A stretch of DNA of 36,515 nucleotides. It comes from a virus. The stretch's first letter is position 1; each line of letters starts with the position of its first letter. The notes under the pieces are model-generated. The model was not told the DNA's origin, ran no database searches, and saw only the letters and a list, made by a program, of their open reading frames with translations. Below are positions 1 to 36,515 of the stretch, piece by piece. Location of the stretch: the IMG/VR virus record IMGVR_UViG_3300044961_000317, positions 1 through 36,515 of that record. One strand, written 5' to 3'. The position numbers were made by a program, and so were the translations under genes.

Positions 1-22
1 CCTCTTTTCGGACGGAAACCCC
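1..22. other. Left end of the sequence, probable packaging end
   Basis: This short leader precedes the small terminase gene. The last gene at the other end encodes an HNH endonuclease, and HNH-terS-terL is the usual order across the cohesive end of cos phages. That suggests the window begins at or near the physical genome end. The left end CCTCTTTTCGG and the right end CACACGAAGAG form an imperfect inverted repeat when joined. The overhang cannot be read from the sequence. Confidence 0.4.
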
Positions 23-397
23 GTGAGCGAACTTGACCGCGAGAGGGACCTCCGGCGGCGGGAGGCGGCGATCCGGAAGCGCCTCCGGGACCGCGGCGGC
101 GTCGTCGAGGGCAAGGAGGCGGCGATCACCCGGTACGCCCGAGCGCTGCAGCTCGCGGAGCGAGCGTTCGACGAGATCGGAGATTCGGTGACGTCCGTCG
201 GTGCGAACGGCCAGGAGGTCGTGGACCCGGCGTTCCGGGCGTGGGTCGCGGCGGACAAGGCCGCCGCGGAGTTCGGTGCGGCCCTCGGGCTGGAACCCGT
301 GAAGGCCGCCGGACAGCCGGGGCGTCCCGCTGGCGCCGCGTCCGCGCCGGACCGGAAGGGCGTGATGGCCGCCCCAAAGCTGACGCGGGTCAAGTAG
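23..397 (+). CDS. terS: Terminase small subunit, P27-like
   Basis: A 124-residue basic helical protein placed directly before the large terminase, whose start lies 3 bases past this stop. The small subunit recognises the packaging site and hands DNA to the motor. The N-terminus is charged (RERDLRRREAAIRKRLRD) and the middle (DPAFRAWVAADKAAAEFGAALGL, about residues 72-94) resembles the C-terminal helices of P27-type small terminases. The tail is Pro/Ala/Gly rich and ends basic. The GTG start has only a weak purine-rich ribosome site. The call rests on position plus this helix pattern. Confidence 0.7.
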   Translation: MSELDRERDLRRREAAIRKRLRDRGGVVEGKEAAITRYARALQLAERAFDEIGDSVTSVGANGQEVVDPAFRAWVAADKAAAEFGAALGLEPVKAAGQPGRPAGAASAPDRKGVMAAPKLTRVK

Positions 398-400
398 CGG

Positions 401-1930
401 ATGGCGACGACGGCGAGGCGGCCCGCGGCGGCGGGGTGGGCGACGTACGCCTACGGGTCGACGATCGACCACTTCGCGGAGTGGTGCGAGGCGTTCTGCG
501 TGCAGTCGATCGACGTCTTCGCCGGCGAGCCGCTGGTCCTTGAGGACTGGCAGCGGGAGTTCTTCGGGGAGGTCCTCGCGGTCGACGACCAGCTCCGGCC
601 GGTGTGGCGGTCCGCGGCCCTCGTCGTCCCCCGCAAGAACGGGAAGACCACGATGCTCGCCGCGTTCGCCGTCTACCACCTCCTCACCCAGGACAGCCAT
701 CCGGAGGTCCTGCTCGCGGCCGCGTCCGACAAGCAGGCCGGCAGGTTGTTCGACAGCGTCGTCCGGTTCGTGCGGCGGTCCCCGGAGCTGGCCGACCTGC
801 TGGTGATCCGCGACTACGTCGGGCAGATCGCCCGGAAGGACGGCGGCGGCTCGATCTACCGGATGGCCTCCGACCCGAACACCCTGCACGGCTGGAACCC
901 CAGCCTCGTCATCGTCGACGAGCTGCACGCGTGGACGACGCCGTCGCTGACGCGCGCCTGGGCGGCGCTGACGACGGGTGGTGGCGCCCGGGTCGGCGCC
1001 CAGACCATCACGATCACGACCGCCGGGGAGGCCGCCACCCGGGAGACGGGGATCCTCGGCCGGCTCATCGACGGGAACGAGCGGGCCGGGGAGGTCGAGA
1101 CGCGCGGGAAGCTGACGGTCAGCCGGAACCCCGATGCTCAGACGCTGGTCTGGAACTACGACGCGCGGTGCAAGAGCCGGGAGGACCTCGACGCGGTCCT
1201 CGCCGCGAACCCCGCGTCGTGGATCACCCGGGAGTACCTCGCGCGGCAGGCCGCGAACCCGGAGCTGTCGGAGGCGGAGTTCCTGCAGCTGCACGGGTGC
1301 GTCTGGGCGGCCGGCCAGGACGCGTGGCTGCCCGCCGAGACGTGGCGTGCCCTCACTACGGGCGAGCGGATCCCAGCCGGTGCGGAGGTGTGGGTCGGTG
1401 TGGACGTGGGCCTCGTGCACGACTCGACCGCCGTCGTCGCCGCGTGGCCGAACCCGGAGTCGGGCCGGGTGGTGCTGGAGGCCCGGGTGTTCGCGAGCGA
1501 CCCACGGGCTGTGGCGCACGAGCGTGTCGACCGGGCCCGGATGCTGTCCCGCGTCGAGGAGTGGACCCAGGCGCTCGCCGGCCGGTTCGACGTCGTGGAG
1601 GTCGTCTACGACCCGCGGTTCTTCGAGCGGTCCGCGGAGATCCTGTCGGACGCGGGGTTGACGCTGGTGGAGGTCCCGCAGGGTGGCGCGGCGATGGCGG
1701 ACGCGTACCAGGCGTTCTACGCGGCGTGCGTGGAGGGCCGCGTCGCCCATGACGGTGACCCGGTGTTCGCGGACCATGTGACGAGCACCGCGGCGGAGAA
1801 GACGGAACGCGGGTGGCGGGTCCGGAAGATCCGTCACAGCAAGCGGATCGACGCGACGGTGGCGGCGGTGATGGCGCACTACCGGGCCGCCCGGTTCCGT
1901 GAGTTCCAGTTCATCTCGGAGGTGTGGTGA
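401..1930 (+). CDS. terL: Terminase large subunit (ATPase and nuclease)
   Basis: A 509-residue packaging motor that translocates DNA into the prohead and cuts it. The N-terminal ATPase domain shows Walker A PRKNGKTT (77-84), Walker B LVIVDE (169-174) with its catalytic Glu, and a coupling-type motif TITITTAGE (about 203-210). The C-terminal RNase-H-like nuclease domain shows acidic residues in GVDVG (Asp335), VVYDPRFF (Asp404) and KRIDATVAAV (Asp484). Length is normal for the family. Its stop shares a base with the ATG of the next gene (TGATG), so translation is probably coupled. Confidence 0.95.
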   Translation: MATTARRPAAAGWATYAYGSTIDHFAEWCEAFCVQSIDVFAGEPLVLEDWQREFFGEVLAVDDQLRPVWRSAALVVPRKNGKTTMLAAFAVYHLLTQDSHPEVLLAAASDKQAGRLFDSVVRFVRRSPELADLLVIRDYVGQIARKDGGGSIYRMASDPNTLHGWNPSLVIVDELHAWTTPSLTRAWAALTTGGGARVGAQTITITTAGEAATRETGILGRLIDGNERAGEVETRGKLTVSRNPDAQTLVWNYDARCKSREDLDAVLAANPASWITREYLARQAANPELSEAEFLQLHGCVWAAGQDAWLPAETWRALTTGERIPAGAEVWVGVDVGLVHDSTAVVAAWPNPESGRVVLEARVFASDPRAVAHERVDRARMLSRVEEWTQALAGRFDVVEVVYDPRFFERSAEILSDAGLTLVEVPQGGAAMADAYQAFYAACVEGRVAHDGDPVFADHVTSTAAEKTERGWRVRKIRHSKRIDATVAAVMAHYRAARFREFQFISEVW

Positions 1931-2169
1931 TGCCGTGGTGGATGAGCCGGCTGGCGTGGCGGTGCCGGCGGAAGCGGCTCGTGCGGCTGCACCTGGAGGT
2001 GCAGCCAGGGACACCGTCGACCGTGGAGGGCGTCCGCCTCGGGGTGTGGGGCGGGCACTACGTCCTGATGCTCCCCAAGGTCCTGGAGGCGGCGGACCGG
2101 ACCCACGCCCTGGAGGGCGTGCTCGAGGTGCCGCGCGGCCGCGTCGTGTTCGTCCAAGTCCTGTCGTGA
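1930..2169 (+). CDS. Small basic protein between terminase and portal
   Basis: A 79-residue protein starting at the ATG that overlaps the terminase stop. The first 25 residues are very basic (SRLAWRCRRKRLVRLHLEV). The rest alternates hydrophobic and polar residues like a small beta barrel (GVWGGHYVLMLPKVLE, PRGRVVFVQVLS). Short proteins of unknown role often occupy this slot in HK97-like actinophages. No function is recognised; a minor role in head assembly is an inference from position only. Confidence 0.7.
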   Translation: MPWWMSRLAWRCRRKRLVRLHLEVQPGTPSTVEGVRLGVWGGHYVLMLPKVLEAADRTHALEGVLEVPRGRVVFVQVLS

Positions 2170-2173
2170 CCTG

Positions 2174-3499
2174 ATGATCCTCGCCACCCGCCACGGCGCC
2201 CGGGAGATCCGGGCGTTCCCGCAGACGATGAGCAACCCTCCGTCACGGTCGGCCGCCGGGTACGCGTCCGGGCAGGTGCGCGTCGATGCGGCGGCGGCGG
2301 CGGGGTTGCCGGCGGTGGACGCCGCGATCCGCGGTGCGAGCGAGGCGGTCGCGTGCCTGACCCTGCGGGTGTGGCGCGGGGAGGGCACGGAACGCAGGCG
2401 GGTCACGACGACGTGGCAGGCGCGGCTCCTGGCGCAATCCCGCCCGAACCCGGCGCAGACGTGGTTCGAGCTGTGGGAGACGCTTGAGGCGTCGATGACC
2501 GCCCGCAGGAACGCTTTCCTGTGGCGTGACGTCGCGGACGGCCGGGCCGTCGGGTTGTGGGCGTTGCACCCCGACCAGGTCGCTGTCGGGGTGGACGACC
2601 GGGACGGGTCACCCCGGTACCGGGTGATGGTCGGTGGCGGGTGGATCGACCCGACGCGGTCAGCGGGACGTAACCCGCTGCTGGTTGAGGCCGGGCCGGA
2701 CGTGGTGCTGCACGCGAAGGGGCCTGGTGGTGGCGGGACGCTGGTGGCGCCGTCACCGGTCGAGGTGTTCCGCGCGAGCCTGGGGGCGGCGATCGCCCAG
2801 CAGGCGTCGCAGGAGGCGTTCTACTCGCGTGGCACCGCCGGCGGGCACGTGATCGTGTTCCCGCAGGACCTCCCCGCACGGGCGGTGAGGGAGGCGAAGG
2901 CCCTGTGGGACGAGTCGAACGCCGGGGTGGGGAACGCGCACGGCACCCGCGTGCTGTCCGGAGGCGCGACCATCACCCCCGTCACCGTGTCCCAGTCGGA
3001 CGCCCAGTTCGTCGAGACCGCCCAGCTGTCGATCGATGACGCCGCACGGATCTTCCAGTGGCCCGCGAGCCTCATCGGCGGCGGCGCCGGGGTCGGGCAG
3101 CGGGGCGCGCCGTTGAGCCCCGAGCATGAGATGACGCGGATGGTCCGGTACTGCCTGACCCCCAGGTTGCGCAGGTGGGAGGCGATCCTCGCCGCTGACC
3201 CGGTGCTGTTCGGGCCGGGCTCCCGCGACTACCCGGCGTTCGACCGTGAAGGGTTGATCCGGGCGGACGTCCAGTCTCAGTCCGCCGCTGACGCGCAACT
3301 CGTCCAGGCGGGGATCCTGCTCGTCGACGAGGCCCGCGCCCTGCGCGGGCAGCCGCCTCTGCCGAACGGGTGGGGGCAGATCCCGCAGATCATCCCGGTC
3401 GGTGGCACCGCGTTCGGTGTCCCCGACCCGAATGTGGCTCCACCCGTGACATCGGATCCGGGTGGACAGTCAACCAACCAGGCCGCCCAGGAGGGATGA
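2174..3499 (+). CDS. Portal protein, HK97 family
   Basis: A 441-residue protein that would form the dodecameric ring at the capsid vertex through which DNA enters. Typical family features are the early segment GLPAVDAAIRGASEAVACLTLRV, the WFELWETLEASMTARRNAFLW helix region, the stretch ending in LIGGG (IDDAARIFQWPASLIGGG), and a Pro/Gly-rich C-terminus. A second in-frame ATG lies at 2228, but the upstream residues include FPQ, which sits within the N-terminus of related portals, so the longer start is preferred. Neighbours (terminase, protease, capsid) agree. Confidence 0.92.
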   Translation: MILATRHGAREIRAFPQTMSNPPSRSAAGYASGQVRVDAAAAAGLPAVDAAIRGASEAVACLTLRVWRGEGTERRRVTTTWQARLLAQSRPNPAQTWFELWETLEASMTARRNAFLWRDVADGRAVGLWALHPDQVAVGVDDRDGSPRYRVMVGGGWIDPTRSAGRNPLLVEAGPDVVLHAKGPGGGGTLVAPSPVEVFRASLGAAIAQQASQEAFYSRGTAGGHVIVFPQDLPARAVREAKALWDESNAGVGNAHGTRVLSGGATITPVTVSQSDAQFVETAQLSIDDAARIFQWPASLIGGGAGVGQRGAPLSPEHEMTRMVRYCLTPRLRRWEAILAADPVLFGPGSRDYPAFDREGLIRADVQSQSAADAQLVQAGILLVDEARALRGQPPLPNGWGQIPQIIPVGGTAFGVPDPNVAPPVTSDPGGQSTNQAAQEG

Positions 3500-3500
3500 G

Positions 3501-4301
3501 GTGCCTGCACCCATGAGGCCGGCCGCAGCGCCGGTGATCCACCGTGCCCTCGCACCGCTCTCCTCGGTCGAGCTGCGCGACGCCGAAGGCGCTGGAGGCT
3601 CGTACACGTTCGAGGGGTACGCCGCGGTCACCGACGTGGAGACCACCCTCTATGAGGGTCGGTCGTGGGTGTGGCGCGAGCGCCTCGCCCCCGGCTGCTT
3701 CCGGGACGTCCTCGACCAGGTCCGGGCACGGACCGCGACCTACGACGTCGTCCTCAACCACGAGCACGACAACCGCGCGTGCATGGCGTCCACCGCCCGG
3801 CCGGCGTCACAGCTCGGTGGGCTCGAGCTTTCGGAGGACGCGCACGGCCTGCGGACGTTCGCGCGCCTCGACCCGCATGACCCCGACGTGGCGCGCGTCG
3901 TCCCGAAGCTCCGCAACGGGATCGTGTCGCAGATGAGCTTCGCGTTCATCCCCGGCGAATGGGAGACCCTGACCACCGAGGACGAGCAAGGCAGAGTCGT
4001 GGAGACCGACACAATCCTGTCGGTCCGCGCCCTCTACGACGTCACGGTGTGCGCGCACGGCGCGTACCCACAGACGTCCGCAGACATCCGCGGCCTGCTC
4101 GCCGCATCCGGCCGCTCCGGTTTCGACCCGGAGGGCACACCCGCGGACCGCGCGCCGGCCGACCCGGCGGCCCCGCACCGATCGACCAGCACCGCGCCGG
4201 CCGACCCGGCGGGTGGTGGCGACCCCGACCGCACCCGACGCCTCGCCGCCCTGAAAGCGCGAGCCCGGGTAGTGATCGCCACTCACCACCCAAGAAGGTG
4301 A
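3501..4301 (+). CDS. Prohead protease, HK97 (S78) family
   Basis: A 266-residue serine protease that would mature the capsid by cleaving scaffold or delta domains. The GTG start at 3501 is chosen because AGGAGGG (3489-3495) sits 5 bases upstream, although the frame is open further back. Catalytic candidates are His87 in NHEHD and Ser146 in QMSFAF, the classic His/Ser pair of this family. The fold continues from GYAAVTDVETTLYEGR to FIPGEWE. The last 85 residues are Pro/Ala/Asp-rich linker with a basic end, likely disordered. It sits directly before the major capsid gene. Confidence 0.93.
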   Translation: MPAPMRPAAAPVIHRALAPLSSVELRDAEGAGGSYTFEGYAAVTDVETTLYEGRSWVWRERLAPGCFRDVLDQVRARTATYDVVLNHEHDNRACMASTARPASQLGGLELSEDAHGLRTFARLDPHDPDVARVVPKLRNGIVSQMSFAFIPGEWETLTTEDEQGRVVETDTILSVRALYDVTVCAHGAYPQTSADIRGLLAASGRSGFDPEGTPADRAPADPAAPHRSTSTAPADPAGGGDPDRTRRLAALKARARVVIATHHPRR

Positions 4302-4309
4302 CACGCACC

Positions 4310-5650
4310 ATGACCACCACCCTCACCAGCAAGCGTCAGGACGCGTTCGACGCCGCCGTCAAGCGGATGCACGACGCCGCGGACGCCATCGAGGCCGCCG
4401 GCGACGACGCCGACCTCGACGCCCTCCAGGCCAGCCTCGACGACGCCGCAGCGGACGTGGAGCGCACCCGCGCCGCCCTCGACCAGGCGGTCGCCCTCGA
4501 CCGGGCCCGCCAGCAGCACCCCCTCCCGACCGTGGACGCCGCCAAGCCGGCAGTGGACCGGTCCTCCGGCAGCGTCCAGGTGACGAGCGAGCCCGGACCG
4601 TACAGCCCGGTGTCGGAGCACTCGTTCTTCCGGGACATGCTCACCGCCCGGGAGGGCGACGCGGCCGCCCGTGACCGCCTCATCCGGTCGCAGCGGGAGC
4701 GGCTCGACAAGGACACGCAGCTGCGCGACATGACCAGCGGCAGCACGTCCGGCGCGGAGTTCTACCCGCCCTTGTACCTCGCGCAGCTGGTGGTCGAGCC
4801 GAACATCGCGGGCCGGCCGTTCGCTGACGCGGTGCCGAAGCTTCCCCTCCCGGACGCCGGGGTGGACATCACCGTCCCGCAGCTCGCCTCCGGCGTCGCC
4901 GTCGCGAACCGGTCGGACGGCGGGTCGGTGCAGGAGACCGACGGTGTCACCGCGAGCATCACCAGCAAGGTGAACGAGATCGCCGGTCAGGTGGACCTCG
5001 GCCGGATCAACGTGATGCGGTCGTTCCCCGGCCTGGACACGATCATCATGCGGACCCTGGTGCGCCGGTACAACGTGCAGCTCGACACGCAGCTGCTCGC
5101 CGGCACCGGCACCGCCCCGCAGCACCGCGGCATCCGCGCGGTGTCCGGGATCAACACCGTCACGTACACGGACGCGACCCCGACGGCGGCGGAGCTGCTT
5201 CCGAAGGTGTACGACGCGATCCAGAAGATCGCGGCGAACCGCCTGGAGACGATGGCGGACGCGATCGTCATGCACCCCCGCCGGGCGGCGTGGCTCGCGT
5301 CGAACCTGTCGAGCACGTTCCCGCTGTTCCAGCAGGGGTCGTTCTCGCAGGGCGTCGGCGGTCAGGACGGCGGGTTCATCCAGACCGTCGCGGGCCTGCG
5401 GGTGATCGTCGACCCGAACATCGCGACGAACTACGGGGCGGGCACCAACGAGGACGAGATCTACGTTGTGAGCCTCCAGGACCTCATCCTGATGGAGGGG
5501 CCCCTGTACACGCGGGTGTTCGAGGAGGTCGGGTCCGGCACCGGCGTGATCCGGTACCAGGTGTTCGGGCACAGCGCGTTCCTCGGGAACCGTTACCCCA
5601 CCGCGATCACCGCGATCAGCGGCACGGGCCTGGTCACCCCGACCTTCTGA
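4310..5650 (+). CDS. Major capsid protein, HK97 fold
   Basis: A 446-residue protein forming the icosahedral shell. Residues 1 to about 110 are charged and helical (VKRMHDAADAIEAAGDDADLDALQ) and fit a delta/scaffold domain removed by the protease encoded just upstream. The HK97-like core follows: TSGAEFYPPLYLAQL, an E-loop region rich in Val/Ala/Gly/Thr, the long spine helix near NRLETMADAIVMHPRRAAWL, and a C-terminal strand region with VFGHSAFLGNRYPTAITAI. The ATG at 4310 follows the protease stop by 8 bases; the open frame upstream overlaps the protease gene and is not expected to be used. Confidence 0.95.
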   Translation: MTTTLTSKRQDAFDAAVKRMHDAADAIEAAGDDADLDALQASLDDAAADVERTRAALDQAVALDRARQQHPLPTVDAAKPAVDRSSGSVQVTSEPGPYSPVSEHSFFRDMLTAREGDAAARDRLIRSQRERLDKDTQLRDMTSGSTSGAEFYPPLYLAQLVVEPNIAGRPFADAVPKLPLPDAGVDITVPQLASGVAVANRSDGGSVQETDGVTASITSKVNEIAGQVDLGRINVMRSFPGLDTIIMRTLVRRYNVQLDTQLLAGTGTAPQHRGIRAVSGINTVTYTDATPTAAELLPKVYDAIQKIAANRLETMADAIVMHPRRAAWLASNLSSTFPLFQQGSFSQGVGGQDGGFIQTVAGLRVIVDPNIATNYGAGTNEDEIYVVSLQDLILMEGPLYTRVFEEVGSGTGVIRYQVFGHSAFLGNRYPTAITAISGTGLVTPTF

Positions 5651-5661
5651 GTCACGCAGTC

Positions 5662-5701
5662 CTGAGCGGGGCACCCACACGCGTGTGGGTGCCCCGCTCA
5701 G
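5662..5701 (+). terminator. Strong 40-nt palindrome after the capsid gene
   Basis: Perfect inverted repeat with 20-base arms (5662-5681 and 5682-5701), beginning 12 bases after the capsid stop. The GC-rich arms CTGAGCGGGG and CCCCGCTCAG would make a very stable stem with the central bases as loop. There is no U-run, so it may act as an attenuator or an mRNA 3'-end stabiliser rather than a full intrinsic terminator. The likely effect is high capsid expression relative to the genes downstream. Confidence 0.75.
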
Positions 5702-5729
5702 CGGCGCACGACCTGACGGGAGAGCACAA

Positions 5730-5918
5730 GTGGCAGCAGACGACATCACCGAGGAGCGCCGGGAGGCGCTCCTCGCCGCCCTCGAGCAGGAGCGGCGCGG
5801 CTACCTGATGCGGGACCGTGGCGACCGTGTGCACCTCGTCGACGCGGAGATCACCCGCCTCGGCGGCGGAGCATCACCGGACGCCGTGAAGCGCCCGCGC
5901 AGGCGCGAGAAGGACTGA
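5730..5918 (+). CDS. Small charged protein after the capsid gene
   Basis: A 62-residue helical protein (DDITEERREALLAALEQERRGYLMRDR) ending in a basic tail. The GTG at 5730 is chosen because GGGAGAG lies just upstream and because earlier starts would put the palindrome inside the gene. Short proteins of similar shape are common between capsid and connector genes in actinophages. The function is unknown. Confidence 0.65.
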   Translation: MAADDITEERREALLAALEQERRGYLMRDRGDRVHLVDAEITRLGGGASPDAVKRPRRREKD

Positions 5919-5933
5919 CCGGGAACCCGGGCC

Positions 5934-7370
5934 GTGGCCAACTACCCGCGCACCCCGACCGCCGCGGAGGTCGGCGCGGACCCCGCCGGGACCGCCGCTA
6001 GCGCCGTCTCCGCCCACGAGTCGGACACGACGAACGTCCACGGCATCGCCGACACGTCGGCGCTCGTCCTCACCAGCGACGCCCGCCTCTCGGATGCCCG
6101 GACGCCGACGGCGCACGCCGCGTCACACGCGGCCGGCGGGTCGGATGCCGTGAGCGCCATCGGGATCGCCGCCCAACCCCTGAGCGACGCCCGGTTCTCG
6201 GAGCAGCCGCTCTACTTCGACTTCTCGGACGCGTCGATGTTCTCGACGGCGCGCGGGGAGTGGACGGGCTCCGGAACCGCGCCGACCGTCACGGGCGGGT
6301 ACATGACCCCCGGCGCGACCGGCGAAGGGTTCTGGTGGCGCGCAGCGGAGACGTTCTCCGACGGCGAAGTCGTCGTGAAGTACCGCACCGCGACGGCCCC
6401 GGCTGACGGGGGCGTGCTTCTGCGCGTCCGGAACGTCAGCAACCTCATACTTATCGACGCCATTCCGACGAGGGTTTCCGTGTGGGTCCGGACCGCCGGG
6501 ACGTGGAACGAGCTGGCCTACACGTCGCACACGCTCACCGCGAACACGGACTACTGGATTCGGGCGCGATGCGAGGGGAACACGATCACCGCGGAGGTTT
6601 TCACCGCGGACCCCGCTACCGGGGTCGTCCCGCTCTCCACGGTCCGGCACACGCTCACCGGATCGCACGCGACGAACCACGGCGTAGGGGTGAAGGGCGC
6701 CGCGGGGATCTATTGGGCTGGCACGACCCCGGCCGAATACGACTCGCGCTTCGACGACCTCTACATCCGCCCGATTCCCCGGCCGCTCACCTCATATGCT
6801 CGGTTGCAGCACGGCCAGATCGGCGTCCCGTTCTACACCCCACAGATCGTCCACGCGATGCCCGCGGACGCGGTAGACGGTGACGGGGCGCAGCTCATCA
6901 CCGGCGTGGCATACATGCGGTTCTTTCAGGCCCCCGCGACGGTCACGGTCACGAAAGCCCGGTACCTCATCGGCAGTCAGAACGGGGCGACACCGACGGC
7001 GTTCCGCATGGGGCTCTACGAGGTGGACCCCGTGACGTTCACCGGGTCCCTCGTCGCGCGCACCGCCGACGACCCGACCGGGCTTACCGCCGGGACGTAT
7101 ACGGAGGTGCAGCGGGCGTTCTCGACGGCCGGCGGCTACCCGGCGAGCTACACGATCCGCGAGGGCAGATGGTACGCGTCCGGGCTTGTAGGGGCGGCGG
7201 CGACGATGCCACGCGCCTACGGGAAAACATACGTCGTCTACACAAGCCCGACGGCTATCGCATGGTCGAACTACACGAGCGACCTCCCGGTTACGTTCTC
7301 ATCCGACTACGACGCGCACGGATGGTTCCTCACGGGGTCACCGTCGCCCGCCGTCTACTTCGCGGAGTGA
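5934..7370 (+). CDS. Fibre-like structural protein, possible head fibre
   Basis: A 478-residue protein. The N-terminal part carries the fibre-type motif TSDARLSDARTPTAHAASHA followed by AGGSDA, common in phage tail-fibre and other surface proteins. Residues about 95-255 look like a jelly-roll or concanavalin-type domain (PLYFDFSDAS to NTITAEVFTADP), and the rest is another Tyr/Thr/Gly-rich beta domain. The gene lies between capsid and head-tail adaptor genes, not with the tail tip genes, so a capsid-attached fibre or decoration protein is a reasonable inference. Codons ending in A or T are somewhat commoner than in its neighbours, a hint of transfer. Confidence 0.6.
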   Translation: MANYPRTPTAAEVGADPAGTAASAVSAHESDTTNVHGIADTSALVLTSDARLSDARTPTAHAASHAAGGSDAVSAIGIAAQPLSDARFSEQPLYFDFSDASMFSTARGEWTGSGTAPTVTGGYMTPGATGEGFWWRAAETFSDGEVVVKYRTATAPADGGVLLRVRNVSNLILIDAIPTRVSVWVRTAGTWNELAYTSHTLTANTDYWIRARCEGNTITAEVFTADPATGVVPLSTVRHTLTGSHATNHGVGVKGAAGIYWAGTTPAEYDSRFDDLYIRPIPRPLTSYARLQHGQIGVPFYTPQIVHAMPADAVDGDGAQLITGVAYMRFFQAPATVTVTKARYLIGSQNGATPTAFRMGLYEVDPVTFTGSLVARTADDPTGLTAGTYTEVQRAFSTAGGYPASYTIREGRWYASGLVGAAATMPRAYGKTYVVYTSPTAIAWSNYTSDLPVTFSSDYDAHGWFLTGSPSPAVYFAE

Positions 7371-7376
7371 TTCCAG

Positions 7377-7652
7377 ATGCCGACGAGTAGCCCTGACGCT
7401 CCGCCGCCCGTTGTCACCGGAACGCCGGGACCACGGGCGGCGCCTGACGTGACGGTGGTCCGGGCGCAGCGCGTGAATGAGGCGACCACCAGGGACACCC
7501 TCCGCTCCGCATGGCAGAACCTCCGCGACGACCTCGCAGCGTTTGACACGATGACCGCCGCGCAGCGGCAGGCGTGCCAGAAACGGATGCTCCGCGCCAT
7601 CCTGCTACTGACGCGGACCGCGCTCGCCGACTACCAGGGGGCCGGGGAATGA
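7377..7652 (+). CDS. Hypothetical 91-residue protein
   Basis: The N-terminal third is Pro/Thr-rich and probably disordered; the remainder is helical (EATTRDTLRSAWQNLRDDLA, then MTAAQRQACQKRMLRAILLLTRTALADY). GGAG stands 10 bases before the ATG. The stop overlaps the start of the adaptor gene by 4 bases (ATGA), so it is co-translated with the connector genes. It might assist or chaperone the fibre-like protein before it, but nothing in the sequence proves that. Confidence 0.6.
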   Translation: MPTSSPDAPPPVVTGTPGPRAAPDVTVVRAQRVNEATTRDTLRSAWQNLRDDLAAFDTMTAAQRQACQKRMLRAILLLTRTALADYQGAGE

Positions 7653-8554
7653 TCGCCGCCGCACCGGGAGCCACGTTCGAGGCGAGCCTCCAGAACGCGC
7701 CGACGGGGCTCGTCGGCACCATCGGGGTCCGCATCATGGACGGGCAGGGCGCGACGACCACCGCCCGGACCACGACCGGGATCGTCGAGACCCCCGCCGG
7801 GTCCGGTATCTACGTCGCGACCCTCACCGCCCCGACCACCGCCGGGACGTATCAGGTCGTGTGGGACACCGGCAGTGTTACCCCGTCGACGACCGCCGTC
7901 GACGACCTCATCGTCACATCGACAGCATCGGCGGTGAGCGTCCCCAGCGGCGCGGACCTCACCACACTCGCAGCCGTCCGGTCGTTCATGCTGACCCCCG
8001 CGGCGGACACCGGTCAGGACGACCTTGTCCAGTCGTCGATCACCCGCGCGTCACTGGCGTGCATGAGGTACATGGACCGCCAGGTCAGGCCCCTTGACAC
8101 CGTCGACGCGGTCCGCATGTTCCGTATCGGTGGCGCCAGCCGGTCCCGGACCATCCCGGTGAAGGACCTGTCCGCGGCCCCCACCACGATCCGGGTGCTC
8201 GCCGATGACGCCGTCACCGCCGTCACCACAGTCCAGGTGAGCGACCGTCTGCTGCTCCCACTCGACCGGCAGTCAACCGACCCGATCGAGGCGATCCGCC
8301 TGCTGCCGGCCGCCGGGCCCCTCGCACCCGAATGGTACGTGGAGGTCACCGGCAAATGGGGGTGGCCCGTCGTGCCGGCGGACGTCGAGGAAGCGTGCAT
8401 CCTCACCGTCGTCGCCCGCATGCGCAGCAACGTTCAGGCGTTCGCGACCGCCGTGAACCTCGCCGACTCGGACGCCCTCGGCCGCCCGGAGGGGATCCCG
8501 CAGTCCGCCCGGCGCCTGCTCGACTACTACCGCGGCGCCCCGGGTGTCGGATGA
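7649..8554 (+). CDS. Head-tail connector (adaptor) with N-terminal beta domain
   Basis: A 301-residue protein starting at the ATG that overlaps the previous stop. Residues 1 to about 95 form an Ig-like beta domain rich in Thr/Val (GTIGVRIMDG, TAGTYQVVWDT). From about 100 on it matches a gp6-like adaptor: LTTLAAVRSFMLTPAADTGQ, then DDLVQSSITRASLACMRYMD, then a beta region and a helical C-terminus. Such proteins form the ring under the portal. The added beta domain makes it longer than the usual 100-200 residues. Its stop overlaps the next ATG. Confidence 0.75.
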   Translation: MIAAAPGATFEASLQNAPTGLVGTIGVRIMDGQGATTTARTTTGIVETPAGSGIYVATLTAPTTAGTYQVVWDTGSVTPSTTAVDDLIVTSTASAVSVPSGADLTTLAAVRSFMLTPAADTGQDDLVQSSITRASLACMRYMDRQVRPLDTVDAVRMFRIGGASRSRTIPVKDLSAAPTTIRVLADDAVTAVTTVQVSDRLLLPLDRQSTDPIEAIRLLPAAGPLAPEWYVEVTGKWGWPVVPADVEEACILTVVARMRSNVQAFATAVNLADSDALGRPEGIPQSARRLLDYYRGAPGVG

Positions 8555-9030
8555 TCCGCACCCGCGTCGTTGTCCGCGACGAGGGTCTGCGCGCCGCGAT
8601 GGCCGAAACCCGCGAGCAGCTCGACGATGATGTGCGGGCCGCGCTCGTCGGTGTCGCCGAGGACGTGGTGCTCCCCGTCACCAGGACGCTCGCGCCACGC
8701 CGGTCCGGTGAGCTCGTGTCGTCACTCACCGCCCGTGCGACACAACGCGGCGCGTACATCACCACCTCAATACGGGGCAAGAAGGGTCGCCGCGTCGGGC
8801 TCCTGGAGTTCGGTGGGACCGTCAAGAAGCCGATCGTGCCGCGGCGCGCACACGCCCTCACCCCCGCCCCCGGGGTGTTCGTCGCGCGGATCACGACGCC
8901 GCGCACATACCCGGCGCAACGGTTCATGCAACGGTCCGTCGAGGACCAGCAGCCACGCATCCGCGCCGCCATCGGTGACGCTCTCACCGAAGCGGTGAAC
9001 CGTCACATGCGCCGCCACGGGGTGGGGTGA
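8551..9030 (+). CDS. Head closure / tail completion protein, HK97 gp10-like
   Basis: A 159-residue protein starting at the ATG that overlaps the adaptor stop. It opens with a helix (RDEGLRAAMAETREQLDDDV), then LAPRRSGELVSSL, LLEFGG and PAQRFMQRSVEDQQ, the residue pattern of HK97 gp10-like proteins (LAPvdTGxLrxSi, vExGt, xPfxrpA). Members sit at the neck and help join head and tail. The order adaptor, gp10-like, tail terminator, tube protein is standard. Confidence 0.78.
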   Translation: MIRTRVVVRDEGLRAAMAETREQLDDDVRAALVGVAEDVVLPVTRTLAPRRSGELVSSLTARATQRGAYITTSIRGKKGRRVGLLEFGGTVKKPIVPRRAHALTPAPGVFVARITTPRTYPAQRFMQRSVEDQQPRIRAAIGDALTEAVNRHMRRHGVG

Positions 9031-9479
9031 TGGGAGTCCCGTCCCTCACCGGCATCGCTGACGCCGCCGCTGGTGTTGTCACCGCCCAGGCGATCACCCT
9101 GGACGGCAACCAGTGCCGGGTGTACGCGACCGAACCACGGGTGATGGACACCCTCCCGGCCGTCGCGATCAGGTTCTCCGGGTTCGACCGTCGCAACCTG
9201 GATGAGGCGGACCACCAGCTCGGCGCCGAAGCATGGGACCTCACCTATGTGGTGACCGTCGAGGTTCCCCTCACCGACCCGGACGCCGGGCAGCGCAACG
9301 CGCAGACGGTGCTCGCCCAGGTCGTCGACGCGTTCGACGGGTCACCGACACTCGGCCGCAGCGATGTCGAGGACGCAGTCCTGTCGAGCGGCGAACAGTT
9401 CTTCGTGACCGACCAGGCGGCGAACCAGCAGCGCGTGCGCCTCGAGTGCCGCCTGTTGGTCCGTGCACTATCCACATGA
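9030..9479 (+). CDS. Tail terminator protein
   Basis: A 149-residue protein starting at the ATG that shares a base with the preceding stop. It has the alpha/beta layout of tail terminators: an N-terminal helix (GIADAAAGVVTAQA), central strands (AVAIRFSG, WDLTYVVTVEVPL), a helix (AQTVLAQVVDAF) and C-terminal strands (RVRLECRLLVRAL). The protein would cap the tube and set the end of tail growth. The assignment relies on position before the major tail protein and this layout. Confidence 0.65.
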   Translation: MGVPSLTGIADAAAGVVTAQAITLDGNQCRVYATEPRVMDTLPAVAIRFSGFDRRNLDEADHQLGAEAWDLTYVVTVEVPLTDPDAGQRNAQTVLAQVVDAFDGSPTLGRSDVEDAVLSSGEQFFVTDQAANQQRVRLECRLLVRALST

Positions 9480-9496
9480 CCAGGAGGCCGCACCAC

Positions 9497-9883
9497 ATGG
9501 CACCACGCAAGACGCCCGAGGCGCACGGCCTCCGGCTCACCCTCCCCGGCGCGACGTCGGAGGCGCACAACATCCCCGGTGTCCCCGGGTGGTTCTGGAC
9601 GCATCAGCCGACCCCCGTCGGCGGGCCCGGTGACGCGATCACCCTCGACGACGCCCGCCGGTACGACGCGGACCCCGGGATGCACCTGCAACTGGTGGAG
9701 TTGACCGCCGCCGAGCACGCCGCCGCCCGCGACCACCTCGACCGGTTCGTCCGGGCCGCCGCCGGTGACCTCCGTGCCGCCGCCGCCAGCACCATTGGTG
9801 ACGAGCGTGAACGCGCCGCCGAGCAGCTCGACTCCACGCGGAACGCGGTCCTCGCCGACGTCAACAGTGAGGAGGACGAGTAA
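9497..9883 (+). CDS. Hypothetical protein before the major tail protein
   Basis: A 128-residue protein. AGGAGG (9482-9487) lies 9 bases before the ATG at 9497, so this start is preferred to the in-frame ATG at 9476. The N-terminal half is a compact segment with GVPGWFWTHQPTPVGGPGDAI; the C-terminal half is an Ala/Glu/Arg helix with coiled-coil character (AAAGDLRAAAASTIGDERER) and an acidic end. The stop overlaps the major tail ATG (TAATG). A minor neck or tail role is inferred from position only. Confidence 0.6.
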   Translation: MAPRKTPEAHGLRLTLPGATSEAHNIPGVPGWFWTHQPTPVGGPGDAITLDDARRYDADPGMHLQLVELTAAEHAAARDHLDRFVRAAAGDLRAAAASTIGDERERAAEQLDSTRNAVLADVNSEEDE

Positions 9884-10905
9884 TGGCGACCGGTTACGTT
9901 CAGCTGCGGACCGAGGCGACCCCCGGCTCCGAGTCGGTCACACCCACCTACGGGACGAAGGTCCTGTACCCGCCCGCCGTGCAGGTGCAGGCGAACAGCA
10001 ACCCTTCGCACCTCAACCGCGACGACGACATCCGCAACCTGGATGAGCCGACGTCGCTCCTGCCCGAGAAGTTCATGCCGGACTGGTCCCTGGAGTCCCG
10101 CATGTACCCGGACACCGTCGGGATGCTGCTCACCATGATGCTCGGCGCCCCGACGACCACCGCCGGCAACGGGGTCATCACCGACCCTGACAGCGTCATC
10201 ATCCCGACCGGCGCGTACCGGCACGTGTGGACCGCGCCGTTCATCACCGGCTCCACCCCGAAAACCAGTGATGTGCGCATCGCGTACAAGGACCAGTCGT
10301 TCTTCCAGCAGTTGAAGGGCGCCGCGATCCAGCAGATGCAGGTGACGAGCCCCGCGGAGGGTGGGTCGCGCGTCCAGGTGTCCGGCCCCGCCCTGTACCT
10401 CGCGCGCATCAGTGACCCCACCCTCACCCCCGCGTACGAGGCGCTCACCATCCTCCCGTTCCTGCGCAGCCACATGAACATCACATGGCTGTCCGGCAGC
10501 GCCGCGATCGAGGACTTCAACCTCAACATCGCGAACCCCGTCAGCGTCACCCATACGCCCGGTGGCGGGTCCAAGTACCCGGACCTCATCGAGAAGGACG
10601 AGGGGCCGGTGACGTTCACCGGCAGCATCCCGAAGCGCTCCATCAACGCCACCGACTACGACGCGCTCATCAACGCGACCGGGTTCGCCGCCACCGTCAA
10701 GTTCATCTCCACGTCGATCATCGCGTCGTCCTACCCGTACAAGCTGTTCTTCGTGTTCAGCAACTGCCAGTACTCGGGTGGCGGGCCGAACGCCCTCGAG
10801 AACAAGCGCCGGATCGGCGCGTCGTTCGACTGGCGGGCGTCGAGCACCGGCAGCTCCGGGCACGCGACGATCAGCCTCATCAACGCGACCACAAGTTACT
10901 CCTAG
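9883..10905 (+). CDS. Major tail (tube) protein
   Basis: A 340-residue beta-rich protein expected to stack as rings around the tape measure. Residues around LPEKFMPDWSLESRMYPDTV, the aromatic strands through the middle, and a Ser/Thr-rich end (ASFDWRASSTGSSGHATISL) are typical of long siphovirus tube proteins in actinophages. It follows the tail terminator gene, and the chaperone and tape measure genes come after it, although an HNH gene has entered between. Assigned mainly from gene order and composition. Confidence 0.8.
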   Translation: MATGYVQLRTEATPGSESVTPTYGTKVLYPPAVQVQANSNPSHLNRDDDIRNLDEPTSLLPEKFMPDWSLESRMYPDTVGMLLTMMLGAPTTTAGNGVITDPDSVIIPTGAYRHVWTAPFITGSTPKTSDVRIAYKDQSFFQQLKGAAIQQMQVTSPAEGGSRVQVSGPALYLARISDPTLTPAYEALTILPFLRSHMNITWLSGSAAIEDFNLNIANPVSVTHTPGGGSKYPDLIEKDEGPVTFTGSIPKRSINATDYDALINATGFAATVKFISTSIIASSYPYKLFFVFSNCQYSGGGPNALENKRRIGASFDWRASSTGSSGHATISLINATTSYS

Positions 10906-10939
10906 GACGTATTTACAGGTCTTTTGGTATCATCGCGTG

Positions 10940-11485
10940 ATGGATAAGACCTGTGCATGTGGCTGCGGAACGCCGACGAAGGGAACATGGGCGCGTGGCC
11001 ACTACGAGAGACCAGGTGGCACCGTCCCGAGATGGAAAGTCCCCAACGTCCGGGTCTGCGAAGGATGTGGCCGTGAGTACCACCGCGGCGAGATGAAGCA
11101 CCCGCAGTCGAACCGGCACTGGATGCAGCGCCGGTTCTGCGGCGAGGCGTGCCGGCGCGCGTGGGTCGCGGCATGGTCGGCATCGCGGAAGGGCGAGATC
11201 CGCAAGGAGGACGCGACGAAGCAAGCCGGTCGTAAGCGTGCTCGTGCGCTGTACCAGGATCGTCCGTGCGAGGTGTGCGGAGCGCCAGCTGAGCGGCATC
11301 ACAAGGACGGCGACACGCTGAACAACGAGCCATCGAACGTCGCGTTCCTGTGCAGGAAGCACCACATCGAGGCGGAGGACCGGATGGCCTACCGCCGCAA
11401 GGACCCGGAGGCCAGGGCCGCCCACAGACGGGCGCTGGCCAGAGAACGAGCACGGCGATACCGCGAGCGAAAGCGAGCCACATGA
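10940..11485 (+). CDS. Free-standing HNH homing endonuclease
   Basis: A 181-residue protein with cysteine pairs near the N-terminus (CACGC, CEGCG, CGEAC) and a C-terminal beta-beta-alpha-metal motif: CEVCG (110-114), HH (120-121), Asn133, then CRKHH (138-142). It would nick or cut DNA and spread itself by homing. It breaks the late operon between major tail protein and tail chaperone, a site where phage HNH genes often insert. The bases just before it (10906-10939) are AT-richer than the surroundings and show no good ribosome site. Confidence 0.85.
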   Translation: MDKTCACGCGTPTKGTWARGHYERPGGTVPRWKVPNVRVCEGCGREYHRGEMKHPQSNRHWMQRRFCGEACRRAWVAAWSASRKGEIRKEDATKQAGRKRARALYQDRPCEVCGAPAERHHKDGDTLNNEPSNVAFLCRKHHIEAEDRMAYRRKDPEARAAHRRALARERARRYRERKRAT

Positions 11486-11497
11486 TCGAGTTCCGTC

Positions 11498-11518
11498 AGG
11501 GCGCCCGGTGGGCGCCCT
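11498..11518 (+). terminator. Intrinsic terminator-like hairpin in the tail operon
   Basis: Perfect 9-bp stem AGGGCGCCC (11498-11506) and GGGCGCCCT (11510-11518), with loop GGT and then TTCTGTT. It lies 12 bases after the HNH stop and ends 19 bases before the chaperone ATG. Tube protein is needed in large excess over chaperone and tape measure, so an attenuator here is sensible. It probably predates the HNH insertion as the natural end of the tube-protein message. Confidence 0.7.
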
Positions 11519-11537
11519 TTCTGTTGGGCGGCCCGGC

Positions 11538-12047
11538 ATGACCTGGGTTGCGAACGAGCAGCAGCACACGTTCGGGTCGGGTCGGACGTTCACCGTCCGG
11601 CGCGGCCTGTCCATGTCCTGGCTCATGTCCCAGGCGATCGCCCGCGGCGACGACGAGGTCGCCGGCATCCTCGGGCTGCTCATCGAATCCGGCGGGAAGA
11701 TCGACGACGGAACCGTCGACCTCACCGACCCGATGGCGGCCCGCGCCGTCCTGCTTCTGCAGCGCGACATCGTGGAGGCGATGTTCCTCAAGCCGCGGGT
11801 CGTCTACGACCCGGACCAGGTCCCGGAGGGAATGGAACCCGACCCCGACACGGGTGTCCCCCCGGTCGTGTGCGCATCCGACCTGCATGACTCGGAGCTC
11901 ACCGAGGCGCTCACGATGGCTTTCGAGGGGGTCGCCGACGCGACCAGGTTTCCGGGACTCAGCCATGGCGGAACCGGTGGCAAGGGTGGCGAGGGCGTGG
12001 GGGTCAAGCCCAAGCGCAATTCTCGGGCTTCCGGTGGCAAGCGTTAG
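11538..12047 (+). CDS. Tail assembly chaperone, short (unshifted) form
   Basis: A 169-residue protein just before the tape measure gene, the normal slot of the gpG-like chaperone. It contains helical FTVRRGLSMSWLMSQAIARG, DPMAARAVLLLQRDIVEAMF and an end rich in Gly/Lys (GGTGGKGGEGVGVKPKRNSR). It would bind the tape measure protein and recruit tube subunits. The ATG at 11538 is preferred to the GTG inside the terminator stem at 11508. A second open frame overlaps and extends it (see the frameshifted form). Confidence 0.78.
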   Translation: MTWVANEQQHTFGSGRTFTVRRGLSMSWLMSQAIARGDDEVAGILGLLIESGGKIDDGTVDLTDPMAARAVLLLQRDIVEAMFLKPRVVYDPDQVPEGMEPDPDTGVPPVVCASDLHDSELTEALTMAFEGVADATRFPGLSHGGTGGKGGEGVGVKPKRNSRASGGKR

Positions 12048-12216
12048 CGCGTTCATCGTCGACCGGGACCTGGCGGAGCTGCTCGCTGAGGCGGACGCCG
12101 CCGAACAGCAGCATCATGCTGATGGTGCGGTGACGTCACCGGGCGGCTCGTGGGGTGGCAGCCCGCCACCCGACCCGAACCTGCCGTGGGCGCCGGGGCA
12201 CGGACCGGAGGGATGA
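11538..12216 (+). CDS. Tail assembly chaperone, long form by predicted +1 frameshift
   Basis: The frame one base forward stays open through the end of the short gene to a stop at 12214-12216, and has no good independent ribosome site. A run of five G (11999-12003) is read GTG GGG GTC in the first frame; a Gly-tRNA on GGG (12000-12002) moved one base forward would again read GGG and continue with TCA. The fused product would be about 225 residues: 155 plus a 70-residue extension with FIVDRDLAELLAEADAAEQQ and a Pro/Gly-rich end. Most phage chaperones use -1 slips; the -1 frame here soon stops at 12131. The slip site itself is an inference. Confidence 0.55.
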
Positions 12217-12219
12217 TAG

Positions 12220-14943
12220 GTGGCGCGCGGAGGACGTAACCCGAGGGTCTACATCGAGGGGGACGCCGACGGCGTCCGCAAGGCGTCACGCGACGCCGAA
12301 TCGGCGCTCGGCCGGCTCAACACGGCGGGCACCCGCGCGTTCGGCGGGATGCGCACCGCGGCGCTCGCCGCCGGCGTCGCGTTCGCCGGTATCACCGTGG
12401 GTGTCGCCAAGTTCGGTGTGAGCGCCGTGAAGGCCGCCATAGATGCGGAGGCCTCGAGCGCGAAGGTCAAGCGGATGGTCGAGAACGCCGGCCTGTCTTG
12501 GGACAAGTACGGCGCGAAGATCGACAAGGCTATCCAGGCCCAGTCCCGCCGTTTCAAGATGGACGACGAGGATCTCGCCGAGTCGTTCGGGAACATGCTC
12601 CGCACGACTGGGGACGTGAACAAGGCACTGGCGCTCAACGCGACCGCCGCTGACGTCGCGCGGGCTAAAGGCATTGACCTTGCGGCCGCACAGTCGACGC
12701 TCGCCCGCGTCTACAACGGTTCGTTCGGGGGTCTCCGCAAACTGGGGATCGCGTTCGAGCCTGTCACGAAAGCCCAGGACAAGCTCAAGCAGTCCGGGCG
12801 TGACTACACGCAGCAGCAGATGGAGCAGGCGAAAGCCGCTGACAAGGTTGCGTCCCGTGAGGCTGCTCTCGCCGCCGTCAGGCAGAAGTTCGCCGGTCAG
12901 GCGGACGCGTACGCCAAGACGACCCAGGGCAAGATTGAGGGTTTCCAGGTCGCGTGGGAGAACCTGCAGGAGACGATCGGCACCCGCATCCTCCCCGCTG
13001 TTGGCGACGCGTTCGACGCGATGTCCGACGGCATCAAAACAGTCACGGACGAATGGCCGCGGATCGAACGGGCGATCGCACCGGTCATCGACGCGTTCGG
13101 GTCGAAACTCACTGCCGCCGTCGCCGGGTTCTCCAAAGCCGCCCGGCAGGCGTTCCCGGTGGTCGCCGAGATCATCGGGCAGGTCCGCGCCCCGATCGTG
13201 GCGACCGTCGCGAACCTGTCGAGGCTGTGGGGTGCCCTCGCTGAGGACGGTGCCCGCGCGTTCCGGCAGCTCGCCCCCGTCGTCGGCCCCCTGATGCGGG
13301 AGATCCTCAGGACCGTCCAGTCGGTCGTCGCGCTCATCACCGCCATCTGGGTGCGGTGGGGTGACGAGATCACCACCGTCGTCGTCGGTGCTTTGCGCGC
13401 GGTGGCCACGGTGATGCGGCCCGCCCTGCAGGTCGTGCGCGGCATCATCGTCGCCGTCACCGCCGCGATAAACGGAGACTGGTCTAAGGCGTGGCAGGGA
13501 GTGGTCACCGCCCTCCGCGGCGCCCTCTCCCTCGTGCTCGCCCTGCTACGCACGATGCCCGCCCGGATGGCCGGGGCGGCGCTCGCCATCGGGTCCGCCC
13601 TCATCAGCGGCATCGGGTCAGGTCTGCGGCAGTTGCCGTCGATTCTCGCCGCGATCATCGGCGCCGCGATCCGGGCTCTGCCCGGCCTGCTCGCCGGCGC
13701 CGCCGCCGACGCCGGCCGGGCCCTCGGATCAATGTTCGCGAACGGCCTCAAGGCCGCGGCGGGCAGCATCTCCGGGGCGCTCAACCCGTTCTCGAGCGGC
13801 GGCTACATCGGCGGTCCCGGACCCGCGCACGTCGACTCGCAGCTCGTCATCGCCCGCCCCGACGAGGTGATCCTCACCCCGGAGCAGCAGCGCCTCGTCG
13901 AATCCGGGGTCAGCATCGACCACGCCCTCGCGATGACCGGCGGGAAGGTCGGCGGGAGGCGGTTCGCGTCGGGCGGGCGCATCCGCCGGCGCCTCGGTGC
14001 GAGCGAGCCGGTGCCGGACCTGTCCGACGTCGACGTGACCCCGTACCCGGGTGGCGGGTTCCTGACGTCCGACGGCCTGTTCATCCCGGACAGCGGGGCG
14101 GCGGGCCGTGCCGCCCGGGCGGCGGCGCGTCGCACGAGGACGGACCGTTCATCGGCGGCGCGCACCGGCCGGACCCTGCTCGGGTTCCGGCCGCGGACCG
14201 CGCCGAGCGCGTCCGACGCGATTACCGCCCGCCACCGCGACGACTCGCTGCAGGACAAGCGGGCGGAGGCCGCCGCCGAACAGACGGCGCGCGGTGCGGG
14301 GATCACGAACCCCGAGAAACTGGATGCGATCCGCCAGCAGGCGGTCCGTGCGGTCCGCATCCGTGAGCTGCGCGCGGACCGCGGCGACCTCGTCGCCGAG
14401 AGGGGGCGCATCACCCGCAAGCTCACCGGGCTCGCACGGGCCCGCAAGGCCGCGTACGCGGCGCTGCGGAAAGCCCACACCCCCGGGCGCCGGCGGGAGG
14501 TGCTCGACCGGATCACGGACCTCAACAGGCAGATGCAGGATGCGTGGGATGAACGCGCAGGGGTCGACCGTGAGATCGCCGACGTCGACGCGCAGCTCGC
14601 CGAGCTTGGCTACGACCAGGCGACGACGGCCGCGCAGATTACCGACCTACCCGACGTCGCCCCGTCGAGCAGCTCGAGCGGCGGCGACACGGCATCCGGT
14701 GGCGGCAGCCTCACCGATGCGGACCGGCAGGCGATCAATCGCGGTATCGCCGCGGACGCGTTCATACAGGCGGCGTTCGGCCCCGGTGACATCGGCACCG
14801 GAGGTCAGACGGCGATCGGCGCCGCCACGGGAGGCAGGTGGGTGCCGATCCGAGTGGACGCCCAGTCGTTCGCCGCCGCCACCGCGAGCGCCGCCGGTAG
14901 CATCGGGTACGTCACCGCGAGCCTCGTCCCGTCAGGAGCGTAG
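12220..14943 (+). CDS. Tape measure protein
   Basis: A 907-residue protein and the longest gene of the window, as expected for the ruler of tail length. The GTG is set by GGAGGG (12207-12212), 7 bases upstream. The N-terminus has DADGVRKASRDAESALGRL followed by a hydrophobic segment (about 45-65), then long helices with LQETIGTRILPAVGDAF. The middle holds hydrophobic stretches (about 385-515). A Gly-rich motif (SSGGYIGGPGPAHVDSQLVI, then RPDEVILTPEQ, about 525-555) is the hallmark of many tape measures. The C-terminal part is a charged coiled coil ending in a beta-rich tail. At about 1.5 angstrom per residue the tail would be roughly 130 nm. Confidence 0.93.
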   Translation: MARGGRNPRVYIEGDADGVRKASRDAESALGRLNTAGTRAFGGMRTAALAAGVAFAGITVGVAKFGVSAVKAAIDAEASSAKVKRMVENAGLSWDKYGAKIDKAIQAQSRRFKMDDEDLAESFGNMLRTTGDVNKALALNATAADVARAKGIDLAAAQSTLARVYNGSFGGLRKLGIAFEPVTKAQDKLKQSGRDYTQQQMEQAKAADKVASREAALAAVRQKFAGQADAYAKTTQGKIEGFQVAWENLQETIGTRILPAVGDAFDAMSDGIKTVTDEWPRIERAIAPVIDAFGSKLTAAVAGFSKAARQAFPVVAEIIGQVRAPIVATVANLSRLWGALAEDGARAFRQLAPVVGPLMREILRTVQSVVALITAIWVRWGDEITTVVVGALRAVATVMRPALQVVRGIIVAVTAAINGDWSKAWQGVVTALRGALSLVLALLRTMPARMAGAALAIGSALISGIGSGLRQLPSILAAIIGAAIRALPGLLAGAAADAGRALGSMFANGLKAAAGSISGALNPFSSGGYIGGPGPAHVDSQLVIARPDEVILTPEQQRLVESGVSIDHALAMTGGKVGGRRFASGGRIRRRLGASEPVPDLSDVDVTPYPGGGFLTSDGLFIPDSGAAGRAARAAARRTRTDRSSAARTGRTLLGFRPRTAPSASDAITARHRDDSLQDKRAEAAAEQTARGAGITNPEKLDAIRQQAVRAVRIRELRADRGDLVAERGRITRKLTGLARARKAAYAALRKAHTPGRRREVLDRITDLNRQMQDAWDERAGVDREIADVDAQLAELGYDQATTAAQITDLPDVAPSSSSSGGDTASGGGSLTDADRQAINRGIAADAFIQAAFGPGDIGTGGQTAIGAATGGRWVPIRVDAQSFAAATASAAGSIGYVTASLVPSGA

Positions 14944-14945
14944 AG

Positions 14946-17399
14946 ATGGCGATGACCGTGACGCTCACCGCGCACGACGCGGCCCGCACGTCCCTCACCC
15001 TCATCGACGCCTCATCGTCGCCGTGGAAACTGGTGACGGCGAACTGGGGGAACGCGGTGTGGGACACCGCGTACACGGGTCCGCGCCGGTCCCTCGGCGC
15101 GCGGCCCGCCTCGAGCAGCGCCCAGAACCGGCAGGTCGCCCTCGGGTTGCGGCTCCTGCCGGCGAGCGTCACCGCGGGGGTGACCGCCCAGAAGGAACTC
15201 AACGCGGTGGTGGAGGTGATGCGCCGCAACGGTGGGCGCGTCACGGTGCAGCACACGGGGCAGACACTCAGGCAGCACCTGGAGGTCCTCACCGGGACGT
15301 CCGCGCTCCAGGACTGGACGAACCGGGCGGAGTGGGCGGGCCGCGTCGACTACGCCCTGACGTTCACCGCGGAACCCTACGTCCGTGGGGACAGCATGGA
15401 GGTCCTCGACACGTTCACGAGCGACACCCGCGACGACTACACGTTCGACACCGGCGCGAAGGCCGACGTGTCGGTGTCATCCGGGGAGCTAGTCCCGGCG
15501 TCCGCGGGGACGAGCGTCGCGATGATCCACACCGCGGTCGGCTACCAGTACGGGGACGTCCGCGCCACGGCGACGTTCAACGTCGGCGCGACCGTCACGA
15601 ACTACCTCGGCGGAGTGATCCTCAAGCGCACGGCGGCGGGCACCTACCTGCGGGTATACGTCGACGACAACGGCACGAACAGCCGCCTGCGGATCGACAA
15701 GGTCGTCTCCAGCACACCCACGAACCTCGCGTCCGTGAACCTCGCCGCCAGGGTCGCGGCGACCACACCGTTCGCGGTGGCCGGCAGCATCGAGGGGAAC
15801 ACCGTCCGGGCCGAGCACTACACGGTCCCGCGGAACGCGTCGATGCGGTCGAGCCCGACCACCACCACCAGCGTCGTGCTCACCGGGTCGGACAAGACCG
15901 CGTTCGGTGACCAGGTGACCGGGCAGTGCGGGTTGCGGTGGACTCCGCAGGCGACGGGGGCGCGCGCCACGCACCTCACCATCGAGCCGTTCCCGATGAC
16001 CGCCCCGGGCGGGGCGGGCACACGGCGGATCACAGGGACGATCCCCGGGGACGCCCCCGCCTTGCTGGACGTCATCGTCGGGAACATGACCTCCGGCCGG
16101 TTCGGGGCGTGGTGCGCGGAGCGCGTCGAGCCGCGGAACATGGTGCTCGGCGGGGACTTCGAGGAGAAGGCGGGGTTCGCGACGGACGGCCCGTGGTTCG
16201 CGGGAAGCGTCCTCACGGGGGCCGGGACCGTCGGGAACGTCAACGCGGGGGCCCGCACCGGCGCGTACCACCTGGACTGGACGACCGGTGCGGCCGCGAA
16301 CCGCGGGATCGAGACGTGGCTTGTCGGCCCGTTCATCGCCGGCCGCAGCTACACCGCGTCAGCGTGGGTCAGGTCCGCGTCCGACACGGAGAACGTCCGG
16401 TTGTTGTTGGGGACAGCGACCGATTCGGCGGGCGGCACGGCGTCCGCCCTGTCGTCGACGTGGACGGAGCGGACGGTGACGTGGACGCCGACCGCGGATA
16501 CCCCGTATGCGGTGCTCGCCGTGGAGTCGACGAGCGCCACCGCCGTCGGCGCGGGGGAACTCGACACGGTCCGCGTGTACGACACGATGGAACCACCTAC
16601 CGCCGTCAGCCAGCTGCGAGGCCTTGGGGGCGCACCATTGCACGGGGTGCTTCACCCCGGGCAGGTCGATCAGGGGTCCAGCAACCTCGTCACAGGCCTG
16701 TCGGGGTGGCCGTACATCTTCGGGTCCGCGCAGCGCGGCGCGACCGGGTCGCTCACATGCGTGTGGATGATCGACCCGAGCATCATGAGGGCGGACGACC
16801 ACGCGCAGAGCATCGACGTGGAGGTGTGGGCGGGGTTCGTCGTCGGCGCCCGAACCGGAGTGGCTGCGGTGCTGTCCGCCGATGTCGGCGGCGCGACCAT
16901 CTACAGCCGCGAGTACGGGTCATCCGGGTGCAGACTGTTAGCGAGCGCCACGAACGTGTACCGGTTGGGCACCGTCGGGTTCGCGGCGGACCTCGACCGG
17001 CGCGGCTCCGCTGGCGTGAACCTCCAGGTCGCCGTGACGAGCACCGGCGGATCCGGGAACATTGACCTGGCGTGGGTGATCCTGATGCGCGCCCACAACC
17101 GCGTAGCGTGGCCGACCGGGAAGTCCACCAGCGGATACCCGTCGTTCAACAACGGAAGCCCGACGGTCACCAGGGCGATGCACGACGGCCGGTGCCTGCA
17201 GGACTCCGGGAGCCGGGCGGGGTGGCGGACCGCCCCCGGCCACGGGCAGGTCGCGACGATCGACCCGGACGCCACGCACTTTACGTGGATCACCGCGGCG
17301 TCCGTCCCGAACGGAGACGCCGGGTCCACCACGAACCCGGACCCGCAGCTGATCCGTCTGTCACCGACCCCCCGCTGGCACCAGTTGAGGGACGAGTAG
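14946..17399 (+). CDS. Distal tail / minor tail protein with carbohydrate-binding-like domains
   Basis: An 817-residue beta-rich protein following the tape measure, with AGGAG before its ATG. The first 150 residues (SPWKLVTANWGNAVWDT, TNRAEWAGRVDYALTF) fit the distal tail protein that begins the baseplate. After EPYVRG come beta sandwich segments: one around SVSSGELVPASAGTSVAMIH and a second that resembles a galactose-binding or CBM-type jelly roll (ENMVLGGDFEEKAG-like start, then SYTASAWVRSASDTENVRLL). The long C-terminus may sit at the host surface. The fused carbohydrate-binding-like modules suggest a role in adsorption; this part is inference. Confidence 0.7.
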   Translation: MAMTVTLTAHDAARTSLTLIDASSSPWKLVTANWGNAVWDTAYTGPRRSLGARPASSSAQNRQVALGLRLLPASVTAGVTAQKELNAVVEVMRRNGGRVTVQHTGQTLRQHLEVLTGTSALQDWTNRAEWAGRVDYALTFTAEPYVRGDSMEVLDTFTSDTRDDYTFDTGAKADVSVSSGELVPASAGTSVAMIHTAVGYQYGDVRATATFNVGATVTNYLGGVILKRTAAGTYLRVYVDDNGTNSRLRIDKVVSSTPTNLASVNLAARVAATTPFAVAGSIEGNTVRAEHYTVPRNASMRSSPTTTTSVVLTGSDKTAFGDQVTGQCGLRWTPQATGARATHLTIEPFPMTAPGGAGTRRITGTIPGDAPALLDVIVGNMTSGRFGAWCAERVEPRNMVLGGDFEEKAGFATDGPWFAGSVLTGAGTVGNVNAGARTGAYHLDWTTGAAANRGIETWLVGPFIAGRSYTASAWVRSASDTENVRLLLGTATDSAGGTASALSSTWTERTVTWTPTADTPYAVLAVESTSATAVGAGELDTVRVYDTMEPPTAVSQLRGLGGAPLHGVLHPGQVDQGSSNLVTGLSGWPYIFGSAQRGATGSLTCVWMIDPSIMRADDHAQSIDVEVWAGFVVGARTGVAAVLSADVGGATIYSREYGSSGCRLLASATNVYRLGTVGFAADLDRRGSAGVNLQVAVTSTGGSGNIDLAWVILMRAHNRVAWPTGKSTSGYPSFNNGSPTVTRAMHDGRCLQDSGSRAGWRTAPGHGQVATIDPDATHFTWITAASVPNGDAGSTTNPDPQLIRLSPTPRWHQLRDE

Positions 17400-17403
17400 G
17401 CCG

Positions 17404-19017
17404 GTGCCAGACGCCGTGCTGCGGGTCAAGCCTCCCGGCGGGGTGTGGGAGGCGGTCGGGGCGGACACCGCCCCCGGCCGCGCCGTCGACGGGGTGTCGT
17501 GCACCGCGAACGAATGGGGGCCGGACACCCTCCAGTTCTCGGTCGCCCGTGACGGCGGGGTGCCGTGGCGTGACCTGCTGCCGTTCGGTGAGGTCGAGCT
17601 CGAGGCCCCCGGGTGCGGGGTGGTGTGGGGCGGTCGGGTGTGGGACACCAGCTACCCGGACCAGATGACCGTGAACGTCGGGTGCCGCGGGTGGCAGTAC
17701 GCGCTGGACGACAACCTCATGCGGCGGGTGTGGGTCCACAACCGGCTATCGGACTGGCGGGATATCCGGTCGTTCCCGTCGGCCGGGAACATCGCGGACT
17801 TCGCGGGGTCGGGCGCCCTTGTCGGCCAAGTCGGGGAAGGGGTGATGACGTGGGGGCTCGCCGGCGGCGTGACGTTGCCGGTGGCGACGAACGGGGCGCG
17901 CACCGGCTGGTTCTTCGACGGCGGAGAAACGGGCGCGATCAAACGCGTCGTGGTCACATGGGAGTCGGCGAACAACACGTCGAGCATCGACACGTCCCTG
18001 TGGTTCTCCGACTCGGACCCGTCGCTTTACGCGGGCGGCGACTCGGGGTACACGGGGGTCGCCACCTGGAACGGCGGGGCGTCGGGCACCCTCGCGTACA
18101 CCCTCGCCACCGCCCGCCGGTACGTCGCGCTCGTCGCGAACAACAACGGCGCCAGTGCCTATACCCCTCTGGGCGCAACGTGGTTCAGGGTCACCGGCGC
18201 GCAGCTATTCCGCGCCACCGCATACGAGTCGGGCAACGCTTCGGTGCTGAAAGCGTCGGACGTGGTGAAGGACGTGCGCGCCGGGTTCCTGCCGCTGCTG
18301 TCAACTGACGAGTCGCGCATCAGCACGTCGTCGTTCTCGATCCCGCACCTGACCACAGAAGGCGGGTACCAGACGCCCCGCCAGGTGCTGCAGGCCGTCA
18401 ACGCGTACCATGATTGGCTCGTCGGGGTGGACGCCGAGCGGCGCCTGTTCCTCATGGCGCGCCCCACGACTGTCGCCGCGGTGATCGGGGAGTGGTCGGG
18501 GGCCGCGTTCACGGACGCCGGCGACTCAGGTGAGGAGCTGTACAACCGGGTGATCGTGCAGGGCACCGGCACCGACGGCCAGCCGCTCACCGCGGAACGC
18601 ACCGCGACGAGCCCGGTGCTGTCCGCGGCGTCCGTCACCCGCTCACGGGTCCTGTCCGTGAACGCGTCGCTCACCACAGCGTCAGCGGAGGCGATCGGGG
18701 ACGCGTGGCTCGCCACCAGGAACGCGCGCCCCACCCGCGGGAGCATCACCATCACCGGCCCCACCGCTGCCCGCACAGCGGAAGGCGCCCCCATCCCACC
18801 CGCCCAGTTCCTGCGCCTGGTCGGGCAGCGGGTGATGCTCGCGCACCGGTGGGATCCGGACACCGGCGGCCTTGGCCGGGAAGGGGTGATCACGAGCGTC
18901 ACCTGGACCCCGGCGTCGGACACCGCGCAGATCACCCTCGACTCCCCGCGTGACCGGTTGGACGTCCTGCTCGGACGGTTGGCGGCGGTCCGCGGCGCCG
19001 GCCAACCCCTCCAGTAG
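17404..19017 (+). CDS. Minor tail protein, tail hub
   Basis: A 537-residue protein in the hub position after the distal tail protein. The N-terminal region (DAVLRVKPPGGVWEAVGADT; VVWGGRVWDTSY) and the later DVRAGFLPLLSTDESRIS, QVLQAVNAYHDWLVGVDAER, RRLFLMARPT and ELYNRVIVQGTG follow the pattern of gp27-like hub proteins with a strand-rich ring domain. An inserted beta domain (about 150-285) contains TLWFSDSDPSLYAGG-like strands. It would form the hub around the tube exit. No enzymatic motif was seen. Confidence 0.65.
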   Translation: MPDAVLRVKPPGGVWEAVGADTAPGRAVDGVSCTANEWGPDTLQFSVARDGGVPWRDLLPFGEVELEAPGCGVVWGGRVWDTSYPDQMTVNVGCRGWQYALDDNLMRRVWVHNRLSDWRDIRSFPSAGNIADFAGSGALVGQVGEGVMTWGLAGGVTLPVATNGARTGWFFDGGETGAIKRVVVTWESANNTSSIDTSLWFSDSDPSLYAGGDSGYTGVATWNGGASGTLAYTLATARRYVALVANNNGASAYTPLGATWFRVTGAQLFRATAYESGNASVLKASDVVKDVRAGFLPLLSTDESRISTSSFSIPHLTTEGGYQTPRQVLQAVNAYHDWLVGVDAERRLFLMARPTTVAAVIGEWSGAAFTDAGDSGEELYNRVIVQGTGTDGQPLTAERTATSPVLSAASVTRSRVLSVNASLTTASAEAIGDAWLATRNARPTRGSITITGPTAARTAEGAPIPPAQFLRLVGQRVMLAHRWDPDTGGLGREGVITSVTWTPASDTAQITLDSPRDRLDVLLGRLAAVRGAGQPLQ

Positions 19018-19066
19018 TCCACCCACGGCCCGGCTTTTTCTTACCCGACCCCCGGGAGGACACCGC

Positions 19067-20008
19067 ATGCTCACGGAACGCACCCTGACGTTCGACCACC
19101 TCCCCATCGGGGCGGTCAGCCCACCCGGCGACGGCCGGGCGAGCGCGTCTTGGCAGAAGGCCGCGCCGGACACCACCACGGTCGTCGAGTCCCGCTGCCG
19201 CCCCGGCCGGCGGGCGTGCCGGATGGTCCACAACGCGGGGGTCGACCCGATCAACTCCAGTGGGGAGCGGCTGGAGTTCGCGGACTTCCGTGACAGCGCG
19301 ACCCGCGAGCGGCACGGGACGGAAGGGTGGTACGGCACCGCCTTCTACCTCGACTCGTACGTCCCGCCCGCCTCCTGGGGCATCGTCGCGCAGCTCCACC
19401 ACGCCGCCGGCACCGGCAGCCCGCCGTTCGCCCTGCGGGTGGACCGGTGGGGCGGCGACCCGGGTGGCGCCGCCGGCCACCTGTACCTCGCGTACCGCGA
19501 CACCCCGAACGGCCCGGAGCGGTACCGCCTGGTGGAGCCGGACGTCCCGGTGAAGACCCCGGTGCGGGTGATGTGGCACATCCGGTGGGGTGGGGCGGCG
19601 GGGACCGCGTACCCGGGGCTCGTGGAGATGTGGACGAGGATCGGCAGCCAGGACGGGTGGACGCAGCAGCACCCGGCGGGCGGGTGGGTCGGCACCACCT
19701 GCTACCCGGAATCATCGGCGTCGTACTGGAAGGGCGGCTGGTACTCGGGTGCCGCCCAGGCCGTCACGATCGAGCACGACGGGATCTACCGGGGCGTGTC
19801 GCGCGCCGCCGTGGAGGCGTGGTTCGGGACGGAGCCCGCACCCGACCCGGACCCGGGCCCGCACACGGACATGGAGGCCGTCGCCCAGGACATGGACGCG
19901 GTCGGCACCACCCTCGGGGCGACGATCACCGCCCTCGAAGAGGCGATCCGCGACGTGCAGGCCAGCGTCCTCATGGTGCAGGCGTCCGCCCAGGCCCTCC
20001 GCAAGTAA
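19067..20008 (+). CDS. Polysaccharide-lyase-like tail protein with coiled-coil end
   Basis: A 313-residue protein; the ATG at 19067 has GGGAGGA a few bases upstream. Residues about 5-255 look like a beta jelly roll of the heparin/glucuronan-lyase-like fold often labelled Polysacc_lyase: WYGTAFYLDSYVPP (88-101), WGIVAQLHH (104-112), PPFALRVDRWGG, PVRVMWHIRWG, and a closing AVTIEHDGIYRGVS. Residues 268-313 form a trimer-like coiled coil (AVAQDMDAVGTTLGATITAL). Encoded last in the tail module, it could degrade or bind capsule-like polysaccharide. The family is inferred from remembered patterns, and catalysis is not proven. Confidence 0.6.
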   Translation: MLTERTLTFDHLPIGAVSPPGDGRASASWQKAAPDTTTVVESRCRPGRRACRMVHNAGVDPINSSGERLEFADFRDSATRERHGTEGWYGTAFYLDSYVPPASWGIVAQLHHAAGTGSPPFALRVDRWGGDPGGAAGHLYLAYRDTPNGPERYRLVEPDVPVKTPVRVMWHIRWGGAAGTAYPGLVEMWTRIGSQDGWTQQHPAGGWVGTTCYPESSASYWKGGWYSGAAQAVTIEHDGIYRGVSRAAVEAWFGTEPAPDPDPGPHTDMEAVAQDMDAVGTTLGATITALEEAIRDVQASVLMVQASAQALRK

Positions 20009-20059
20009 TCCCCTGCCCACCCCCCGGACCAGTCCCAGCCCACGCCGGAGGACACGCTC

Positions 20060-20386
20060 GTGCCCGACAACCCGTACCCGCAGGAACCGATGAGCCGCGG
20101 GGAGATCATCGCCCGCCTCGAAGGCCTGGAGGCCCGCGTCGGCGGCCGCCTCGACGTCATCGAGAACAAGGTGACCGCGACCCTCGCCCAGGCGACCCTC
20201 ACCAACGGCAGGGTCAACAAGGCGGACGAACGGCTGGACGCCCTGGAGGACATGGAACGCGTCCGGAACGCCCTCGCCGAGAGGACCGCCCGCCGCGTCG
20301 GGATCGTCGTCGGCACCGTCGCCGGGGTCGCGACCACCGTCGTCGGCGGCCTACTCCTCTGGCTCCTGACAGGAGGCGCAGCATGA
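20060..20386 (+). CDS. Coiled-coil protein with C-terminal membrane anchor
   Basis: A 108-residue protein; the GTG has GGAGGA upstream. A helical coiled coil (RGEIIARLEGLEARVGGRLD through VNKADERLDALEDMERV) is followed by basic residues and one transmembrane helix (VGIVVGTVAGVATTVVGGLL, about 83-103). The layout resembles XhlA-like or DUF2746-like phage membrane proteins that sit next to lysis genes. The stop overlaps the endolysin ATG by 4 bases, so it is likely part of the lysis cassette, as holin partner or regulator. Confidence 0.7.
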   Translation: MPDNPYPQEPMSRGEIIARLEGLEARVGGRLDVIENKVTATLAQATLTNGRVNKADERLDALEDMERVRNALAERTARRVGIVVGTVAGVATTVVGGLLLWLLTGGAA

Positions 20387-20940
20387 ACATCATCACCCGC
20401 GGCGAGTGGGGCGCCCGCCCCGCCCGCTCAAGCACCCCGTGCACGTGGGGATCCCGGTGCGTCGTGCACCACACCGCCGGGGAGTACATCCGCCCGGCGG
20501 GGAAGCGACCCGGCCCCCGGTGGTGGCTCGCCAAGTACCGGGCGAACCGCCGCGTGCAGCAGGCGATCAGCGCGTACCGCCGGGCCGACAGCCGCGTGGA
20601 AGCCCTGGAGAAGCAGTCGATGCGGCAGACGCAGGCGTTCCACATGGACGGCCACGGGTGGTCGGACATCGGCTACCACTACGTGATCTTCCCGTCCGGA
20701 CGGGTGTATGAGGGCCGGGCGGCCCGCACCGTCGGGGCGCACGCCCTGAACGGGAACATGATGCCCGGCGTCTCGTTCGCCGGGAACTACGAGCGCGACC
20801 AGCCCACCGAGGCGGCGGTCGCCGCGTACCACGAGCTGCTCGACCACCTCGGCGTGCGGGAGGCGGTCGGCCACTACCGCGTGCCGGGCAACCAGACCGC
20901 GTGCCCCGGCCGGCACCTCAAGACCCGACTCGGAGTGTGA
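20383..20940 (+). CDS. Endolysin, N-acetylmuramoyl-L-alanine amidase (PGRP type)
   Basis: A 185-residue enzyme that would cleave the amide bond between muramic acid and the stem peptide. Candidate zinc ligands are His29 or His30 in CVVHHTAG, His164 in GHYRVPGN and Cys174 in TACPG; GYHYVIFPSGRVYEGR (97-112) is the classic amidase_2/PGRP core with its Tyr. A 45-residue helical insert (RWWLAKYRANRRVQQAISAY onward) lies between the first motif and the core. There is no separate wall-binding domain. The ATG is set by the overlap with the preceding stop and AGGAGG at 20371-20376. Confidence 0.9.
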   Translation: MNIITRGEWGARPARSSTPCTWGSRCVVHHTAGEYIRPAGKRPGPRWWLAKYRANRRVQQAISAYRRADSRVEALEKQSMRQTQAFHMDGHGWSDIGYHYVIFPSGRVYEGRAARTVGAHALNGNMMPGVSFAGNYERDQPTEAAVAAYHELLDHLGVREAVGHYRVPGNQTACPGRHLKTRLGV

Positions 20941-20945
20941 ACCCC

Positions 20946-21149
20946 ATGGGCCTGATCAAGCGTGAGCCGGTCGCCGTGTTCGGCGCCGTGCAGATCATCC
21001 TGCTCGCCGCCGTCACCGTCCTCCGGGAGTTCGACGTGTGGGACCCGACCGACGACCAGGTCACCGCCCTCACCGCCCTCTACGTCGCGGTGACGGCCCT
21101 CGCCGTCATGTTCATCCGCGGGCGCGTCACCCCCACCGACCAGGAGTGA
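20946..21149 (+). CDS. Holin-like protein with two membrane helices
   Basis: A 67-residue protein with two hydrophobic helices (AVFGAVQIILLAAVTVL, and VTALTALYVAVTALAVMFI) separated by a short acidic loop (REFDVWDPTDDQ), matching a class II holin layout. It follows the endolysin. The ATG at 20946 is preferred because GGAG (20932-20935) is well spaced; an in-frame GTG at 20937 would overlap the endolysin stop but lacks a spaced ribosome site. A strong hairpin follows, closing the late operon. Confidence 0.75.
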   Translation: MGLIKREPVAVFGAVQIILLAAVTVLREFDVWDPTDDQVTALTALYVAVTALAVMFIRGRVTPTDQE

Positions 21150-21155
21150 CGGCTA

Positions 21156-21183
21156 CCGGGACGGCCTGTCCGGGCCGTCCCGG
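21156..21183 (+). terminator. Terminator-like hairpin closing the lysis operon
   Basis: Perfect 11-bp stem CCGGGACGGCC (21156-21166) and GGCCGTCCCGG (21173-21183) with the six-base loop TGTCCG, starting 6 bases after the holin-like gene stop. No U-run follows. Its place between the late genes and the switch region makes transcription stop the natural role. Confidence 0.75.
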
Positions 21184-21188
21184 GGACG

Positions 21189-21458
21189 TCAGGCGGCGGC
21201 GATCGCCAGGACCCACACGAGCCACACGATGAACGCGGCCCCGGAGATGATCAGCCCGGCGATCGCCAACCCACGCCCGGTCTGCTTCCCCAGGGCGGGG
21301 AGGCACAGGCCGGCACCTGACGGCGGAGCAGCGGCGCCCGTTGGTGCAGGCCCTGCGGGACCTCGGGTGGTCGACGAGGGCGATCGCCCGGGAAGCCGGG
21401 GTAGACCACTCGACGGTCGTCCGGGGCCTGGTGCGTGCAGGTGGTGCAGATGCACCAC
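21189..21458 (-). CDS. Possible small membrane protein on the minus strand
   Basis: The only minus-strand candidate in this region. The final residues (RGLAIAGLIISGAAFIVWLV and WVLAIAAA) form a convincing transmembrane helix after a Pro/Gly/Ala-rich segment, a layout seen in small DUF4190-like or superinfection-exclusion proteins. The start is unclear: a GTG at 21458 lies inside a palindrome, and a TTG at residue 64 would leave only 26 residues. It overlaps the HTH frame on the other strand; at most one of the two is likely to be intact. Confidence 0.2.
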   Translation of the reverse strand: MVHLHHLHAPGPGRPSSGLPRLPGRSPSSTTRGPAGPAPTGAAAPPSGAGLCLPALGKQTGRGLAIAGLIISGAAFIVWLVWVLAIAAA

Positions 21459-21658
21459 CTGCGGAGGCCGTCCCGGCCGTGGTCGCCGCCGCCCTTCTCG
21501 CTGCCGCCATGCCTACTTCCTGGCCCGACCAGAAGCATTGGGCCGCTGTCGCCGCTCGTCTCGCGCCCGGAGGGCATCTGACGCTTCTCGAGCAGCCCGG
21601 GACTCCGCGTCGGGGCCACTCCGACCGGCCGCTTCTCCGATCACTCCTGCCTCCATGA
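21341..21658 (+). CDS. Helix-turn-helix protein, possibly N-terminally truncated
   Basis: A 105-residue frame with a clear HTH: LRDLGWSTRAIAREAGVDHS then TVVRGL, like resolvase- or transposase-type HTH domains. The only ordinary starts (TTG 21341, GTG 21344) fall inside what should be the first helix, since the codons just before read LTAEQRRP. The true start may be a CTG at 21317, or the gene may be decayed. It contains a 26-bp palindrome right after the HTH codons. A DNA-binding role in the lysis-lysogeny switch is inferred from place. Confidence 0.45.
   Translation: MVQALRDLGWSTRAIAREAGVDHSTVVRGLVRAGGADAPPAEAVPAVVAAALLAAAMPTSWPDQKHWAAVAARLAPGGHLTLLEQPGTPRRGHSDRPLLRSLLPP
21437..21462. repeat. 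26-bp palindrome inside the HTH gene
   Basis: Perfect 12-bp arms GCAGGTGGTGCA (21437-21448) and TGCACCACCTGC (21451-21462) with GA between them. It lies just after the HTH-coding part and before the end of the minus-strand frame. It could be an operator for a dimeric regulator, or a hairpin limiting transcription in either direction. Confidence 0.6.
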
Positions 21659-21756
21659 CCTAGCAGCCTAAAAAGCTAGGCGGGTGGTCCGCGACTCAAC
21701 ATGTAGGGCCCAACTCTCTTGACAGCACTACTAGCTGGGCCTAGAGTGCTGTGCAT
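21659..21756 (+). promoter_or_regulatory. Promoter and operator-like region of the repressor gene
   Basis: This 98-base AT-richer gap contains a promoter with TTGACA (21719-21724), a 17-base spacer and TAGAGT (21742-21747), close to the sigma-70/SigA consensus. A start near 21754 is predicted, 3 bases before the ATG at 21757. Related motifs recur around it: CCTAGC (21659) pairing with GCTAGG (21675-21680), TAGGGCCCA (21703-21711), and TGGGCCTA (21736-21743) overlapping the -10. The last two are near-inverted copies flanking the -35 and look like operator half-sites. Confidence 0.75.
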
Positions 21757-22062
21757 ATGAGCACCGCGACGCTGAACCCCACCGCCGTCTCCGCCGCACG
21801 CCGCAAGGCGGGCTGGTCGCAGGAGCGACTCGCGGCCGCGATCGGAGTCAGCCGCGCGACCCTCCAGAACACGGAGGCCGGGCGATCCATCCCCCGAGCA
21901 GACGTCCTCGCGAACATCGCCAGGACCCTCGGCGTTCCCATGGACTCGCTGTTCACAGACCACATCCCGGAGGCTGACACCGCCTCAGCGGGTTGTGGAA
22001 CGAAACCGCCCCGGACGTCGCCTGGCAGCGATGACCGTCCGGGGCCGTCACCGGAGGTATAG
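21757..22062 (+). CDS. XRE-family repressor-like HTH protein
   Basis: A 101-residue protein with an XRE/Cro HTH at about residues 10-65: AVSAARRKAGWSQERLAAAI, GVSRATLQNTEAG, then IPRADVLANIARTLGVPMDS and LF. The C-terminus is a short Pro/Ser-rich tail with no dimerisation or LexA-like protease domain, so it is smaller than a classic CI. The message may be leaderless, because the predicted transcription start is about 3 bases before the ATG and no ribosome site precedes it. It may be the lysogeny repressor or a Cro-like control protein. Confidence 0.75.
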   Translation: MSTATLNPTAVSAARRKAGWSQERLAAAIGVSRATLQNTEAGRSIPRADVLANIARTLGVPMDSLFTDHIPEADTASAGCGTKPPRTSPGSDDRPGPSPEV

Positions 22063-22066
22063 CACC

Positions 22067-22351
22067 ATGCCCCAGCCGAAGGGCTCGAACGGCATGAGCC
22101 TTAACGGCCATGTCGAGCACGTCGTCCTCGCAGACCTCGGCGTCGCGTTCGACGTCGAGACGTTCTGGGACGGCCTGCGCGTCTTCGGTGAGGAGATGCT
22201 GCGTATGCAGGTCTCCAGTCGCGTGATGGGTGCGGCCTACCGACAGATGCAGACCGCCGCCGCGTCGATCACCGAGGGGATCGCGGAGCGCACCCGCCAC
22301 GTCGAAGAGGCCCGCCGCCTCCTCGAGGAGAACCGGGAGGTCGCGGCGTGA
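22067..22351 (+). CDS. Hypothetical 94-residue helical protein
   Basis: GGAGG (22053-22057) stands 9 bases before this ATG, which is therefore preferred over upstream in-frame starts. The protein has VVLADLGVAFDVETFWDGLR and a long C-terminal helix (SITEGIAERTRHVEEARRLL). It begins 5 bases after the repressor-like gene, in the same transcription direction, and its stop overlaps the next GTG region by 4 bases. No family is recognised. Confidence 0.65.
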   Translation: MPQPKGSNGMSLNGHVEHVVLADLGVAFDVETFWDGLRVFGEEMLRMQVSSRVMGAAYRQMQTAAASITEGIAERTRHVEEARRLLEENREVAA

Positions 22352-23100
22352 GCACTGACCTCCCCGCGGTCCGCGACCTGGACGGCATCACGCAGCGCGC
22401 AGCGGACCCCGCCGAGTACCTCGTGACGTGCTGCGAGCGGGCGAAGACGTGGCTCACCGCGGCGCTCGAGTCCGGGGACATCGGCATCGACCAGATCGTC
22501 GAGGTCAAATCCCAGGCGGAGGCGATCCGCGTCTACACCGTCCAGAAGAACCTGGGGCGGGACGCGGAACTCGCCGCGCAGGAGATCGTCCGGCGGGCTG
22601 AGCGCGGCATCGGCCTCGCCATCCGCAAAGGCCAGCAGGACGGGACGATCGCGCGTCCCGGAGTCAGCGTCACGACGTCAAATGCGCTCGGTGAGCGCAT
22701 TTTCAAACCGTCGGAGTTCGTTCCGCGACATGATCTGCGCAGCGACATCGGCAACGGGGCCTACGGCATCTACGCGATGACGGATGGCGTGTCGGACGAG
22801 CAGTTCGAGCAGGCCATCGACGAGGCCAAGGCCGAGAAGAACCTGAGCCGCGCGAACGTCGTCCGCAAAGCGAAGGGCACCCCCCCGCCCGAGCCGCGCA
22901 GCGAGTGGCACCACAAGCGCCGCCGCATCGACCACTACCGGGTCCTCGCGGAGACGGAGGCGACCCTTGACGGTCTCGCCGCCGGACTGCGGCTCATCGA
23001 CATCGACGCGATCCCCGAGGTCGAGCGCCCCGAATGGGCGGACCGGCTCCGCCAGGCGCTCCGCCCGATCACCGCGTTCATCCGGGAGGTCAGCACATGA
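22348..23100 (+). CDS. DNA-binding-like protein upstream of the ParB-box gene
   Basis: A 250-residue protein. Residues about 20-100 are helical and end in EIVRRAERGIGLAIRKGQQ, a segment recalled from proteins of mobile elements in actinobacteria. A later stretch (GIYAMTDGVSDEQFEQAIDE, then AKAEKNLSRANVVRK, about 137-175) looks like the HTH-type region of ParB/KorB-like proteins. The C-terminus is helical. It overlaps the ParB-box gene by 4 bases, so the two may work together in DNA binding, replication control or partition. Two palindromes lie inside the gene at 22641-22660 and 22680-22702. Confidence 0.6.
   Translation: MSTDLPAVRDLDGITQRAADPAEYLVTCCERAKTWLTAALESGDIGIDQIVEVKSQAEAIRVYTVQKNLGRDAELAAQEIVRRAERGIGLAIRKGQQDGTIARPGVSVTTSNALGERIFKPSEFVPRHDLRSDIGNGAYGIYAMTDGVSDEQFEQAIDEAKAEKNLSRANVVRKAKGTPPPEPRSEWHHKRRRIDHYRVLAETEATLDGLAAGLRLIDIDAIPEVERPEWADRLRQALRPITAFIREVST
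22641..22660. repeat. Inverted repeat inside the DNA-binding-like gene
   Basis: CGGGACG (22641-22647) and CGTCCCG (22654-22660) with a six-base centre ATCGCG. It stands 19 bases before a second, longer palindrome in the same gene. Confidence 0.45.
22680..22702. repeat. 23-bp palindrome inside the DNA-binding-like gene
   Basis: Perfect 10-bp arms AAATGCGCTC (22680-22689) and GAGCGCATTT (22693-22702) around GGT. The AT-rich ends are unusual in this GC-rich gene. It may be a binding site for the ParB-box protein, the repressor, or the gene's own product; the coding sequence there reads SNALGERIF. Confidence 0.6.
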
Positions 23101-23876
23101 CCAGCAACCGGCGTCTCACCCGCGCCTCCAGCGTCCAGTGGGTCCGCGTCTCCGACATCCGCACCTCCACGAACGCGCAACGCGAACTCCGCGCCTACAA
23201 GGCGGAGAGCATCGCCACCGAGTTCGACCCCGACAAGCTCGGCATCCCCGTCGTCAACAAGCGCGGCGGCCGGTACTGGGTGATCGACGGTCAGCACCGC
23301 ATCGAGGCGCTCCGCCGCATCGGGTACGAGGACCAGCTCATCGAATGCCAGGTGTACGAAGACCTCACCGAGAAGCAGGAGGCCGAGATGTTCCTCGGCC
23401 TGAACACGCCTCTCGCCGTGAAGCCGATCGACAAGTTCCTCGTCGCCCTGACCGCGCAGCGCCCACGGGAACTCGGGATCGCCCGGGCCGTGCAGGCTGA
23501 GGGCCTCGCAGTCGGCAAGGGCAACGGGAAGATCATGGCGGTCACCGCCCTCGGCCGCGTCTACGACGTCGCCGGGCAGGAGGCCCTCGGCCGGACGCTG
23601 CGGATCATCCGCGACGCGTTCGGTGACACGGGAATGACCGCCAACCTGATCCAGGGCGTCGGCCTCGTCACCCACCGGTACAACGGGGAACTCGACGACG
23701 AATACGCGGTCACGAAGCTGTCGTCGGCGCGCGGCGGACTCAGCGGGCTGCTGGCCAAGGCGGAGGTGATCCGCCGGCAGGTGGGCCGGCCGAAGCCGCA
23801 CTGCATCGCCGCGGCCGTCGTCGAGACCGTGAACTCTGGCCGCGGCGGCCGGAAGATTCAGGACTGGTGGTCGTGA
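23097..23876 (+). CDS. ParB-box (ParB/Srx fold) protein
   Basis: A 259-residue protein starting at the ATG that overlaps the previous stop. The N-terminal domain shows ParB-like features: NAQRELRAYKAESIATEFDP (26-45), then PVVNKRGGRYWVIDGQHRIE (51-70) with the DGQHR box, where such domains bind nucleotide. The C-terminal half is helical and unlike chromosomal ParB, and resembles phage ParB-like nuclease-domain proteins. A role in partition, replication control or nuclease activity cannot be chosen from sequence. It forms a coupled pair with the preceding gene. Confidence 0.8.
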   Translation: MTSNRRLTRASSVQWVRVSDIRTSTNAQRELRAYKAESIATEFDPDKLGIPVVNKRGGRYWVIDGQHRIEALRRIGYEDQLIECQVYEDLTEKQEAEMFLGLNTPLAVKPIDKFLVALTAQRPRELGIARAVQAEGLAVGKGNGKIMAVTALGRVYDVAGQEALGRTLRIIRDAFGDTGMTANLIQGVGLVTHRYNGELDDEYAVTKLSSARGGLSGLLAKAEVIRRQVGRPKPHCIAAAVVETVNSGRGGRKIQDWWS

Positions 23877-24106
23877 TGACCGCGACCGTCATCACCATGG
23901 CGCGTCGCGACCGGCGCCGCGGCCGTCCGCTTGCGGACGCCCGGTGGGCCCGCCGCGAAGCGGACCACCTCCGCGCCCTGGTACAGGAACTCCAGCAGCA
24001 GGTCCGCGACGAACGCCAGGCCCGCATCCGCCTCGAGGCGCTCGCCCAGCGGCACGGCGCCCCCGGGTGGGAGATCGACGCGGCCAGGAACGGCGGTGCA
24101 TCGTGA
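23876..24106 (+). CDS. Small basic coiled-coil protein
   Basis: A 76-residue protein whose ATG shares a base with the ParB-box gene stop. It is very basic at the start (MARRDRRRGRPLADARWARR) and then a coiled coil (EADHLRALVQELQQQVRDER). It is the first of a run of small genes joined by 4-base overlaps to 26100. Function unknown. Confidence 0.6.
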   Translation: MTATVITMARRDRRRGRPLADARWARREADHLRALVQELQQQVRDERQARIRLEALAQRHGAPGWEIDAARNGGAS

Positions 24107-24192
24107 CCACCGTCATCTTCCTGTTCGGCTTCCTCGCCGGGGCGCTCGCCACCACCTTGTTCATCGCCTGGCTGATCGGCGGTGCACGGTGA
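24103..24192 (+). CDS. 29-residue single-helix membrane peptide
   Basis: A tiny frame from GTG to TGA: MTTVIFLFGFLAGALATTLF followed by IAWLIGGAR. Its start overlaps the previous stop (GTGA) and its stop overlaps the start of the metallopeptidase gene (GTGA), so it fits the overlapping chain exactly, which is the main reason to believe it. It is one transmembrane helix and may serve the secreted peptidase encoded next. Confidence 0.6.
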   Translation: MTTVIFLFGFLAGALATTLFIAWLIGGAR

Positions 24193-24848
24193 GCTGGCGC
24201 CACAAGACCGCCGGGGCCCTCGCCATGACCACGGTGCTGTGGGCGGGGTTCGCCGCCGGGGCACACGCCACGACCGTCGACCCGGCCCCACCCGCCGCCC
24301 AGCAGGTCGCCACCGAGGTGCGTCGGTACCTGTGGCGGCAGGGGTTCCCCACCTATGACCAGCCGATGTGGGTCACGGACCGCATCGACAGCGTCTACTA
24401 CCCGTCGTCCATGGTGACGGCCGTCGCCTCATCCTGGGGGCCAGTTGTCAACCGGTACACGCTCACCGGCACCGACTGGCGGTACACCCTCGCCGGCATC
24501 CTCATCCATGAGTACCTGCACGGGATGAGGGACGTCACCGAGTACGCGAGCCTCACGCCCGGTGAACGTGCGGTGGAGGAGGGCGCCGTCGAGGCCGCCG
24601 CCCAGGACCTCCTCCCGCGGTTCGCGTGCGCGGTGTGGCGTGACTGCAACCCGACGGGCTGGTGGGTCGCCGGTGAGTCCAGCGGGGATTACGCCCGGTT
24701 CGTGGCGATGGTCCGTGGCGTGTCCCGGCGCGCGACGGGCAAGCCGGTGACGAGCGCCGCGGCCCGCACCTGGCGGTACCGGCTGGTGAATGCGGACCGT
24801 GACGAGCGGGCAGCGATGTGGGCGGCGGCGACGGGGGTGACGCGGTGA
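24189..24848 (+). CDS. Secreted zinc metallopeptidase-like protein
   Basis: A 219-residue protein starting at the GTG overlapping the previous stop. Residues 1-28 are a good signal peptide: basic start (SWRHK), hydrophobic core (AGALAMTTVLWAGFAAG) and an AHA cleavage-like site. HEYLH (107-111) is an HExxH zinc motif inside a hydrophobic helix (TLAGILIHEYLHGMRD), and ERAVEEGAVEAAAQD (126-140) offers the third acidic ligand at gluzincin-like spacing. Cys147 and Cys153 could form a disulfide outside the cell. The target is unknown: surface protein, wall peptide, or a factor for superinfection control. Confidence 0.65.
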   Translation: MSWRHKTAGALAMTTVLWAGFAAGAHATTVDPAPPAAQQVATEVRRYLWRQGFPTYDQPMWVTDRIDSVYYPSSMVTAVASSWGPVVNRYTLTGTDWRYTLAGILIHEYLHGMRDVTEYASLTPGERAVEEGAVEAAAQDLLPRFACAVWRDCNPTGWWVAGESSGDYARFVAMVRGVSRRATGKPVTSAAARTWRYRLVNADRDERAAMWAAATGVTR

Positions 24849-25075
24849 CCGGTGACCGCACCATCGGGCCCGAACACCTCGAGGCCCTGCGCATCCACCG
24901 GCAGCGCACCAGGGACCGCCTCCACCAGGTCCCAGGGAACGCGATGGAGGCGTTCCACCTCGCAGTGATCGCCCTCGGCGAAGACCGGCGCATCCCACCG
25001 GACGTGCTCGAAGCGGTCCGCATGCACCTCTCTGGCGTTGTGTACGCCGCGCACTTCTCAGGGGGTGCGTCGTGA
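24845..25075 (+). CDS. Small helical protein, paralogue A
   Basis: A 76-residue protein beginning at a GTG in a GTGA overlap. Its C-terminal half (AMEAFHLAVIALGEDRRIPP, DVLEAVRMHLSGVVYAAHF) is clearly related to that of the gene at 25640 (AFQAYQLALIALRNDRRVPD, DVVEAVRQKLGAVVYGVHY). No known family is recognised. Two copies in one operon suggest a duplication and perhaps a heteromeric function. Confidence 0.65.
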   Translation: MTGDRTIGPEHLEALRIHRQRTRDRLHQVPGNAMEAFHLAVIALGEDRRIPPDVLEAVRMHLSGVVYAAHFSGGAS

Positions 25076-25452
25076 CCGGAGAGCATGAGGCGTTTGATGA
25101 GGCGTTTGACGAGTCGGTTCGGTGGGCGCGCGACATCATCGACCAGGTGGCCGCCGTCACACGGGGCCAGCGGGTCGACCGCCGGTACTGCACTCCGGAG
25201 CAGCTCGATGCGATTGAGCTGCTCGCCATCAGGCTCGCGTTCGTGCACGCCCGCCACCGCCTGTACAACGCCGCTGTCAGCGACGCGCGCAGACCGGACC
25301 CTGACACGGTGCTGCGTCTGTGGCGGAACCGTGTCCTGGACGCCGGCACCGGCGACCTGGTGGACGCGCTCGCCGAGGCGATCAGGCAGCGGGACGCCGC
25401 CCGGGCGCTGCTCGCATGCCAAGAGCCGGGCGACCGTGGCGGGGGCGGATGA
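25072..25452 (+). CDS. Hypothetical 126-residue helical protein
   Basis: Starts at a GTG overlapping the stop of paralogue A. Acidic at the start (EHEAFDEAFDESVRWARDII), then helices (PEQLDAIELLAIRLAFVHAR; DLVDALAEAIRQRDAARALL) and a Gly-rich end. Soluble and probably all-alpha. It shares the run of overlaps with the membrane and peptidase genes. Function unknown. Confidence 0.65.
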   Translation: MTGEHEAFDEAFDESVRWARDIIDQVAAVTRGQRVDRRYCTPEQLDAIELLAIRLAFVHARHRLYNAAVSDARRPDPDTVLRLWRNRVLDAGTGDLVDALAEAIRQRDAARALLACQEPGDRGGGG

Positions 25453-25643
25453 TGCCGGTGTTCCCTGACCGCCGCGACCGTCATGGTCATCACCCGCCTG
25501 TGTGGCGCGACACGCGACCGCCGGGACTCGACAACCCATCCGCCGTGCTGCGCGGTGCCGCCATCGGCCTCGCCGCCGGCACCCTCATGTGGATCGCGGT
25601 CATCACGATCAGCACGGTCGCCTACCGGTGGTGGGTCGGATGA
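25449..25643 (+). CDS. Small membrane protein, one helix
   Basis: A 64-residue protein (ATG at 25449, or the adjacent ATG at 25452). The first half is His/Arg/Pro-rich and cytoplasmic-looking; the second is one transmembrane helix (GAAIGLAAGTLMWIAVITIS, then TVAYRWW). Second small membrane gene of the cluster. Overlaps its neighbours on both sides by 4 bases. Confidence 0.6.
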   Translation: MMPVFPDRRDRHGHHPPVWRDTRPPGLDNPSAVLRGAAIGLAAGTLMWIAVITISTVAYRWWVG

Positions 25644-25921
25644 CCACGACCACCCCGATCCGCACCAGGGTCCTCAGCCACACCGAGCTGCAGACGCTCA
25701 CCGAGTGCTTCGCCCGGTGGGACCTCACCTACTCGGACGCCCTCGCAGGGTCGAGCCTCCAGCCGAAGGTCACCGCCAACGCGTTCCAGGCGTACCAGCT
25801 AGCCCTCATCGCCCTCCGCAACGACCGCCGCGTCCCAGACGACGTGGTCGAAGCGGTCCGCCAGAAGCTCGGCGCCGTCGTCTACGGCGTCCACTACGGC
25901 CTCATGCAGGAGGCGTCCTGA
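25640..25921 (+). CDS. Small helical protein, paralogue B
   Basis: A 93-residue protein from the ATG overlapping the previous stop. The C-terminal 45 residues match paralogue A (24845) almost position for position, including the IAL-x-x-DRR-P-x-DV-EAVR core. The N-terminal half (SHTELQTLTECFARWDLTYS) is different and longer. Function unknown. Confidence 0.65.
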   Translation: MTTTTPIRTRVLSHTELQTLTECFARWDLTYSDALAGSSLQPKVTANAFQAYQLALIALRNDRRVPDDVVEAVRQKLGAVVYGVHYGLMQEAS

Positions 25922-26100
25922 TGCCCGCCCTCCCGCACCGCCGCGACCGCCGCCGCGCCCGCTCCTGGACGGAGTCCCGGATCGAACGGTGGGAGCCCCC
26001 CAGGAACACGGCCCGCGACCTGATCGGCGTGGCCGTCCTCGGGTTCGCCTGCGTCGGGCTCGCCTGGGTGATCGTCACCGCCGCCGGGATGCTGTCGTGA
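25921..26100 (+). CDS. Small basic membrane protein
   Basis: A 59-residue protein whose ATG shares a base with the preceding stop. A very basic N-terminus (HRRDRRRARSWTESRIERW) is followed by one transmembrane helix (LIGVAVLGFACVGLAWVIVT). Third small membrane gene of this cluster, with the positive side predicted inside. Function unknown. Confidence 0.6.
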   Translation: MPALPHRRDRRRARSWTESRIERWEPPRNTARDLIGVAVLGFACVGLAWVIVTAAGMLS

Positions 26101-26138
26101 CCGGCCGCCCCGCTACCAGCCCGACGAAGGAGACGCCC

Positions 26139-27053
26139 GTGAGCACCGAGATCACGGTGGCCGCCACCCCTGCTGACACCCCCGCCACCGTGCCCGCGAC
26201 CGCGCCCGCGACCGTGCCCGGGGTCGGCGGAATCCAGGTCACCAACATGGACGACCTCGCCCGCATGAGCACCGCGATCGCACGGTCCGGGATGTTCAAG
26301 GACGCCCAGACCCCCGAGCGCGCCGCCGTGAAGATGATGTTCGCGATGGCGATGGGCTTCGAACCGATCACCGGCCTGACCGGCGTCGACATCATCGAGG
26401 GGAACCCCACCCCGAACGGGCACTTCTGGGCGGCCGCCCTCGAGTCGCACCCGCGCTACGACTACGAGGTCACCCGCAGCGACAGCGAGGCGTGCACCAT
26501 CGTCTTCTACCGGGACGGGAAGCGCCGCGGCGAGGTGACCTGGACGATCGAGGACGCGAAGCGCGCCGGGCTCGCCGGGAAGGACAACTGGCGCAAGTAC
26601 CCGCGGGCGATGCTCTACAACCGGGCGATGACCGAGGGCGGACGGATGTTCTGCCCGCAGCTGTTCGGCGGGGTCCGCGCCTACAACCCGGAGGAGCTCG
26701 ACCACATCGCGCCCGCCGCAGCCGCCGAGCCGCCGCCGCTGCCGCCCGCCCCGCAGGCGCCCCCGCCGCCCGCCGCCGCCCCGCCGGCACCGGAGGTCGA
26801 GGACGCGGAGGTTATCGACGCGGGGCCGGTCGACGACCGGCCCATCACGCAGGCGCAGCGGAAACGGCTGTTCGCGATCGCCAACAGCTCGAACTGGACC
26901 GACGAGGGCTGGCGCGGGGTGATCGAGCAGGTCACCGGCGACCCGGGCGGGTCCACCTCCAGCGTGACGCGCGGCAACTACGAGGAGATCTGCGCGCTGA
27001 TCGAGCGCGGCCCGCAGGCCGGCCCCGGCCAGGAGGCCCTCGATGTCGACTGA
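26139..27053 (+). CDS. RecT-like single-strand annealing protein
   Basis: A 304-residue protein. The GTG at 26139 is chosen because GAAGGAG (26125-26131) lies 7 bases upstream; a GTG at 26097 would overlap the previous stop. The core (ERAAVKMMFAMAMGFEPITG, then IIEGNPTPNGHFWAAALESH, then WTIEDAKRAGLAGKDNWRKY and PRAMLYNRAMTEGGRMFCPQ) is the pattern of RecT-like recombinases common in actinophages. A Pro/Ala linker leads to a small C-terminal helical domain (QRKRLFAIANSSNWTDEGWR). It would anneal complementary DNA strands in replication or recombination. No paired exonuclease was seen. Confidence 0.75.
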   Translation: MSTEITVAATPADTPATVPATAPATVPGVGGIQVTNMDDLARMSTAIARSGMFKDAQTPERAAVKMMFAMAMGFEPITGLTGVDIIEGNPTPNGHFWAAALESHPRYDYEVTRSDSEACTIVFYRDGKRRGEVTWTIEDAKRAGLAGKDNWRKYPRAMLYNRAMTEGGRMFCPQLFGGVRAYNPEELDHIAPAAAAEPPPLPPAPQAPPPPAAAPPAPEVEDAEVIDAGPVDDRPITQAQRKRLFAIANSSNWTDEGWRGVIEQVTGDPGGSTSSVTRGNYEEICALIERGPQAGPGQEALDVD

Positions 27054-27270
27054 CGTCACCGGCTACCAGCGGGAGCGCCTCGAGCGGGAGAACCGCGCCC
27101 GCCTGCTGGCCGCCGCCCTCCATGGGGCAGCGACCCACGAGCAGCGCGCGATCCTCGACGAGCTCCGCACCCTCACCCCGCACCCGTCGTGCTGCCAGCG
27201 CCCCGAGCGGTGCGCCCCCGCCGGCCGGTGCGACCTCACCACCTGGGGAGGATCGTCATGCACGAGCTGA
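27043..27270 (+). CDS. Small protein with Cys-rich end
   Basis: A 75-residue protein whose ATG lies inside the end of the RecT-like gene. A helical, charged first half (TGYQRERLERENRARLLAAA) is followed by a cysteine cluster (CCQRPERCAPAGRC) that could hold a metal. It overlaps the next gene by 13 bases. Function unknown. Confidence 0.6.
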   Translation: MSTDVTGYQRERLERENRARLLAAALHGAATHEQRAILDELRTLTPHPSCCQRPERCAPAGRCDLTTWGGSSCTS

Positions 27271-27725
27271 CCGCCGACCTCCGGCACCTCGAGCGCCGCG
27301 GGTGGGTTCGCGCCGCGTGGGGACCCGACGACGACGGATACGATGTGCACCTGCACCGCCCGTCGACCGCCGACCGGCACGGCGCGGAGATCCAGGCGTT
27401 CCACGAGCACCAGGCGACCGCCCAGCGGATGGCCGTGGTCGCCGCCATCACCGCAGACGGCCACGACTTGCTGCGCCTCCTCAACGAGGCGTACCAGGCG
27501 CTCCCCCACGACGCCACGCACCTCCGGGAGCGGATCCTCCAGGCGCTCATGGGCGCGAGCGTGCCCCCCGGTAGCCCGGGGGCGGGGCAGCCGACCGGAC
27601 CGGCTCGCCCCGAAGCGGACGCCGCGGGCGCCAAGGCCCCGGCGTCCGCCGGCACGGACTACGCGCCGTGGCGTGACGCGCAGTCCGGGCTCCCCGAGGA
27701 CCGATCGGACGGGGTGGCTGCCTGA
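27258..27725 (+). CDS. Hypothetical 155-residue protein
   Basis: The ATG at 27258 has GGGGAGGA 5 bases upstream. The first half is an alpha/beta segment (LTADLRHLERRGWVRAAWGP, YDVHLHRP) followed by helices (RMAVVAAITADGHDLLRLLN). The last 55 residues are Pro/Ala/Gly-rich and likely disordered. The stop shares a base with the next ATG. No family recognised. Confidence 0.65.
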   Translation: MHELTADLRHLERRGWVRAAWGPDDDGYDVHLHRPSTADRHGAEIQAFHEHQATAQRMAVVAAITADGHDLLRLLNEAYQALPHDATHLRERILQALMGASVPPGSPGAGQPTGPARPEADAAGAKAPASAGTDYAPWRDAQSGLPEDRSDGVAA

Positions 27726-28018
27726 TGGGTGACGTTATCCAGCAGGCCCGCCAGGCGCACGCCTCCATCGAGGACGGGGCCGTGAGTTTCCCGGCGTGGC
27801 AGCTCGCCGTCGAGGCCCTCGGCGCCGTGGTGGAGGCGGCGGACGCCGGGCACCTCATCGACACGCGGGAGAGGCGCGACGGAGACGTGATCGTCATCGG
27901 TCCGGAGTGCTTCGCGTCCGCCGACAGGTCGGTGATCTGCTGGGCGGGCGTCAACTACTACGCGCCGATGAACGCCGCCGAGGCGCTGGCCGCCGCGGAA
28001 CGGGAGGCGGCGGGGTGA
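27725..28018 (+). CDS. Hypothetical protein, paralogue C
   Basis: A 97-residue protein with the pattern DVIQQARQAHASI, FPAWQLAVEALGAVVEAADA and GHLIDTR. The same pattern opens the protein at 28692, so the two are paralogues separated by one gene. The second half differs (VIVIGPECFASADRSVICWA). Function unknown. Confidence 0.65.
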   Translation: MGDVIQQARQAHASIEDGAVSFPAWQLAVEALGAVVEAADAGHLIDTRERRDGDVIVIGPECFASADRSVICWAGVNYYAPMNAAEALAAAEREAAG

Positions 28019-28692
28019 CCACGGAACCGCTGTTCAAGGTGTTGGGCCCCAACCGGGAAGCCGTCCACGGCGGGACGGGGCGTTGGCCGGAACCCGGGGA
28101 GTGGCATCGGGTGACGGGCCCGTTGGAGGCGTGCCGGAACGGCCTGCACTTGTGCCGCACCCGGGACCTCCCGTACTGGGTGCTTGAGGGCGCGGTGATC
28201 TGGCGGGTGGAGGTCAACGACCGGTTCACGCGCGTCGACGAGACGGACAAGGTGGTGGTCCGTGAGGCGCGCCTCACTGAGCCGGTGGGGGTGTTGACGG
28301 CACGGGTGCTCAGGTTGTTCGCGGCGGATTGCGCGGAGTCGGTGGCGCACCTGCATGGTCGTGACCCGCGGTGCATGGAGGCGATCCGGGTGGCGCGCCT
28401 GTTCGCACACGGGTTGACGACCCACGCTCACATGAAGGCCGCCGGGTTCGCCGCCGGGGCCGCCGCCGGGTTCGCCGCCGGGGCCGCCGCCTGGGACGCC
28501 GCCTGGGCCGCCAGGGACGCCGCCGGGTCCTCCGCCAGGTACGCCGCCGGGGACGCCGCCAGGTACGCCGCCGGGTCCTCCGCCAGGTACGCCGCCGGGG
28601 ACGCCGCCAGGTACGCCGCCATGGACGCCGCCGGGGACGCGCAGGGCGAGAACCTGCTCGCCCTCACCGCACGGTACGGGAGCGTGGACTGA
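28015..28692 (+). CDS. DUF7666-like protein with Ala-rich tandem repeats
   Basis: A 225-residue protein from a GTG overlapping the previous stop. The N-terminal half resembles a domain, recalled as DUF7666, found in phages: GEWHRVTGPLEACRNGLHLC (one of its hallmarks is C-x-NG-H-C), then VLEGAVIWRVEV and DKVVVREARL. A helical region with HLHGRDPRCMEAIRVARLFA follows. The last 85 residues are repeats of AGSSARYAAGDAARYA type, encoded by a 48-nt repeat. The end (QGENLLALTARYGSVD) is non-repetitive. Function unknown. Confidence 0.65.
   Translation: MTTEPLFKVLGPNREAVHGGTGRWPEPGEWHRVTGPLEACRNGLHLCRTRDLPYWVLEGAVIWRVEVNDRFTRVDETDKVVVREARLTEPVGVLTARVLRLFAADCAESVAHLHGRDPRCMEAIRVARLFAHGLTTHAHMKAAGFAAGAAAGFAAGAAAWDAAWAARDAAGSSARYAAGDAARYAAGSSARYAAGDAARYAAMDAAGDAQGENLLALTARYGSVD
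28439..28620 (+). repeat. Ala-coding tandem repeat, 48-nt unit
   Basis: Two perfect 48-nt units (28519-28566 and 28567-28614) plus 6 bases, preceded by more diverged GCCGCCGGG-based copies from 28439. All are multiples of three, so the frame is kept and repeat number can vary without breaking the protein. This is not a CRISPR: units are contiguous and coding. Confidence 0.85.
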
Positions 28693-29093
28693 TGACCGGG
28701 CCCGACGTCATCCAGCACGCCCGCGACGCGCTGGCCGCATGGAACCGGGCCAGCCCGTACGACGCCCCTGAGCCTGAGTGGGTCCTGGCTTTGCGCCTAG
28801 TGGTCAAGGCCGGGGACGCCGGGCACCTCATCGACACGCGGGCGATCCAGGTGAACAGGCAGGCGGCCGCTGAGTGGCTGGACGAGGAGCAGGAGAAAGA
28901 CGGCGTCTCCTACGACGGCATGGTGGAGGCGCTTGCGCTCGGGATGGCCGTGGTGCGCTCCGTCTCCGACGCCGTGGAACGGGAGGGTCCCGTCGAAGGC
29001 CCTGACGGGACGCTCTACGACCCGACGGACAGGTCAGGGCCTGTCATCCGCCGTCGTCGTCTGGGTGGCGCCGCGGAACGGGAGGCCCGGTGA
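28692..29093 (+). CDS. Hypothetical protein, paralogue D
   Basis: A 133-residue protein whose ATG shares a base with the preceding stop. The opening (GPDVIQHARDALAAWNRASP through WVLALRLVVKAGDAGHLIDT) matches the protein at 27725. The rest is acidic and helical (AAEWLDEEQEKDGVSYDGMV) with a basic end. Function unknown. Confidence 0.65.
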   Translation: MTGPDVIQHARDALAAWNRASPYDAPEPEWVLALRLVVKAGDAGHLIDTRAIQVNRQAAAEWLDEEQEKDGVSYDGMVEALALGMAVVRSVSDAVEREGPVEGPDGTLYDPTDRSGPVIRRRRLGGAAEREAR

Positions 29094-29311
29094 CCGTCTA
29101 CCCCATCTCCCAGTGCCTCGCGTGCATGGGGTCCGGCCAGATGAAGGACTGGCAGGCCCGCACCTGCACCCCGAGCGGGTACGCCCGGTGCACCCGGTGC
29201 AACGGGGTCGGCCGCACCATCATCCGCAACGGCGACCACCGGCCCGCGTACGGCACCAGCTGGAACCAGACGGTCCTCGAGATCCCGGACGATGAGGAGA
29301 CGGCGGCGTGA
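29090..29311 (+). CDS. Zinc-finger protein, DnaJ-type CxxCxGxG repeats
   Basis: A 73-residue protein starting in a GTGA overlap. Two cysteine motifs CLACMGSGQ and CTRCNGVGRT match the paired CxxCxGxG units of DnaJ-type zinc domains, which bind one zinc. The C-terminus is acidic (EIPDDEETAA). A role in protein or nucleic-acid binding is inferred; the partner is unknown. A similar small protein occurs at 33805. Confidence 0.7.
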   Translation: MTVYPISQCLACMGSGQMKDWQARTCTPSGYARCTRCNGVGRTIIRNGDHRPAYGTSWNQTVLEIPDDEETAA

Positions 29312-29523
29312 CCGTGAGCGAGCTGCTCGGGCTGCCGCCCCTCGTGACGCGCCGCGCCCTCCGGGACGCCGGCGTCGCCCGCGTCGACCTCGACCGCATC
29401 TGGGCGCGGTCCGAGCAGGTCATGGTCCCCGGCAGCCGCGTCGTCTACGTCCGCCGCGAGGACGTCGACCGACACCTGGTCGTCGTCCCCGTCAACGGGG
29501 TCCGCCCCAGGCAGGCCGCATGA
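29308..29523 (+). CDS. Possible excisionase (recombination directionality factor)
   Basis: A 71-residue protein directly before, and overlapping, the integrase. The sequence (SELLGLPPLVTRRALRDAGV, then GSRVVYVRREDVDRHL) has the shape of a small winged-helix or MerR/Xis-like DNA-binding fold: a helix pair, then a wing with VVYVRREDVDRHL, typical of excisionases where the final strand precedes a helix. Position next to int supports an Xis role; it could also be an unrelated regulator. Confidence 0.55.
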   Translation: MTVSELLGLPPLVTRRALRDAGVARVDLDRIWARSEQVMVPGSRVVYVRREDVDRHLVVVPVNGVRPRQAA

Positions 29524-30797
29524 GCCCCAGCGTCAACATTCTCCGGCGCGCGAAGATCGACGGGCGCTGGCAGTGGGTCACCAGGGGGCGCATCCCCCGC
29601 GGCGTGGAGGTCCGGTGGCACGTCCGGTTCCGGCCCGGCGGCCGTGGCCCCACCCACAACGCCGGCACCTTCCGCACCCGCGCCGAAGCGGAGGAACGCG
29701 CCGCGTGGGTCGCCCGTGAACTCGCCGCCGGCCGGTTCCCGGACCTCACCGTCAACCCACCGACACCGCCCGCCCCGGAACCCACCGGCCCGACCGCCCT
29801 GGACGTCCTCGACGCGTACACCAGGTGGCGGTCCCGGAAGGTCGGCGCGGCCCGCCGCAACACGTTCCACCAGACCCGCGCGCACCTCGCCGCATCACCC
29901 CTCGCCGGCCAGCTCGCCGACCAGGTCACCGCCCACGCCGGGCAGGACTGGGTCGACGACCTCACCGAACCGACGGTCACCGACGACGGCGCGGTCCGCC
30001 CGGGGCTCGCCCCGAAGAGCATCCAGATGCACCTCGGTGTCCTCAGGGCGGCGTGGCGGCGCGCCGCCATCCACCCGAACCCGTGGGCGGACGTGATCCC
30101 CCCACGCCGCGAACACGACGACGATGATGTCCGCGCCCCCCGGTGGGACGAGTGGAACGCGATCCTCGGCGGCGTCCCCCGCCGCCACGTCGACACCGTC
30201 ATCGTCCTGGAAGCAACCGGCCTGCGGATCGGTGAGCTGGAGCGGCTCACGTGGGGGGCCGTCGACTTCGCCGGCGCGGCGATCACGGTGCGGGCAGGCA
30301 AGACCAAGAGCGCCCGGCGCCGCGTCCCCCTGCCGGATGCGGCCGCCGACGCGGTCGCCCGGCAGACGCCCCTCGAGGACCGCGACCCCGACGCGCCCGT
30401 GTTCGCGCACCTGCGGTCCCAGACGGTGCGCGGCGCGATCGCCCGGGCCTGCACCCGCGCCGGTATCCCCGGGTACTCGCCGCACTCCCTCCGGCACCGG
30501 TACGCGTCCCGGCTGGTCGCCGCCCGCGTCCCCCTCCCCCTCGCCGTGGAGATCTTCGGGCACGCGAACCCGACCGTTTTCCTCAACACGTACTCGCACG
30601 TCCTCATCGACGAGCCCGCGTGGCGCCTCACCGAGCTGCGCCGGGACGTCGCCCGCCTCTACGGGATGGACGAAGACCTGCACGGGGTTGCACCCGTGTC
30701 ATCACACTCGACTGAGCCCAGCCCCACCAACGAGAAAAGCCCCGCACACGGCGGGGCTTTCACGGAGGTGGAGGATAGCGGATTCGAAGGGAGCTAG
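29520..30797 (+). CDS. int: Tyrosine integrase
   Basis: A 425-residue site-specific recombinase. The N-terminal arm-binding-like region (VEVRWHVRFRPGGRGPTHNA, 29-48) is followed by a core-binding helical domain (92-190) and a catalytic domain with Arg236 in ATGLRIGEL, Lys261 or Lys263 in RAGKTKS, HSLRHR (His322, Arg325), His348 in FGHANP and the nucleophile Tyr358 in NTYSH. All expected residues are present, so it should be active. The last 35 residues run through a terminator hairpin and a tRNA-like stretch, so they are probably a by-product of attP lying in the gene end. Start is the ATG overlapping the previous stop. Confidence 0.93.
   Translation: MSPSVNILRRAKIDGRWQWVTRGRIPRGVEVRWHVRFRPGGRGPTHNAGTFRTRAEAEERAAWVARELAAGRFPDLTVNPPTPPAPEPTGPTALDVLDAYTRWRSRKVGAARRNTFHQTRAHLAASPLAGQLADQVTAHAGQDWVDDLTEPTVTDDGAVRPGLAPKSIQMHLGVLRAAWRRAAIHPNPWADVIPPRREHDDDDVRAPRWDEWNAILGGVPRRHVDTVIVLEATGLRIGELERLTWGAVDFAGAAITVRAGKTKSARRRVPLPDAAADAVARQTPLEDRDPDAPVFAHLRSQTVRGAIARACTRAGIPGYSPHSLRHRYASRLVAARVPLPLAVEIFGHANPTVFLNTYSHVLIDEPAWRLTELRRDVARLYGMDEDLHGVAPVSSHSTEPSPTNEKSPAHGGAFTEVEDSGFEGS
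30689..30706 (+). repeat. Putative integrase arm-type site, left
   Basis: TGCACCCGTGTCATCACA lies within int, about 60 bases before the likely core. It is matched at 17 of 18 positions by the repeat at 30874-30891 in the same orientation. Paired direct repeats on both sides of a core are what arm-type binding sites of a tyrosine integrase look like. Confidence 0.55.
30736..30760 (+). terminator. Intrinsic terminator inside the int 3' end
   Basis: Perfect 10-bp stem AAAGCCCCGC (30736-30745) and GCGGGGCTTT (30751-30760) with loop ACACG, A-rich before and T-rich after, so it could stop transcription from either side. It overlaps the last codons of int and immediately precedes the attP core candidate. 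In a lysogen it would insulate prophage and host at the junction. Confidence 0.75.
30767..30788. other. attP core candidate, tRNA-3'-end-like
   Basis: Read on the minus strand, this stretch gives TTCGAATCCGCTATCCTCC and then ACC: a T-loop TTCGAAT, the 3' half of a T-stem (CCGCT), the 3' half of an acceptor stem (ATCCTCC), one discriminator base and CC. The other half of a tRNA is absent, so it is not a tRNA gene. A piece identical to the 3' end of a host tRNA is the usual attP core. The acceptor ATCCTCC is like many actinobacterial tRNA-Ser genes, though these usually have G at the next base, so the tRNA type is tentative. Confidence 0.65.
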
Positions 30798-30802
30798 CCC
30801 GC

Positions 30803-30988
30803 ATGAACACTGGGATCTGCGCACGTAGCGTCCTTCCCGGAGTGCCATCCGTGCCCGAAGTGCGGCGCGGTGATGCACCGGTGTCATCACAGAAGGCGGC
30901 CTCCTCCGAGGCCCTCCTCGCCCGGCGCCTCCACCAGCAGGCCAGCCAACGCATACACGTACGCGTCGCCCAGGGTTGGCGGGCGTGA
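30803..30988 (+). CDS. Hypothetical 61-residue protein in the attP arm
   Basis: A frame beginning 5 bases after int, with GAAGGGAG (30786-30793) upstream of the ATG, and ending in a GTGA overlap with the next gene. The overlap argues for translation, but the composition (APVSSQKAASSEALLARRLH) is plain and the DNA also contains the right-hand arm-type repeat. It may be non-coding attP sequence. Confidence 0.4.
   Translation: MNTGICARSVLPGVPSVPEVRRGDAPVSSQKAASSEALLARRLHQQASQRIHVRVAQGWRA
30874..30891 (+). repeat. Putative integrase arm-type site, right
   Basis: TGCACCGGTGTCATCACA, a 17-of-18 direct copy of the left site, about 85 bases beyond the core. The two sites are 185 bases apart with the core between them. 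Confidence 0.55.
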
Positions 30989-31215
30989 GCGGCCCACCGT
31001 GGGAGGAGGTCCGCCGGTACCTCGCCGTCAAGCACGGCAGCGAGGTCGACGAGCGCCTGCGGGCACGGTACGAGGCCGGCCAGGCCGAGCACGGCGACGA
31101 CTGGACCCGGTGGCCCGCGGAGCGGTTCGCCATGGAGATGCAGCAGGAGATGGACGACCTGCGGATCTACAGCGCGATGCAGCGGTACGCCCTCGACCCC
31201 CGGCGGCGCCCATGA
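30985..31215 (+). CDS. Hypothetical 76-residue helical protein
   Basis: Starts at the GTG in a GTGA overlap; a TTG 9 bases earlier is the only other choice. It is highly charged and helical (PPWEEVRRYLAVKHGSEVDE; FAMEMQQEMDDLRIYSAMQR). The stop overlaps the next ATG by 4 bases. Good coding character but no recognised family. Confidence 0.6.
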   Translation: MSGPPWEEVRRYLAVKHGSEVDERLRARYEAGQAEHGDDWTRWPAERFAMEMQQEMDDLRIYSAMQRYALDPRRRP

Positions 31216-31433
31216 GCCCCCACGCGGTCTTCGGAGGCCCCACCAGGCCGCCCCTGCCGCGCGTCCTGTTCACCTCCAGGAACGGGCGGGGCGCGTCCAA
31301 ATGCACGTCCTCCGGGGCCGACCCGAGCCGCACGTACTCGCGTTGCCCGTCCACCCGGATGTCCGCGTACCACGAGCACGGGCACCGCCGCCACGCCCTC
31401 GTCTTCGCCGCCCCGGATAGGCCGCGGCCGTGA
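31212..31433 (+). CDS. Doubtful 73-residue protein in an overlap chain
   Basis: ATGA overlap on the left and GTGA overlap on the right fit the chain of plus-strand genes. The protein itself (HAVFGGPTRPPLPRVLFTSR) is rich in Ser, Arg and Pro and looks less natural than the frame on the opposite strand, which resembles an integrase arm-binding domain. Either the plus gene is real and the other is chance, or the chain is interrupted here by an older remnant. Confidence 0.4.
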   Translation: MSPHAVFGGPTRPPLPRVLFTSRNGRGASKCTSSGADPSRTYSRCPSTRMSAYHEHGHRRHALVFAAPDRPRP

Positions 31434-31639
31434 CGGCACGCCTTCTTCAAAGCCATCCGTCACCCCCGTCCGGCCGGTACCGACCCACATACGTTGTCAA
31501 GGCGGCCGAAAGCCCGAACGTGCCGCTGAACTGGCCCGTGGGTGACGCCGCCGGCCGGAACGCGCGGTCTGTTGCCCGCGACGACGTCATCGGGCTCACG
31601 CCCCGCGTCCTCGCGCGCATCATCCTGGAGCACGGATGA
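31430..31639 (+). CDS. Hypothetical 69-residue protein
   Basis: Starts at a GTG in a GTGA overlap and ends in an ATGA overlap with the methyltransferase gene. Segments PPSGRYRPTYVVKAAES and GDAAGRNARSVARDDVIGLT are seen. No family recognised; the overlaps are the main support. Confidence 0.5.
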   Translation: MTARLLQSHPSPPSGRYRPTYVVKAAESPNVPLNWPVGDAAGRNARSVARDDVIGLTPRVLARIILEHG

Positions 31640-32274
31640 CGGCCACGTACCGGACGATCGTCGCGGACCCACCGTGGGAGTTCCCCGACTACGGGCCGCG
31701 GACGTTGAGTACCGAGGGGTACTGGGCGGAGCGCCACACCGGTGCGTCTAACCCGGTCCCGTATCGGAGGATGGCGCTCGACGAGATCAAGGCACTCCCC
31801 GTCGCTGACCTCGCGGAACGAGACGCCCACCTCTACCTGTGGACCGTCAACCGTCACATCGAAGCGGCGTACGAAGTCGCCCGAGCGTGGGGGTTCACGC
31901 CGTCGACGCTTCTGACGTGGTGCAAAGAGCCGCGGGGCCTCGGGTTCGGCGGGACGTTCAACCCGACCACCGAGTTCATCCTGTTCTGCCGGCGCGGGAC
32001 GTTGAAGGCGCACCGCCGATGGGAGTCGACGTGGTTCCGGTTGAAGCGCCCGTACGTCAACGGGAAACCGGCGCACAGTGCCAAGCCCGACGGGTTCCAG
32101 GACATCGTGGAGCAGGTCAGCCCGGGCCCGTACCTCGAACTGTTCGCCCGCCGGCAGCGCCTCGGGTGGGACACGTGGGGGAACGAAGCGTTGTGCCACG
32201 TCGACGTCTGGGGCAACGGCACGCAGCAGATCACGATCAAGGGCTGCCGCCCGGGGGACGCCGCGGATGCGTGA
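31636..32274 (+). CDS. MT-A70 family adenine-N6 DNA methyltransferase
   Basis: A 212-residue enzyme. DPPW (11-14) in TYRTIVADPPWEFPDYG is the catalytic motif of MT-A70 type N6-adenine methyltransferases; the family signature continues with AHLYLWTVNRHIEAAYEVAR, AWGFTPSTLLTWCK, FNPTTEFILFCRRG, SAKPDGFQDIVEQVSPGPYL and ELFARRQRLGWDTWGNE. No restriction enzyme is nearby, so it is a solitary modifier that may protect phage DNA from host restriction or affect regulation. The target site is not readable from sequence. Confidence 0.9.
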   Translation: MTATYRTIVADPPWEFPDYGPRTLSTEGYWAERHTGASNPVPYRRMALDEIKALPVADLAERDAHLYLWTVNRHIEAAYEVARAWGFTPSTLLTWCKEPRGLGFGGTFNPTTEFILFCRRGTLKAHRRWESTWFRLKRPYVNGKPAHSAKPDGFQDIVEQVSPGPYLELFARRQRLGWDTWGNEALCHVDVWGNGTQQITIKGCRPGDAADA

Positions 32275-32767
32275 CCACCGCACGACGCGCCGCGCCCCCG
32301 CCGCCGCCGTCTCCTGCCTGACGATCACCGCCCTCATCGCCGGGGCGGTGCAGTGGGCGACCGCCGAACCAGCCGGCCAGAGCGAACGGTCGGCCCCCAC
32401 CAGGGCGGACCGCCTCGCCGAGCAGCTCGTCAAGACCCGCGTCCGCCTCGACCGCGCGGAGCGCCGCGTCCGCGCCCTGGAGCGCGTCGTCCGCCACGAG
32501 CCGACCGTCGCGGAGGCCCTCACCATCGCGAGCGTCGTCTACGGCGTCCCCCGGACGGACCTGTCCACCGTCGCGTTCTGCGAGTCGGGGCACCGCCCGT
32601 CCGCCGTGAACGGCCAGTACCGCGGGATCTTCCAGTGGGGACCGTCGTGGAACAGCACCGTGTACGCCGCGGCGGGCCTGTCCCCTTGGTCGCCGTACGC
32701 CGCAGCGTTGGCAACCGCCCAGCGGGTGAAGGGCGCCGGGTGGGGGTGGTGGTCGTGCAAGCCGTGA
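32267..32767 (+). CDS. Secreted lytic-transglycosylase / Rpf-like protein
   Basis: A 166-residue protein overlapping the methyltransferase end by 8 bases. Residues 1-33 are a signal peptide or anchor (RTTRR, then AAAVSCLTITALIAGAVQWA). A coiled coil follows (RADRLAEQLVKTRVRLDRAE). The C-terminal domain (STVAFCESGHRPSAVNGQYR and GIFQWGPSWNSTVYAAAG, about 100-137) has the ESG and NGxYxGxFQ pattern of lysozyme-like transglycosylase or resuscitation-promoting-factor folds, with Glu106 the likely acid. It is a second wall-acting enzyme, away from the lysis cassette. Confidence 0.65.
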   Translation: MRDHRTTRRAPAAAVSCLTITALIAGAVQWATAEPAGQSERSAPTRADRLAEQLVKTRVRLDRAERRVRALERVVRHEPTVAEALTIASVVYGVPRTDLSTVAFCESGHRPSAVNGQYRGIFQWGPSWNSTVYAAAGLSPWSPYAAALATAQRVKGAGWGWWSCKP

Positions 32768-33246
32768 ACGGCCTGCGCGAGCTGCGCCTGGTGGTCCCCG
32801 GCCGCCCCGTCCAGTGGGCCCGAGCCACCGGCGGCCGCACCGTCCGGCACTTCACCCCCGCCAAGCAGCGCACCTACGCGCAGCGCATCCAGACCGAATG
32901 GATCCACGCCGGCCGGCCCCGGCTGGAGGACGGCCCCATCGTCCTGGTCTGCCGGTTCATCCTCGCCCGCCCCAAGGCGCACTGGACGTCGCGCGGGGAG
33001 CTGTCCGCCACCGGCCGGCGCTCGTACTGGCCGACCGGCCGCCCCGACCTCAGCAACTACGTCAAGCAGGTCGAGGACGCGTTGAACGGCCTCGCGTGGG
33101 CGGACGACAGCCTGATCGTCGGGTACGGGTCGACGAACAAGCGGTACCAGGAGCGCCCCGACGAACCGGAGCGCGTCGAGATCACCGCCCACGTCCTGAC
33201 CATGGACTGGACGCGCCGGCCAGAGCCGGAGGCGGTGGCCGCGTGA
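32764..33246 (+). CDS. RusA-like Holliday junction resolvase
   Basis: A 160-residue protein from a GTG overlapping the preceding stop. The RusA signature RPDLSNYVKQVEDALNGLAW then ADDSLIVGYGSTNKRY (93-128) includes metal-binding Asp95, Asp105 and the Asp114/115 pair. The first half (LRLVVPGRPVQWARATGGRT; VLVCRFILARPKAHW) is the usual beta part. It would cut four-way junctions formed during phage recombination, fitting with the RecT-like protein. Length is slightly above the classic 120. Confidence 0.9.
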   Translation: MNGLRELRLVVPGRPVQWARATGGRTVRHFTPAKQRTYAQRIQTEWIHAGRPRLEDGPIVLVCRFILARPKAHWTSRGELSATGRRSYWPTGRPDLSNYVKQVEDALNGLAWADDSLIVGYGSTNKRYQERPDEPERVEITAHVLTMDWTRRPEPEAVAA

Positions 33247-33422
33247 CGTGCGACCGCTGCCACACGCGGCCAGCCGATGTCGTCGCGATCGACGAGCCCG
33301 ACAACGACGGGGCCCTCCTGTTCGGCGACCAGGTCACCGGCCGGATGCTCTGCGGGCCATGCCTTGAGGTGACGGCCGCCGACGGCCCGTGGCATGACGT
33401 GATCCACCTGGAGGCCGCGTGA
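33243..33422 (+). CDS. Small zinc-ribbon protein
   Basis: A 59-residue protein in GTGA overlaps on both sides. Two cysteine pairs, CDRC near the N-terminus and CGPC near residue 40, would bind one zinc. The rest is acidic (AIDEPDNDGALLFGDQVTGR). Nucleic-acid or protein binding is possible. Confidence 0.65.
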   Translation: MTCDRCHTRPADVVAIDEPDNDGALLFGDQVTGRMLCGPCLEVTAADGPWHDVIHLEAA

Positions 33423-33808
33423 CCCTGCCTCTCAGCCCAGCCGCGCGGGAAGCGGTGGAACGACTCCGCGCCCGGCGGGCCGCCCAGGAACACAAGCAGC
33501 GCCTGCTGCGGGCACAGCTCGCCGCGGAACGAAACCACCGGGAGGCCGTCGCCCTCGCAGCCGAGGCTTCGACCGACACCACCACCCGGGTCGGTGCGAC
33601 CGGCCGGGCGATCATCCAGCACCTCGCCCTCCACCCCGGCCACACCACGAACCAGGTAGCCCACCACCTCGGCCTCACCCACATTGCGACCAGCAAGGCG
33701 ATCAAACGCCTCGCAACAGCCGGAGTCGTCACCAACACCACACCAGGATGCGGACGCGGGAACGTCGCCCACTGGGCGGTCACCGGAACCACGCGGGAGG
33801 CGGCGTGA
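33419..33808 (+). CDS. Winged-helix DNA-binding protein
   Basis: A 129-residue protein. Residues about 1-50 are a basic coiled coil (AREAVERLRARRAAQEHKQR). Residues about 60-120 form a MarR/IclR-like winged helix: GRAIIQHLALHPGHTTNQVA, HHLGLTHIATSKAIKRLATA and GVVTNTTPGCGRGNVAHWAV, the last being the wing. It likely regulates phage genes by DNA binding. It starts in an overlap with the zinc-ribbon gene. Confidence 0.7.
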   Translation: MTLPLSPAAREAVERLRARRAAQEHKQRLLRAQLAAERNHREAVALAAEASTDTTTRVGATGRAIIQHLALHPGHTTNQVAHHLGLTHIATSKAIKRLATAGVVTNTTPGCGRGNVAHWAVTGTTREAA

Positions 33809-34017
33809 CCGTGACCATGCCGCCCCCATCACCGAAGGGCTGGCGCCCCGACCACACCCACACCGGCCGGTGCGGCGCCCGGCCAGCGCCGCCCGCCGAG
33901 GAGTGGCGCACGTGCCGCACCTGCTGGGGGCAGCAGCGGATCTGGGCGAACGGCAGCCACGGCCCCGGGTTCTACCCGTGCGCCACCTGCCTCGGCACCG
34001 GAACGGAATGGCGATGA
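33805..34017 (+). CDS. Small zinc-binding protein, DnaJ-like cysteines
   Basis: A 70-residue protein starting at a GTG in an overlap. CRTCWGQQRIW and CATCLGTGTEW are paired CxxCxG motifs as in the protein at 29090, here separated by a short loop (ANGSHGPGFYP). The N-terminus is Pro/His-rich. Function unknown. Confidence 0.65.
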   Translation: MTVTMPPPSPKGWRPDHTHTGRCGARPAPPAEEWRTCRTCWGQQRIWANGSHGPGFYPCATCLGTGTEWR

Positions 34018-34053
34018 AGCACACCATGCACACATCTACCAGGACCGGTGGCT

Positions 34054-34326
34054 GTGACCGTGAGCACCACGGCAAGCATCACCGCGGGCACCCCCCCGCG
34101 GACCCCACTTGCAGGGGAAACCACCCAGGATTTGGATGCGGCCCGCGCCCGCACGGCCAGGCGCGCCGACATGTTCCGGGACGCCGCGCACCGCGTGCAC
34201 ACCCACTACGAGGTCCGGCGGGAACGCTGGGGATCTGCGGAAGTCACGGTCGTCGCGCAGCGCGGCTTCGACTTCGCGGACCAGTACTGGAGCGCGCACG
34301 ACGCCGTGCTGGAGGCCCGGCCGTGA
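34054..34326 (+). CDS. Hypothetical 90-residue protein
   Basis: AGGA (34041-34044) is 9 bases before GTG 34054, which I prefer; in-frame GTGs also lie at 34048 and 34060. The N-terminus is Thr/Pro-rich; the rest is helical (ARTARRADMFRDAAHRVHTH, then YEVRRERWG) with a terminal helix (FDFADQYWSAHDAVLEARP). It is separated from the preceding gene by 36 bases. No known family. Confidence 0.6.
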   Translation: MTVSTTASITAGTPPRTPLAGETTQDLDAARARTARRADMFRDAAHRVHTHYEVRRERWGSAEVTVVAQRGFDFADQYWSAHDAVLEARP

Positions 34327-34556
34327 CCGACCCCGTCGACCCGCCGGACGCCGAGCAGATGATCCGCGCCCTCCGACGCGTCCACGCGATCGCCGGCCAG
34401 CTCGCAGACCACGACGTCGCCCTCCTCAAGCTCGGCATCCAGCACCAGGAAGACACGATCCGCGGGCTCATGGACACGTGCACCGAACAACACGATGAGC
34501 TCCTGCGCGCGGATCTCGAGCACGCCCCGAAGGGAGCCGCGTCGTGGACTACGTGA
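34323..34556 (+). CDS. Hypothetical 77-residue helical protein
   Basis: Starts in a GTGA overlap. It is largely helical: AEQMIRALRRVHAIAGQLAD, HDVALLKLGIQHQEDTIRGL and MDTCTEQHDELLRADLEHA. The end overlaps the next gene by 13 bases. Position before the replication genes suggests the same module. Function unknown. Confidence 0.6.
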   Translation: MTDPVDPPDAEQMIRALRRVHAIAGQLADHDVALLKLGIQHQEDTIRGLMDTCTEQHDELLRADLEHAPKGAASWTT

Positions 34557-34897
34557 AGCTCTGGACCACCCTGCTCACCCACCCGAAGCAGGCCCGCACC
34601 AGCGACAAGGCGTGGCGGACGCTCACCCTCGCCTGGATGTACGCGGGGGAACACGAGACCGACGGACGCATCCCACCGGAGGCGAAACCGTTCATCCGGC
34701 TCACCCCCACCATCGAGCGGGAACTCGACGAGCTCGGATGGATGCACCGCAACGGCCACGGGTGGGTCCTGAACGACTGGGCGGACCACCAGGTCGACGC
34801 CGAGGAGGTCCGCGCGAAACGAGACCGGCGGCGCGCGAACGACCGGGACCGGCAGGCCCGGCACCGCGCCCGCCAGAAGGGACCCGACGATGCGTGA
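34544..34897 (+). CDS. Replication-initiator-like winged-helix protein
   Basis: A 117-residue protein. The first 90 residues (DYVKLWTTLLTHPKQARTSD, KAWRTLTLAWMYAGEHETDG, RIPPEAKPFIRLTPTIEREL, DELGWMHRNGHGWVLNDWAD) follow the N-terminal winged-helix layout of phage replisome-organiser or DnaD-like proteins: start KLWxxLLxHPKxxxLS, a turn with DGxIP and a wing with LNDW. The C-terminus is a long basic helix (EEVRAKRDRRRANDRDRQAR). The iteron array begins just downstream, so it may bind it. Confidence 0.7.
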   Translation: MDYVKLWTTLLTHPKQARTSDKAWRTLTLAWMYAGEHETDGRIPPEAKPFIRLTPTIERELDELGWMHRNGHGWVLNDWADHQVDAEEVRAKRDRRRANDRDRQARHRARQKGPDDA

Positions 34898-34910
34898 CAC
34901 GCACACCCTG

Positions 34911-35000
34911 TCACGCGTGACGTCACGCGTGACGCACCAGCACATGTCACGCGTGACGTCACGCGTGACGCACCAGCACATGTCACGCGTGAGTCACGCG
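34911..35000. repeat. Iteron array, candidate replication origin
   Basis: Five copies of the palindrome TCACGCGTGA at 34911, 34923, 34947, 34959 and 34983, and a partial copy at 34994. Spacing alternates 12 and 24 bases, giving a 36-nt unit repeated twice (34911-34946, 34947-34982) plus a part. A homopurine tract with AGGAAG repeats (35018-35042) and a less GC-rich stretch follow. The array lies between a winged-helix and a helicase-loader-like gene, as expected of a phage origin. It could alternatively be an operator cluster. Confidence 0.75.
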
Positions 35001-35017
35001 CTCTACACCGCGCTCGC

Positions 35018-35042
35018 GAGAGGAAGAGGAAGAGGAAGAGAA
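35018..35042 (+). repeat. Homopurine tract next to the iterons
   Basis: Twenty-five bases with only A and G on the plus strand, made of AGGAAG repeats. It starts 18 bases after the last iteron fragment. Such a tract can be an unwinding or triplex-prone element at origins; here that is an inference from position. Confidence 0.55.
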
Positions 35043-35101
35043 CACCTAACCCCATCCCGCACGGAAAGTAATCGAGGGCGCGCGCGAACGCACCGCACGG
35101 A

Positions 35102-35629
35102 ATGGGGGTCATGGACATGAGCCCGGAGGAACAGCGCCGCCGACGCGCCGTCCAACGCCTCGCCCACCTCTGGCCCACCGGCTGGACCAAGCACAAGGCC
35201 GACGCGTACCACGACGCGATCAGCGACCAGCACGCCGACGACGTCGAACAGGCATGCGTCGAGCTCGCCCGCACCTGGACGGAGAAGGTCCTGCCCCCGC
35301 CCGCCAAGGTCAACGAGCTCGCCGGCCAGTACGCCCGCCGGCGGATGGCCGAACACCAGGCCCGCCTCGAGCAGGCCCAGGCCGCCCGCCAGGAGGACGC
35401 CGACCGGCCCGCCGGGCGCCTCCTCGTCGGCAACCGCCTCTGCCACACGTGCCGCGGCGACCTCCTCTACCTCACCGCCGAACGAATCCTCTGGTGCGAG
35501 AAGTGCCGCGCCGCCCAAGTCCTCAACGAGACCGACGGCAAGACCCGCATCAAGGTCACCAACCAGGAGTACCAGGACCTCTACCTCCGCCCCGAACCCC
35601 GCCTCAACAGCGTCAGGGACGCCGCGTGA
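35102..35629 (+). CDS. Helicase-loader-like protein with zinc ribbon
   Basis: A 175-residue protein; starts at 35102, 35111 and 35117 are possible, and GGGGG (35104-35108) is well spaced for 35117. The first 75 residues (LWPTGWTKHKADAYHDAISD, QHADDVEQACVELARTWTEK, VLPPPAKVNELAGQYARRR) follow the pattern of G39P-type loaders, where an acidic helix pair is followed by PP-x-xxEL. A charged linker leads to a zinc ribbon: CHTCRGDLLYLTAERILWCE then KC, with two CxxC pairs. It may load the host replicative helicase, since no phage helicase was found. Confidence 0.6.
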   Translation: MGVMDMSPEEQRRRRAVQRLAHLWPTGWTKHKADAYHDAISDQHADDVEQACVELARTWTEKVLPPPAKVNELAGQYARRRMAEHQARLEQAQAARQEDADRPAGRLLVGNRLCHTCRGDLLYLTAERILWCEKCRAAQVLNETDGKTRIKVTNQEYQDLYLRPEPRLNSVRDAA

Positions 35630-35844
35630 CCCGGGAGCAGCTCGCCCACGCGATCCTCGAACGCCTCGCCGCGGAACTCACCCCCCGCCAGTTCGACGCG
35701 TACCTCCTCCGCGAAGTCAGCGGCTACACGTTCCAGCGCATCGCCGACGAACTCGGGTGCACCAGGCAAACCGCACACGACCACTGGGCCCGCGCCCGCG
35801 ACCACGTCGCCCGCCTCCTCCACGACGGCGAGTGGCCCCAGTGA
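35626..35844 (+). CDS. Sigma-region-4-like HTH protein
   Basis: A 72-residue protein starting in a GTGA overlap. ELTPRQFDAYLLREVSGYTF, QRIADELGCTRQTAHDHWAR and ARDHVARLL form a sigma-70 region-4-type HTH with no region 2. It could bias host RNA polymerase, act as an anti-repressor, or activate the late genes as terminal transcription regulators of many phages do. It is the last DNA-binding gene before the genome end. Confidence 0.7.
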   Translation: MTREQLAHAILERLAAELTPRQFDAYLLREVSGYTFQRIADELGCTRQTAHDHWARARDHVARLLHDGEWPQ

Positions 35845-36134
35845 CCGACAGCGACGACCGGCACTGGCTCCGGTCCGCCCAACGCCGCGCCGAGGAACTC
35901 GCCATCGCCCAATCCGAACGGCGGGCACGCAACGAAACGGAACCCACGGACCGGCTCAAGCACCTACCCGGCAGCCCCGCCGGCGACGAGGAACGCCTCC
36001 GCAAGATCCCCGTCTCCGCCCCGGGCGGGTGGGGCGGCGTCATCCCCGGCACCCACCCCGAACGCGAAGCGATCCGCCGCGCCGCGACGTCCGACCGGCG
36101 CGGTAACGTGGACACGTCACGGCGCGGGCCCTGA
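35841..36134 (+). CDS. Hypothetical 97-residue protein before the HNH gene
   Basis: Starts at a GTG in an overlap with the HTH gene. The first half is helical (WLRSAQRRAEELAIAQSERR) and the second half is Gly/Pro-rich (KIPVSAPGGWGGVIPGTHPE) with a basic end. It lies 4 bases before the HNH gene. Function unknown. Confidence 0.6.
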   Translation: MTDSDDRHWLRSAQRRAEELAIAQSERRARNETEPTDRLKHLPGSPAGDEERLRKIPVSAPGGWGGVIPGTHPEREAIRRAATSDRRGNVDTSRRGP

Positions 36135-36138
36135 CGAC

Positions 36139-36459
36139 ATGCCAGCGCCCGACGTGTCACCCGAGCCCGCCCAACCCGGCGGGCTTCGTCGTTCCATGGG
36201 CCAATACCGACTCACCGCCGGCGGGAACCTCGCGCCCCTCCACGCGCCCCGCCCCCGCGACCCCCGCACCAGCAGACGCCACCAGCAGGCGCGCCTCGAG
36301 GCGATCCGACGGCAGCCCTGGTGCTCGAGGTGCGGGGCACGGCACGACCTACAGCTCGACCACCGAACCCCACTCGACGCCGGCGGCGCACCATTCGACC
36401 CCGCCAACCACGACGTGCTCTGCGGACCGTGCAACCGCGCCAAGAGCAACGCCGCATGA
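36139..36459 (+). CDS. Terminal HNH endonuclease
   Basis: A 106-residue enzyme. CSRCGARHDLQLDHRTPLDA (62-81), with His75 in LDHR, then GGAPFDPANHDVLCGPCNRA (82-101) with Asn90, complete an HNH fold with two CxxC pairs (62/65, 95/98). HNH proteins beside the terminase genes are needed with terS and terL for cos cleavage in several cos phages. Here it would adjoin the small terminase once ends are joined, so a packaging role is likely, rather than homing. Confidence 0.88.
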   Translation: MPAPDVSPEPAQPGGLRRSMGQYRLTAGGNLAPLHAPRPRDPRTSRRHQQARLEAIRRQPWCSRCGARHDLQLDHRTPLDAGGAPFDPANHDVLCGPCNRAKSNAA

Positions 36460-36515
36460 CACAACCGACCACGCGCAAGGGGGGGGACCTACCCCTACCC
36501 CTCCCACACGAAGAG
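36460..36515. other. Right end, probable cos region
   Basis: No gene is seen here. A run of eight G (36479-36486) is followed by ACCTACCCCTACCCCTCCC, making a strand-asymmetric G/C cluster that could fold, and then CACACGAAGAG. It is likely part of the packaging signal between the HNH and small terminase genes. The exact end is not verifiable from this sequence. Confidence 0.4.

Follow-up and report, generated by a model that had tools for sequence, protein, structure and literature searches.

The segment 34910-35089 of the window, which denotes the whole 36,515-nucleotide stretch of viral DNA analysed here (IMG/VR record IMGVR_UViG_3300044961_000317), is very probably the theta-type replication origin of this actinobacterial phage, acting together with the adjoining initiator. 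By analogy with known systems, it would be an iteron origin of the lambda O, SPP1 and pSK41 kind, placed just after the initiator gene and not inside it. The analysis itself shows the array, the family to which the upstream gene product belongs, its predicted fold, the order of gene, iterons, tract, AT stretch and box kept in relatives, and the recurrence of the iteron in other replication genes. As in iteron origins, identical candidate initiator sites lie at the initiator gene and are adjacent to a low-GC, strand-asymmetric stretch.

The iteron array and the DNA behind it

The features of the locus are as follows (evidence in parentheses).
34544-34897, + strand: initiator gene, 117-aa winged-helix protein, N-terminal DNA-binding domain only (PHROG, AlphaFold2, VIA-align)
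34892-34898, + strand: half iteron GCGTGAC, covering the stop codon of the initiator gene at 34895-34897 (sequence)
34910-34921, no strand assigned: iteron 1, GTCACGCGTGAC (sequence, chance count)
34922-34933, no strand assigned: iteron 2, GTCACGCGTGAC (sequence, chance count)
34934-34945, + strand: 12-nt spacer GCACCAGCACAT (identical copy at 34970-34981; TRF)
34946-34957, no strand assigned: iteron 3, GTCACGCGTGAC (sequence, chance count)
34958-34969, no strand assigned: iteron 4, GTCACGCGTGAC (sequence, chance count)
34970-34981, + strand: 12-nt spacer GCACCAGCACAT, copy 2 (sequence, TRF)
34982-34992, no strand assigned: iteron 5, GTCACGCGTGA (sequence, chance count)
34993-35000, no strand assigned: degenerate iteron 6, GTCACGCG, at a pitch of 11 (sequence)
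35018-35042, + strand: all-purine tandem tract, 25 nt, hexamer period (run length, controls, TRF)
35043-35076, no strand assigned: spacer at the place of the relatives' AT-enriched stretch (relatives' AT profile, local GC)
35077-35089, no strand assigned: GGCGCGCGCGAAC box, fitting the ACGCGCG-type box of relatives (box counts in relatives)
35102-35629, + strand: downstream gene, 175 aa, helical N half, weak zinc-ribbon match (Pfam, AlphaFold2)

The palindrome TCACGCGTGA is present in five exact copies within 34911-34992, starting at 34911, 34923, 34947, 34959 and 34983 with spacings of 12, 24, 12 and 24. No other copy occurs in the 36,515-base record, the chance expectation was 0.12, and no shuffle contained five copies. 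TRF described 34909-35000 as 2.6 copies of a 36-nt unit with a 98% match, the unit consisting of two 12-mers GTCACGCGTGAC and one 12-nt spacer GCACCAGCACAT; the full 12-mer is found in four of the five copies, and the fifth reads GTCACGCGTGA. These results confirm the five palindromes, the alternating spacing and the 36-nt unit of the initial annotation. Its suggestion that the spacing places protein dimers on similar helical faces did not hold, as a 12-bp step turns the helix by about 51 degrees (24 bp, 103 degrees; 36 bp, 154 degrees).

The initiator frame ends 13 bases ahead of iteron 1, at 34897, and the array is outside it. Both frames are open across the array, with SRVTSRVT in the ORF 34890-35120 and VTRDVTRD in the initiator frame past the stop. 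The spacings in multiples of 3 and the VTRDVTRD frame behind the stop suggest that the array was formerly inside the initiator reading frame. The same observations, and the fact that the array is coding in many relatives, would also fit a repeat selected as a peptide and not as DNA. This reading is very improbable, because the initiator frame stops ahead of the array, the DNA palindrome is exact, and the counterpart of the array lies between annotated genes in phages Taheera, Anatole, Sonali and Dori. In pSK41, moreover, the Rep boxes are located inside rep and the linker encoded by them is dispensable (PMC5703833).

As a single DNA strand, 34905-35002 folds far better than shuffled sequences (z -6.9). 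This would suit a structured RNA or DNA in which adjacent pairs form a long stem serving as an attenuator or priming site. Such a function has little probability, since any palindrome array folds in this way, relatives hold other, weaker palindromes at the same place, and the DNA following the tract folds no better than shuffled sequences (z -0.07).

No homopurine/homopyrimidine run of the record is longer than the tract at 35018-35042 (the next reaches 14), and this tract outranks each of the 320 control stretches taken from the window, which bears out the pure A/G tract described initially. TRF gave a period of 6 with 3.7 copies, and the letters are AGAGGA. The GC content of the 40 bases from 35019 (35019-35058) is within the lowest 0.5% of the record. 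The tract corresponds to the tandem tracts of 4-7-nt period in relatives, and 35043-35076 is a candidate unwinding element. The window's tract contains no canonical G-quadruplex motif, and no hairpin was found behind it.

The cumulative GC skew, proposed earlier as a check, makes no turn at 35 kb and falls on to the record end, which counts against an origin, with the site being near the end of the record. No DnaA box (TTRTCCACA with up to one mismatch) occurs within 15 kb of the array; the whole window has five, compared with 4.1 expected.

The flanking genes and the rest of the record

The product of 34544-34897 matched two families of phage replication initiation proteins, PHROG 3926 (E 1.1e-19, residues 3-112) and PHROG 2447 (E 1.9e-12), whose profiles of about 300 residues are not reached in full length by a protein of 117. 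Many annotated relatives likewise have about 110-130 residues, so that a short protein is the usual form in the nearest of them. At about 33% identity, distant relatives are found in Mycobacterium, Arthrobacter and Propionibacterium phages; the RefSeq label is "replication initiation protein" in several of these records and hypothetical protein in others. Protein-only scans gave no close relatives for either of the two window proteins, and there was no plasmid match.

The AlphaFold2 model (39 aligned sequences) is a confident winged helix with a pLDDT of 91.8, in agreement with the earlier description of a winged-helix gene. In the structure comparison, RepA_N initiators of staphylococcal plasmids were at ranks 2, 6, 7 and 8 (identity of the matched structures as RepA_N, PMC7145576), and VIA-align gave Z scores of 6.8-7.3 over about 76 residues, a level that common winged helices reach. 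There was no match to RepA_N PF06970 and none to any Pfam family at an E value of ≤1. Because other winged helices also reach a Z of about 7, the likeness of the model to RepA_N is a resemblance and not membership. The iteron letters do not obviously follow the winged-helix sequence, so that specific recognition is putative, which counts against the origin reading, and inspection by eye detected no shared recognition helix among the proteins with the same iteron.

The product of 35102-35629 had been called helicase-loader-like. It matched A2L_zn_ribbon with an E value of 0.0073, below the cutoff, gave a poor model (pLDDT 58), and had no PDB, fold, family or phage match. The family of SPP1 G39P-type loaders, PF11417, had no match at an E value of ≤10 in the record, in a search of limited sensitivity that scored the control genomes only below the cutoff. 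The loader label is thus unsupported rather than disproved. Directly behind this gene, a small sigma-70 region-4-like protein is encoded at 35626-35844.

The absence of a replicative helicase and a polymerase, also claimed initially, stands in that no DnaB_C match was found in the record and no replicative helicase or polymerase among the main ORFs scanned, with the qualification that the record may be a fragment. Replication by the host machinery is therefore likely, subject to the record being complete, and the initial suggestion that the two small proteins recruit the host replisome is plausible. Elsewhere, a 12-base tandem repeat, GCCGCCGGGTAC, occurs in about 17 copies at 28438-28640 within the ORF 28371-29093.

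A ParB-like/DUF6551 protein is encoded at 23034-23876, and the array might accordingly be read as a parS centromere by which the prophage would be maintained like a plasmid. That is highly unlikely: the best Pfam match of this protein is DUF6551, its gene is 11 kb from the array, no chromosomal-type parS is present within the window, and the integrase gene at 29292-30797 points to an integrated prophage.

Relatives of the locus

By protein similarity to the initiator, 56 viral contigs were collected. Most of them have the same layout of gene, iterons and tract; in some, the reading frame continues across the array and encodes a C-terminal domain. In relatives retaining the gene, an array is present at the same place with different letters, so that the earlier check on whether it would be absent came out in favor of the origin. 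Between the family gene and the next gene, Taheera, Dori, Sonali, Anatole and B22 have about 190-280 bp of DNA that contains other repeats, often with a pitch of about 12 nt, followed by a short-period tract. About 40 divergent relatives have, at this place, different iterons, a tandem tract of 4-7 nt, AT-enriched DNA and an ACGCGCG-like box. This comparison strongly supports an origin located beside the initiator gene. The earlier interpretation therefore stands as to a putative origin beside the initiator; the loader label and the same-face spacing were dropped.

Of 50 loci compared with control stretches of their own, 39, among them the window, had the tandem tract (period 4-7) in first place. 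About 10 of the 50 relatives have no outstanding tract in the stretch tested, which counts against the origin reading. The letters of the relatives' tracts include CCCGA, CCCGT, CCCGTA, CCCCGT, CCCAGT and ACGG/ACGT. Behind the tract, the AT content of 43 loci exceeded the locus mean by 20 points in the first 10 nt and by 9 points at 30-40 nt, decaying over about 40 nt, and an ACGCGCG-type box followed 21-73 nt after the tract, with the exact ACGCGCG in 10 of 40 loci (0.5 expected) and the pooled box pattern in 26 of 40 (5.4 expected); these box and AT figures are descriptive and not a test, as the patterns and regions were picked after inspection and some loci are akin. Exact 8-mer counts were a weak iteron detector, reaching the 5% level in 15 of 50 loci, because the iterons are degenerate in many relatives.

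A canonical G-quadruplex motif lies exactly at the tract in 24 of 40 loci (L013-L065; 0.1 expected); taking the initiator gene as the plus strand, all 24 motifs are on the minus strand. As a general principle the G-quadruplex was rejected, since the window and the ACGG/ACGT-type tracts are without the canonical motif. A hairpin behind the tract was found in 8 of 40 relatives (1.1 expected), all in one subgroup. Six relatives (L003 and L017 [2885-3242], L014, L030, L036 and L037) carry an extra ORF directly behind the winged-helix initiator gene; that of L030 is endonuclease-like by motif, and in L003 and L017 the tract is shifted to 359 bases behind the initiator stop.

The iteron was also searched for by DNA alone, as two GTCACGCGTGAC in tandem or at a 24-nt pitch, and 47 loci besides the window were found. 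By reading of the open frames, 45 of these are in or directly behind a replication-type gene; many are near copies of one proteobacterial type, so that only about ten can be counted as independent. The exceptions, which count against the origin reading, are L108, with an unclear ORF, and L069, where the same double palindrome (7234-7294) lies in a long ORF that is relaxase-like by reading of frames and encodes VTRDVTRD. Nine of ten representative proteins matched PHROGs families of replication initiation, replisome organizer, DnaD-like or primosomal proteins, one of them weakly (E 0.0065). One locus, L087, mirrors the window, with gene stop, array, tract and a GCGCGCG box; its copies behind the stop are at 0, 35 and 59, and these offsets do not all keep to multiples of 3. 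In a Nocardioides contig (L072, 3860-4018), GTTACCGGTAAC and GTCACGCGTGAC iterons flank one CCCGT/CCCGA tract.

These relatives also bear on whether the palindromes are operators through which the winged-helix protein, as a transcription regulator, controls the downstream early genes. Palindromic sites suit a dimeric repressor, and the next gene begins some 100 bp past the array. An operator array is nevertheless unlikely, given that the protein families are replication initiators and not repressors, that the arrays lie behind or inside initiator genes and not at promoters, that a tandem tract and an AT-enriched stretch consistently follow, and that a scan of 33000-36515 for promoters of the sigma-70-like type found none. 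Autoregulation in addition to the origin role is possible.

Known origins and a possible common plan

The RepA_N systems of pSK41 and pTZ2162 (PMC5703833; PDB 4pql, 4pt7, 4pta, 5kbj) resemble the window in the predicted winged-helix fold of the N domain, which binds repeated boxes just 3' of its own coding part, where the window array is similarly placed. They differ in that the window array is behind the stop codon, its iterons are GC-rich, and PF06970 is not matched. The C-terminal domain required by pSK41 Rep is also missing from the window initiator, which counts against an origin.

As in the lambdoid O/ori-lambda system (PMC7466680, PMC5043065), iterons are followed by a purine-asymmetric tract at an initiator gene. 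The AT-rich region of lambda is strongly purine asymmetric (PMC5043065), and in our comparison the purine tract after the annotated iterons of lambda, whose origin is proven, was the strongest tract of 2.5 kb. The lambda iterons, however, are 18 bp long and inside O, with AT-rich DNA behind them, whereas the window array follows the gene, and nothing resembling lambda P was recognized downstream in the window. SPP1 oriL, located within gene 38 of the origin-binding protein and containing an AT-rich element, shares by published description an initiator gene, direct repeats, a low-GC stretch and a small downstream gene (PMC6316719). Unlike SPP1, with its loader G39P and helicase G40P, the window has no G39P family match and no DnaB-type helicase. 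The mycobacteriophage prophages with RepA likewise belong to actinobacterial phages, with a presumed origin within or next to the initiator gene; that RepA has 320-350 aa and is accompanied by parABS, and its authors saw no repeats in the regions examined (PMC7157519). The rep gene of TP901-1 has no outstanding tract, so the plan of iterons, tract, AT stretch and box is not universal.

From the arrangement of the window we infer binding, opening, helicase recruitment and origin activity as follows. The winged-helix protein would bind each palindromic iteron, probably as one dimer per palindrome, and the filled array would bend and strain the DNA. Strand opening would begin in the purine tract together with the AT-richer DNA that follows, and the host helicase would then be recruited by the initiator, the downstream protein or a host loader.

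Tentatively, and with the odds rather against it, the relatives may share a common origin plan of iterons, tandem tract, AT stretch and ACGCGCG-like box, in which the tract is kept for its periodicity more than its letters, acts in strand opening or helicase loading, and in many relatives is G-quadruplex capable on one fixed strand. The new element would be a tract variable in sequence and conserved in periodicity. Within the open-access literature (subscription journals being outside it), no paper brings together iterons, a G-quadruplex and a phage replication origin, and among the replisome organizer and iteron papers no title or abstract describes this tandem tract; this silence is a weak indication of novelty.

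Most actinobacterial phages, to our knowledge, have no mapped origin. The shared plan would offer an iteron-independent signature for candidate origins in many phages, making a little-studied origin type recognizable, and could supply small test replicons consisting of the initiator gene and about 200 bp. Should the tract turn out to be essential, iteron origins would gain an opening or loading element that in many cases is tandem and GC-rich instead of AT-rich, which is unexpected from the textbook examples.
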